DNA of 39,053 nt from a virus. Of this stretch, positions 1-39,053 are shown one piece after another; the first letter of the stretch is position 1; each line of letters begins with the position of its first letter. Both the position numbers and the translations under genes were made by a program. Location of the stretch: IMG/VR virus record IMGVR_UViG_3300035698_033634, positions 1-39,053 of that record. One strand, given 5' to 3'. The notes below the pieces were generated by a model. That model saw only the letters and a program-made list of their open reading frames with translations, searched no databases and was not told the DNA's origin.

Positions 1-1
1 C

Positions 2-541
2 GGATATAATATTTGTGAGGGTGGAAATGGCGGGGACACAACATCAAATCATCCTAATAAAAAGGAAATTATAGAAAAAAGAAGAAAATCCAACATAGGC
101 AAAAAAAGATCTCTGGAATTTTGTAAATTAATGAGCGAAGTTAATTTGAGAATGGATCCAAATTTAAGGAAAGAAGCCCATAAAAAAGGACGTCAAACTT
201 TAAAGAATAGAATAAAAAAGGAGGGATATACAGAAAAGGAATTAGATGCGCATGAAAAAAATGCAGAAAGATTAAGAAAATTCAATAAGAGTATAGAAGG
301 AAGAAAAAAAGTATCGCAAGCACTAAAAGGTATCCCGAAAAAACCCTTTTCTAAAAAACACAGGGATAATATCGGTAAAGCTAGCAAGGGTCGGAAAATT
401 CCCGGTAAAATAATAACTATTGATGGCATAGAGTCTGAAAGTTTGCATGATGCATCCAGAAAATTAGCCATTCCTTTGATGACCATTAGAAATAGATTAA
501 TAAATGAAAAATTTATTAAATGGATTTACGGAAAAGAATAA
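2..541 (+). CDS. Homing endonuclease, GIY-YIG/NUMOD type, C-terminal part (5' end outside window)
   Basis: The frame is open from the first in-frame codon of the window, so the gene starts upstream; the first internal ATG at 131 is not its start. The earliest visible residues, GYNICEGGNGG, resemble the end of the GIY-YIG catalytic domain in phage Seg-type enzymes, where GYN...GGNGG is common. Next come Lys/Arg-rich NUMOD3-like DNA-binding motifs (KVSQALKG, KKHRDNIGKASKGRK). The C-terminus (IDGIESESLHDASRKLAI...FIKWIYG) fits a NUMOD1/IENR1 helix-turn-helix module. Such enzymes cut a cognate site in related phages that lack the gene and spread by repair. It sits 19 nt before an unrelated structural-type gene. 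The catalytic GIY and YIG motifs are outside the window, so activity cannot be judged. Confidence 0.8.
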   Translation, partial: GYNICEGGNGGDTTSNHPNKKEIIEKRRKSNIGKKRSLEFCKLMSEVNLRMDPNLRKEAHKKGRQTLKNRIKKEGYTEKELDAHEKNAERLRKFNKSIEGRKKVSQALKGIPKKPFSKKHRDNIGKASKGRKIPGKIITIDGIESESLHDASRKLAIPLMTIRNRLINEKFIKWIYGKE

Positions 542-560
542 ATAAAGAAAAGGTATTCGA

Positions 561-1013
561 ATGAAAAGCCAATTAATTTTTGAATCATTAAATGAATTTG
601 TGAATCCAGGGGTAGGCGGATATTCTATGGACCAACTAAAAAGGGATTATAGCGAAATAATAAGGAAAAATTTTGATCCAGCTAAATTTACGGATTCTGA
701 ATCCCTTGATTTTTTCTCTAATGTAATAGCCCCTGCTTTTCATCGAGAAGAGATTCAAGGCTATGACGATCTATATAATAATGTAATGGGTGAGGCTCAT
801 CCCATCATGGAAATGTATGAAGAAGATGATGAGGAGGAAATAAATTATTATGATTCCGTTTTGGAAGAATTGGAGGGTATGATGGGAGAAAACGAATATA
901 TAAATCTAATAAGGTATTCCGCTGGAAATCTTTGGGATGATTGTATGAAAGCTTTGTACAATGATTTAAGTCCGGAGGAAGCAGCAGAATTCATATTAGG
1001 CGATATTGAATAA
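561..1013 (+). CDS. Uncharacterised acidic protein with possible capsid-targeting N-terminus
   Basis: A protein of 150 residues that I do not recognise. It is strongly acidic, with an EEDDEEEI stretch near residue 80, and has no membrane segment. The N-terminus MKSQLIFESLNEF carries two (L/I)-x-E sites (IFE and LNE), the consensus cut by T4 prohead protease gp21, and resembles the N-terminal propeptides of T4 internal proteins (MKTYQEFIAE). I infer it could be packaged in the prohead and trimmed; nothing proves this. It lies between a homing endonuclease and the gp15-like gene, 7 nt before the latter, so it is probably co-transcribed with tail-completion genes. Confidence 0.6.
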   Translation: MKSQLIFESLNEFVNPGVGGYSMDQLKRDYSEIIRKNFDPAKFTDSESLDFFSNVIAPAFHREEIQGYDDLYNNVMGEAHPIMEMYEEDDEEEINYYDSVLEELEGMMGENEYINLIRYSAGNLWDDCMKALYNDLSPEEAAEFILGDIE

Positions 1014-1020
1014 TAAATAA

Positions 1021-2346
1021 ATGAGTTTATTTCATTCTTATAATAACGAAGACGTTTTAATTCGAGCGGTAATAGCAGGAATACTAGATGTGTTGAACAA
1101 TAAAATTCAATATAGGCAGATTTGGGGGGACGAAGACAAAGAAACAATTTCAGTCCCATGGTATTATAATCAAAGTGGGGACGAGAGATTCATGCAGGAT
1201 TTTTATACCCATTATGGTCATTGTTTACCTCCAAAACCTGTAGATGGCAATTTTGACTTTATTCCTAGAGGGGTATTAACCTATACTGGATCTGTAATTG
1301 ATGAGCAAAGAATTACATCAAGATTTGTACAGGGAAGATATGTTAAAGACATAGATGGAGTATTAGAACAATACGTTTCATATCTCTATTCTATACCATT
1401 GAGCATTAGATTTGATGCAGAATTATGGATAGACAATCAACTAACTGCATTTAAAATAGAACAGGAAATAAGAGAGGTATTATTTAAAAATATTACTTAT
1501 TATGTTTATTATAAAGGAATGAGAATTGGTTGTACAGCGGGATTCCCCGCTGATGTAACTATCGATAAAAATATCGCTTATTCCTTTGAATCTGACAATA
1601 AAATAAAACTTAATTTCTCAATAGAGGTTGAATCATATCAACCCGTATTTGATCCTACAACGGAAATGTTAGCATCCAATAAGATGACGGGAATAGGGGT
1701 AAGATTATATTCAGTTCCAGAAAAAAGTGATGGGGTTATTACAGCAACTTCTCCGGGAGATAATTTAACTATCCCTAAGGGAATTCCTTTATGGCTCGAT
1801 TGGATTTATAACAAAGAAGGAGCTATAATTAGCAATATTAATCTTTATTGGCTATATCATCAACAAAATGAAAGAAATCTAATAGAAAGGGGAATTCCTA
1901 ATCATGAATGGCATATATGGAATATACCAGAAACATTTACTAATTTTAAAGAACCTGTAATTATATGGGAAGAAGACCCCAGTGTTATATCGGTTTTAAG
2001 AAATCCTGTAATAAAAATTATTCCTAATACAACAACAAATGCAATAGCCGAAAGCAGTTTTACTGCTTATGAAACCGGATATTTCATAACTTCTCAAGAA
2101 GATGCTAGTATTAATCTTTTATTAGAGATGAAAGATGATGATGGAAATATATCTTATTCGCCAGATGGAAAAATATGGGCAAATGTTAAATTCAATCAAA
2201 TAGACGCAGCAAACCCAGTTTCTATTGCTTCTGATGTAAGTATTATCTTCCCAGGAACTGTGGATTATAAGGAAATAGACATACATATCGCAAACTCTGT
2301 TAATACCGATGTGTTTGGAATAATAAATAAATTAAAAATTGTCTAA
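1021..2346 (+). CDS. 15: Tail completion / sheath stabiliser protein, gp15-like
   Basis: This 441-residue protein resembles T4 gp15, which forms the terminal hexamer on top of the tail tube and sheath and joins tail to head. The N-terminal ~220 residues align by pattern: an early helix (VLIRAVIAGILDVLNNKIQY), a strand before IPxxY-like residues (TISVPWYYNQ), a central IRFDAELWIDNQL stretch matching T4 IFTRYEDDMFQIVEQ, and NFSIEVESYQPVFD matching T4 LTFEVNGWMYPPVDD. T4 gp15 has 272 residues, so about 170 residues at the C-terminus are extra; they look beta-rich and have no recognised domain. The ATG is 7 nt after the preceding stop. The identification rests on remembered T4 sequence, not on a search. 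Confidence 0.7.
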   Translation: MSLFHSYNNEDVLIRAVIAGILDVLNNKIQYRQIWGDEDKETISVPWYYNQSGDERFMQDFYTHYGHCLPPKPVDGNFDFIPRGVLTYTGSVIDEQRITSRFVQGRYVKDIDGVLEQYVSYLYSIPLSIRFDAELWIDNQLTAFKIEQEIREVLFKNITYYVYYKGMRIGCTAGFPADVTIDKNIAYSFESDNKIKLNFSIEVESYQPVFDPTTEMLASNKMTGIGVRLYSVPEKSDGVITATSPGDNLTIPKGIPLWLDWIYNKEGAIISNINLYWLYHQQNERNLIERGIPNHEWHIWNIPETFTNFKEPVIIWEEDPSVISVLRNPVIKIIPNTTTNAIAESSFTAYETGYFITSQEDASINLLLEMKDDDGNISYSPDGKIWANVKFNQIDAANPVSIASDVSIIFPGTVDYKEIDIHIANSVNTDVFGIINKLKIV

Positions 2347-2361
2347 AAACTTTTCAATAGG

Positions 2362-2369
2362 GATAAATA
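2362..2369 (+). promoter_or_regulatory. Candidate late promoter box (GATAAATA)
   Basis: GATAAATA, one base off the T4 late consensus TATAAATA, lies 46 nt before the gene at 2416 in a short gap. The same G variant precedes other genes at 11924, 13797 and 21172, which supports a shared element recognised with the gp55-like sigma factor. Confidence 0.45.
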
Positions 2370-2415
2370 TATAGAAAAATAAAGCCTTATTATATTATCA
2401 AATAAGTATTGTGCA

Positions 2416-4491
2416 ATGTTAGAAAAAATCACGGAATTAAAGGAACAATCAAGCAATCCGCAGGTTCAAGCTCTATGCGAAAATGCAATTGCTAGTTTTG
2501 GAAATGTTATTTATAATAATGTTTCTGGAGATGCGAGGGTAGAAATAGAAAGAGCTACAATGAATGGATTGTTTAATGAATTGTCTAAGATCGACGAAAG
2601 CGATATTCAGACATGGGTAGCCAATGGCAAAAGACTTTTTACCCTTCAAAATTTAGGAGTTAGAGAAGCTATTTCTAAAATCCAAAAAGCGGAAGGAAAA
2701 AACGAGCCTGGACTCAATGAATGGCTGAACAATTTCAAGCTTAGATTAGAGGATGAACCAGAGGTTCTTCTCTATGAAGAATTCATATCAGGTACTCAAG
2801 CTTTTGCTTTCTATCCTGCCATCGGTAGTGCTATAGACGATCTAGCAAAAAGAGTAAATACGTATAAGAACGATATTGATCTTACCAAGATCATGGAGGT
2901 TATGAAAAAGACCAGATCTAGTTATCTTGTACCTTATATCGAAAGATATGTAAACAATTACATCGATAATAAAACAGATCAAAACAAGAGTTTTCTAAAA
3001 GAAGCTTTGATCAAATTCTCTTACGATCCATTTGTCCGTGATATCATTAGTGTCGTAACGATTGATACAACTACTTTGAAACTTGAAAATGCAAATGCTG
3101 AATGCGATGTTGATAAAGTTTATTCACCACTTATCTATTTGGGTGAAAATGAGGCAGTATTTAATGTCAAAGGAGTTTATTATATCAAAAAAGGAAATCA
3201 CATTAGTCGATTGCCTAAAAATGATTTTAAAAAATTAGACGAAGAATATGTTCGACTGTGTGAAATCATTAATAGTGATAATGTTGAAATAGTAGCAGAT
3301 GATATTAGACTTTATATAGGGGAAGATAATGCTGTTATAAATGGAAAAGGAGTAATGATCAATGATGCTCCTTTTGATCATTCTAAATGGAAAAGAATGT
3401 CAGAAGCAGCTCAATGGGCTGGAAACGGCGAATTTTTATATAAAGTAGCTTTGATCAAAAAGAATTTAAATGAAATTGCAGAAATTGATTTTGTAAAAAG
3501 AGTTTTCTTAAAGGAGGATCAAAATTATTCTGCAGACATTTTCAAATTAAGGGATAATGTTTTCATTACTACTCATAATCCCCAAATGGGAAAATCAACG
3601 TTCTATAGGAACGTGAATCCTATACAAGCTAAAAATATTATGATGGAACATCTCCGTTTTGATGTTTCTAGATTATTCGAAAGCCTCCTTCCTCAAGAAG
3701 AAAAAATCCGATCGGAAATAAGTGAAACTAAAAAATCATATACCGATTATATAAGATTGTTAGAGGGAAAGATTGAAAATTTCAAAAGACAAAATATTAA
3801 CGAAACAACTCATGAGGTTATTTCTGCTCTGGAAGAGGAACTTAAAGAAATAAAAACAGAATACAAGGATTATCTCAATATGATCGAAAGATATATGGTA
3901 GTTCCAGATGATGTTGATGTTTCTGATCTTTCTGAAGAAATAAAAATTACCATTGATATGAATGGTCAAAAGTATGTTGTACCTCTTCCTGATCAGCCTG
4001 GTCAAGCTGGTCAATCCGGTGAAGCTACAGCAGCTAGCGGAGGGGAACAACAAGCAGGGACAGTTCCTGGCGGAGAAGATATGGAAGAAGAACCTGCTTC
4101 AGCCGTAACTTTTGATGATAATGAGACCGAACTTTTAGGGGATAGCCCATCGATTCAAGATGATGAAGTAGATTTAGGATCGGAGGAAGCAGAGGAAGAA
4201 GTAGGGGATGCTGAAGAAGCAGAAGAAGATGCTGAAGATGATATGGACGATGAAGAAGCAGAAGCTGAATCAGACGGATATGAAGATGAGGATGAAATTG
4301 ATTTAGATTTTGATGATGAAGAAGACGAAGATGAAGATCAAAACGATGAATTGAAAAAGAAGAAAAAGAAGAAAAAAGATAAAAACGAATCTAGTGAGGG
4401 AAGTAACTTAGGAAAATCTTCTTTCGTTTCGGAAGAAGGAGAAGAGAAAAAACCTCAGAAAAAAGTTTTCTTGAAGAAAAAGAAACAATAA
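2416..4491 (+). CDS. Large uncharacterised protein with acidic then Lys-rich tail
   Basis: A protein of 691 residues that I do not recognise. Residues 1-500 look globular and helical, with a predicted coiled-coil stretch near 425-495 (repeated E/K heptads). From about 530 it becomes low complexity: a Gly/Gln/Pro linker, then ~110 residues dominated by Asp and Glu, then a run of eight lysines and a Lys-rich end (KKVFLKKKKQ). It stands between the gp15-like gene and a 312-residue unknown (4-nt gap), inside a structural block, so a virion or prohead-core role is plausible. Highly charged tails of this kind occur in scaffold and DNA-packing proteins, but that assignment is inference. The start follows a candidate late promoter by 46 nt. 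Confidence 0.75.
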   Translation: MLEKITELKEQSSNPQVQALCENAIASFGNVIYNNVSGDARVEIERATMNGLFNELSKIDESDIQTWVANGKRLFTLQNLGVREAISKIQKAEGKNEPGLNEWLNNFKLRLEDEPEVLLYEEFISGTQAFAFYPAIGSAIDDLAKRVNTYKNDIDLTKIMEVMKKTRSSYLVPYIERYVNNYIDNKTDQNKSFLKEALIKFSYDPFVRDIISVVTIDTTTLKLENANAECDVDKVYSPLIYLGENEAVFNVKGVYYIKKGNHISRLPKNDFKKLDEEYVRLCEIINSDNVEIVADDIRLYIGEDNAVINGKGVMINDAPFDHSKWKRMSEAAQWAGNGEFLYKVALIKKNLNEIAEIDFVKRVFLKEDQNYSADIFKLRDNVFITTHNPQMGKSTFYRNVNPIQAKNIMMEHLRFDVSRLFESLLPQEEKIRSEISETKKSYTDYIRLLEGKIENFKRQNINETTHEVISALEEELKEIKTEYKDYLNMIERYMVVPDDVDVSDLSEEIKITIDMNGQKYVVPLPDQPGQAGQSGEATAASGGEQQAGTVPGGEDMEEEPASAVTFDDNETELLGDSPSIQDDEVDLGSEEAEEEVGDAEEAEEDAEDDMDDEEAEAESDGYEDEDEIDLDFDDEEDEDEDQNDELKKKKKKKKDKNESSEGSNLGKSSFVSEEGEEKKPQKKVFLKKKKQ

Positions 4492-4494
4492 GGT

Positions 4495-5433
4495 ATGAAC
4501 CATTTAAGAGAAAAATATTCTGTACAAACCGGATTTATCCCTAACTCATTAATACAGGAGGGGAGAGAATATCATGCATATGATATTAACAATCCGGATG
4601 CAGCCCCCGAAAGAGTCTACATTCAATCTATTAATGAGAATGGTGAAGGACATTTTGATGTCGGATTAATGTATGAGACTGACAGAACTACAGATTTTTG
4701 GCATCTTTATCCTAACGATAAAGTTTTCAAGGAATATGTTGCTCAGATTGCAGAAGAAGTAAAGCCTAAAAAACCTATAAAAATTTTAGGTCTCAAAAAG
4801 AAAGCTTTAAACGAAAACAAAGATTACAAAATAAAATTAAGGCCGGAACAAAAAATTCAAATAGGATCTGAAGTTATCTATGAAAAACAAAGGGGATCAG
4901 TTATAGGAGCTATAGGAGATAAATGGATTGTTCAATGTCAATACTCGACTTACACCGTTGACTCCAAAGATCTAACAAACCTTGCAGAAAGAAGAGAAGT
5001 CTATGGATTGGATCAATTTAAATTCGACGATAAAACTCAGAAGGTTTTATTTGAGCAAATGGTTAAATGCGGAGTTTATATGAGGAACGTTCCTATTAGA
5101 ACACAAGGATGTCATGTTAAATATTCCGAATGGCTAAATGCTAAGGATGAGGAGCCAGTAAGGGTTTTAGTTGAAAGCAAAACTCAGATGTTTAATAAAT
5201 CCCAAATAAGAATATTAGAAGATATTAATTCATTCGCTAATGAAGGAGGCTACATAGAAGGAGTTATAGTTGATGAAAGTACAGGGGAAGCAATAGAAAG
5301 TATTATGATAAATGTTGAAGATTATACTGCAGCAACAGGAGATGCTGGAATGGTTAAAGTTATAAGAACTATGGACGGAGAACCGGTAGCAGATACATTG
5401 CCGAAAGCAATACTAAGTACACTCTCAGTTTAA
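4495..5433 (+). CDS. Uncharacterised protein, probably co-expressed with upstream gene
   Basis: A protein of 312 residues with no family I recognise. The composition is soluble, mixed alpha/beta, and no membrane or signal segment is visible. Residues 1-90 contain a beta-rich stretch, followed by a Lys/Pro-rich linker (EEVKPKKPIKILGLKKK) and a second beta-rich part (GSEVIYEKQRGSVIGAIGDK) that could be a small SH3/KOW-like barrel; that fold guess comes from pattern only. The start ATG lies 3 nt after the stop of the 691-residue gene, so the two are very likely translated from one message. A strong terminator follows 40 nt after the stop, closing the unit. Confidence 0.7.
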   Translation: MNHLREKYSVQTGFIPNSLIQEGREYHAYDINNPDAAPERVYIQSINENGEGHFDVGLMYETDRTTDFWHLYPNDKVFKEYVAQIAEEVKPKKPIKILGLKKKALNENKDYKIKLRPEQKIQIGSEVIYEKQRGSVIGAIGDKWIVQCQYSTYTVDSKDLTNLAERREVYGLDQFKFDDKTQKVLFEQMVKCGVYMRNVPIRTQGCHVKYSEWLNAKDEEPVRVLVESKTQMFNKSQIRILEDINSFANEGGYIEGVIVDESTGEAIESIMINVEDYTAATGDAGMVKVIRTMDGEPVADTLPKAILSTLSV

Positions 5434-5473
5434 AAATATTTTACATTGAGCCCTTCTACGGCCAATGTTAAAA

Positions 5474-5506
5474 AACGGGATTCTTCGGGGTCCCGTTACT
5501 TGTTTT
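5474..5506 (+). terminator. Rho-independent terminator with UUCG tetraloop
   Basis: Stem AACGGGA (5474-5480) pairs with TCCCGTT (5491-5497). Inside it two U-G wobbles and a C-G pair close a UUCG tetraloop (5484-5487). A T-rich stretch follows (5501-5506). It ends the 1021-5433 block before the gp55-like gene. Confidence 0.8.
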
Positions 5507-5593
5507 TCCCCATTTTTAAAACTTTAAGGTAACTTTTGTATATAATCATTGAACGTTAAATTTTAATAAAAAACACTTAAAAAAGTATATAAA

Positions 5594-5941
5594 ATGGCAA
5601 AAGCTTATGTGAAAAATCGGGAGTTGAGAGAAGAACTCATATTATCAAAAGAAAAAGGGGAATTGACAAAAACAGCTGTTGACATGATGATGTTAATGGC
5701 TAAAAGGTTCGGAGAAAAACTTACCTATGTTTTTGAAGCAGACAGAGATGATTGTATGGCTTTTGCCATAATGGATTGTTGGCAATACTGGAGAGGATAT
5801 AATCCTGAATACCCTAATGCTTTTGCATACATTACCCAAATAATCAAGAATGGATATGCTAAGGGATATAGGAAATTATATGGAAAGATGCCATTAAGCA
5901 AAAAAATATCGGTTAATCAAAATAATATTTATAGCCTCTAG
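5594..5941 (+). CDS. 55: Late-transcription sigma factor, gp55-like
   Basis: In T4, gp55 is the small sigma factor that, with gp33 and the sliding clamp, directs host RNA polymerase to TATAAATA late promoters. This 115-residue protein has the family's landmarks: AYVKNRELREELI at the N-terminus (T4 NYVNNKELLQAI) and NAFAYITQIIKNGYAKGYRK at residues ~77-96 (T4 NPHAYITQACFNAFVQRI), a sigma region-2-like core that binds the -10 element and polymerase. T4 gp55 has 185 residues; this one lacks most of the C-terminal part and ends NNIYSL, so the usual clamp-binding tail is absent or reduced to those last hydrophobic residues. TATAAATA boxes in this window agree with an active gp55 system. A homing endonuclease follows 53 nt downstream. 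Confidence 0.8.
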   Translation: MAKAYVKNRELREELILSKEKGELTKTAVDMMMLMAKRFGEKLTYVFEADRDDCMAFAIMDCWQYWRGYNPEYPNAFAYITQIIKNGYAKGYRKLYGKMPLSKKISVNQNNIYSL

Positions 5942-5979
5942 AGTATTTTACACTTTTTTTTAAAACTTAGATATGTCTT

Positions 5980-6000
5980 GTTCATATATACTATATGAAC
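5980..6000 (+). promoter_or_regulatory. Perfect hairpin covering a start codon
   Basis: GTTCATATA (5980-5988) and TATATGAAC (5992-6000) are exact reverse complements around a 3-nt spacer. The ATG of the homing endonuclease (5995-5997) lies in the 3' arm, so the start would be buried when transcribed from upstream. T4 intron-encoded endonuclease genes use comparable hairpins to block translation from early read-through transcripts. No Shine-Dalgarno sequence precedes this ATG. Confidence 0.5.
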
Positions 6001-7833
6001 AAAGAACAATTTAAGGAGTATGTAGCTAAGGACAATCCTGGATTTTATAAAACTAGAAGGGGTCACATTAAAAAAGTGGCCCCTAATTTGTTGATAGAAA
6101 TAGAGGAACACAACTCCAGCTATAATATAGAGCCGTTATCATTTGCTGACGGATTCAAATATTACATATCAAACTATAAATCCCAATATCAGTGTAAGAC
6201 CTGCTCTAAAAATGTATTGTTCGAATTCCAATATTGCTCCAATAAATGTAAGAAGTCAGACATACAAAATATTTTAGATAAGACCCGAAATACATTAAAA
6301 GAAAGATATGGATCCACCTCCCCATTAGGGGCTCCAGGAGCTATGGAAAAGGCTCAGAAGAAAATAAAAGCGAAAATAGAATCAATTAATGATAAAAGAA
6401 ATAAGACTAATATGGAGAGGTTTGGAGTAAAGAATCCTTCAAAACTATCCAGTGTAAAAGACAAAATATCAGATTCTTTGAAAAATGCTTATATTGAGAA
6501 TGGAAATAATATTATAGAAAAAAGAAAACAAACCAATTTAATCAATTCGGGGGAATATACTACATTATCCAGCGATTCAGTTTCTAAAATTAAAAATACG
6601 CTCAGAGTAAAATATAATACGGATAATCCCTTTGCCATCCATTCTGATACTTATAGAAAAGCAGGAAAAGGATCTATTGATTTCTTCTCCGATGAAAATA
6701 ATAAGATTCAATGTATAAAAGACCGGTTATCTACTATTGATAAAATATATGGATCGCTGGAAAATATGAATAAATCGATTTTTCAGAATAGAAAGTCCGA
6801 CATTATTGAAAATCTAAGAAGGGATGGTATCCATGAAGAAATATTAGAATATTCATACGAAAAATTGGGATTTGTGAAATGCAAAGGTAAATGTGATCAT
6901 GAATATGATATATCTTTGCAGCTTTTAAGAAATAGACATTATGCAAATCATAAATTATGCACGGTATGTAATCCTACTACTGGACAAAATTCATCTCAAG
7001 TAGAAATAGAAATATACGAATGGCTTAATGAATTTATAGAGTGTGAAAGAAATGTAAGAAATCAAATAAAGGGTGAGATAGATATTTTTGTTCCATCAAA
7101 AAAATTGGGGATAGAATATAATGGGATTTTTTGGCACAGCGACATCTATAAAGATAAAAATTATCATTTAAATAAAACCCTATTATGTGAAGAATCTGAT
7201 ATTGAATTAGTCCATATATGGGAGGATTTATGGACTAATAAAAAGGATATTGTAAAGGGTAGGATTTTATCTAAGCTTAATATAGGGCAGAAAAACATAG
7301 GTGCAAGAAAAACAGAGATTGTAGAAATTAATATCTCTGATGCAAGGGAATTCGTCGATAAAAATCATTTACAAGGATTTAGGCCGGCCTATAAACATTA
7401 TGCACTTAAATATAATGATGAAATAATTTATTATATTTCTATCTCTAAAAGAAATATCAGCAAATCCAAATCTAATTCTATAGAAATCCTAAGAGCATGT
7501 TCTAAGTTAGGATATAATATACAAGGGGGATTTTCTAAGCTTTTCAAATATATAAAATCTCAAAATAAAGGAAATTGGATTACATATTCGGATCTAAGCT
7601 GGGGAAAGGGGCAAGTTTATGGAAATGGGGGTTTCAAATTGGAATCATATTCCAAGCCGGGATATTGGTATTTCATAAAAGGAGAAAGATATCATAGATA
7701 TACATATAGAAAGAGCGAGTTAGTTAAAATGGGGCATGACCCTAATAAAACGGAATTTCAAATAATGAATGAGGATATAAAAGCTATGCGAGTATATGAT
7801 TGCGGCAATGCAGTCTGGAAATTAAATTCATAA
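5995..7833 (+). CDS. Homing endonuclease, EDxHD (Vsr-like) family
   Basis: A 612-residue freestanding endonuclease. The catalytic core at ~360-425 has the Vsr/EDxHD pattern: GEIDIF (E361, D363), GIEYNGIFWHSD (E374, H381, D383) and VHIWEDLW, as in I-Bth0305I-type enzymes associated with fractured phage genes. The N-terminal half holds a Cys4 cluster (C67, C70, C81, C85), repeated DNA-recognition modules of the form (E/K)(R/K)(Y/F)G..NP (near 104, 142, 207, 251), and a second Cys cluster (C296, C300, C322, C325). A C-terminal domain follows at ~440-610. It probably cleaves a site near gene 55 in related phages lacking the insertion. The reading frame is intact. The start codon is inside a perfect hairpin, suggesting translational control. 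Confidence 0.8.
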   Translation: MNKEQFKEYVAKDNPGFYKTRRGHIKKVAPNLLIEIEEHNSSYNIEPLSFADGFKYYISNYKSQYQCKTCSKNVLFEFQYCSNKCKKSDIQNILDKTRNTLKERYGSTSPLGAPGAMEKAQKKIKAKIESINDKRNKTNMERFGVKNPSKLSSVKDKISDSLKNAYIENGNNIIEKRKQTNLINSGEYTTLSSDSVSKIKNTLRVKYNTDNPFAIHSDTYRKAGKGSIDFFSDENNKIQCIKDRLSTIDKIYGSLENMNKSIFQNRKSDIIENLRRDGIHEEILEYSYEKLGFVKCKGKCDHEYDISLQLLRNRHYANHKLCTVCNPTTGQNSSQVEIEIYEWLNEFIECERNVRNQIKGEIDIFVPSKKLGIEYNGIFWHSDIYKDKNYHLNKTLLCEESDIELVHIWEDLWTNKKDIVKGRILSKLNIGQKNIGARKTEIVEINISDAREFVDKNHLQGFRPAYKHYALKYNDEIIYYISISKRNISKSKSNSIEILRACSKLGYNIQGGFSKLFKYIKSQNKGNWITYSDLSWGKGQVYGNGGFKLESYSKPGYWYFIKGERYHRYTYRKSELVKMGHDPNKTEFQIMNEDIKAMRVYDCGNAVWKLNS

Positions 7834-7883
7834 AGATAATTTTATTTATCATAAAAAATCATATATTTAAAATAAAAACAATT

Positions 7884-8195
7884 ATGAGAGCTAAAAGTGT
7901 AAATGAAGGAGTATTTTTTGATGGGGATGAATATAATGCCATCTACAAGAAGCTAGAATATAAATTTAAAAATTCTGGGGATTCTCTAGTAGATAAAATT
8001 AAAAATCAAGAATCGCTATCAAATGAAGATCTGGAAAAGCTATTAAAGAAATTTGAATACTCGTATAGGAAAAAGGGAAGCGCTATTATTTCTAAAATCC
8101 GAAAGGAATTAGGGACAGAAGATATGCCAAATATTGCATTTTCAAATTTGGCTGCTAAAAGGAAAAGGGATGCTAAAAAGAATGGGGATAATTAG
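7884..8195 (+). CDS. Small basic/charged protein with MRAKxVNEG N-terminus
   Basis: A protein of 103 residues with no recognised family. I chose the ATG at 7884 (MRAKSVNEG) rather than an upstream start at 7800 because the gene at 12005 begins almost identically (MRAKKVNEG) and because the longer form would overlap the homing endonuclease. Beyond the N-terminus the protein is helical, with two similar halves (YKKLEYKFKNSGDSLVDKI and KKFEYSYRKKGSAIISKI), and it ends in a basic tail (AAKRKRDAKKNGDN). The N-terminal VNE could be a prohead-protease site (T4 consensus (L/I)xE), making this a candidate internal head protein; that is inference. It ends 2 nt before the gp4-like gene. Confidence 0.6.
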   Translation: MRAKSVNEGVFFDGDEYNAIYKKLEYKFKNSGDSLVDKIKNQESLSNEDLEKLLKKFEYSYRKKGSAIISKIRKELGTEDMPNIAFSNLAAKRKRDAKKNGDN

Positions 8196-8197
8196 TA

Positions 8198-8767
8198 ATG
8201 TCAGGAAACTCATCATATAAACAGTGGCACAAGCCTCAGCTTAATGCCAAAACAAAGCAGGGTCATTACCAAGTTCAAAACAAGGAAAAATATGTTGGGG
8301 ATCCAAATCTTGTTGTCTATCGAAGTAGCTGGGAAATGGCTTTTGCTAAGTGGTGTGATTATTCGCCCTCTGTTAGAAGATGGAGTTCAGAGCCACTTAA
8401 AATCCCTTATTATGATAGAGTTTCCAATTTGGACGAGTGTAAGAAACTTGGATTAGACCCAAATAATCCCCGAAATTGGAAAAAGAGAAATTATTACACG
8501 GATTTTTGGGTTGAAATCGATAGGGGGGATATTCTTGAAAAATGGTTTGTAGAAATAAAGCCCGCAAATAAGCTTAAGAAACCTATACCCCCTTCGCCTA
8601 ATGCACCATTAAAAGATATCAAGAGATTTAATGTGCAAGCTAAAACCTATTTAATCGATGAGGCTAAATTTGCATCATTAAAGAATTGGGCGGAAAAAAA
8701 CAACATGAAATTTTATGTTTTCACGGAGCACACGCTATCAAAAGTTATAGGTAATTTTTTTAAATAA
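8198..8767 (+). CDS. 4: Head completion protein, gp4-like nuclease fold
   Basis: T4 gp4 (gp50) acts after DNA packaging to complete the head before tail joining. This 189-residue protein matches its pattern: GHYQVQNKEKYVGDPNLVVY then RSSWE at 42-46 (T4 GKYNIQNPDKYLGNPEDVTYRSSWE), WCDYSPSVRRWSSEPLKIPY (T4 WCDKNSNILAWASEELIIPY), and a PD-(D/E)xK-like set of residues, Y-T-D102-F and E119-I-K121-P, matching YFVDF and LVEIKPYKQ of T4. Two insertions, around 75-95 and 122-140, make it ~40 residues longer than T4's protein. It is tightly packed between the MRAK protein and a 225-residue unknown, in a head-completion context with the portal gene 1.3 kb downstream. Confidence 0.85.
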   Translation: MSGNSSYKQWHKPQLNAKTKQGHYQVQNKEKYVGDPNLVVYRSSWEMAFAKWCDYSPSVRRWSSEPLKIPYYDRVSNLDECKKLGLDPNNPRNWKKRNYYTDFWVEIDRGDILEKWFVEIKPANKLKKPIPPSPNAPLKDIKRFNVQAKTYLIDEAKFASLKNWAEKNNMKFYVFTEHTLSKVIGNFFK

Positions 8768-8776
8768 ATAGGGTAT

Positions 8777-9454
8777 ATGAAATCTCCAAAGGAACAATAT
8801 AAATTTCTGAAGACAATCGACAATATATGGGACTTAGCCTCCTCTACATTGTTCGAAAAATATATCATAAAAAATTTAAAAGGATATTCAAAATTATTGG
8901 AGATCGATTCAACAGATCAGGAATCTCTTATAATGACTAGAAATGGGGGATATCCTATTCCAGGAATGATTTATACCTTTATTTATAAGGGGAAAGAATT
9001 AGTACTTGAATATGGCAAAGGTCAAAAAAAGGAATTTATTGATTATATCCCCTTAGTATTTTGCATGAATAATGCACCAGGCTATTTTAATGGTATCAAT
9101 CTAAATATGCTTCCAGAAAAGCCTAGACTGGATTTTTTGCAGAGTTATTATGAAATCTTCGAAGATTTTTTTATTGATGTTGAAAGACTTACAGAAAACA
9201 ATAAATTAGCTATCAATAAGAAATTTATTGAATATATTAAGGATAGGGGGACTCAAAGAATCCTTCATGTTTTTAATCTTAGTAATAAAGCGAATTTCAA
9301 TTATGCTTTTAGACGATACAATATTCCATTAGTTGACAATATAAGATTAATAGAATATAGCGAATGGAATTATATTCCATTCTATAAGCCTTCTCAAGCA
9401 TTTAGAACATTACCCGTAAACCAGATACATCAATTGTATTATAGATCAAAATAA
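8777..9454 (+). CDS. Conserved phage structural-type protein, function uncertain
   Basis: A soluble protein of 225 residues. The section GGYPIPGMIYTFIYKGKE followed by YIPLVFCMNN...GINLNMLP recalls a family seen near head genes in other far-T4 phages, sometimes labelled DNA end protector (gp2). In T4 genes 2 and 4 are neighbours, which fits the position next to gp4 here. I cannot confirm that link from sequence alone: T4 gp2 is not clearly alignable by eye. The gene starts 9 nt after gp4 and ends 8 nt before a membrane-protein gene, so all three are probably one unit. Confidence 0.6.
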   Translation: MKSPKEQYKFLKTIDNIWDLASSTLFEKYIIKNLKGYSKLLEIDSTDQESLIMTRNGGYPIPGMIYTFIYKGKELVLEYGKGQKKEFIDYIPLVFCMNNAPGYFNGINLNMLPEKPRLDFLQSYYEIFEDFFIDVERLTENNKLAINKKFIEYIKDRGTQRILHVFNLSNKANFNYAFRRYNIPLVDNIRLIEYSEWNYIPFYKPSQAFRTLPVNQIHQLYYRSK

Positions 9455-9462
9455 TTTTTAAG

Positions 9463-9984
9463 ATGAATAATATACCCACAGGAATAGATCCAGTAATACC
9501 AATAGTTATTTTATTGTTTAATTTTATTCTCTATGTTGGAATTACATGGATAGTTTTCGGTGTGCTTCCTTCTATTTCCGATAGCTTTTATTATTGGCAT
9601 AGAAGGATAGGATTTGGCCATATATTTACTATATTCTGTTTCATATTGGCAATACCTCTAGTTATGTTAGCAGATATTATGCCGGAGGATTTTCAGTGGA
9701 TTGCATTTCTTTCAGGGGCAGGATTTGGTTTTGTTGGCGCTGCATGTTTGATTGAGGACCCTGAAGTAATGAAAGTTCATGGGGCTGCAGCTTCTATCGG
9801 AATAGTAATGTCTTTACTTATAGTAGGAGTAGGATTAGGCGGATGGTATTGGTTAACCGTTATTGTTTCCCTATTGATTGCTGGGGCCTTAGAAAAATGG
9901 GGGGACAATAATAAAATATGGTGGATAGAAATCGATTCATTTTTAACAGTTATAGGAAGTCTTGTATTTCATTTTATCCTGTAA
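9463..9984 (+). CDS. Polytopic membrane protein, unknown function
   Basis: A very hydrophobic protein of 173 residues with about five or six predicted membrane segments (roughly 12-36, 52-70, 78-97, 106-122, 127-143 and 155-173). The section FGVLPSISDSFYYWHRRIGFGH between the first two helices contains a PSISDSYY-like motif found in small integral-membrane proteins of unknown role. No signal peptide cleavage site is seen. It sits between the gp4 cluster and the portal gene and ends 56 nt before the portal start. A role in infection or superinfection exclusion is possible but unsupported. Confidence 0.6.
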   Translation: MNNIPTGIDPVIPIVILLFNFILYVGITWIVFGVLPSISDSFYYWHRRIGFGHIFTIFCFILAIPLVMLADIMPEDFQWIAFLSGAGFGFVGAACLIEDPEVMKVHGAAASIGIVMSLLIVGVGLGGWYWLTVIVSLLIAGALEKWGDNNKIWWIEIDSFLTVIGSLVFHFIL

Positions 9985-10009
9985 CAAAAACTTCTAGTAA
10001 AAGGGAATA

Positions 10010-10017
10010 TATAAATA
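10010..10017 (+). promoter_or_regulatory. Late promoter box TATAAATA for portal gene
   Basis: An exact T4 late consensus TATAAATA 23 nt upstream of the portal ATG, in a 56-nt gap. It is likely recognised by polymerase with the gp55-like factor. Confidence 0.6.
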
Positions 10018-10040
10018 AAGAATTAAAAGCATAAAAACAT

Positions 10041-11873
10041 ATGGCGGGATTTACTCTCAGAAACCTTGATGGCAGATCAGGTGGTTTTTTAAATAATATT
10101 CAGAAAAATATCCGATATCTTTCATTTTTAGGAATGAAATATGAGGATAAGCTTATGAAACAATCCCGTTCTGTCGGTATTGCTGAAGCTGAAATAGATT
10201 CTATGTATAATCTTTACCATGGAATCCAACCAGGATACATGGGGTTAGATTATGGTCAAAAGGAATTCATAGCTTTTTACGATAAGGAATATCCTACCCG
10301 AAGAGACTTTTTGAGAAAGTTTGCGATGAATGGGGAAATAGAACATGTTCTTGAAGTTATTGCAGATGAATCGATTATATATGATGAAAATAATTATTTT
10401 GGATATCCAGCAACTAGGGATCTTAAATCATACATAAAGGAGGAAAAAGCTAAGGAAATTATTGATGATTTGAATGAAGCTTATAAAAAAGTTTATTTTG
10501 CATTCAAATTCAATAAGGGTCATGATGCATGGCACTATTTTAAGAAATTTTTAATTGATGGTTTTCTCTCCTTTGAAATTATCTATGATGGAGAAGATGG
10601 GGAAGAAGCTAAAAACATTATCGGATTCAAAGAAATAGATCCCATTTCTTTAGAGCCAGAGGTTAGGCTTGATGAAGATGGGAATGAATATAGAATGTGG
10701 ATACAATATAGGGGGGATGCAGATCGTCAGAGACAACTTTTAGATGCAAATATTATTTATATTTCTTGGGCTAGAGGAAACTTTATTTCAAGATTATCAT
10801 ATGTTGAAAGATTAGTTAGATCTTTTAACATGCTTCGAACTCTAGAAAATTCAAGGATCATATGGAATGTTTGGAACTCTCAATATAGAATGAAGATTGT
10901 AGTTCCTATTGGATCCCAATCAGAATCAAAAGCAAGAGCTAGATTATCGGAATTCCGAGGTATGTACAAAGAGGAATTAAACATAGATGACCAAAGTGGA
11001 GAAATTACTTATAATGGTAGTACTCAATTCAACTTTGCTAAAACATTCATAGTTCCTTCAAAGGATGGAACTCAGACCGAAATAGATTCTATGAAAGCTG
11101 AGGGATATAATTTAAGTGATACAGAATCTCTCAAATATTTCTGGAAAAGATTTATCATGGAAACCAAGGTTCCTACTTCTAGATTTAGCAATAGTTTAGA
11201 TGAAGCAAACAATGAAAGCTGGGGATCTGGACAAGGAATAGAACGAGAAGAAGTTAGTTTTTCTAATTTTACCAATAGGATCCAATCTATATTTCAGGAG
11301 ATTTTAGTCAAACCTACATGGTATCAATTTATTTTAAAACATCCTCAATTTGCTAAAGATCAATCATTACAATCCATATTTGGTGTTGTATTCAATGAAG
11401 AGAATCTTTATAAAATTGCTAAAGAGAGGGAGTTAGCTGAAAAGGGGGCTAACACTATAAATACTCTAATGGGGGTAAAAGAATCAACAGTTAATCCTGA
11501 TGGAACATTAGGGGAAAAAAGTTATTTTGATGCAAAATTCTTAGTAGAAAAATACATGGATTTTAGGGATGTTGATATTAAGCTTAATGATAAGTATAAG
11601 AGGGAAAGGGATTCTGAAATAAAAAGACTTGCAAAAGCTTATGCAAAAATGGCAGCAGCTCAACAAGGAGAAGCTGGTGGGGAAGCTGGATTTGGAGGAG
11701 AAGCCGGAGGAGGATTTGGAGACCTTGGTGGAGGTGGAGATTTTGGAGGAGAAGCCGGAGGAGGATTTGGAGACCTTGGCGGAGGTGGAGATTTTGGAGG
11801 AGGAGACGAAGGATTGGGTGATCTAGGAGGAGAAGAAGGAGGAGAAGAAGGAGGAGAAGAAACTGAAGCATAA
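10041..11873 (+). CDS. 20: Portal vertex protein, gp20-like, with Gly-rich repeat tail
   Basis: The portal dodecamer is the gate for DNA packaging and the attachment site for the terminase and neck. Residues 1-~540 have gp20 features: FLRKFAMNGEIEHVLEVIADE, a wing/stem region with DANIIYISWARGNFISRLSYVE, MLRTLENSRIIWNVWNSQYRMKI, VPTSRFSN and FILKHPQF near the end of the core, all patterned like T4 gp20 (524 residues). After the core comes a ~60-residue tail made almost entirely of Gly, Asp, Glu, Phe and Ala, with a 17-residue unit (GGGGDFGGEAGGGFGDL) repeated in tandem and ending GGEEGGEEGGEETEA. The tail is absent in T4. An exact TATAAATA box lies just upstream. Confidence 0.9.
   Translation: MAGFTLRNLDGRSGGFLNNIQKNIRYLSFLGMKYEDKLMKQSRSVGIAEAEIDSMYNLYHGIQPGYMGLDYGQKEFIAFYDKEYPTRRDFLRKFAMNGEIEHVLEVIADESIIYDENNYFGYPATRDLKSYIKEEKAKEIIDDLNEAYKKVYFAFKFNKGHDAWHYFKKFLIDGFLSFEIIYDGEDGEEAKNIIGFKEIDPISLEPEVRLDEDGNEYRMWIQYRGDADRQRQLLDANIIYISWARGNFISRLSYVERLVRSFNMLRTLENSRIIWNVWNSQYRMKIVVPIGSQSESKARARLSEFRGMYKEELNIDDQSGEITYNGSTQFNFAKTFIVPSKDGTQTEIDSMKAEGYNLSDTESLKYFWKRFIMETKVPTSRFSNSLDEANNESWGSGQGIEREEVSFSNFTNRIQSIFQEILVKPTWYQFILKHPQFAKDQSLQSIFGVVFNEENLYKIAKERELAEKGANTINTLMGVKESTVNPDGTLGEKSYFDAKFLVEKYMDFRDVDIKLNDKYKRERDSEIKRLAKAYAKMAAAQQGEAGGEAGFGGEAGGGFGDLGGGGDFGGEAGGGFGDLGGGGDFGGGDEGLGDLGGEEGGEEGGEETEA
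11691..11804 (+). repeat. 51-bp tandem repeat inside portal gene
   Basis: Units at 11691-11741 and 11742-11792 are nearly identical (one visible base change, GGT/GGC, in the Gly stretch), and a partial third unit starts at 11793. The period of 51 bp keeps the reading frame and encodes 17 residues. Copy number could vary by slippage or recombination. Confidence 0.85.
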
Positions 11874-11923
11874 TAGATAGATTTATATGGAAATTGGTCT
11901 CCGTGGAGATTTGTATGGAAAAG

Positions 11924-11931
11924 GATAAATA
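11924..11931 (+). promoter_or_regulatory. Candidate late promoter box (GATAAATA)
   Basis: GATAAATA in the 131-nt gap between the portal gene and the gene at 12005. It is the same one-base variant of TATAAATA as at 2362 and 21172. Confidence 0.4.
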
Positions 11932-12004
11932 AAGTAGGTAAACAAAAATTCAACAATATGTTTGAAATAGTTGACGTACCAAATCAATAAAAATAAGGAA
12001 AGCA

Positions 12005-12337
12005 ATGAGAGCTAAAAAAGTTAATGAAGGAATTTATAATGATCCAACTGAAGGAAGTCCGATGGATGTATCTAATGTAGATTTTATAGAGGATGAATTT
12101 GGAAATATTATCTATACATTCAGAGATGGATATAGAACAGGAGCCATTAGGGTTGACATATGGGATATAGCAAATTATTTTGACGTATCTGAATATGATA
12201 TGGAAAATAGCCCAAATGCAATAACAGACGAAATGATTAGAGAATATATTGACGAATTAGATTTGAATGATATAGAATGGGGGGAGGATGAAGGACCGGA
12301 TCCGGACGAAATGAGGGATTGGAGGCAAGATCGATAA
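12005..12337 (+). CDS. Small acidic protein with MRAKxVNEG N-terminus
   Basis: A 110-residue, very acidic protein (C-terminal half rich in Asp/Glu: DELDLNDIEWGEDEGPDPDE) with no recognised family. Its first nine residues, MRAKKVNEG, differ by one from those of the gene at 7884 (MRAKSVNEG), yet the rest is unrelated. A shared leader on otherwise different proteins suggests a targeting or processing peptide, as in T4 internal head proteins cleaved by gp21. The central part (EFGNIIYTFRDGYRTGAIRVDIWDIANYF) looks beta-rich. It lies directly after the portal gene, a position held in T4 by small prohead-core genes (67, 68). Confidence 0.6.
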   Translation: MRAKKVNEGIYNDPTEGSPMDVSNVDFIEDEFGNIIYTFRDGYRTGAIRVDIWDIANYFDVSEYDMENSPNAITDEMIREYIDELDLNDIEWGEDEGPDPDEMRDWRQDR

Positions 12338-12381
12338 TAAAATTCACAGGTAGAATATATAAAGAAAATAATCTTATAATT

Positions 12382-12720
12382 ATGTGGAAAACAATTTTAA
12401 TGAAGTTTTTAGCAAAAGCTAAAGTATGGCTAACAGAAACAGGTCTTACAAACTTAATCTATCTTGGATTAGGATTTGGTATTTGGTTAGGAATTATACC
12501 TTTATTGGTTTTTGGATTTTTAAAAGCCTATTTAGTAGGGGCCTTTTTCGGGATTTTCATTTATCTAAATTGGAACATTATCGTTAAGCTTTATAAAAGC
12601 ACTAAAATAGATGATTTTGTTGATGATGTAAAAGATAAAATAGAAGATAAATTAGATAAGGATAAGATAGGGGTAGAGAAGCCAATAACAAGGGATTCTG
12701 GAGGACCAATAATTCAATAA
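12382..12720 (+). CDS. Small membrane protein with charged C-terminal tail
   Basis: I chose ATG 12382 (MWKTILMKFL) over an in-frame upstream start at 12319, which would overlap the previous gene. The product is 112 residues: an amphipathic N-terminus, a membrane segment or helical hairpin at ~24-66 (LGLGFGIWLGIIPLLVFGFL then AYLVGAFFGIFIYLNW), and a charged cytoplasmic-type tail (DDFVDDVKDKIEDKLDKDK). The shape would suit a small holin-like or membrane-anchoring protein, but no family signature confirms either. A strong terminator follows 26 nt after the stop. Confidence 0.5.
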   Translation: MWKTILMKFLAKAKVWLTETGLTNLIYLGLGFGIWLGIIPLLVFGFLKAYLVGAFFGIFIYLNWNIIVKLYKSTKIDDFVDDVKDKIEDKLDKDKIGVEKPITRDSGGPIIQ

Positions 12721-12745
12721 TTAAGAACTTTAACGATTTTTTAAC

Positions 12746-12777
12746 AAATAGGGGGTTTACATTAACCCCCTATTTTT
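12746..12777 (+). terminator. Rho-independent terminator
   Basis: AAATAGGGGGTT (12746-12757) pairs with AACCCCCTATTT (12764-12775), then TT. It separates the portal unit from the endonuclease/tmRNA region. Confidence 0.85.
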
Positions 12778-12792
12778 GTATATTGCAACCTT

Positions 12793-12800
12793 TATAAATA
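12793..12800 (+). promoter_or_regulatory. Late promoter box TATAAATA upstream of endonuclease/tmRNA locus
   Basis: An exact TATAAATA immediately after the terminator and 29 nt before the frameshifted endonuclease ORF. It is the only exact box between this terminator and the tmRNA, so it may drive a transcript through the endonuclease into the tmRNA gene. Confidence 0.5.
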
Positions 12801-12829
12801 TAAAAATGAATATGGTAGGTGTATGATAT

Positions 12830-13634
12830 ATGTATAAATGTAAAACATGTGAAGCGGAATTTGAATCCTTCGGTCAGCTAGGTAATCATGTAAGATGGAA
12901 GCATAAAGACAATTCGCAATTTATTAAAAATATAAGAAAATCATTTTACGAAAATGATGAAAAAACTTACGGAAGATGGATAAATGAAATTGCAATATGC
13001 TCTTGTGATAAATGCAATAATGAAACTATCATAAAATACAGAGAGGGGGAAAAGAAAGAAAAAATATTATTGCAGTAAATCGTGTGCAAACTTTAGGGGA
13101 AGCACAAAAAAATATTTTGACAAAAAAACTAGAAAAAAGATATCTAAAGCTGTTATAAAAGCTTGGGATGATAATAAATATAATAATTTAAAGATTATAA
13201 GCTCTCGGAATGAAAGACTAATAGTAAAATATATTAAAGAGAAATATCCATTGGATGGCTGGAAATCAGGAGGGGGATTAAAATTTGAGGGGAAAAGAAT
13301 AGTAAGGGATTTATGGAGTGATAAGCTTCAGATTTGTTTTGAATATGATGGAATTTGGCATTTTGAAGATATATTAGGTCAGCTTGAGGACAAAAAAATA
13401 AAGGATAATCTTTTAGAAAAATGGTGTATTTATAATAATTATAGATTAATTCGAATTGATGAATTAGAATTTATTAATGAACAGCAAATAGAAAATTTGA
13501 TTTATGAAAATAAAGAGCCTATTATAAAAATAGGAAAAAGATATAAAGGAATCCCGAATGGGATAGCTAATGTGAAAGATATAGAAGACGGCGGTTCGAG
13601 TCCGCCATGTTCCACTGAGATAATAAATAAATAG
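12830..13634 (+). pseudogene. Homing endonuclease (zinc-finger / Vsr-like) split by a frameshift
   Basis: Two frames together make one endonuclease. The first (from ATG 12830) starts with a C2H2 finger (C4, C7, H20, H25) and reaches CSCDKCNNETIIKYREGEKK before stopping at 13076-13078. If one A of the A6 run at 13059-13064 is skipped, the next frame continues KYYCSKSCANFRG, completing the Cys cluster, and then gives a nuclease core (RIVRDLW...CFEYDGIWHFED...YRLIRIDE) like PD-(D/E)xK/Vsr homing enzymes. The homologous part ends near 13500; the open frame runs on to 13634, through the tmRNA acceptor piece, which is probably fortuitous. Decay, a homopolymer sequencing error or programmed slippage could each explain the break. 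Confidence 0.7.
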
Positions 13635-13752
13635 GGGCATACTTGGATTTGATTGTATATCGGAAAGATTAGTGAAGACCTTTATAATGCTATAAATGGC
13701 ACATATAATGAAATGAAAATGGCGGCCTAAGGGTACCCATTTTCAAGAGACT
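13548..13752 (+). ncRNA. ssrA: Circularly permuted two-piece tmRNA (ssrA) gene with tag GTYNEMKMAA
   Basis: tmRNA with SmpB frees stalled ribosomes and adds a degradation tag. Acceptor piece first: hairpin ATCCC/GGGAT (13551-13564), P2 strand GATATA (13578-13583), T arm GGCGG-TTCGAGT-CCGCC (13590-13606), acceptor strand ATGTTCC (13607-13613), discriminator A13614, CCA not encoded. A 19-nt spacer (13615-13633) follows. Coding piece: acceptor strand GGGGCAT (13634-13640), which pairs with all seven bases of ATGTTCC (two G-U); D region ACTTGGATTTGATTG (13641-13655); P2 strand TATATC (13656-13661); tag frame GGC to TAA (13698-13730) = GTYNEMKMAA; and P5-like stem GAAAATGG/CCATTTTC (13715-13722 with 13737-13744) looping out the tag's stop. 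The order 3' half, spacer, 5' half is that of permuted tmRNA genes of alphaproteobacteria and cyanobacteria. The 5' end of the acceptor piece and the pseudoknots are not defined. Confidence 0.85.
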
Positions 13753-13783
13753 AGCCTGCTGCTAAAGTGCAGGCTTTTTTTTT
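13753..13783 (+). terminator. Terminator of the tmRNA transcript
   Basis: AGCCTGC (13753-13759) pairs with GCAGGCT (13769-13775) and runs into nine T's. It ends the RNA shortly after the tag/P5 helix, with no second tRNA 3' half before it, so the gene cannot be a conventional one-piece tmRNA. Confidence 0.85.
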
Positions 13784-13796
13784 GCGGAATATATAA

Positions 13797-13804
13797 GATA
13801 AATA
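13797..13804 (+). promoter_or_regulatory. Candidate late promoter box (GATAAATA)
   Basis: GATAAATA just after the tmRNA terminator and 59 nt before the gene at 13864; it probably restarts late transcription for the following genes. Confidence 0.4.
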
Positions 13805-13863
13805 ATAAAGTTAAAAAAAGCTTAATCGAATAAATAGGATATATAAAATAAAAGTTCAGAATT

Positions 13864-14361
13864 ATGAAATCAGCAGGGCATTTTAATATCAATGATTATA
13901 TGGAAAACCTCTACGAAGCAGAAGAAGCTCAAGAAGCTAAAACTGCAGGTGGGGTAAAAGGGGATAATGGGGAAGGACTTATTATACCCGCAGAAAATAA
14001 AAAATCATATGATTGGCTCAAAAAGGAATACAAAAAGGGTCAGGTAGAAGTAAAAGTTGAAATGAAAATGGGGGGGTCAGATTTCAAACCGGGACTAGAT
14101 ATGCAAGCTACATCTAAATCTGCTGAAAACTTCAAACCGGGTATGTATGGAGCTGGAGGTAAAGATTCCGATTCAACTACTAAAACTCCGGAAGGAGGAT
14201 TGGGTACAAGTATAAAGAGCGAAGGATCTCCTAAAAAATCTGAAAAGAAAGAAGATGTAGCTGATGATAAACCATCTAAAAAATCAGCTGGAGTTCAAGT
14301 AAAAGGAGCCATGACTTCGCCTAAAAAGAAAAAAGAAAAAGAAGAATCAGATGATGAATGA
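13864..14361 (+). CDS. Low-complexity charged protein, possible internal head protein
   Basis: A 165-residue protein rich in Lys, Glu, Gly and Ser, largely disordered in appearance. It has a twofold internal element (SDFKPGLDMQATSKSAENFKPGMYGAGG, in which DFKPG and NFKPG recur) and a Lys-rich end. The N-terminus MKSAGHFNINDYMENLYE contains L-Y-E, a possible prohead-protease site, and is similar in style to the T4 internal-protein leader. I do not recognise the family. It overlaps the next gene by 11 nt, so translation is probably coupled. Confidence 0.6.
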   Translation: MKSAGHFNINDYMENLYEAEEAQEAKTAGGVKGDNGEGLIIPAENKKSYDWLKKEYKKGQVEVKVEMKMGGSDFKPGLDMQATSKSAENFKPGMYGAGGKDSDSTTKTPEGGLGTSIKSEGSPKKSEKKEDVADDKPSKKSAGVQVKGAMTSPKKKKEKEESDDE

Positions 14362-14680
14362 TAAATCATTGGAGAACCATTTAAATGCGGTGAAAGAGGG
14401 TAAACCAATACCTAAACCCGTCAATAATGAGTATACGTGGGCTCCAAAAAAACCGGAGGGAAATTCTAAAATCCCTATCAAAACCGAAATATTAATAGAT
14501 CTTTATAGGTCTACAACTAAATCCTTCGGCATATTGATAGCATCTATTTTGTATGGTTATGGAATTGATGCTTTGGCTGGTCAGGATTGGGACACATTGC
14601 AAATTTTTGGGGTTGGCTTACTTTTTAACCATACATTAACGACTTTCCCCTTATTGATCAAAAAACTTTTCTCTAAATAG
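14351..14680 (+). CDS. Small membrane protein, holin-like shape
   Basis: 109 residues: a soluble, proline-rich N-terminus (~50 residues, KEGKPIPKPVNNEYTWAPKK), then a charged helix (KTEILIDLYRSTTK) and two hydrophobic segments (FGILIASILYGYGIDAL and IFGVGLLFNHTLTTFPLLI) ending in a basic KKLFSK tail. Two helices and a basic tail suit a class II holin, but no sequence family is evident, and the lysozyme gene is 6.5 kb away. The first codons are ATG ATG, so the start may be 14351 or 14354; both overlap the preceding gene. Confidence 0.55.
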   Translation: MMNDKSLENHLNAVKEGKPIPKPVNNEYTWAPKKPEGNSKIPIKTEILIDLYRSTTKSFGILIASILYGYGIDALAGQDWDTLQIFGVGLLFNHTLTTFPLLIKKLFSK

Positions 14681-14697
14681 GGCATATAAACCCTAAA

Positions 14698-15270
14698 ATG
14701 ATAGATAAAATTTCAAATACTGAAGAACAATTCATTTCAATAATCGAGCATTGTAGAGATCTTTTTGCTAAGAAGACTGCGGATTATGGAACAGCTTGGA
14801 GAATTCTTCGTATGCCTACGTTAACTGATCAAATCTATATCAAAGCTCAAAGGATTAGAAGTATTCAAGAAGCTGGAGAACAAAAGGTTAAGGATCCTAT
14901 ACGGGATGAATTTATTGGAATGATCAATTATTCGGTCATAGCTTTAATTCAAAACAAAATCAAAACTATTGAAAGGGAAAATAATTTACCCCTGGAAATG
15001 GATCCTGTTGAGACTATGGATTTTTATGATACGGAGGTCAAAACCATTAAGAATTTATTGACAGCTAAAAATCATGATTACGGAGAAGCTTGGAGAAGTA
15101 TGAGAATTTCTTCTATGACTGATTTGATTCTTCAAAAGCTCTTAAGGATTAAACAAATCGAAGACAATGGGGGTAAAACCTTGGTTTCCGAAGGAATAAC
15201 TGCTGGATATCAAGATATTGTAAATTATTCTGTATTTTGTCTTATTCTAATGAATGAATTGAATATATAA
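14698..15270 (+). CDS. DUF1599 protein with two tandem domains
   Basis: A 190-residue protein made of two copies of the DUF1599 (nucleotide modification associated domain 1) unit: residues ~19-87 (CRDLFAKKTADYGTAWRILR...IYIKAQRIRSIQEAG...INYSVIALI) and ~114-186 (KNLLTAKNHDYGEAWRSMR...LRIKQIEDNG...VNYSVFCLI). The conserved features are the DYGxAWR motif, the R-I-R/K-x-I-x-x-x-G helix and the final NYSV helix. Proteins of this family are common in Bacteroidota, and the arrangement resembles all-alpha nucleotide pyrophosphatases. A role in the nucleotide pool or modified-base metabolism is inferred. The start is 17 nt after the previous stop; a hairpin follows immediately. Confidence 0.85.
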   Translation: MIDKISNTEEQFISIIEHCRDLFAKKTADYGTAWRILRMPTLTDQIYIKAQRIRSIQEAGEQKVKDPIRDEFIGMINYSVIALIQNKIKTIERENNLPLEMDPVETMDFYDTEVKTIKNLLTAKNHDYGEAWRSMRISSMTDLILQKLLRIKQIEDNGGKTLVSEGITAGYQDIVNYSVFCLILMNELNI

Positions 15271-15308
15271 AACCCCATATTTAACCCAACATTAACAAAT
15301 AGGGTTTT
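15269..15308 (+). terminator. Probable terminator hairpin
   Basis: AAAACCC (15269-15275) pairs with GGGTTTT (15302-15308). A further five pairs (TATTT 15278-15282 with AAATA 15297-15301) extend the stem past a 2-nt bulge. The U-run is only the end of the stem, so termination is less certain. Confidence 0.5.
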
Positions 15309-15412
15309 ACTTCATCAAAAAAATACCGTATATTATGAAACCTTTTTGGACCTTTTCAATATAAAAGTTATATCATTAAGTACTAAGTTAAAATTATAAA
15401 AATTATTTGTTT

Positions 15413-15769
15413 ATGACAACGAATCTGAATCAGCCTCCAATGCAGGCTCCACAAGTAGACCCCAACCAGAAAGTAGAAACTCAAGCATATGTTCCTACTT
15501 ACAAGATCAAGCCTGAATTTCAAACAGCAGTATTGAAAGCTATAGGTAAGTATCCATTTAATCAAATCCAGGCTATTATGCAGGCTATCAAAGTTAATGT
15601 GATGGATCACAATACTTTAACCCAAGTCATGAACGCATTAGGAAGTTTTCCCTATGAGAATGTTGCAGGTCTTTTGACTAACATTAATTCTTATTTGGAA
15701 ATGGTACAACCAGATGAATCCATGCAAGAAGCTCCTGCTCCAGTAGTAGAGGAAGCTCCAGCAGTTTAA
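15413..15769 (+). CDS. Small uncharacterised protein
   Basis: I chose ATG 15413 (MTTNLNQPPMQ) over an in-frame TTG at 15407. The product has 118 residues: a Pro/Gln-rich disordered N-terminus (~30 residues), a compact helical middle with two similar halves (TAVLKAIGKYPFNQIQAIMQAI and TQVMNALGSFPYENVAGLLTNI, both with a G-x-(Y/F)-P-(F/Y) turn), and a disordered acidic Pro/Ala tail (EAPAPVVEEAPAV). Helix-turn-helix duplications of this size often mediate oligomerisation, but no function is known to me. It stands alone between two hairpins, so it is probably a separately transcribed and possibly abundant product. Confidence 0.7.
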   Translation: MTTNLNQPPMQAPQVDPNQKVETQAYVPTYKIKPEFQTAVLKAIGKYPFNQIQAIMQAIKVNVMDHNTLTQVMNALGSFPYENVAGLLTNINSYLEMVQPDESMQEAPAPVVEEAPAV

Positions 15770-15792
15770 ATCAGGGTTAATTAAATTTATTT

Positions 15793-15824
15793 ATAAGGGG
15801 TCATGAGATCACATGACCCCTTAT
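15793..15824 (+). terminator. Strong hairpin terminator
   Basis: ATAAGGGGTCATG (15793-15805) and CATGACCCCTTAT (15812-15824) form a perfect 13-bp stem with a 6-nt loop. It is followed by only a short AT-rich stretch, so it may also protect the upstream message from exonucleases. Confidence 0.75.
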
Positions 15825-15858
15825 ATTATCTAATAGTGAATAGTCAAAAAATAATTAT

Positions 15859-16485
15859 ATGTATAGGGAAAATTCAATTCAATCATTAGCTTTAAAATTT
15901 ATAGAAGAGAAAAAAGAAGATTCTTTTCGAAAATTAATCAATCGATTAAAACCGGGCCTTATGGGCTTTGCTTATAAATATCTAAAAGATATGGATTCTG
16001 CTAAAGAAGTAGTTTCGCAGGTTTTCATTATCGTCTGGGAGAAGTCTCATCAATATAATCCTAAATGGAATTTTTCTACTTGGGTTTATTCAATTGCAAA
16101 AAATGAGTCGTTAGGAGCATTAAGACTCAAAAAAAGAAATATATCCCATGAAAAATTAGAGGAAAATCAATCAAGGGTTTTAAGAATATATTCACCTGAA
16201 GTAAATATGGACACTGAGGTAATAGGGCCTTCAGTAGATGAAATAATTGATTCTCTTCATGAAAAAACATTAGAGGAGATAGATAATCTTTCAGAGCCCT
16301 ATAGATCTATTATGATTGAAAGAGAATTAAAAAATAAACAGCTCCAAGAGATTGCAAAGGATCTAGATATGAATCTCTCTACGGTCAAAACCAGGATTCG
16401 AAAAGCTAGAAAAGATATACAGGACAGCATTTTAGAAAAGCATCCTTCATTAGTAAAAGCATATTATGAAAGGGACGAGGAATAA
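15859..16485 (+). CDS. ECF-type RNA polymerase sigma factor
   Basis: A 208-residue group 4 (ECF) sigma factor. Region 2 spans ~28-95: LKPGLMGFAYKYLKDMDSAKEVVSQVFIIVWEK, then FSTWVYSIAKNESLGALR, the conserved -10 recognition and core-binding helices. A ~50-residue linker leads to region 4 at ~145-195: LSEPYRSIMIERELKNKQLQEIAKDLDMNLSTVKTRIRKAR, a helix-turn-helix for the -35 element. It is close to cellular RpoE-like proteins of Bacteroidota. It would redirect host polymerase to a phage-specific promoter set, probably earlier than the gp55 programme. A membrane-protein gene overlaps its 3' end by 20 nt. No region 3 is present, as expected for ECF factors. Confidence 0.9.
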   Translation: MYRENSIQSLALKFIEEKKEDSFRKLINRLKPGLMGFAYKYLKDMDSAKEVVSQVFIIVWEKSHQYNPKWNFSTWVYSIAKNESLGALRLKKRNISHEKLEENQSRVLRIYSPEVNMDTEVIGPSVDEIIDSLHEKTLEEIDNLSEPYRSIMIERELKNKQLQEIAKDLDMNLSTVKTRIRKARKDIQDSILEKHPSLVKAYYERDEE

Positions 16486-16948
16486 ATTGGATTTTTTAGG
16501 TTTCAGGAAAGTCTGGAATGATATTGATAATTATATTGATTGGATTAAAACCGTCAAAAGGGAGGAGAAAAACCCCCAATCAATGTATAGAAAATTCAAT
16601 ATGGACAAAAATATTTTCTATAATATTTATGTTATCTATACTTTGGGGGAGGAGGAGAGATCCCTCCCCGAGGCAATACAAAGATTGAGAGTTACTGAAT
16701 CTATATCTCCATTGAATAGATATTTAGATGAAAAATTAAGATTTGCTGAATATTTAACCCCTGAATTTAGTAGGGTTTATGATGGCGGAGAGCCTACCAT
16801 GCATTTTTTAATCGTTTATAGATTTACATTTCGTAAACTCTCTTTAAAATGGTTCCTATGGAGAGTTGCATTAATAGGGGGAATAACATGGTTAGGATTT
16901 AAAGCTAATTGGCCAGATTTAATAGAATGGATTTCGAACCTGATTTAA
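16466..16948 (+). CDS. Membrane-anchored protein coupled to ECF sigma factor
   Basis: A 160-residue protein with a soluble N-terminal part (~130 residues) and one C-terminal hydrophobic segment (RVALIGGITWLGF, ~134-147) followed by a short tail. The start ATG 16466 lies 20 nt inside the sigma gene; a TTG at 16487 would remove the overlap. Membrane proteins encoded directly after ECF sigma genes are often anti-sigma factors with a cytoplasmic sigma-binding domain, and the topology would allow that. However, no zinc-binding HxxxCxxC or other anti-sigma signature is visible. It is followed by the exonuclease gene with a further overlap of 22 nt (ATG 16927). Confidence 0.6.
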   Translation: MKGTRNKLDFLGFRKVWNDIDNYIDWIKTVKREEKNPQSMYRKFNMDKNIFYNIYVIYTLGEEERSLPEAIQRLRVTESISPLNRYLDEKLRFAEYLTPEFSRVYDGGEPTMHFLIVYRFTFRKLSLKWFLWRVALIGGITWLGFKANWPDLIEWISNLI

Positions 16949-17718
16949 GAAATGTAAAATGGATGAATGGGTGGATGAATATGCCAGAGGCTTTTGTCCG
17001 TGTTAAAACACCCGGGGTTACTACTATCATAAACGATATGATACCTAACCCTGAAATAGATCAATGGATCAAGGATGTTGGGCAAGAACAAGCAGATAAA
17101 ATAACTGCAGCATCTCATCAGAGGGGAACTTCCATGCATCTCTTCATAGAAAATTTTCTTAAAGAACTCAAAAAATCAGGTGATCCCTCCTCTGCATTAA
17201 AATATACGCAAACTTTTACCCCACCGGCATTGGAAAAAGAAAACATCCCATCTTGGAAAATAAAGGAGGGGAGGGATCTATTTTATAACTTTTATGATTC
17301 TGATTATGCTAAGGATTATAAATCCCTAGTTGGAGCCGAAACCAATATTTATTCCCCGAAATTTTTCTATAGGGGGAAAATAGATTGGACATTCATAATG
17401 AAAATGTTTGGAATCGGCATAAGGGATTTTAAGACCAGTAGTAAACCTATTATACCGGGATCCAGAAAGGAGTTAGGATATAAAATTCAATTAGGAGCAT
17501 ATGCAGGAGCTTTGGAAGATATGTATTCAGCCGAGAATAAAGATGTTAAAATAGGATATGCTAGTATAGTTTCTATGCAAACTAAAAGTAATTTAGTTCA
17601 AAACATAGAATGCTCTGGGGATGAATTGGATAAATATAAAATGGAATTCAAAACTTTGGCTACTCAATGGCATATAAAAAATGGCCAAGGATTTTTGGTC
17701 GATGAAAAACTTAAATAA
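16927..17718 (+). CDS. RecB/MGME1-like PD-(D/E)xK exonuclease
   Basis: The protein has 263 residues from ATG 16927 (MDFEPDLRNV); an upstream in-frame TTG would deepen the overlap with the preceding gene. It shows the pattern of phage exonucleases related to mitochondrial MGME1 and Cas4/RecB: VTTIINDMIPNPEIDQWIKD near the N-terminus, RGTSMH at 66-71, GKIDWTF (D153), DFKTS (D167, K169) and YKIQLGAYA (Q188, Y192). These supply the acidic residues, Lys and QxxxY of the PD-(D/E)xK nuclease core. The expected activity is metal-dependent single-strand DNA degradation in replication, recombination or host DNA turnover. The family match is firm; the exact role is inference. Confidence 0.8.
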   Translation: MDFEPDLRNVKWMNGWMNMPEAFVRVKTPGVTTIINDMIPNPEIDQWIKDVGQEQADKITAASHQRGTSMHLFIENFLKELKKSGDPSSALKYTQTFTPPALEKENIPSWKIKEGRDLFYNFYDSDYAKDYKSLVGAETNIYSPKFFYRGKIDWTFIMKMFGIGIRDFKTSSKPIIPGSRKELGYKIQLGAYAGALEDMYSAENKDVKIGYASIVSMQTKSNLVQNIECSGDELDKYKMEFKTLATQWHIKNGQGFLVDEKLK

Positions 17719-17749
17719 ACTATTCTTATATAAAAAATAAAAACAATTT

Positions 17750-18526
17750 ATGGCAAAAGTAGAAGTAAACCAAGTTAATAATCTAGACCCAAATTCTCCA
17801 GAGGGTCAGGAAGCTTTAAATAAAAAAATAGAGGATCTTAAAAAAGACGGAAATATCAATAAGCCTTCTAGAGAAGAATGCGATGCATTCAAACAGGATT
17901 TTGAAGATATGGGCAATACATTTGCCATTACTCGATGGGGAGTAGGATCTGCAAAAGACGGAAATAAAATCATAGATTATTTGAGGCATTATAGTCGAGA
18001 AAGACATATGTGGAAATCCAACGAATGGATGGGAATTATAAAACTTCAAGAGGAGTTGGATACTGTGGAAAAAGCTTATGAATTAAGTGCCAAAAAAGAA
18101 CCAGTAAATTTTCCATATCAAGCAATCGAATTTTTGTTTCATATGTTGCAAAATCCTGGAGGAATGGGGTATCAGGCAGCTTTGGATTTTGAATCAGAAA
18201 ATGAGTTATATGCCGAAGTTTTTGATGCAGTAGGAGCAACTCTACAGGATGCTAGAGCAGCATTGAAAGAATTGGATTTTGCTCAGCAAAAATGGCAAGC
18301 AGCTGAACAAGGATTTTATCTAGAAATGGATGAGCCAGAAGCTAAAGAATCTGAAGGGGGAGAAGAAAATGGAATTTATTTTGATGAAGAGTTAGGAAGG
18401 GATGTAAAACCCGGAGAGCCTGAATATAAGATAGAAAAATTTCAAAAGTTTATGCATGCTAAGTATGGTGGTCTAAAAGATCCATTATCTCAGGAGAAAG
18501 AGGAAGAACCACAACAATCGAATTAG
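17750..18526 (+). CDS. Uncharacterised protein, possibly conserved in related phages
   Basis: A soluble, acidic protein of 258 residues that I do not recognise. Helices dominate residues 40-190 (for example WKSNEWMGIIKLQEELDTVE and PYQAIEFLFHMLQNPGGMGY); a low-complexity Glu-rich linker follows near 195-205, and a short structured end (FQKFMHAKYGGLKDPL) comes before a Glu/Gln tail. It starts 31 nt after the exonuclease and ends 1 nt before the next start, so it is part of the same operon. No catalytic motif is visible. Confidence 0.7.
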   Translation: MAKVEVNQVNNLDPNSPEGQEALNKKIEDLKKDGNINKPSREECDAFKQDFEDMGNTFAITRWGVGSAKDGNKIIDYLRHYSRERHMWKSNEWMGIIKLQEELDTVEKAYELSAKKEPVNFPYQAIEFLFHMLQNPGGMGYQAALDFESENELYAEVFDAVGATLQDARAALKELDFAQQKWQAAEQGFYLEMDEPEAKESEGGEENGIYFDEELGRDVKPGEPEYKIEKFQKFMHAKYGGLKDPLSQEKEEEPQQSN

Positions 18527-18527
18527 A

Positions 18528-18758
18528 ATGAGGGATCATCCCTCAGCATATTTAAATATATCCGGATTCTTTGACAATTATCCGGATATAATCTCTGAAG
18601 AAGATACTGAGTGGTCTGAATTGGATGTAGATAAAATTCAATCATTTGAAGATGTCAAAATCGTTTTGGCGGGGATGGACGTTAATTTTGGCAGCTTTTA
18701 TCTAGATAAAAATCCCGAATTAAAACATTTTATAAAAAAAGTAGATGACGATTTATAG
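18528..18758 (+). CDS. Small acidic protein, unknown
   Basis: A 76-residue acidic protein (many Asp and Glu, e.g. SEEDTEWSELDVDK) with no recognised family. The ATG is 1 nt after the upstream stop, and its 3' end overlaps a possible start (18745) of the next gene, which fits a tightly packed, translationally coupled operon. A small acidic protein of this size could be a binding inhibitor or DNA mimic, but nothing specific supports that. Confidence 0.6.
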   Translation: MRDHPSAYLNISGFFDNYPDIISEEDTEWSELDVDKIQSFEDVKIVLAGMDVNFGSFYLDKNPELKHFIKKVDDDL

Positions 18759-18771
18759 CCACAGTAATATT

Positions 18772-19065
18772 ATGGGAAAAAGTTTAATAGTCGATAGAGA
18801 ACAAATAAAGGAGTCCATTCTTGAAAAAACTAGGGGAGATTTGCAAAGGAGCTTAGAAAAAGCCATAGAAAGAAAAGGAGGTGGATCTTTCTCTTCAGTT
18901 CATGAAATCTATGGGGCTTTGGCTGAGGAAGTTCATGAAGTTTTGGAAGCCATACACGACAAGGATCCCCAAGCGGTTAGGGAAGAACTCATAGATATAG
19001 CAATTGTTGCTTTCTGGGGGATCGCCAGTATTAATCAAAAAATAAAGCAAGATGTCGAAAAATAA
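18772..19065 (+). CDS. MazG-like NTP pyrophosphohydrolase-type protein
   Basis: 97 residues from ATG 18772 (MGKSLIVDRE); an alternative ATG at 18745 overlaps the upstream gene. Residues 48-85 have the all-alpha NTP pyrophosphatase metal-binding pattern ExxE...ExxD: AEEVHEVLEAI (E52, E53, E56) and REELIDIAIVAFWG (E71/E72, D75). Members hydrolyse non-canonical NTPs or lower (p)ppGpp and nucleotide levels during phage infection. The protein is short, holding only the minimal four-helix core, so it probably works as a dimer or tetramer. It overlaps the next gene by 14 nt. Confidence 0.75.
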   Translation: MGKSLIVDREQIKESILEKTRGDLQRSLEKAIERKGGGSFSSVHEIYGALAEEVHEVLEAIHDKDPQAVREELIDIAIVAFWGIASINQKIKQDVEK

Positions 19066-19375
19066 CTCAAAGAGTGAATTAGAAAAACTTCTAAAAGAGC
19101 AAATGCAATATTCGGAGGAACGAAAAGATTGCAGTAATTGTAAATATCATTCACTTTTAAAGGATGCTTCGGGTTATAATAAACCAACATATCTTTGTAC
19201 TTATGCTAGAGCTTATCGATTCGAAGTTTCTCCTACCGGAAAATGCACCTTTTGGGAAAAACAAGAAGCTCTGGATATGGATGATAATTCAGAAAATAAA
19301 ACAAAGGAGGAAGATCTAAATGTGGAAGATTTGAATACAGATATCCCCCAAATTGATTTAACTCAAAAATCTTAA
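19052..19375 (+). CDS. Small four-cysteine (putative zinc-binding) protein
   Basis: 107 residues. A Cys4 pattern, C27-x2-C30 ... C49 ... C65 (DCSNCKYH, YLCTYARA, GKCTFWEK), makes a compact putative zinc site, and the two flanks are charged and probably disordered. The spacing is like small zinc-ribbon or DUF-type proteins found in bacteria and phages; a DNA- or protein-binding role is possible. It overlaps the MazG-like gene by 14 nt and closes the operon before tandem hairpins. Confidence 0.65.
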   Translation: MSKNNSKSELEKLLKEQMQYSEERKDCSNCKYHSLLKDASGYNKPTYLCTYARAYRFEVSPTGKCTFWEKQEALDMDDNSENKTKEEDLNVEDLNTDIPQIDLTQKS

Positions 19376-19390
19376 AAATAAATCGAATGT

Positions 19391-19451
19391 GTTTTCCAAA
19401 TTAGCATATTTTGGAACAAAGGGTCAAGATTAAAACTTTGACCCTTTTTTT
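19391..19451 (+). terminator. Tandem hairpins with terminator
   Basis: The first hairpin pairs TTCCAAA (19394-19400) with TTTGGAA (19410-19416 region). The second, AAGGGTCAA (19419-19427) with TTGACCCTT (19438-19446), runs into a T-tract to 19451. The second is a typical intrinsic terminator. Confidence 0.8.
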
Positions 19452-19464
19452 AGTATAAAATATA

Positions 19465-19472
19465 TATAAATA
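19465..19472 (+). promoter_or_regulatory. Late promoter box TATAAATA
   Basis: An exact TATAAATA just after the terminator and 15 nt before the ATG at 19488, giving a very short leader for the membrane-protein unit. Confidence 0.6.
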
Positions 19473-19487
19473 AAATAATGTGTATTT

Positions 19488-19949
19488 ATGGATAGACAAA
19501 CAAAACCAGGGGATAATAATTATAGGAGGATATCCCCGCCTTTAGAAAAAAAGAAGCCAAAATCGAGAGTACTTCAGAAAAAAGAAAAATCCTGGATAGA
19601 AAAAAACTTAAGATGGATAGCTATTTCTTTTTTAGTTTTATTTTTAGGACAATCTATGAGGGGATGTATTAATACCACTTCCCTAGAATTTGAACAAAAA
19701 GATTTGATAGTCGAAAGAGATTCCATTTATGGAGCTAAGGATCAACAAATTTTAGATCTTCAGTCTTTGTTAGATGATGCGCAAGGCGTTATCCAAGAAC
19801 AATCATATGGACTAAAACTGGCTGGGGTTAAAGCTGAAGAAGCCGATAGAAGAGCAAAAGCTATACAGGAAACAGCCCAAAAAATTCGACAGAATACGAC
19901 AATCGAAATTAAAGCAGATACAACTAAAAATAGAATAAAACATGATTAA
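19488..19949 (+). CDS. Membrane-anchored coiled-coil protein (spanin-like shape)
   Basis: 153 residues: a basic cytoplasmic-type N-terminus, one membrane helix at ~42-56 (LRWIAISFLVLFLG), then a long helical, charged periplasmic-type region with heptad character (DSIYGAKDQQILDLQSLLDDAQGVIQEQ). This layout is that of an inner-membrane spanin or another envelope-spanning protein, but no partner outer-membrane lipoprotein is embedded in it, and Cys60 directly after the helix is more like a membrane-proximal cysteine than a lipobox. It is the first gene of a late unit and overlaps the next gene by 8 nt. Confidence 0.6.
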   Translation: MDRQTKPGDNNYRRISPPLEKKKPKSRVLQKKEKSWIEKNLRWIAISFLVLFLGQSMRGCINTTSLEFEQKDLIVERDSIYGAKDQQILDLQSLLDDAQGVIQEQSYGLKLAGVKAEEADRRAKAIQETAQKIRQNTTIEIKADTTKNRIKHD

Positions 19950-20811
19950 AGATAATAAATGGGTAAAGAAAACCTACTGGGCTTTAATAATTACCTTTAC
20001 AATACTATATTTATTAATAGCTTCTGTTTCAACATTACATGCTATATCATTTTTTGGAATTGGAAATAATAAAATATTATCCATTTTATTAGGTATAGGA
20101 TATGAATTGGGGCAAGCAGCAGTTCTTTTTGCATTATTAATGACTCATCATAAAAATAGAATCTTAGCTTGGGCTATGATGATTTTATTGACTGCAGTTC
20201 AAATTTCTGCTAACGTTTATGCCACCTTCAAGTATATGGACGGAGCGGGCAATAATGACTGGGCCTATTGGCAAAGATCTATTTTATTTTGGTTTCAGGC
20301 TGATGGATCGGAAATGTATAAAATTACAATTGCTTGGATTCAAGGGGCTCTTTTACCGGTAGTTGCTTTGGGATTAACCGCATTAGTAGTTGATAATATC
20401 AAACTCATGAGAGGTGATGTAGATTTGGAATATTATCAGGAGGAAGAAGAATATTATGAGGAGGAAGAAATTGGCGAAGCAAATACCGGGAATGGTATAC
20501 AAGATGATGATCAGCCAATACAATTAGGTGGAGAATTATCTGATAATTCTATTAATTTTTCGGATTCAAATGAATTATTAGATAGGGTTAATGAAGTAAT
20601 TAATGATGAACCTGAAAAAAAGAAAGATGCTATTTCAATTGAAGAAGCTGACAATAGTACTAATGAATCAGATGAAATAAAAATAGAACCAGTTAATAAG
20701 CCTAGAGGATGGCATCTTAAAAAGGAATTTATTGATGACGATGGGAAAGTTTTCAATAAAGGAAAATTTATTGGTACCCGAGAAAAGCCTACTGCGTCAA
20801 AAAAAGCATAG
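19942..20811 (+). CDS. Four-helix membrane protein with acidic cytoplasmic tail
   Basis: A 289-residue protein with four predicted membrane segments in residues 1-155 (WALIITFTILYLLIASVS; ILLGIGYELGQAAVLFALL; ILAWAMMILLTAVQISANV; ALLPVVALGLTALVV). A long, very acidic linker (YYQEEEEYYEEEEIGE) and a C-terminal motif GWHLKKEFIDDDGKVFNKGKF follow. The function is unknown. The last sense codons contain A AAA AAA G (20799-20806): a -1 shift there would bypass the stop at 20809-20811 and enter the 110-codon downstream frame, giving a ~405-residue fusion. Without a shift the protein ends TASKKA. Confidence 0.7.
   Translation: MIKDNKWVKKTYWALIITFTILYLLIASVSTLHAISFFGIGNNKILSILLGIGYELGQAAVLFALLMTHHKNRILAWAMMILLTAVQISANVYATFKYMDGAGNNDWAYWQRSILFWFQADGSEMYKITIAWIQGALLPVVALGLTALVVDNIKLMRGDVDLEYYQEEEEYYEEEEIGEANTGNGIQDDDQPIQLGGELSDNSINFSDSNELLDRVNEVINDEPEKKKDAISIEEADNSTNESDEIKIEPVNKPRGWHLKKEFIDDDGKVFNKGKFIGTREKPTASKKA
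20799..20806 (+). promoter_or_regulatory. Candidate -1 ribosomal frameshift site (A AAA AAA G)
   Basis: The zero-frame codons are TCA AAA AAA GCA TAG. Slipping back one base on A-AAA-AAA continues as AGC ATA GGG GTC TCC GAT AAG GAG GTG, in the frame of the downstream ORF. No Shine-Dalgarno stimulator lies at the usual distance upstream, and I see no obvious strong downstream stem. Confidence 0.45.
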
Positions 20812-20828
20812 GGGTCTCCGATAAGGAG

Positions 20829-21161
20829 GTGTCAGAAGACTCCAAAATAAAAATTAATCCTTCCGATTCTTTTGAAGAGCTCCACAAAAAATCAAAGGGA
20901 TCTGAAATCGTTGAGGAGATTCAAAAACAGCCATCTACTGAAAGAGGGGTTTTAGATATAGAAGAACTAAAGAAGCCTTCTAGAGGACAGAAAATACTTA
21001 ATAAAATTAAGGAGGGGGATTTATTTAAGGAAAAAGATAATTATGTTGGAGAAATAAAAAATGGGGTCGAAGTAGTAGATGTAAAAGCAATCGAAAAACC
21101 TCCTATGGATAAATACGGCTTACCGGTTTCTAGGAATCGGAAAAATTGGGATAGAATATAA
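20829..21161 (+). CDS. Downstream frame: separate protein or frameshift extension of the membrane protein
   Basis: A 110-residue charged, mostly disordered frame, with short motifs (DSFEELHKKSKGSEIVEEI; PPMDKYGLPVSRNRKNWDRI). No ATG is available near its 5' end. The only candidate start is GTG 20829, which overlaps an AAGGAGG (20823-20829) and so has no usable spacing. The frame is open upstream through the A7 run at 20799, which suggests it is translated as an extension of the 289-residue membrane protein by -1 frameshifting. Translation as an independent protein by a non-canonical start remains possible. No homologous family is recognised. Confidence 0.5.
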   Translation: MSEDSKIKINPSDSFEELHKKSKGSEIVEEIQKQPSTERGVLDIEELKKPSRGQKILNKIKEGDLFKEKDNYVGEIKNGVEVVDVKAIEKPPMDKYGLPVSRNRKNWDRI

Positions 21162-21164
21162 TTG

Positions 21165-21200
21165 AAAAGAGGATAAATATAAAAAGTTATCCTCTTTTTT
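21165..21200 (+). terminator. Terminator hairpin abutting the lysozyme start, containing a late-promoter box
   Basis: AAAAGAGGATAA (21165-21176) pairs with TTATCCTCTTTT (21187-21198), followed by T's up to the ATG at 21201. GATAAATA (21172-21179), a late-promoter variant, spans the 5' arm and loop. Read-through transcripts would form the hairpin; late transcripts starting near its 3' arm would not. Confidence 0.75.
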
Positions 21201-22082
21201 ATGAAAAAAATTGTTTATGAATCTTATGTAGATTATCATGATTCTTATTATGAAGAATTATTATTTGAAAATCTAAACGAAGGAGTTAGCCTTGACTCTC
21301 TTAAATCCATTGTATCTAAAATAAAAAATCCTTCTAGGACTTTTCAAAATTTAATTGGAAAATTCAATAGAAGTAAGGGTCAAGGTAGAAGAGGAATAGC
21401 AGCTTTACTTATTTTATTAGCTATTTCTTCGGGGGGAAATCCAACATTTAATCTGAAAAACTTTTCTCCAAAAATAGATAAATTATCTTCAATTTCTCAA
21501 ATAGAGGATAATATTACACCCCAGGATTTAATGGTTAAATACCTAAATGATTCAAAAAGGAATTATATGGTTAAAATTAAACAATTTAAAACTTCAGAGG
21601 ATGCTTTAAAAATAATAAAAAAACATGAATCTCTAAGGCTTACTGCTTATGCTTTAGGTGATAAAATGGTAACTATAGGATGGGGTCATGCAGAACGTGC
21701 TAACAATACTAAAATGATTCCTGGTATTACTACAATAACGAAAGAAGAAGCGGAATCATTTTTTCGTCAGGACATAAAGGTTAAGGAAAATGGGGTAAAA
21801 AGAATGTTGGCCGATTGGTCAAAAGAAGGGTTAGATCCCAATGATATATCGCAAGGAATGTTTGATTCCATGGTTTCTATGTCATACAATATGGGGAATA
21901 GGGGATTAGCCAACACTAATTTTATAGCACAATTAAAAAACACTGGGTTAGAAAATGAGGGGGATATTCTCAAAGCTGCTAATAAGATAAAAACTACAAA
22001 AATAAGTGAAAGATTCCCAGGATTAAAAAGAAGAAGACAGGATGAGTATAATCTATTTGTAAAAGATATGGACTTATCATAA
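21201..22082 (+). CDS. GH24 lysozyme with N-terminal leader and membrane segment
   Basis: A 293-residue muralytic enzyme. The catalytic domain is ~125-293: KKHESLRLTAY (E143), MVTIGWGHA (T158), a later FDSMVSMSYNMG and FPGLKRRRQDEYNLF, matching T4 lysozyme's E11/T26 layout with identical E-to-T spacing. The position of T4 D20 is Leu152, with Asp154 two residues on, so the catalytic acid may have shifted. Unlike soluble T4 lysozyme (164 residues), it has ~120 extra N-terminal residues: a leader with L-F-E and L-N-E sites (LLFENLNEG, 20-28) and a hydrophobic helix (GIAALLILLAIS, 65-76). These suggest a signal-anchor/SAR-like or virion-associated enzyme. Its start abuts a terminator hairpin that contains a late-promoter box. 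Confidence 0.85.
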   Translation: MKKIVYESYVDYHDSYYEELLFENLNEGVSLDSLKSIVSKIKNPSRTFQNLIGKFNRSKGQGRRGIAALLILLAISSGGNPTFNLKNFSPKIDKLSSISQIEDNITPQDLMVKYLNDSKRNYMVKIKQFKTSEDALKIIKKHESLRLTAYALGDKMVTIGWGHAERANNTKMIPGITTITKEEAESFFRQDIKVKENGVKRMLADWSKEGLDPNDISQGMFDSMVSMSYNMGNRGLANTNFIAQLKNTGLENEGDILKAANKIKTTKISERFPGLKRRRQDEYNLFVKDMDLS

Positions 22083-22139
22083 AAGGCTAACCCTCTTTTT
22101 AAAAATTGAATAAATAAATAAAATAAGTGTAAATAAGGC

Positions 22140-24581
22140 ATGACATGCGATTTATTTAATAACAATACAGGTAATTATGTTGTTCCAGGAGCATCTCCTT
22201 GTGCAGGGGATTCAGGAATCAATAAAGTTGAATTCATAGATAAAGGAATAGGTATAATTTCAGGAAGTGAAATTCTAAATAAAATGGATTTCAGCAAATT
22301 TTCTATTCCAACAACTAGTTGGAACCAACAAACTCAAAAAATTGGAGCGGGTGAAGTTATTTTTGTCCAGGGGTTAACCAAGGGATTAGCTACTAGGACA
22401 CAGGGATTTACTATTCCAAATTTAAATTCATTGAATCCGGATTTGGACTCTTATTATCTAGATGTAGATCTTTCTATTAACTATTATTCAGGTTTTTCTT
22501 TTACTTATGCACAAATTGATGGATCAGGAAATTATTCACAAAATATAGATTTACCTACTAGTCTAGATATTACATTTGGTGCAAAAAATATTCTAACTAG
22601 TTCTTCATATGATCCTAGTTCTCTTACATTTAGCGGGACTCAATTGGGATATGATTTTAAAATTACTAATGTTGTATTGAATGTTATCGATGCATCACAG
22701 GATTCTAATTCGCCATTCCCCCCTTATATAGTTAATGGACAAAGAGTTCAACAAAGTTATGTATTAGTGGAGAATGAAGCCTTAAATGTACCTTTTGCAA
22801 AATATCCTAATAGTGCTTCTCAAGGGGTTTTTCTTAAGCCTACTTATCCTGTAGAAGGTCCTAGCGGTACTATTTGTCCAGCAGATAAATGGATTTTAGT
22901 TAATCATGCTACTTCTCCAGTCACTATTTATGAACCTATTACCTTAACCTTTAATTCAGATGTTAGTTGTTTACTAACTATTGCTTATGACGCTAACGCT
23001 ATTTTAGGCACTAAACCTATTATTGTAGATGATGTCAGCATTTTGGATGTATCTTCAAATTATGATGTTAGTATTTCTTCATTTACTATCATTGATGGTT
23101 CTATAACTTTAGGACCAAATATAGTTATTGATGGATCTTCCGTTATTTCTAATGTGACTATACTAGATTCATCTGTTTTAAATTCCGTATTCAACGATAT
23201 ATTAGCTCCTAACTCTATGTACTACGGGGCTATGATGAATTCATCAACCGGTGGAGTTAATGACAATAATTATTTTTCTAACGTTAATATTTACGATTCA
23301 TATTTGCAAAGTTTTAATGCAAAGAATTCTACGATATTTGATTCTATTCTAGCAGGAAAACTCGAAGATAGTACTGTTATAAATTCAACTTCAGTTTCTG
23401 ATACAACATTTTTACGAACTGATGTATCAGGAGGAACATTAGATGGATCTACCTTTAAATTTTTAGGAGATCCTAGCTCATATAATACCGTTTATAATGT
23501 TGGATTTAATCCCCCATCTTTTGGGGCAGAATTCCAATATTATGATGTGTCTAGTTTAAATTTTAATACTGTAACAAATCTATATTTAACAGGTCAGGAC
23601 TCTAAGTTTACAAATATACAAGCATCTAATAAAACTATTAATTTAGCAGATTCTTCTATTTATAGTTCAACTGCTGGAATAAATGGATATAATGTTTATA
23701 TAGAAGATTGTTCAATATTTGAGCCTATTTTAAATAATTCATATATTACTAAGGCCATTTTAGGTTCAAATAGTAACTCATCTGTAAAAGATTCACAGAT
23801 TCATAATTCATTAATATATCAGAATTTACCAATACAGGATTCTTCTATATTTAATTCGGCGGGGATTGTTCAAATAGATATGGTCTCTGTAGAAGATTCT
23901 TCTCTATATAATTCGGTCATTATAAATTCAGAATTGGTTTTATCAAAGATCTGGGATTCATCAATTGATGGGGGAACTTTTAATCAGGATACGAGTGTTT
24001 CTAATTCCTCAATTATAAATTCATGGTCTAATGTTTATGTATTAATAACAAATGCTAGCACCGGAGAAAAATTATATGTAATGGATGATGATACTCTTCC
24101 ATTAGATTCATCTGCTTGGAGAGTAAACATAAACACTTCAATAATTTGGGATTCATCATTTAATAATACTACTATTTCAGATAGCTCTCTTTATAATTGT
24201 TATTTAATGGATTCTTCATTAATAGGATGCACAACTTATAATTGTATATTTGATCAATCTGTAGAATATGATACAAGAACTATTATGGTCGATGCTTCTA
24301 TTTCTGTAGATTCGTCCATATCCTTTGATACCTCTATTTATTATAGTAAATCACTTAAAGCATTAGACGTCGGATTAAGTGGATGTTCTATAGACGGAGT
24401 TATAAGTGCAGGGGATTATCTAAACTGGGTCAACGATAATAATTTATGGAATAAAGTTGGGGATTTATATGCATGGACAACAGCTCCGGATATGTCACAA
24501 TATAAAAATTTATTGGATGGATTTTATATCTATAATCCACATACATTCTCGGTTTCTGTTCAATATATGGTATTTGTATAA
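22140..24581 (+). CDS. Large beta-helix-like repeat protein, putative fibre or virion surface protein
   Basis: An 813-residue protein. Residues 1-280 are beta-rich and Ser/Thr/Asn-rich. Residues ~295-735 consist of irregular 5- and 10-residue repeats with DSS(I/L)xNS-like units (e.g. TISDSSLYNCYLMDSSLIGC), in which a Leu/Ile/Phe recurs every five residues as in pentapeptide-repeat or parallel beta-helix rungs. The C-terminus (~745-813) looks globular, with Trp and Tyr residues, like a trimerisation or receptor tip. No signal peptide or catalytic motif is seen. Placement after the lysozyme and before another structural-type gene suggests a tail-fibre, whisker or capsid-decoration role, which is inference. 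Confidence 0.65.
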   Translation: MTCDLFNNNTGNYVVPGASPCAGDSGINKVEFIDKGIGIISGSEILNKMDFSKFSIPTTSWNQQTQKIGAGEVIFVQGLTKGLATRTQGFTIPNLNSLNPDLDSYYLDVDLSINYYSGFSFTYAQIDGSGNYSQNIDLPTSLDITFGAKNILTSSSYDPSSLTFSGTQLGYDFKITNVVLNVIDASQDSNSPFPPYIVNGQRVQQSYVLVENEALNVPFAKYPNSASQGVFLKPTYPVEGPSGTICPADKWILVNHATSPVTIYEPITLTFNSDVSCLLTIAYDANAILGTKPIIVDDVSILDVSSNYDVSISSFTIIDGSITLGPNIVIDGSSVISNVTILDSSVLNSVFNDILAPNSMYYGAMMNSSTGGVNDNNYFSNVNIYDSYLQSFNAKNSTIFDSILAGKLEDSTVINSTSVSDTTFLRTDVSGGTLDGSTFKFLGDPSSYNTVYNVGFNPPSFGAEFQYYDVSSLNFNTVTNLYLTGQDSKFTNIQASNKTINLADSSIYSSTAGINGYNVYIEDCSIFEPILNNSYITKAILGSNSNSSVKDSQIHNSLIYQNLPIQDSSIFNSAGIVQIDMVSVEDSSLYNSVIINSELVLSKIWDSSIDGGTFNQDTSVSNSSIINSWSNVYVLITNASTGEKLYVMDDDTLPLDSSAWRVNINTSIIWDSSFNNTTISDSSLYNCYLMDSSLIGCTTYNCIFDQSVEYDTRTIMVDASISVDSSISFDTSIYYSKSLKALDVGLSGCSIDGVISAGDYLNWVNDNNLWNKVGDLYAWTTAPDMSQYKNLLDGFYIYNPHTFSVSVQYMVFV

Positions 24582-24605
24582 ACAATTAATAAGAGATAAT
24601 CTATA

Positions 24606-25598
24606 ATGAAAGCAAAAACAATAAAAGATACATTGAAAGAATCAGGTGCAGGGGGAGCAGGATATGCCACATGGGGAGGAGGATGGGGAAGATCATTCGG
24701 ATCTCCCTCCATGGGGGGAAGATTCACCGGTAGAGGATTTGGCTTTGGAAGCAATAGTGGAAGCGGTCCTAACGTTATGTATACCTATAGCATTAAGCCA
24801 CTAAACAAAACTTTAGAGCCAGCGGCTAGCGATCAATTGGATCATGAGATTATACACATTGGAAGTATTATAAAAGGGAAAGTATTAGGAAAGGATAAAC
24901 ATATGATAGGTCAAGTTCTTAAGGCTGAACAGGACTTTGAAAATAATGTTAAATGGTATTTAATATTAGATCCAGAAACTTCCACTAAATGGAAGATAGA
25001 TCCTACAACTGCATTTATTTGGAAAGCAGAACCTGAAGGACCCGATTCATTTGGGCAGGGAGTATCCCCAGATACTCCGACAGTAGAAAGTTTCATTGGT
25101 AAATTAGATAATTTTGATCAAAAAATGATAGTTAGGGAATCATTAAATTTTGATAGATGGAATGCTACATATGAATCCTTAGTTTCTAAATATATGGGAA
25201 AATGGTCTCATACAGAAATAGAAATCTATAAAAATCCTCCTTCTATTAAACGTATGGGAATAGGGAATAGAGCTATAAGTGATTTAGATGGAAATATTTA
25301 TGTCGCAGACAATGCTGATACAACACACTCAGAAATGTTAAATGTTCTTTATAGAGATGGGATTATAGATCATGACTGGTATCATGCGCCAGAAGATACT
25401 GATGATGAAACCCTCATTTTATGTGGATGGCAAAGATATTCTAACAGCAGATCTTTTTATATTTCTGAAACCTTTTCTGCAGAAGAGATTGAAGAAATGT
25501 CTGACCAATTTAGATTATTTGGCGAAGCAGCACAAAAGAAAAATCCTCGATATGATTTCATATGGAATATGAGTATTACAGATGTTGGGATCCATTAG
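24606..25598 (+). CDS. Uncharacterised protein with Gly-rich N-terminus and MKAK leader
   Basis: A 330-residue protein with no recognised family. It starts MKAKTIKDTLKE followed by a ~45-residue Gly/Phe/Trp/Arg-rich stretch. L-K-E is a possible prohead-protease site just before the Gly-rich part, so the leader could be removed. The middle (65-150) is mixed alpha/beta (IGSIIKGKVLGKDKHMIGQV; WYLILDPETSTKWKI), and the C-terminal ~150 residues contain DLDGNIYVADNAD and ETLILCGWQRYSNS. The stop codon lies inside the hairpin that ends this transcription unit, facing the convergent glycosyltransferase gene. Confidence 0.65.
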   Translation: MKAKTIKDTLKESGAGGAGYATWGGGWGRSFGSPSMGGRFTGRGFGFGSNSGSGPNVMYTYSIKPLNKTLEPAASDQLDHEIIHIGSIIKGKVLGKDKHMIGQVLKAEQDFENNVKWYLILDPETSTKWKIDPTTAFIWKAEPEGPDSFGQGVSPDTPTVESFIGKLDNFDQKMIVRESLNFDRWNATYESLVSKYMGKWSHTEIEIYKNPPSIKRMGIGNRAISDLDGNIYVADNADTTHSEMLNVLYRDGIIDHDWYHAPEDTDDETLILCGWQRYSNSRSFYISETFSAEEIEEMSDQFRLFGEAAQKKNPRYDFIWNMSITDVGIH

Positions 25599-25609
25599 AG
25601 CCCAACATC
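25581..25609. terminator. Hairpin between convergent genes
   Basis: GATGTTGGG (25581-25589) pairs with CCCAACATC (25601-25609), overlapping the last codons and stop of the + gene. The tracts after it are AT-rich rather than pure T. Confidence 0.6.
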
Positions 25610-25619
25610 TTATTTAATA

Positions 25620-26471
25620 TTAAATATATGAATTTTTTTTCTTCCATTCATTCATATTATTTTCTATCCAATCAACTTTAATATTACATATTCTTTTTTC
25701 TAGCTTTTTGACTTTGACTGAATTATCAGGAACATTAAATAGCATAATGGCGTCTTCCCCCTCTTTCCAATTTTCCCATCTCTTAACAGCTTTATTAATT
25801 AATTCGTCCGGAAAATGATTTTTGGCTGACCAGTTTTCTAATTTTTTTCTAATATCCTTTCTTACCCAAGCTAGATGCTGCATACGAATTTCATCATCTG
25901 TAAAAACATAAGTTCCTATATTCATGGGATTATTTATTCTCCTCGTCGGATCTGTGGGGCCTGGTGCTGGCCCGTTGTACGTATAGTTGAAATATGTTGA
26001 ATGTATAAAATTCACAAGTGGTCTAAAAGGATAAACTAAATAATGCTCAAAGTCTCTAAAATAGTTGACATAAGAACAATATGTAATAGGATATCCCTTT
26101 TCATTAATTATTTTTTTGGCATTTTTAAAATCGGATAGATTATAGTACTCATCTGCATCTAGATTCAAAACATGAGAAGACCCATTGGCTTTCATTAATT
26201 CAATCCCCATATTCCTTTTATCACATTCTTGCTCCCTAGCATATTTTGTGAAATTAGGCTTAAATTCTATCAATTCATCTATTAGTCCCAATTTATGCAA
26301 TCTATATAGTTCCTCCATATCCGAAGGATCCATTGGATTTTTCCAGTAAGATTTCTTTTGATAAATTGCTGCAATATGTTGAACCTCATTTCTTATTTCA
26401 GAAATGAGAGGTTCTAAATGCTCTGATGCGTCGAACGCATTTATCGTTAAACTAAGTTTTTTTATGGCCAT
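25620..26471 (-). CDS. Glycosyltransferase, GT-A fold (GT2-like)
   Basis: A 283-residue protein. It opens with KKLSLTINAFDASEHLEPLI, typical of a GT2 first strand and helix, then has DKRNMGIELMKANGSSHVLNLDADEYY with the D105-x-D107 metal/nucleotide-sugar site. The later SYVNYFRDFEHYLVYPFRPLV and RMQHLAWVRKDIRKKL are usual for small lipopolysaccharide- or protein-modifying GT2 enzymes. The sugar donor and acceptor cannot be read from sequence; in phages such enzymes modify DNA bases, virion proteins or host surface sugars. It lies downstream of thyA on the same strand, which makes modified-base glycosylation one possible link, but this is speculative. Confidence 0.75.
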   Translation of the reverse strand: MAIKKLSLTINAFDASEHLEPLISEIRNEVQHIAAIYQKKSYWKNPMDPSDMEELYRLHKLGLIDELIEFKPNFTKYAREQECDKRNMGIELMKANGSSHVLNLDADEYYNLSDFKNAKKIINEKGYPITYCSYVNYFRDFEHYLVYPFRPLVNFIHSTYFNYTYNGPAPGPTDPTRRINNPMNIGTYVFTDDEIRMQHLAWVRKDIRKKLENWSAKNHFPDELINKAVKRWENWKEGEDAIMLFNVPDNSVKVKKLEKRICNIKVDWIENNMNEWKKKNSYI

Positions 26472-26492
26472 ATTGGTTTCATTTATAGGGGT

Positions 26493-26564
26493 TTAATAAT
26501 CTAGATATGAAAAATCGGGATCATAATCCCCTGCTCGATCAAATAAATTTTGTGGGTTTTTCAT
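26493..26564 (-). CDS. 23-codon micro-ORF coupled to thyA
   Basis: The start ATG (26564-26562) overlaps the thyA stop TGA (26563-26561) as ATGA, a classical translational-coupling arrangement. The peptide is 23 residues, acidic and aromatic (MKNPQNLFDRAGDYDPDFSY...), and ends with TAA at 26495-26493, 21 nt before the glycosyltransferase start. The composition is not random-like for this AT-rich DNA, but the frame is too short to be certain. Confidence 0.45.
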   Translation of the reverse strand: MKNPQNLFDRAGDYDPDFSYLDY

Positions 26565-27703
26565 TTTTTGATGCCTGTGCTTAATTCGGCTTTAATAAGT
26601 TTATAACTTTGATATCCTTCTAGATATATATCGCTAGTTCCAATTTGACGGATAAATTCGTCAAAATCTAATTTGCTATCATTAAAATCTTTCATAGATG
26701 ATAAAAAATTATCTGAGAATTCTAAATTTGGCAAGGAATATTTATTAACGTCGTTTCCTAATATTTCATTAACCTGATCCATATGATTACTATAGATATG
26801 AACGTCCCCGAATGTGTGTATATATTTTCCAGGAACCATGTTAACTAATTCTGCAATCAAAGATGTTAATAAAGCATAACTTGATATATTATAGGGAACC
26901 CCTAAGAAGGAATCGGCCGAGCGCTGGTACATTTTGCAATCCAAATAATATTTAGGAATATTAATTTCGTCAAGTTTTTTATGTAAAGCTGGGATGTTAT
27001 TTATTCTAATAAATCCATAGACATCCCCCATTCCTATAATTATAGGTGCATCATTAATATTAACTCCTCTTAGGGGAATATCGAACGGACATTTATTTTC
27101 CTTTATAGATTTTAAAATCCTTTCTTTGATAGGAATAGGTCTTGCATTGAATTGAAACATTGAATGGCACCAGTATAGAGCTAGCTGATCATCATGACGA
27201 GGATCTACTGCTGTTATAACATGTCTTCTTCCTTCCGGACTATTTCTAAGATTATCAATTAATCTTGAAATTTGATCGACCCCATTAAAATCCCTCCAAA
27301 CTTTACCATATTGATATCCACAATCGCCATATTTATAAAACATAGATCCCTCTTCCTCAAAATCCCTTGGTCCTTTAAGTATTGATTCAAATTCTTCCCA
27401 TGAAAGATTGGAATTTTTAACTACTTTTTTGTAGTAATTATAAGAATCTTGATTCCATATTCTTACTCCATTATCGTTTAAAAATTTGACATTTGTATCT
27501 CCCCGGAGAAACCAAAGAAGCTCAGTGACTATATGTTTAAAATTTACTTTCTTTGTTGTTAGAATGGGAAATCCTTTTTCTAAATTGAATGGATCCATTT
27601 GGTATCCAAATAAGGATGTAGTTGTGGGCATGTTCTCCCTAGCAGGTTCTTTATATGTTCCTTCTTCTAGAATTTCATTTAATAAGTCGTGATATTGTTT
27701 CAT
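26561..27703 (-). CDS. thyA: Thymidylate synthase
   Basis: Converts dUMP and methylene-tetrahydrofolate to dTMP. Signature elements are all present: FPILTTKKV (~45-53), ELLWFLRGDTN (61-71), NSPEGRRHVITAVDP (dUMP phosphate arginines), YWCHSMFQF with catalytic Cys179, MYQRSADSFLGVPYNISSYALL (258-279) and HTFGDVHIYSNH. At 380 residues it is much longer than the E. coli enzyme (264). The main insertion (~187-253) separates FQF from the YLDCKMYQRS strand, and a second lies near 86-125; both remain in frame and leave the catalytic motifs intact. Unlike T4 td, it has no group I intron. A 23-codon ORF is coupled to its stop, followed by a glycosyltransferase. Confidence 0.95.
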   Translation of the reverse strand: MKQYHDLLNEILEEGTYKEPARENMPTTTSLFGYQMDPFNLEKGFPILTTKKVNFKHIVTELLWFLRGDTNVKFLNDNGVRIWNQDSYNYYKKVVKNSNLSWEEFESILKGPRDFEEEGSMFYKYGDCGYQYGKVWRDFNGVDQISRLIDNLRNSPEGRRHVITAVDPRHDDQLALYWCHSMFQFNARPIPIKERILKSIKENKCPFDIPLRGVNINDAPIIIGMGDVYGFIRINNIPALHKKLDEINIPKYYLDCKMYQRSADSFLGVPYNISSYALLTSLIAELVNMVPGKYIHTFGDVHIYSNHMDQVNEILGNDVNKYSLPNLEFSDNFLSSMKDFNDSKLDFDEFIRQIGTSDIYLEGYQSYKLIKAELSTGIKK

Positions 27704-27779
27704 ATAAAATATTTATAAGTTAACATAAATTATATGGAAGAAAGTAAAAAAGTTTTTTTTATATTGAGAATTTTATTCG

Positions 27780-27787
27780 TATATTTG
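27780..27787 (+). promoter_or_regulatory. Candidate Bacteroidota-type -7 element TATATTTG
   Basis: TATATTTG fits the Bacteroidota housekeeping -7 consensus TAnnTTTG, 22 nt before the ATG at 27810. A TTG (27764-27766) lies upstream at a shorter spacing than usual. The surrounding sequence closely resembles that at 32387. Confidence 0.5.
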
Positions 27788-27809
27788 CTATGCAACAAAA
27801 ATAATAGAT

Positions 27810-28319
27810 ATGGCTATCACATGTAACGGTAAATCAATTTCGGATGAAAAGGTAAGGAATGATCTCAATACTCCGGTTAACGTTTTAACCTTCATAGGAA
27901 ATTATTTTTCATCTTATGGAAACTATCAGTTTAAAAAGGGCATGTTAAATCGTTTTCTTGCTGAAATGCCTACAGAAGCAACCCCATCTCAAATTTTGGC
28001 TAATCTGGTTAATTATGATGTTTTGGAAAAAGTTAGAAACTTTTCTACTTCAAAAGATTATAGCATTGAAACCCCGGATAATTTACTTTGCGGTAGATGG
28101 AATCCTTATCAATATCTTTTCGATAAAACTATTTCTGCTTTACAGAAACAAGTAAATAGAAGAATGACAATGCAGGAGGAACTGGATGAATTCGTAACTC
28201 AAGGATCAAAAGTAAACGATATAACCCAATCAAATAAAAAATATGAAAAATATAAAGGTTTTATGGATTTCTTAGCATCCTTCTTTATTTCGTCTAAAAG
28301 TAGAAAAGAAATTTTTTAA
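27810..28319 (+). CDS. Uncharacterised protein, likely early-expressed
   Basis: A soluble protein of 169 residues with helical character and no recognised family. Visible stretches include VLTFIGNYFSSYGNYQFKKGMLNRFL and a C-terminal SKSRKEIF. It is an isolated + strand gene between - strand genes: its start faces thyA divergently and its last 4 nt overlap the end of the tape-measure gene. A TATATTTG promoter box precedes it, so it is probably transcribed by the unmodified host polymerase, in contrast to the late genes around it. Confidence 0.65.
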   Translation: MAITCNGKSISDEKVRNDLNTPVNVLTFIGNYFSSYGNYQFKKGMLNRFLAEMPTEATPSQILANLVNYDVLEKVRNFSTSKDYSIETPDNLLCGRWNPYQYLFDKTISALQKQVNRRMTMQEELDEFVTQGSKVNDITQSNKKYEKYKGFMDFLASFFISSKSRKEIF

Positions 28320-30982
28320 TCAGGTTCTAACGTCATAACACCGCCTGTAGGACTTTGGAAATTGAATTTGAACTGACCTGACGATAACGCAGCACTAACT
28401 TGCTGACCAACTTGTTGACCAATCATAGTTGATATATCGTCCCAATTGGGTTCGTTGCCCTGACGTCCCCTATTTGAGCCAGACGAGGTACTACCCCCTT
28501 TATTATCTAAAGGAGGAAGATCTGCAGTTTTTTCTTGATATGCTGCAGTTGTAGAAGCAACTTTAGAAAATTTATCCGCATCTAGCATATTTAGATTTTC
28601 AGCAATTAGTCCTATACCGGAGCCAACGCTATTTAGGGAAATAGCTAATTTATCCATACCTGATTGTGCGTTAGATAATTTTTCCAATCCTGAAAATAAA
28701 TTCTCAAAGTCCTCTAAAAATTCTCCGGCTTTCAGAGCATTTTTTCCATAGTCATATCCTCCCGCCTCCGTTTTTGTTAATCCATCTGCTAATGATTTTG
28801 TAAAATCCTGAATCCCTTTAACAATATTATCTGCAGTTTTTTTATAATCTATGTTTTCATATTCAGGGGTTCCATCAGATTTATAGCCTTTTATGTATTT
28901 ACCAGAAGCAAATTGTTGAATTATCTCGCCAAATTTAGAAACCGGTTCTAATATACCTGGTCTATCCCTAGTTATTCCCGTCACATTTCCTAACCATCCA
29001 AGAAGTCCTGTATTTTTCTTGCCTAAAAGAATATATGAAACCTGAACACTTTTATCAGCTAAGCTTTCATCCATATCGATCAATTCAGAGGATAATCCTC
29101 TCATAAAAGAACCCAAAGTCTCAGCTATTGTTTTAGCAACATCAGCTACTTTAGGACCTTGGATTGGTTTTCCTTCAGCATTAGTCCCCATTGATATTCT
29201 TCCATCAGCTCCAAATTGTCCCCAATATTGAAGAGTTTCTCCAAATCCATAAAGTGCATCCATTAAATTAGGACCAGTTCTAACAATGGGGACACCAAGT
29301 AATGAAAATCCTCCAGAACCCATTAAAATTCTAACAACATCATCTAATTTTTTAGGATCGATTATTGCTTCCCCTCCTGGTCCGAATAAATCACCAAGTG
29401 TATTGAAAAATACTGAAATCGAAGTTGCAATATTTTCAGCAACGATAGCTACGGAAACACCCGGCCCGTAAATAGGTTTTCCATCTGCATCATGACCCAC
29501 AATTGGAATAATCGAACCAACTTTTTGGAATGCTCTTAAAGATAATGCAAATAAAGATAGGGAAATAGCTACGCCTGAAAGTAAGACTATCCCGCCTAGG
29601 ATCGCTGCTGTTCTAGCTGGAACCATAGCTGCTAATTTAAGAGCATCTAAAGTTCCTGTAGGCTTTCTACCCATTAAGCCTAACATTACTCCATTAGCAA
29701 ATCCAATGAAAGTTCCTGAGATAAGCATCTCAATATTTCCAGCTACATCTTCTCCACTTAATTCTGAAGCAATTTTAGACAATTCTTTAACCGACCAAGC
29801 TAAAGCTATCATTCCTATTGCAGCAGCAATCGAAATCGCAACGCCAGTAGCAACTAATCCCGCTACATAAGGAATTCCTAAAATTGCAAATAAGGCTAAT
29901 CCCCCTAAAATTACACTTCCCATAACCCCCAGCCCATATACAAAGGGCGGAACTTCTATGCCAAATAAGGATTGCTTCTTAGTTGGATCATCTGCTCCTA
30001 TTCCAGCAATGGCTGAAATTGCTTGGGCAGCTAATGCTATAATAATAACGGATCCTGCTAAAGCAACTAAGCCTAAAGCTAACCATCCAGCAACCATTAC
30101 GCCTTTCTTAATGTGTTTATCAAATAATCCTATTCCAGCAAATAATAAAGCTGTTCCCCCTACAATCAATCCGATCAATCCTGCTGCTTTTAACATCCCT
30201 AAATAGTCTGCGGATTCGCCTAACATCATAGGAATTACTAACAATGCACCTATAAAGAAAACCATGCCTGCAGCTAGGGCCATTAATGCTATCCCCATAC
30301 CGACAACCGTTTTTCGACCAGGCTTAACCCATTTATCAGCTTTTCCGAGTAAAATCATCAATCCTACCATTCCAATTATTACGCCCACAATTACCCCGAT
30401 AGCAGCTAATGGTTCAGTTTTACCTAACATATAAGAGGCTAAAATTAATGATCCTGCAAAGCCAAGAATACTTAATCCAAATTTAAGCAAGAAGAAAGCC
30501 ATAGAATTTAAGGGTTTTGCAACTTTATTGAGAGCTTTCCCTATATCCCATATAGAAGAAATTGATCTTTTAATTTTTTTCTGGGATCGATTGTCCCCCA
30601 TATCCTCAATAAACATAAATAGATTTTGAAGAGTCCTGATTGCACTATTAACTCTTCTCTGCTTGATTTTACTCAAATCACTTAATCCGGAGGATAAAGC
30701 AGGCAATGCGGATGAGAATGATACAATAGCTGATGTAAAAGCCTCCATTTTCTTAGGATCTGTTTTTTTAGCAATCCCAGCTATGTCTTTAATTGCACCT
30801 GTGGCTGTTTTAGTATCGGCAGCCTTCGAAAAAATACTGGCAATAGATCCTGAAATAGAAGTTTTGGCTCCGCCCCTCCTAGATTCAGGTTTATCTTTGG
30901 ACGCCCCACCATTCATTTTTACATCAATGGATTTAAGAGTTATAAGAATTCCACCTAGGAGTTCATTGGAAGTTTGGGCCAT
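28316..30982 (-). CDS. Putative tape-measure protein
   Basis: An 888-residue protein. The N-terminal ~165 residues are polar and helical; ~165-480 hold many long hydrophobic helices rich in Gly, Ala, Ile and Val (e.g. LAAIGVIVGVIIGMVGLMIL); the remainder alternates amphipathic helices and short beta turns (GHDADGKPIYGPG, GTNAEGKPIQGP) and ends in a Ser/Gly linker and a small C-terminal section. Long helical, strongly hydrophobic proteins placed after the tube and chaperone genes are typical tape measures, which set tail length and enter the host membrane. T4's gp29 (590 residues) is not recognisably similar, so the call relies on composition and position. Confidence 0.65.
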   Translation of the reverse strand: MAQTSNELLGGILITLKSIDVKMNGGASKDKPESRRGGAKTSISGSIASIFSKAADTKTATGAIKDIAGIAKKTDPKKMEAFTSAIVSFSSALPALSSGLSDLSKIKQRRVNSAIRTLQNLFMFIEDMGDNRSQKKIKRSISSIWDIGKALNKVAKPLNSMAFFLLKFGLSILGFAGSLILASYMLGKTEPLAAIGVIVGVIIGMVGLMILLGKADKWVKPGRKTVVGMGIALMALAAGMVFFIGALLVIPMMLGESADYLGMLKAAGLIGLIVGGTALLFAGIGLFDKHIKKGVMVAGWLALGLVALAGSVIIIALAAQAISAIAGIGADDPTKKQSLFGIEVPPFVYGLGVMGSVILGGLALFAILGIPYVAGLVATGVAISIAAAIGMIALAWSVKELSKIASELSGEDVAGNIEMLISGTFIGFANGVMLGLMGRKPTGTLDALKLAAMVPARTAAILGGIVLLSGVAISLSLFALSLRAFQKVGSIIPIVGHDADGKPIYGPGVSVAIVAENIATSISVFFNTLGDLFGPGGEAIIDPKKLDDVVRILMGSGGFSLLGVPIVRTGPNLMDALYGFGETLQYWGQFGADGRISMGTNAEGKPIQGPKVADVAKTIAETLGSFMRGLSSELIDMDESLADKSVQVSYILLGKKNTGLLGWLGNVTGITRDRPGILEPVSKFGEIIQQFASGKYIKGYKSDGTPEYENIDYKKTADNIVKGIQDFTKSLADGLTKTEAGGYDYGKNALKAGEFLEDFENLFSGLEKLSNAQSGMDKLAISLNSVGSGIGLIAENLNMLDADKFSKVASTTAAYQEKTADLPPLDNKGGSTSSGSNRGRQGNEPNWDDISTMIGQQVGQQVSAALSSGQFKFNFQSPTGGVMTLEPD

Positions 30983-31020
30983 TCTAAACTATAAATTTAT
31001 TTTATATATTCCGAAAATAA

Positions 31021-31050
31021 AAAAAGGTGCTATCTAGATAGCACCTTTTT
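31021..31050. terminator. Perfect 30-bp palindrome, bidirectional terminator
   Basis: AAAAAGGTGCTATCT and its exact reverse complement are adjacent, giving a long stem with A-runs on one side and T-runs on the other, so it can act on either strand. On the - strand it follows the 83-residue gene and precedes the tape-measure gene. Confidence 0.8.
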
Positions 31051-31059
31051 GTTTTAGAC

Positions 31060-31311
31060 TTATTTAGGAACCTTGAATCCACCATAATTAGAAGAAGGCA
31101 TTGAAGGCTTACTATATTTTGGTTGGGATTGTTTATATTGTTTCTCCTGAGCTTTTTGTTGTTTATCGTTCTCCTCTTTTTCCTTTTGCATTTGTTCTTG
31201 CCAAAGTTCTAGAGTTTGTTCGATATCCCAGAATTCCCAGGTTCTCAATTCTCCTTTAGGAACCCGCATTTTATACATGAACAAAAATTCGATTTTTGCC
31301 CAATTATCCAA
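31060..31311 (-). CDS. Small coiled-coil protein, tail-assembly chaperone candidate
   Basis: 83 residues. The start is TTG at 31311 and overlaps the upstream gp26-like gene by 8 nt, so translation is probably by coupling. The N-terminal part (KIEFLFMYKMRVPKGELRTWEFWDIEQTLELW) looks folded, and a Glu/Gln/Lys-rich helix and a disordered Ser/Pro tail follow. The gene's place directly before the tape measure is that of the G/GT chaperones in lambda-type tails, although no slippery heptamer is visible at the overlap. The function is inferred from position. Confidence 0.6.
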   Translation of the reverse strand: MDNWAKIEFLFMYKMRVPKGELRTWEFWDIEQTLELWQEQMQKEKEENDKQQKAQEKQYKQSQPKYSKPSMPSSNYGGFKVPK

Positions 31312-32257
31312 GCGGATTTGAAATAATGAAAAGAGATTTAATCCCCCCTTGAAAGTTTAGCGGCACCTGCCGCTCACCTCCTTGCTCATCTTGGTATTTA
31401 ACAACAGGTTCAACTGCTTCAATGAAATTGTCTTTAATCCAGGACAATGCAGAGATTTTTTTGATACTCCAGGTTTCGCCTTCCATTAAATATTTTTGAT
31501 ATGTTTGGTCCCCCAGACCCCTCCAATCTAATATAACGAATGGAGCAAAATTAATGAAATCCTCTTCAATCGGTTGATTTTGTTGTCTTTTACGTATAAC
31601 GTAATTTTTAAGCCAATTAGTGACCCCTACTGTTGGAAGGGATATTTTGAACGGGGAAGATCCATCCTTAAGATCTATTTCAAAACATCTAGCTTCAGGA
31701 TTATAGAATTTCATTATTTTTTCATCAATAGTCAAATAATCAACCATTTCTTTTTGAACATCTATTTTCTTAGTTTCAGAAACTTTGACTTGCAATTTAT
31801 TTTCCCCCTTGATAAAGGTATATTCATGAACTGCTAGAATAACATAAAATCTATCAACCTCTTTTATATCTTTCCACGAAGAATGTCCTCCTGGAAATTT
31901 AATGGAAACGCATCTTTCCAATACATAATTGAGCATATCATCTAATGATGAAAGATCTTTCTCGTCTAAAGTAGACCAATGTCTAATTTCAGAAGCTGTC
32001 GCTGCTCGGATAATTATTTCTGTTCCATCCGGATAAAACATTCCTTTAGATGGGAGGTCTAAGAGATTTATTTTTTGAGCTCCTATTTGATTCCCTGCAG
32101 AAATCTGAGACTCTTTTTTTTGCCATGGGAGTGAGGCCCCTTTGGTGTCCTGAATAGGAGAGCCCAAAACATCCGGGTTATCTGAGCTATCTGTCTGACC
32201 TCTTTCTTGCTCCTCTATAAATTTTTTAACATTTTCTTCGTTCTGATATTTGTCCAT
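31304..32257 (-). CDS. gp26-like baseplate/tail-assembly protein (T4_baseplate family)
   Basis: 317 residues. The region ~70-145 (LLDLPSKGMFYPDGTEIIIRAATASEIRHWSTLDEKDLSS...LNYVLERCV) has the pattern of the T4 base plate protein family that includes gp26, with LPSxGxxY, a threonine/glutamate pair, and a helix before a Cys. In T4 this protein helps assemble the baseplate hub. The N-terminal 60 residues are charged and disordered; the C-terminal half (PFVILDWRGLGDQTYQKYLMEGETW, then SALSWIKDNFIEAVEPVV) is alpha/beta. It precedes the small chaperone candidate and the tape measure, so a hub-assembly or tail-chaperone role fits. Confidence 0.65.
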   Translation of the reverse strand: MDKYQNEENVKKFIEEQERGQTDSSDNPDVLGSPIQDTKGASLPWQKKESQISAGNQIGAQKINLLDLPSKGMFYPDGTEIIIRAATASEIRHWSTLDEKDLSSLDDMLNYVLERCVSIKFPGGHSSWKDIKEVDRFYVILAVHEYTFIKGENKLQVKVSETKKIDVQKEMVDYLTIDEKIMKFYNPEARCFEIDLKDGSSPFKISLPTVGVTNWLKNYVIRKRQQNQPIEEDFINFAPFVILDWRGLGDQTYQKYLMEGETWSIKKISALSWIKDNFIEAVEPVVKYQDEQGGERQVPLNFQGGIKSLFIISNPLG

Positions 32258-32286
32258 TATGGTAAAAGTTTAATTGTTCATAGTTA

Positions 32287-32314
32287 TATATCCTTATACT
32301 AAAAAAAGGATATA
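32287..32314. other. Hairpin in divergent intergenic region
   Basis: TATATCCTT (32287-32295) pairs with AAGGATATA (32306-32314). It lies in the leader of the - strand tail unit; it is followed by neither strand's stop, so its role (attenuator, stability element) is unknown. Confidence 0.45.
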
Positions 32315-32335
32315 AGTTTTACTTAATGGTTAAAA

Positions 32336-32347
32336 TATTTATAAATA
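32336..32347. promoter_or_regulatory. Overlapping divergent late-promoter boxes
   Basis: TATTTATAAATA contains an exact TATAAATA on the + strand (32340-32347) and one on the - strand (32343-32336). The genes on both sides point away from it. The distances to the starts are 79 nt (- strand, 32257) and 136 nt (+ strand, 32483). Confidence 0.45.
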
Positions 32348-32386
32348 TATTTTAAAATATATTTTTTTTTATTGAAATTTATTTTG

Positions 32387-32394
32387 TATATTTG
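32387..32394 (+). promoter_or_regulatory. Candidate Bacteroidota-type -7 element TATATTTG
   Basis: TATATTTG matches TAnnTTTG and is embedded in the same T-rich context (a T-run, then ATTGA and a TTTATT tract) as the site at 27780. A TTG is at 32372-32374. It would serve the three small genes starting at 32483. Confidence 0.5.
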
Positions 32395-32482
32395 ATACTC
32401 TTAACAAAACTTATAATGTAAAATCATGAGAAAATAAATTTATCTTTACTTATCAATTCCATCTATAGCTTTATTATCCATC

Positions 32483-32746
32483 ATGTTTATTTCATTAACA
32501 TATGAGATATATCTAATTACATGGATCTCTGCAATTACAGCATTCTTTGCCCAGGGATTATTATTGTCTTTAAACAATCATGAATGGCATTTGACAATGG
32601 ATCAAATGAAAAAGAGGGAAAAAGAAGCATTGAATCAAATGAAAAATGCGGGGGATTTAATTGAAGCGATCCAGAAAAGACTCTTTCGAAATAATATTAT
32701 GACAAAAGAAGAGGTTTCAGAAATTTTAGAAAAAAAAATAGGATAA
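32483..32746 (+). CDS. Small membrane protein with cytoplasmic coiled-coil
   Basis: 87 residues: one N-terminal membrane segment (~8-28, YLITWISAITAFFAQGLLLSL) followed by a charged helix with heptad repeats (MKKREKEALNQMKNAGDLIEAIQKRL). The function is unknown. The frame is open upstream to an in-frame TAA at 32435 but without another ATG, so 32483 is the most likely start. It is the first of three small + strand genes behind a Bacteroidota-like promoter; these are probably early host-interaction genes inserted in the tail module. Confidence 0.6.
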   Translation: MFISLTYEIYLITWISAITAFFAQGLLLSLNNHEWHLTMDQMKKREKEALNQMKNAGDLIEAIQKRLFRNNIMTKEEVSEILEKKIG

Positions 32747-32761
32747 ATCAAAAAATTCGGG

Positions 32762-32971
32762 ATGAGCAAAATAATAGAAAAAGTATTTAAAAATATCCCA
32801 TTGAAAGCCAGAATAAATGCTATCAATGAGATGGGATTTATTAATCTAATTATAGAATTAGGATTCAGAGAGGATAAAATGTGGGAGGAAAAAGAAGATC
32901 ATATTTTAGAAAAATTAATGAATCTTGCTCATAAACATACTGAAGATATATTAAAAGAAATAAAAAAATAA
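32762..32971 (+). CDS. Small charged helical protein
   Basis: A soluble protein of 69 residues, predicted almost wholly helical (IIEKVFKNIPLKARINAINE; ILEKLMNLAHKHTEDILKEI), with no recognised family. It lies 15 nt after the membrane-protein gene and 4 nt before the next, as part of a three-gene set. Confidence 0.5.
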   Translation: MSKIIEKVFKNIPLKARINAINEMGFINLIIELGFREDKMWEEKEDHILEKLMNLAHKHTEDILKEIKK

Positions 32972-32975
32972 AATT

Positions 32976-33260
32976 ATGAATCCCATTAAATTCGAAGTTC
33001 ACCCTATCTATTTAATTTTCATTTTTATTTTTGCCGGGGCAATATTTTTCCTTTCTGGATATAATGAAACAGAGTATATTGTCGTTGAAAAAAATGTTGA
33101 AAAAATCCAGAAAATTTCAAAAGAAAATCTTTTTGAAAAATATCCTGATTTTCCCTTTTATGAATCCCAAATAGGAGAAGAACCTACTCCTATAAAAGAA
33201 GATGGAAATTGGTGGGTTTATGATAGGAATTTAGGGGAATTTATTAGGAAGGAATGGTAA
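32976..33260 (+). CDS. Small single-pass membrane protein
   Basis: 94 residues with one membrane helix (~11-29, IYLIFIFIFAGAIFFLSGY). A mostly acidic soluble part of ~60 residues follows, ending in an aromatic section (DGNWWVYDRNLGEFIRKEW). The Lys/His-containing N-terminus and the acidic C-terminus suggest an N-in, C-out topology with a periplasmic domain. The function is unknown. Its stop directly abuts the convergent homing-endonuclease remnant. Confidence 0.55.
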   Translation: MNPIKFEVHPIYLIFIFIFAGAIFFLSGYNETEYIVVEKNVEKIQKISKENLFEKYPDFPFYESQIGEEPTPIKEDGNWWVYDRNLGEFIRKEW

Positions 33261-33467
33261 TTATTTTCGTTTACAATTATCGCCGTGCCATCTATTGAAA
33301 TTTCCTGGATCTGCCAATTTTCCACAATAAGGGCATTCTTTCTTTTCGTAAATTAATCCCATGTGGGATTTCGAGATTTTGTCCTTGTGTTCTTGTGATT
33401 GTTTTATTCCGGAAATAGGGAAATTTTTTCCAGTTCTACCATACATGGGATTCCCTTCTCCTCTCAT
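33261..33467 (-). pseudogene. Homing endonuclease C-terminal remnant (NUMOD3 plus zinc finger)
   Basis: 68 codons encoding only the C-terminal modules of an HNH/GIY-YIG-type homing endonuclease: a NUMOD3-like stretch (GEGNPMYGRTGKNFP, then QEHKDKISKSHMG) and a C45-x2-C48...H61-x3-C65 finger (ECPYCGKLADPGNFNRWHGDNCK), which commonly closes such proteins. No catalytic domain is encoded upstream before the tube gene's terminator. It is either a decayed insertion or a minimal DNA-binding protein kept from one. Confidence 0.65.
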
Positions 33468-33523
33468 ACGAAACTAATGGGAAGGATAAAAGTTTTTAAA
33501 ATATAAATTCACGTTAACACTAA

Positions 33524-33549
33524 AAAAGAGACTAAAAATAGTCTCTTTT
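33524..33549. terminator. Terminator after tail tube gene
   Basis: AAAAGAGACTA (33524-33534) and TAGTCTCTTTT (33539-33549) form a perfect 11-bp stem with an AAAA loop. On the - strand it directly follows the tube gene, and it is symmetrical enough to act both ways. Confidence 0.75.
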
Positions 33550-33569
33550 CGATATGATTTACGTAATTC

Positions 33570-34172
33570 TTATACAATTGACTCGTCCCAATAGTCGCAT
33601 GCTATGGTATAACCGCTTATTCTATAAGCATCTGTGCTTTCCGAATAATTAAGTTCAGGAGCTGGTAATGCAGAGATTGGAAAAACGTTATAACATTTCC
33701 ATTGCCAAAATGGTCTAGCAGCTCTATCATACATTGTAATAAGCATCCATGGAGCAACATAGTCTGATTTTATTCCAGTTCGTCCCGTTAGGGGGTCATA
33801 AACTAGGTCATTCCATTTTCTAAGGGTTTTCAAAACGTATGCACTAGGAGTTCTATCCAAATTTACTTCAAAATCCAATGTAATGTCCATTGTTGTAGAA
33901 GATGGAATTGCACCTGCATATCTTCTGATAGCCCATTTATATCTCTGTTCTATTTGAGAATCTGGAAAGGAGTTGGAAACCAATCCGCCAACACTTCTCA
34001 CATTCTCCAACAGCAAGTTAGTATTTTCCTCCGTTGACCCAACACCCGCAGGCATACTGATCTGAATGGTGAAAAGATTCTGGTATACTGGTTCGTAGAG
34101 CTCTTGTGATGCTCTAGAGTTTCTGAAATGCGATAGTCCAAATGTGCCTTGGCTTTTAAAATTTTCTGCCAT
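33570..34172 (-). CDS. 19: Tail tube protein, gp19-like
   Basis: Hexamers of this protein stack to form the inner tail tube. The 200 residues match T4 gp19 (163 residues) in layout: YQNLFTIQISMPAG near the start, a strand pair with ENVRSVGGL, an RRYAGAIPSSTTMDITLDFEVN core, the LRKWNDLVYDPLTGRTGIKSDY loop-helix, MLITMYDRAARPFWQWKCYNVFPISAL, and ISGYTIACDYWDE as the closing beta strand. The extra N-terminal ~25 residues (MAENFKSQGTFGLSHFRNS) may interact with the neck or sheath. It is located 25 nt after the sheath gene, as in T4 (18-19), and ends at a terminator. Confidence 0.9.
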   Translation of the reverse strand: MAENFKSQGTFGLSHFRNSRASQELYEPVYQNLFTIQISMPAGVGSTEENTNLLLENVRSVGGLVSNSFPDSQIEQRYKWAIRRYAGAIPSSTTMDITLDFEVNLDRTPSAYVLKTLRKWNDLVYDPLTGRTGIKSDYVAPWMLITMYDRAARPFWQWKCYNVFPISALPAPELNYSESTDAYRISGYTIACDYWDESIV

Positions 34173-34197
34173 TTTTCTAAATTTTATTTTCTAAATT

Positions 34198-36690
34198 TTA
34201 TTGTAATGCGAATCCTCCACTGCTAACTCCTCCGAGTTTATTAACAGTAATTTGCGTAACAATTTTCTCCATTCCTTTATTTACCCAAACTCCAATATCT
34301 AAGATACCAAATCCATCATCGATAACATCTTTAGTATTGTTAGAATCATCCATGATTACTTCATAATCATAAAGAGCTCCAGCGTCCTTAGCAGTTTCTA
34401 AGATTGGAGTAATGCTATTGACAATATTCAATCTAGTTACTGGTGTATTGTATTGGAAAGTATATTGTTGAAGAATTTCAAATATCTGTATTTCGATAGT
34501 GTTCAGTAATTCTCTTACGTGAAGATAATTATAGTCACTCTTAATATTTTGAAATGAAGTTCTATTAGCATAGATCATTATTTGACCCGTTTGGGGTCTT
34601 TCTATTATAGAGTTTATGCCCATTGGCTCTAGATAATCCCTATCGGTTTGATCTATCATATATTCAACCCCTGCTAATTGAGGGTTGCTTATAATTCCAT
34701 TCTGGTTAGCTACGATAGCATAGGGATCCCCGCCTAAAAACTTACGTATATAGGTGTTAGAAACATCCGCTGCTGGTGGAACATAAAGATTCTTTCCATT
34801 TTCTTGATATCTTAAGAAAGGAGCAAAACATCCTGTATATCTAGATCCGTTATCTTCATCAGGAAGAGTAAATCTAAATGATCTTGGCATATCCGGGTTA
34901 CCCCCTTGAGGTATCCATTCAGTATTGAAAATAGGAACTGGATCTACTCCCGGAACAAATGTATCTGAGAAATAAGGATCTTGAGAAGCTGCTAATTGTC
35001 TGAATGAGGGAACGCTAATTATAGCGGTAGTTCTAGATCTAGCTTTTGCAAGTCTAGAGAGATAAACTTTACCTCCACAATTTGGTTGCAATCCATATGC
35101 CATTGTATCAACAATGTATCGATAATTAATCATATCGGGATTTGTTAATCCCCTTAAGATTCCTTGATCGAAAAGCATTTCATAAATTTTAATTACGCCT
35201 TCTTCAGCATTAGGAGATCCGTTAAGGTCAAATCCTGGCAAATGTCTATTGACAATTGATAATCCATCCATTTTGATGAATTTATAATGAGTTGCTACAG
35301 ACGGATCATCAATAGGAAGCTGGCTTGTAATTGTTAAAGCTGTTCCATTAGTTCCATATGCATAAACTGGTTCTGATGTGCTATACTGATAAGTTGATCC
35401 ATCGAAAATTTTGGAAGTTATGTATGTAACCCCTGGAGGAATCAATCCTCCTTGAGTATCTTTCTTTACCAATGTTCCTATTGTGATATATCTTTGATCA
35501 ATAGAAGAATCTATGGTAAAAGATTTTCCAGAAGTTCCAATCTGAGTAGCCGATACATCATTGTGAAAATCTGCTGCATTGATACTAATGTCATAACTTA
35601 AAAATTTCTTTTCTATGCCTACTGAAGGATCAGATCCATAATCAATTAGATTATGGCCAACTAAATCTACTTGATAATTAGCTGCCGATATTGAAGAGCC
35701 ATCTCCTATTTCCCACTGTGCATCATTTTCATCCCAAATAAGTTCATCTAATGCATCTTTGTTAACATTAAGAAGAACTCCAGTGATAGAAACACTTGCA
35801 TTAACTATATCTTCTATTGATTGAAGAGCTCCGGTTTGATCCCTGAATTCAGGAATAACCGTACCAGTCCAGGATCCAGCTAAATTAACATTAGGAAGAT
35901 TTATAAATGCATTTAATCTAGAAGGAATAAGTCCTTTACTGTTAAAATATTCAGAATATAAAGGATCAGTTGATAGGGAATTATAATTTGTCCAATTCCC
36001 TTCTATTGCAATTACCTGAACGAAATAATCTTTCATTACGTCATTCGGCCTAATCCATTCATATGGAATATTAGTAGCATTTCCATACCAGTCTTTAGCT
36101 AAAACGCTATATCCCTGAAGGGTTGTTGCCTTTCTGATTATAAATGATAATTGTTTGGTTCCGATGTTTACAAAATTAAATAATGGAGCACTTTCATTAT
36201 TAGGAATACCATATTCATTATTAGTAACCCCCTGAAGATATTCTGTATCAGGTACCCAAAATCTAGATCTATTGAAGAAATTTGCATACAAATCTTCAGG
36301 TAAATTAACTAGATCTTGTTCTTGAACACTAACTGATGAATCCAAAGATAGTGCAGACATCTGAACAACATCTTTAGTTGATGAATCCGGAGTGTTATTA
36401 GTTTGAATTAGGTTTATTGCAAAAACTGGTGATTGCAATAAACAAACGTCAATAGATCTTTGGAAGAAAGATCCCTTTCTTTCTAGTTTTCTATCTACAT
36501 CACCATAGAATCTTTGTCTATCTCGAGTTGATCGAATGAATACAGGGGTATTATAAGGTCCTACGGCCGAAAACCCTGGTAATAAACGTAAGGCCTGAGT
36601 AGTTACGGTAATTCTTTCTGATTGGTCGACCTCTATTATATAAACCCCAGCGGATTTAAATTGAGATAAATCTAATGCTAAACTAGCCAT
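34198..36690 (-). CDS. 18: Tail sheath protein, gp18-like
   Basis: The contractile sheath subunit, 830 residues compared with 659 in T4. The N-terminal AGVYIIEVDQSERITVTTQA and GFSAVGPYNTPVFIRS are typical of sheath N-termini that interlock neighbouring subunits. The C-terminal third carries YRYIVDTMAYGLQPN, GCFAPFLRYQENGKNLYVPPAADVSNTYIR and DYNYLHVRELLNTIEIQIFEILQQ, the domain that binds the tube and forms the inner contact ring. The middle (~250-470) is a surface-exposed, variable, beta-rich insertion with no clear homologue. It lies between the terminase and tube genes in T4 order (17-18-19). Confidence 0.9.
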   Translation of the reverse strand: MASLALDLSQFKSAGVYIIEVDQSERITVTTQALRLLPGFSAVGPYNTPVFIRSTRDRQRFYGDVDRKLERKGSFFQRSIDVCLLQSPVFAINLIQTNNTPDSSTKDVVQMSALSLDSSVSVQEQDLVNLPEDLYANFFNRSRFWVPDTEYLQGVTNNEYGIPNNESAPLFNFVNIGTKQLSFIIRKATTLQGYSVLAKDWYGNATNIPYEWIRPNDVMKDYFVQVIAIEGNWTNYNSLSTDPLYSEYFNSKGLIPSRLNAFINLPNVNLAGSWTGTVIPEFRDQTGALQSIEDIVNASVSITGVLLNVNKDALDELIWDENDAQWEIGDGSSISAANYQVDLVGHNLIDYGSDPSVGIEKKFLSYDISINAADFHNDVSATQIGTSGKSFTIDSSIDQRYITIGTLVKKDTQGGLIPPGVTYITSKIFDGSTYQYSTSEPVYAYGTNGTALTITSQLPIDDPSVATHYKFIKMDGLSIVNRHLPGFDLNGSPNAEEGVIKIYEMLFDQGILRGLTNPDMINYRYIVDTMAYGLQPNCGGKVYLSRLAKARSRTTAIISVPSFRQLAASQDPYFSDTFVPGVDPVPIFNTEWIPQGGNPDMPRSFRFTLPDEDNGSRYTGCFAPFLRYQENGKNLYVPPAADVSNTYIRKFLGGDPYAIVANQNGIISNPQLAGVEYMIDQTDRDYLEPMGINSIIERPQTGQIMIYANRTSFQNIKSDYNYLHVRELLNTIEIQIFEILQQYTFQYNTPVTRLNIVNSITPILETAKDAGALYDYEVIMDDSNNTKDVIDDGFGILDIGVWVNKGMEKIVTQITVNKLGGVSSGGFALQ

Positions 36691-36803
36691 ATTAAATATC
36701 TTATTTTTATTATTTATTCAAAAAGTGAAATGCTCTTTTATGCTTTGTATTTCTTTACATTTCTTTTCTTTATATATTATGACTGTAAAATCCTAATTTT
36801 GAC

Positions 36804-38852
36804 TTATCTGCCATATGACCCGCCTGAACGATAGGGATTGCCATTTTCAGGCCTATTTTCCTGAAATATTTGATGCAATTGCCTTAATCTCTCCTCCTCT
36901 GAAATTTCCTCCTCCTGGGAATATAATGCTGACCACATTCCATCAGACATATCTGATTCTGTATCTACCAATTCATTCATTAATTTTCCAGCATATCTCT
37001 TAGCTGGACTATCAGGAAGGCCTTCGAAAAAATCATAGAGCCATCCCTGATATTCATCTTTTTCTTCATAAATCCTTGCTAGATTAAGCTCTGACATTGC
37101 TAAATCATCATGACTAGCTATTCCTTTCCAGGCTCTTTTAACCCTTCCAAAACTTCCAAATTCTGTAGATGTTTTTTCATCTGTTGGTACAATAGTTTTT
37201 TCTTTGATTAATTTTTTCCCTAATTTGCAAAAATAATCTTTATCCCCTCTAACTTTAAACCCGGCTTTTTTAGGCGGCATTTTTTGACCTGGTACCGGTG
37301 CGGTATGGTATGATCTCATAACAAGATCGGGATAATAATCCTCATGGTCTTTAAATTTATTCAGAAAAGCTTTTCCATTAAAATTCATTTCTACAACCAT
37401 CTTAACAATAGTTTCATATCTAGATTCTAATTGATCAAATACTATAGCTTGACAAACTTTAGCTAAATCGGTTTCATCTTGAACATTATCTTGATAAACC
37501 CCTACCTGCTCCATTCTAAAAAGATTTTCAATTTGTCTTTCATCAGGTCTCAATTTTTTCAATTGGGGTATAGTTTTTAATTTAACCTGGTGAATTGATG
37601 CAATATTATAATCATTATCTTTCTCTTCCTCCTCCTCTTTGCCTTCAGCGATGTCGACAGAAATAATAAATCTATCGTTTATTTTATCAATATCCTTATT
37701 GGGGTCAAAATCGCATCTCCATCTTAAATTTCTATACAAAAGATCATCTAAATCTGTTTTATGAAGTTCCATGAATTCATATTTATAAATTTCACCGAGT
37801 CTTTTTAACCATTTCAATTGTGAAGCAGAAAGAAGTGAATTACTTGTGACGTCAAATTTAAGTTCAAACTCTTGAGCAAAAAATTCATCTCCAAAATTAG
37901 ATTTTATTTCTTCAATCCATTCGGGGGTATCATGACCAGGAAATTCCCAATAATCAACTCTTTTATTGACAAAAGTATTTTTTCCTCTGACAGATTTATC
38001 CCATATCTCATAAAATAAATTTTCTTTTCCATTAGGAGTAGATGAAATAATACATTGAGAAACCCTTGAAGAAGCTAAAGTAGGATAAACTGATCTCCAG
38101 AAAGGCCCTGTGACGGTAGGTCTAATATGAGCAAACTCATCAATGTATAGTACGTGAATTGTAAAACCTATTTGAGCACTTTCTGTAGTAGCCTGGGAAG
38201 TTAACATACATCCATTATCTAATCTCATTCCTAAAGCCCCAATACTTTCAATTCCGGGTTTTAGAAAATATGGTAATCCCTTAAACACTTCACTTACCTT
38301 TCTGACTATTTCTATCGCTGTGGCCTGTTTATTCGCCAGTATTGCCAAGTTTCTGTCTGTATGAAAGCAAAGATACCAAGCAAAGAAAGCAGAAATAGTT
38401 GTTGTATTATGAGAAAGAATATCATTCGAATAGAATCTATGATCTTCAGAATCTACAGTAATATCACACATTGAAACTTTAGACTTTGTTTTTTCTATCT
38501 TGATTACTTTTTCCGCTCCGTCTTTCGTTTGAATATAATGTCCTATTCTTAAATTATTTATAAATACCTCATTCATAAATGAATCAAAGACTATATGTTT
38601 ATCAGCTCCCTCTAAAAATTTGCCAGATTCAGTTTCAATTCTCCATAGGGTATAAGGCTGTGTAATATGAAATTGGGTAATCGGCTTAAAACCTGTGTCT
38701 GTTTCTATTTCATAATCATCTATATCTATGGACTTAATTATTTTTTTTGATATATCATTTTCATCTAAGTATATATTTCTAAATTCATATTTTTCTATTA
38801 GCTCAATTAAAAATAATATTGACCTTTTTACGGCAGATTTAAGAAAATTCAT
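36804..38852 (-). CDS. 17: Terminase large subunit C-half preceded by an intein C-part (split intein)
   Basis: 682 residues from ATG 38852 (MNFLKSAVKR). Residues 1-149 are intein: DYEIETDTGFKPITQF, block B-like GKFLEGADKHIVF (H86), block F-like MCDITVDSEDHRFYSNDI, and the C-terminal SHN with penultimate His148 and Asn149. No block A Cys and no N-extein precede them; a divergent ORF fills the DNA upstream. From Thr150 the terminase continues TTTISAFFAW (the end of Walker A), with Walker B VLYIDEFAHI (D238, E239), the STPNG coupling motif, nuclease acidic residues (SVDIAEG, VFDQLE) and SHDDLAMS. The ATPase therefore lacks its Walker A Gly-Lys unless a partner carrying it is trans-spliced on. 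The layout matches atypically split TerL inteins (AceL-TerL). Confidence 0.85.
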   Translation of the reverse strand: MNFLKSAVKRSILFLIELIEKYEFRNIYLDENDISKKIIKSIDIDDYEIETDTGFKPITQFHITQPYTLWRIETESGKFLEGADKHIVFDSFMNEVFINNLRIGHYIQTKDGAEKVIKIEKTKSKVSMCDITVDSEDHRFYSNDILSHNTTTISAFFAWYLCFHTDRNLAILANKQATAIEIVRKVSEVFKGLPYFLKPGIESIGALGMRLDNGCMLTSQATTESAQIGFTIHVLYIDEFAHIRPTVTGPFWRSVYPTLASSRVSQCIISSTPNGKENLFYEIWDKSVRGKNTFVNKRVDYWEFPGHDTPEWIEEIKSNFGDEFFAQEFELKFDVTSNSLLSASQLKWLKRLGEIYKYEFMELHKTDLDDLLYRNLRWRCDFDPNKDIDKINDRFIISVDIAEGKEEEEEKDNDYNIASIHQVKLKTIPQLKKLRPDERQIENLFRMEQVGVYQDNVQDETDLAKVCQAIVFDQLESRYETIVKMVVEMNFNGKAFLNKFKDHEDYYPDLVMRSYHTAPVPGQKMPPKKAGFKVRGDKDYFCKLGKKLIKEKTIVPTDEKTSTEFGSFGRVKRAWKGIASHDDLAMSELNLARIYEEKDEYQGWLYDFFEGLPDSPAKRYAGKLMNELVDTESDMSDGMWSALYSQEEEISEEERLRQLHQIFQENRPENGNPYRSGGSYGR

Positions 38853-38942
38853 ATATTGTCGAAAAAACATAAAACAATTAAAATCCCACATTAATATAAT
38901 GGGTATAATATATATCTTATTTAGAATGTTCTCATTATGTAT

Positions 38943-39053
38943 ATGAATAAAAGGAAAAAACACAAAAAATACGTACAAAGTAGAAATACTGATAGAATAG
39001 AAAAAACTAAGAAATCTAATTCTGAGAAATTTCCTTTATTCAATGGAATTATA
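38943..39053 (+). CDS. Start of a divergent gene, cut by window edge
   Basis: The frame is open from ATG 38943 (in-frame ATG also at 38937) to the window end with no stop. The first 37 residues are very basic (MNKRKKHKKYVQSRN..., 13 Lys/Arg) and end KFPLFNGII. Too little is visible to assign a family. Because it points away from the terminase C-half, it occupies the place where the N-half of a normal terminase gene would be; in fractured phage genes this position often holds a homing endonuclease, so that is one possibility. Confidence 0.5.
   Translation, partial: MNKRKKHKKYVQSRNTDRIEKTKKSNSEKFPLFNGII

Follow-up and report, generated by a model that had tools for sequence, protein, structure and literature searches.

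The window analysed here, a 39,053-nt stretch of phage DNA, carries a predicted circularly permuted tmRNA gene on its plus strand, between a portal protein gene (10041-11873, PHROG 213) and a gene of no assigned function (13864-14361), both in the same orientation. The tmRNA gene is split into an acceptor piece (13542-13614), which corresponds to the 3' half of the tRNA and comes first, and a coding piece (13634-13783; ARAGORN, Rfam and folding), which holds the 5' half of the tRNA, the tag frame and the terminator, the two being separated by an intervening spacer of 19 nt (13615-13633). The acceptor piece, delineated by a match to the Rfam family RF04321 (13566-13730), an ARAGORN tmRNA* prediction (13524-13821) and, at its 5' limit, a covarying helix, opens with TATAAAGG (13542-13549), the 5' strand of an outer inter-piece helix whose 3' strand CCTTTATA (13679-13686) lies in the coding piece; both strands come from the joint fold and from covariation. 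Because of this pairing, the acceptor piece begins farther upstream than the preliminary description had placed it. Next comes an internal hairpin ATCCC-GAAT-GGGAT (13551-13564), found in the folds of the acceptor piece alone and of both pieces, and also drawn at the matching position in many relatives. It is followed by the upper P2 strand GCTAAT (13566-13571), which pairs with ATTAGT (13668-13673) in the joint fold, and by the 3' strand of P2, GATATA (13578-13583; pairing and covariation), with its partner TATATC (13656-13661). The T arm (13590-13606) consists of GGCGG (13590-13594), the loop TTCGAGT and CCGCC (13602-13606), and the piece ends with the 3' strand of the acceptor stem, ATGTTCC (13607-13613), and the discriminator A73 (13614). 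No CCA end is encoded in the window, where A73 is followed by CTG, and the clade sequences measured carry a single C; an encoded CCA is not a strict requirement, as post-transcriptional addition is possible.

The coding piece starts with the 5' strand of the acceptor stem, GGGGCAT (13634-13640), in which 7/7 positions pair, two of them as G-U (G3-U70 and G4-U69). The predicted tag frame GTYNEMKMAA* (13698-13730; ARAGORN, with tags kept in relatives) has the resume codon GGC at 13698 and ends in GCG GCC TAA (13728-13730). In the coding-piece fold, its stop codon is enclosed by a P5-like hairpin (13716-13743; stem 13716-13722 with 13736-13743). A terminator-type hairpin AGCCTGC/GCAGGCT with a T run comes next (about 13753-13783). 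This hairpin is not among the sites listed by the terminator scan because its loop of 9 exceeds the length allowed there. Sites found by a sigma-70 promoter scan were no more numerous than in shuffled sequences, and hence no promoter is claimed. Reading of the sequence located every element listed in the preliminary description, namely the T arm and acceptor strand, the 19-nt spacer, the 7-bp stem with two G-U pairs, the 6-bp P2, and the tag frame ending Ala-Ala-stop in a P5-like loop ahead of a terminator.

Several other genes of the window deserve mention. Immediately upstream of the tmRNA is a gene for an HNH homing endonuclease (12830-13634), apparently frameshifted, whose reading frame extends into the acceptor piece; a 64% homologue is found directly upstream of the tmRNA in the related contig L125. 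The window also encodes a sigma-70 type factor (15859-16485) and a thymidylate synthase of 380 aa (26561-27703), which is longer than its Pfam domain and matches it in two separate stretches.

In the whole 39-kb window ARAGORN reports a single gene, the permuted tmRNA. Likewise, among all 4227 Rfam families the only match over cut-off is tmRNA_permuted RF04321, with 48.2 bits (cut-off 47) and E = 1.2e-6; scores near the cut-off are found for several clade members, the window among them (relatives 46.8-77.7 bits). A match to cyano_tmRNA stays below cut-off (35.6 bits vs 70). Within the 1.4-kb region tested, only permuted tmRNA models match, the standard tmRNA model has no listed match, and there is no second copy of either half, in line with the claimed absence of another 3' half. 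Besides the score, several features of RF04321 members are present: a tRNA-like domain with G3-U70, A73, T arm and inter-piece P2, a tag frame with resume codon and stop that closes on small residues, and the 3'-half-first order. The joint fold of 13540-13786 contains the acceptor stem, P2, upper P2 and the outer helix, and is unusually stable (z = -3.46; 0/200 shuffles as stable), in contrast to the pieces folded separately (z -1.84 and -1.60).

Relatives of this locus were found through the portal protein in IMG/VR contigs; scanning for exact copies of the acceptor sequence of the window returned zero relatives, and blastn against phages gave just two marginal matches. RF04321 matches were obtained in 6/7 of the first contigs (five over cut-off, L012 at 46.8) and over cut-off in 9/50 of the next, all nine at portal identities no lower than about 63%. 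In all, 15 more contigs of a single phage clade have a permuted tmRNA downstream of their portal gene; with the window there are 16 contigs comprising 15 distinct sequences (L013 and L014 being identical), and the match is over cut-off in 15 of the 16. The order of head closure, portal, tmRNA and the homologue of the gene at 13864-14361 is kept in the relatives. No contig at about 39-50% portal identity has an RF04321 match over cut-off. Contigs within the group that lack a match are short fragments, except for L047, in which no tmRNA is found between the kept flanking genes (about 12400-12500); the gene is therefore dispensable. In the portal tree the 15 permuted rows and three rows without a match form one group with support of 92/75, which is not strong, and this group adjoins another that contains the Lak phages together with L059 and L060. 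Judged from these comparisons, the predicted permuted tmRNA is common to the whole phage clade. The portal frames of L059 and L060 contain in-frame stops when read in the standard code, possibly a sign of recoding like that in Lak phages.

In an alignment of the tRNA-like domain of 16 sequences (15 of the clade and one prophage copy, L268, described below), pairing is 100% in the acceptor stem and in the T stem and 77% in P2. Changes on both sides are seen in 15/20 pairs, four of the five T-stem pairs included, with 49 cells of double change; acceptor examples are CAT/ATG, ATG/CAT, GTG/CAC and CTG/CAG. G3-U70 and A73 are kept in all. The covariation score of 0.476 compares with 0.029-0.171 when the structure is slid along the alignment, and 0/500 shuffles reach it. 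The outer helix covaries as well in the 15 huge-phage sequences, taking forms such as TTGAGA/TCTCAA, CTGAGA/TCTCAG, TATTGGGA/TTCCAATA and ATAAGTTC/GAACTTAT. When partners were swapped among phages, the mean strength was equalled in 0/5000 trials, the best helix being chosen within a region of 20 by 24 nt and swapped pairs being given equal freedom; in the prophage copy the outer helix is absent from the region so searched. Chance origin was dropped on the stem covariation and the swap test. Of the checks proposed in the preliminary description, covariance models, a joint fold and compensatory changes in related phages all came out in favour of its claim, and together with ARAGORN they confirm, at the level of sequence, that the window carries a real permuted tmRNA gene.

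ssrA is a frequent integration site of prophages, which carry fragments of it, and one relative has lost the gene, so the locus could be read as the remains of a gene in decay or as part of an attachment site. We consider this highly improbable: relatives with as little as about 63-65% portal identity still have both halves, the stems and the tag, with compensatory changes; the place by the portal gene is constant; and none of the window proteins tested was recognisable as an integrase.

The phage itself had been described as T4-like or far-T4. Its head and tail genes are indeed of T4 type, but its nearest named kin are huge phages: the portal protein is closest to those of LR756500 and the Prevotella Lak phages (41-43% identity), as is the terminase (33-37%). 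On these two proteins of a 39-kb fragment, the criterion for a huge phage being >200 kb, the window phage is best described as probably related to the huge phages of the Lak/Mahaphage type, a narrower placement than far-T4. Bacteroidetes hosts were assigned to Lak phages and the largest Mahaphages (PMC7162821), and the best 80 genome matches of the DUF1599 protein (14698-15270), 56-63% identical, are all Bacteroidota by record titles. Both observations point to a host that is probably a member of the Bacteroidota, as had been proposed.

The predicted tags of the clade are GTYNEMKMAA (window), GVQTEMAMAA, SVQTEMAMAA, DANIYEMQMAA, GAQFNEYRIAA, GENSLEMKMAA, GEKQTQFAMAA, GVNKNEMAMAA, GENSYALQMAA, GEQFKEYRMAA, DNTVYEMKMAA, GENVYDYQMAA, DAETRTFAMAA, GAFETRELAMVA and GEFNTEMAQAA. 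Eleven of the 15 start with Gly, three with Asp and one with Ser, and 12 end in MAA. Bacteroidota tags are GENNYALAA, GESNYAMAA, GNTQYAMAA, GENSFAMAA and similar; the tag of LR756500 is GNNAEMRMAA, and the Lak frames read DDEI(D/E)FRMAA. The known permuted groups in our control panel (ARAGORN) have tags starting with Ala: ANDNYVPVDYALAA, ANFNEYALAA, ANDDSFAPMAIAA, ANDKRFALAA, ANDEKFALAA and the cyanophage AN/AK forms.

None of the clade members passes the cut-off of any group model (alpha_tmRNA 50, beta_tmRNA 84, cyano_tmRNA 70 bits); the best scores are 49.8 alpha, 49.6 beta and 40.3 cyano, with 35.6 (cyano) for the window, and the best-scoring model varies between members. The positive controls Melnitz (106.7 bits) and HTVC008M (83.8 bits) pass alpha_tmRNA easily. 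By score alone, the clade is not cleanly set apart from the alpha group, because L125 reaches 49.8. These scores bear on the possibility that the clade acquired an already permuted tmRNA from the alpha, beta or cyano group or their phages and then diverged. In its favour, L125 and L313 miss the alpha cut-off by less than 2 bits, a result to which their alpha-like T loops (GGCGGAA/GGCAGTA) contribute; it also counts that alpha rows are not clearly apart in the tmRNA tree, and that Melnitz suggests phage-to-phage transfers (PMC9004378). We regard such an acquisition as unlikely, given the uniform failure to pass the three models, the changing identity of the best one, and tags with Gly or Asp (one Ser) starts and mostly MAA ends vs the Ala starts of the panel's permuted groups. 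Neither the tree of rearranged tmRNA sequences, which is poorly resolved with unsettled bootstrap, nor the global alignment scores of the coding half settle the origin, the sequences being short and divergent. The T loops of L013 (GGCAGAA) and L125 (GGCGGAA), which are accompanied by a corresponding change in the D loop (TAG instead of TGG), resemble the alphaproteobacterial form.

The Bacteroidota-like tags and the absence of any passed group model support the view that the clade tmRNAs form a separate lineage. An independent permutation, either in these phages or received by them from other phages with permuted genes, can reasonably be inferred. A more specific scenario is a fourth, independent permutation inside the phage lineage, or among Bacteroidota phages, that started from a one-piece phage tmRNA of the Bacteroidota type and is now found in phages only, with unrelated phages sharing a spacer motif; we propose this tentatively, giving it slightly less than an even chance.

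Measured spacers of relatives range from 16 to 186 nt and hold recurring motifs. An exact scan of all IMG/VR contigs for the 17-mer CCGTCGCGTTAGTACGG found 12 contigs, four of which are clade members or duplicates. In the other eight the motif always coincides with a match to a permuted tmRNA; six of these matches exceed the cut-off, that of L306 scores 40.2, and that of L307 ends at the edge of the piece. By the proteins tested, these eight show neither close kinship to the prophage described below nor recognisable clade membership, and several have tags starting with GK, as in the prophage copy. The spacer motif GCTAAYCCGTCGCGTTAGTACGG occurs in L013 (1575), L125 (1565, minus strand), L128 (1581, minus strand), L304, L306-L310, L313 and L314, which are otherwise unrelated phages; two more recurring motifs are shared by L012 and L124 and by L122 and L126. 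A pseudoknot can be drawn for the spacer motif, but plain folding was no better than for shuffles; a role in precursor processing is one possibility. Marine permuted contigs found by pattern (L315-L326 minus the known clade member L317) have Ala-start tags and were set aside. A boxA-like motif GTTCTTTRA occurs near the 5' side, just upstream of the 5' end or inside the gene, in several permuted genes and in the one-piece tmRNA of LR756500 (L011, L121, L123, L126, L033).

A one-piece tmRNA over cut-off was found in 22 of the 24 Bacteroidota genomes tested, and no tmRNA in the other two. RF04321 matches in 1/395 Bacteroidota genomes, in a scan that can miss genes since only five candidates per genome were scored. 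This single match (G315:C1, about 966000-1006000; L268-L270) is a permuted tmRNA with the tag GKVIQMNNAPVRLAA, in a genome that also holds its own one-piece tmRNA (160 bits). The permuted copy is found close to rIIA/rIIB, DNA polymerase, helicase and integrase genes and hence most likely lies in a prophage. One-piece tmRNAs over cut-off are also found in the huge-phage kin LR756500, LR756504, Lak-A1, Lak-B1 and three IMG/VR contigs, the RF00023 scores being 95.5 bits for LR756500 and 54 and 47.3 bits for the Lak phages. SmpB was found in Lak-A1, Lak-B1, LR756501, LR756502, LR756504 and the same three contigs. LR756500 gave no SmpB, and neither did the contigs of the permuted clade, which are all fragments of up to 162 kb.

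Taken together, it is very probable that the locus is a functional two-piece tmRNA gene of a huge-phage clade that is related to the Lak phages and Mahaphages, probably infects Bacteroidota, and has a tmRNA lineage distinct from those of the alpha, beta and cyano groups. Known two-piece tmRNAs are matured by tRNA-processing enzymes, followed by CCA addition. By its anatomy, the phage tmRNA would function in trans-translation. A single precursor with the tRNA 3' half first would be cut at A73 and G1 by tRNA-processing enzymes, which removes the spacer, and receive CCA. The two RNAs would stay joined by the acceptor stem, P2 and the outer helix, be charged with alanine via G3-U70, and enter, with SmpB as carrier, ribosomes stalled on broken mRNAs during infection. 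Addition of GTYNEMKMAA would free the ribosome and the tagged protein, and the Ala-Ala end would direct the latter to proteolysis. Transcription, processing, charging, SmpB use and purpose in infection are all inferred here. The tRNA-like domain could instead act as a decoy or SmpB sponge that disturbs host trans-translation, an idea with a basis in the literature (PMC11915505; also PMC4131195). In that case the tag would no longer matter, whereas an open frame ending in Ala-Ala (one MVA) and a stop is present in 15/15 distinct clade sequences, though the tag itself varies, and the DS6A form is without a tag; we find such a role improbable.

Permuted tmRNAs have been described from three bacterial groups and organelles. 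In phages, a survey listed 402 with ssrA and suggested, by ARAGORN, that 53 of 133 unique tmRNA structures are two-piece, mostly from marine or aquatic phages (PMC9004378). The genes from which the RF04321 model was made are of the alpha, beta and cyano types (PMC11915505). The permuted tmRNAs of Melnitz and HTVC008M were re-found in our analysis; P-SSM2 gave no match in the same check of published cases. So far, the permuted tmRNAs of named phages looked at here are relatives of known bacterial types. Stenotrophomonas phage DLP6 (L286; KU682439.2, about 102807-103150) has a permuted, beta-like tmRNA with the tag ANDDSFAPMAIAA, for which the record lacks annotation. A literature search, with many journals outside its coverage, found no report of the permuted form in phages of Bacteroidota or in huge phages. 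The preliminary description had called a permuted form in such a phage unusual; since permuted phage tmRNAs were already published (PMC9004378), the surprise lies in the host group and the separate lineage. New, as far as the predicted genes go, is a permuted lineage that stays below the cut-off of all three group models and has mostly Gly-start tags with a Met-Ala-Ala end, like the one-piece tmRNAs of Bacteroidota and related huge phages. With one-piece tmRNAs in its likely hosts and phage kin, both gene forms occur inside one virus group, and how a gene becomes permuted is therefore directly testable. The finding is also further evidence that huge phages have a ribosome rescue system of their own, comprising tmRNA and SmpB, with a phage-specific tag.

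Compared with known systems, the clade shares with the alpha, beta and cyano groups the 3'-half-first order, the tRNA-like domain, G3-U70 and a tag with its stop in a hairpin, and differs from them in passing no group model and in having Gly- or Asp-start tags, its own outer helix and no encoded CCA. Melnitz (a Methylophilales phage) and HTVC008M (a Pelagibacter phage), both T4-like and marine, likewise represent a two-piece tmRNA in a large myophage, but theirs are of the alpha type with the tags ANDNYVPVDYALAA and ANFNEYALAA, whereas the clade appears to be a separate huge-phage lineage with probable Bacteroidota hosts. The tmRNAs of Bacteroidota hosts have the same Gly resume codon GGC and an MAA or LAA tag end, and differ in being one-piece (22/24 genomes). 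Finally, the Lak phages and LR756500 are kin by their portal proteins, and the tag of LR756500 has an EMxMAA end like that of the window; their tmRNA genes, in contrast, have the standard order, and the Lak tmRNA lies upstream of the portal gene rather than downstream as in the window.
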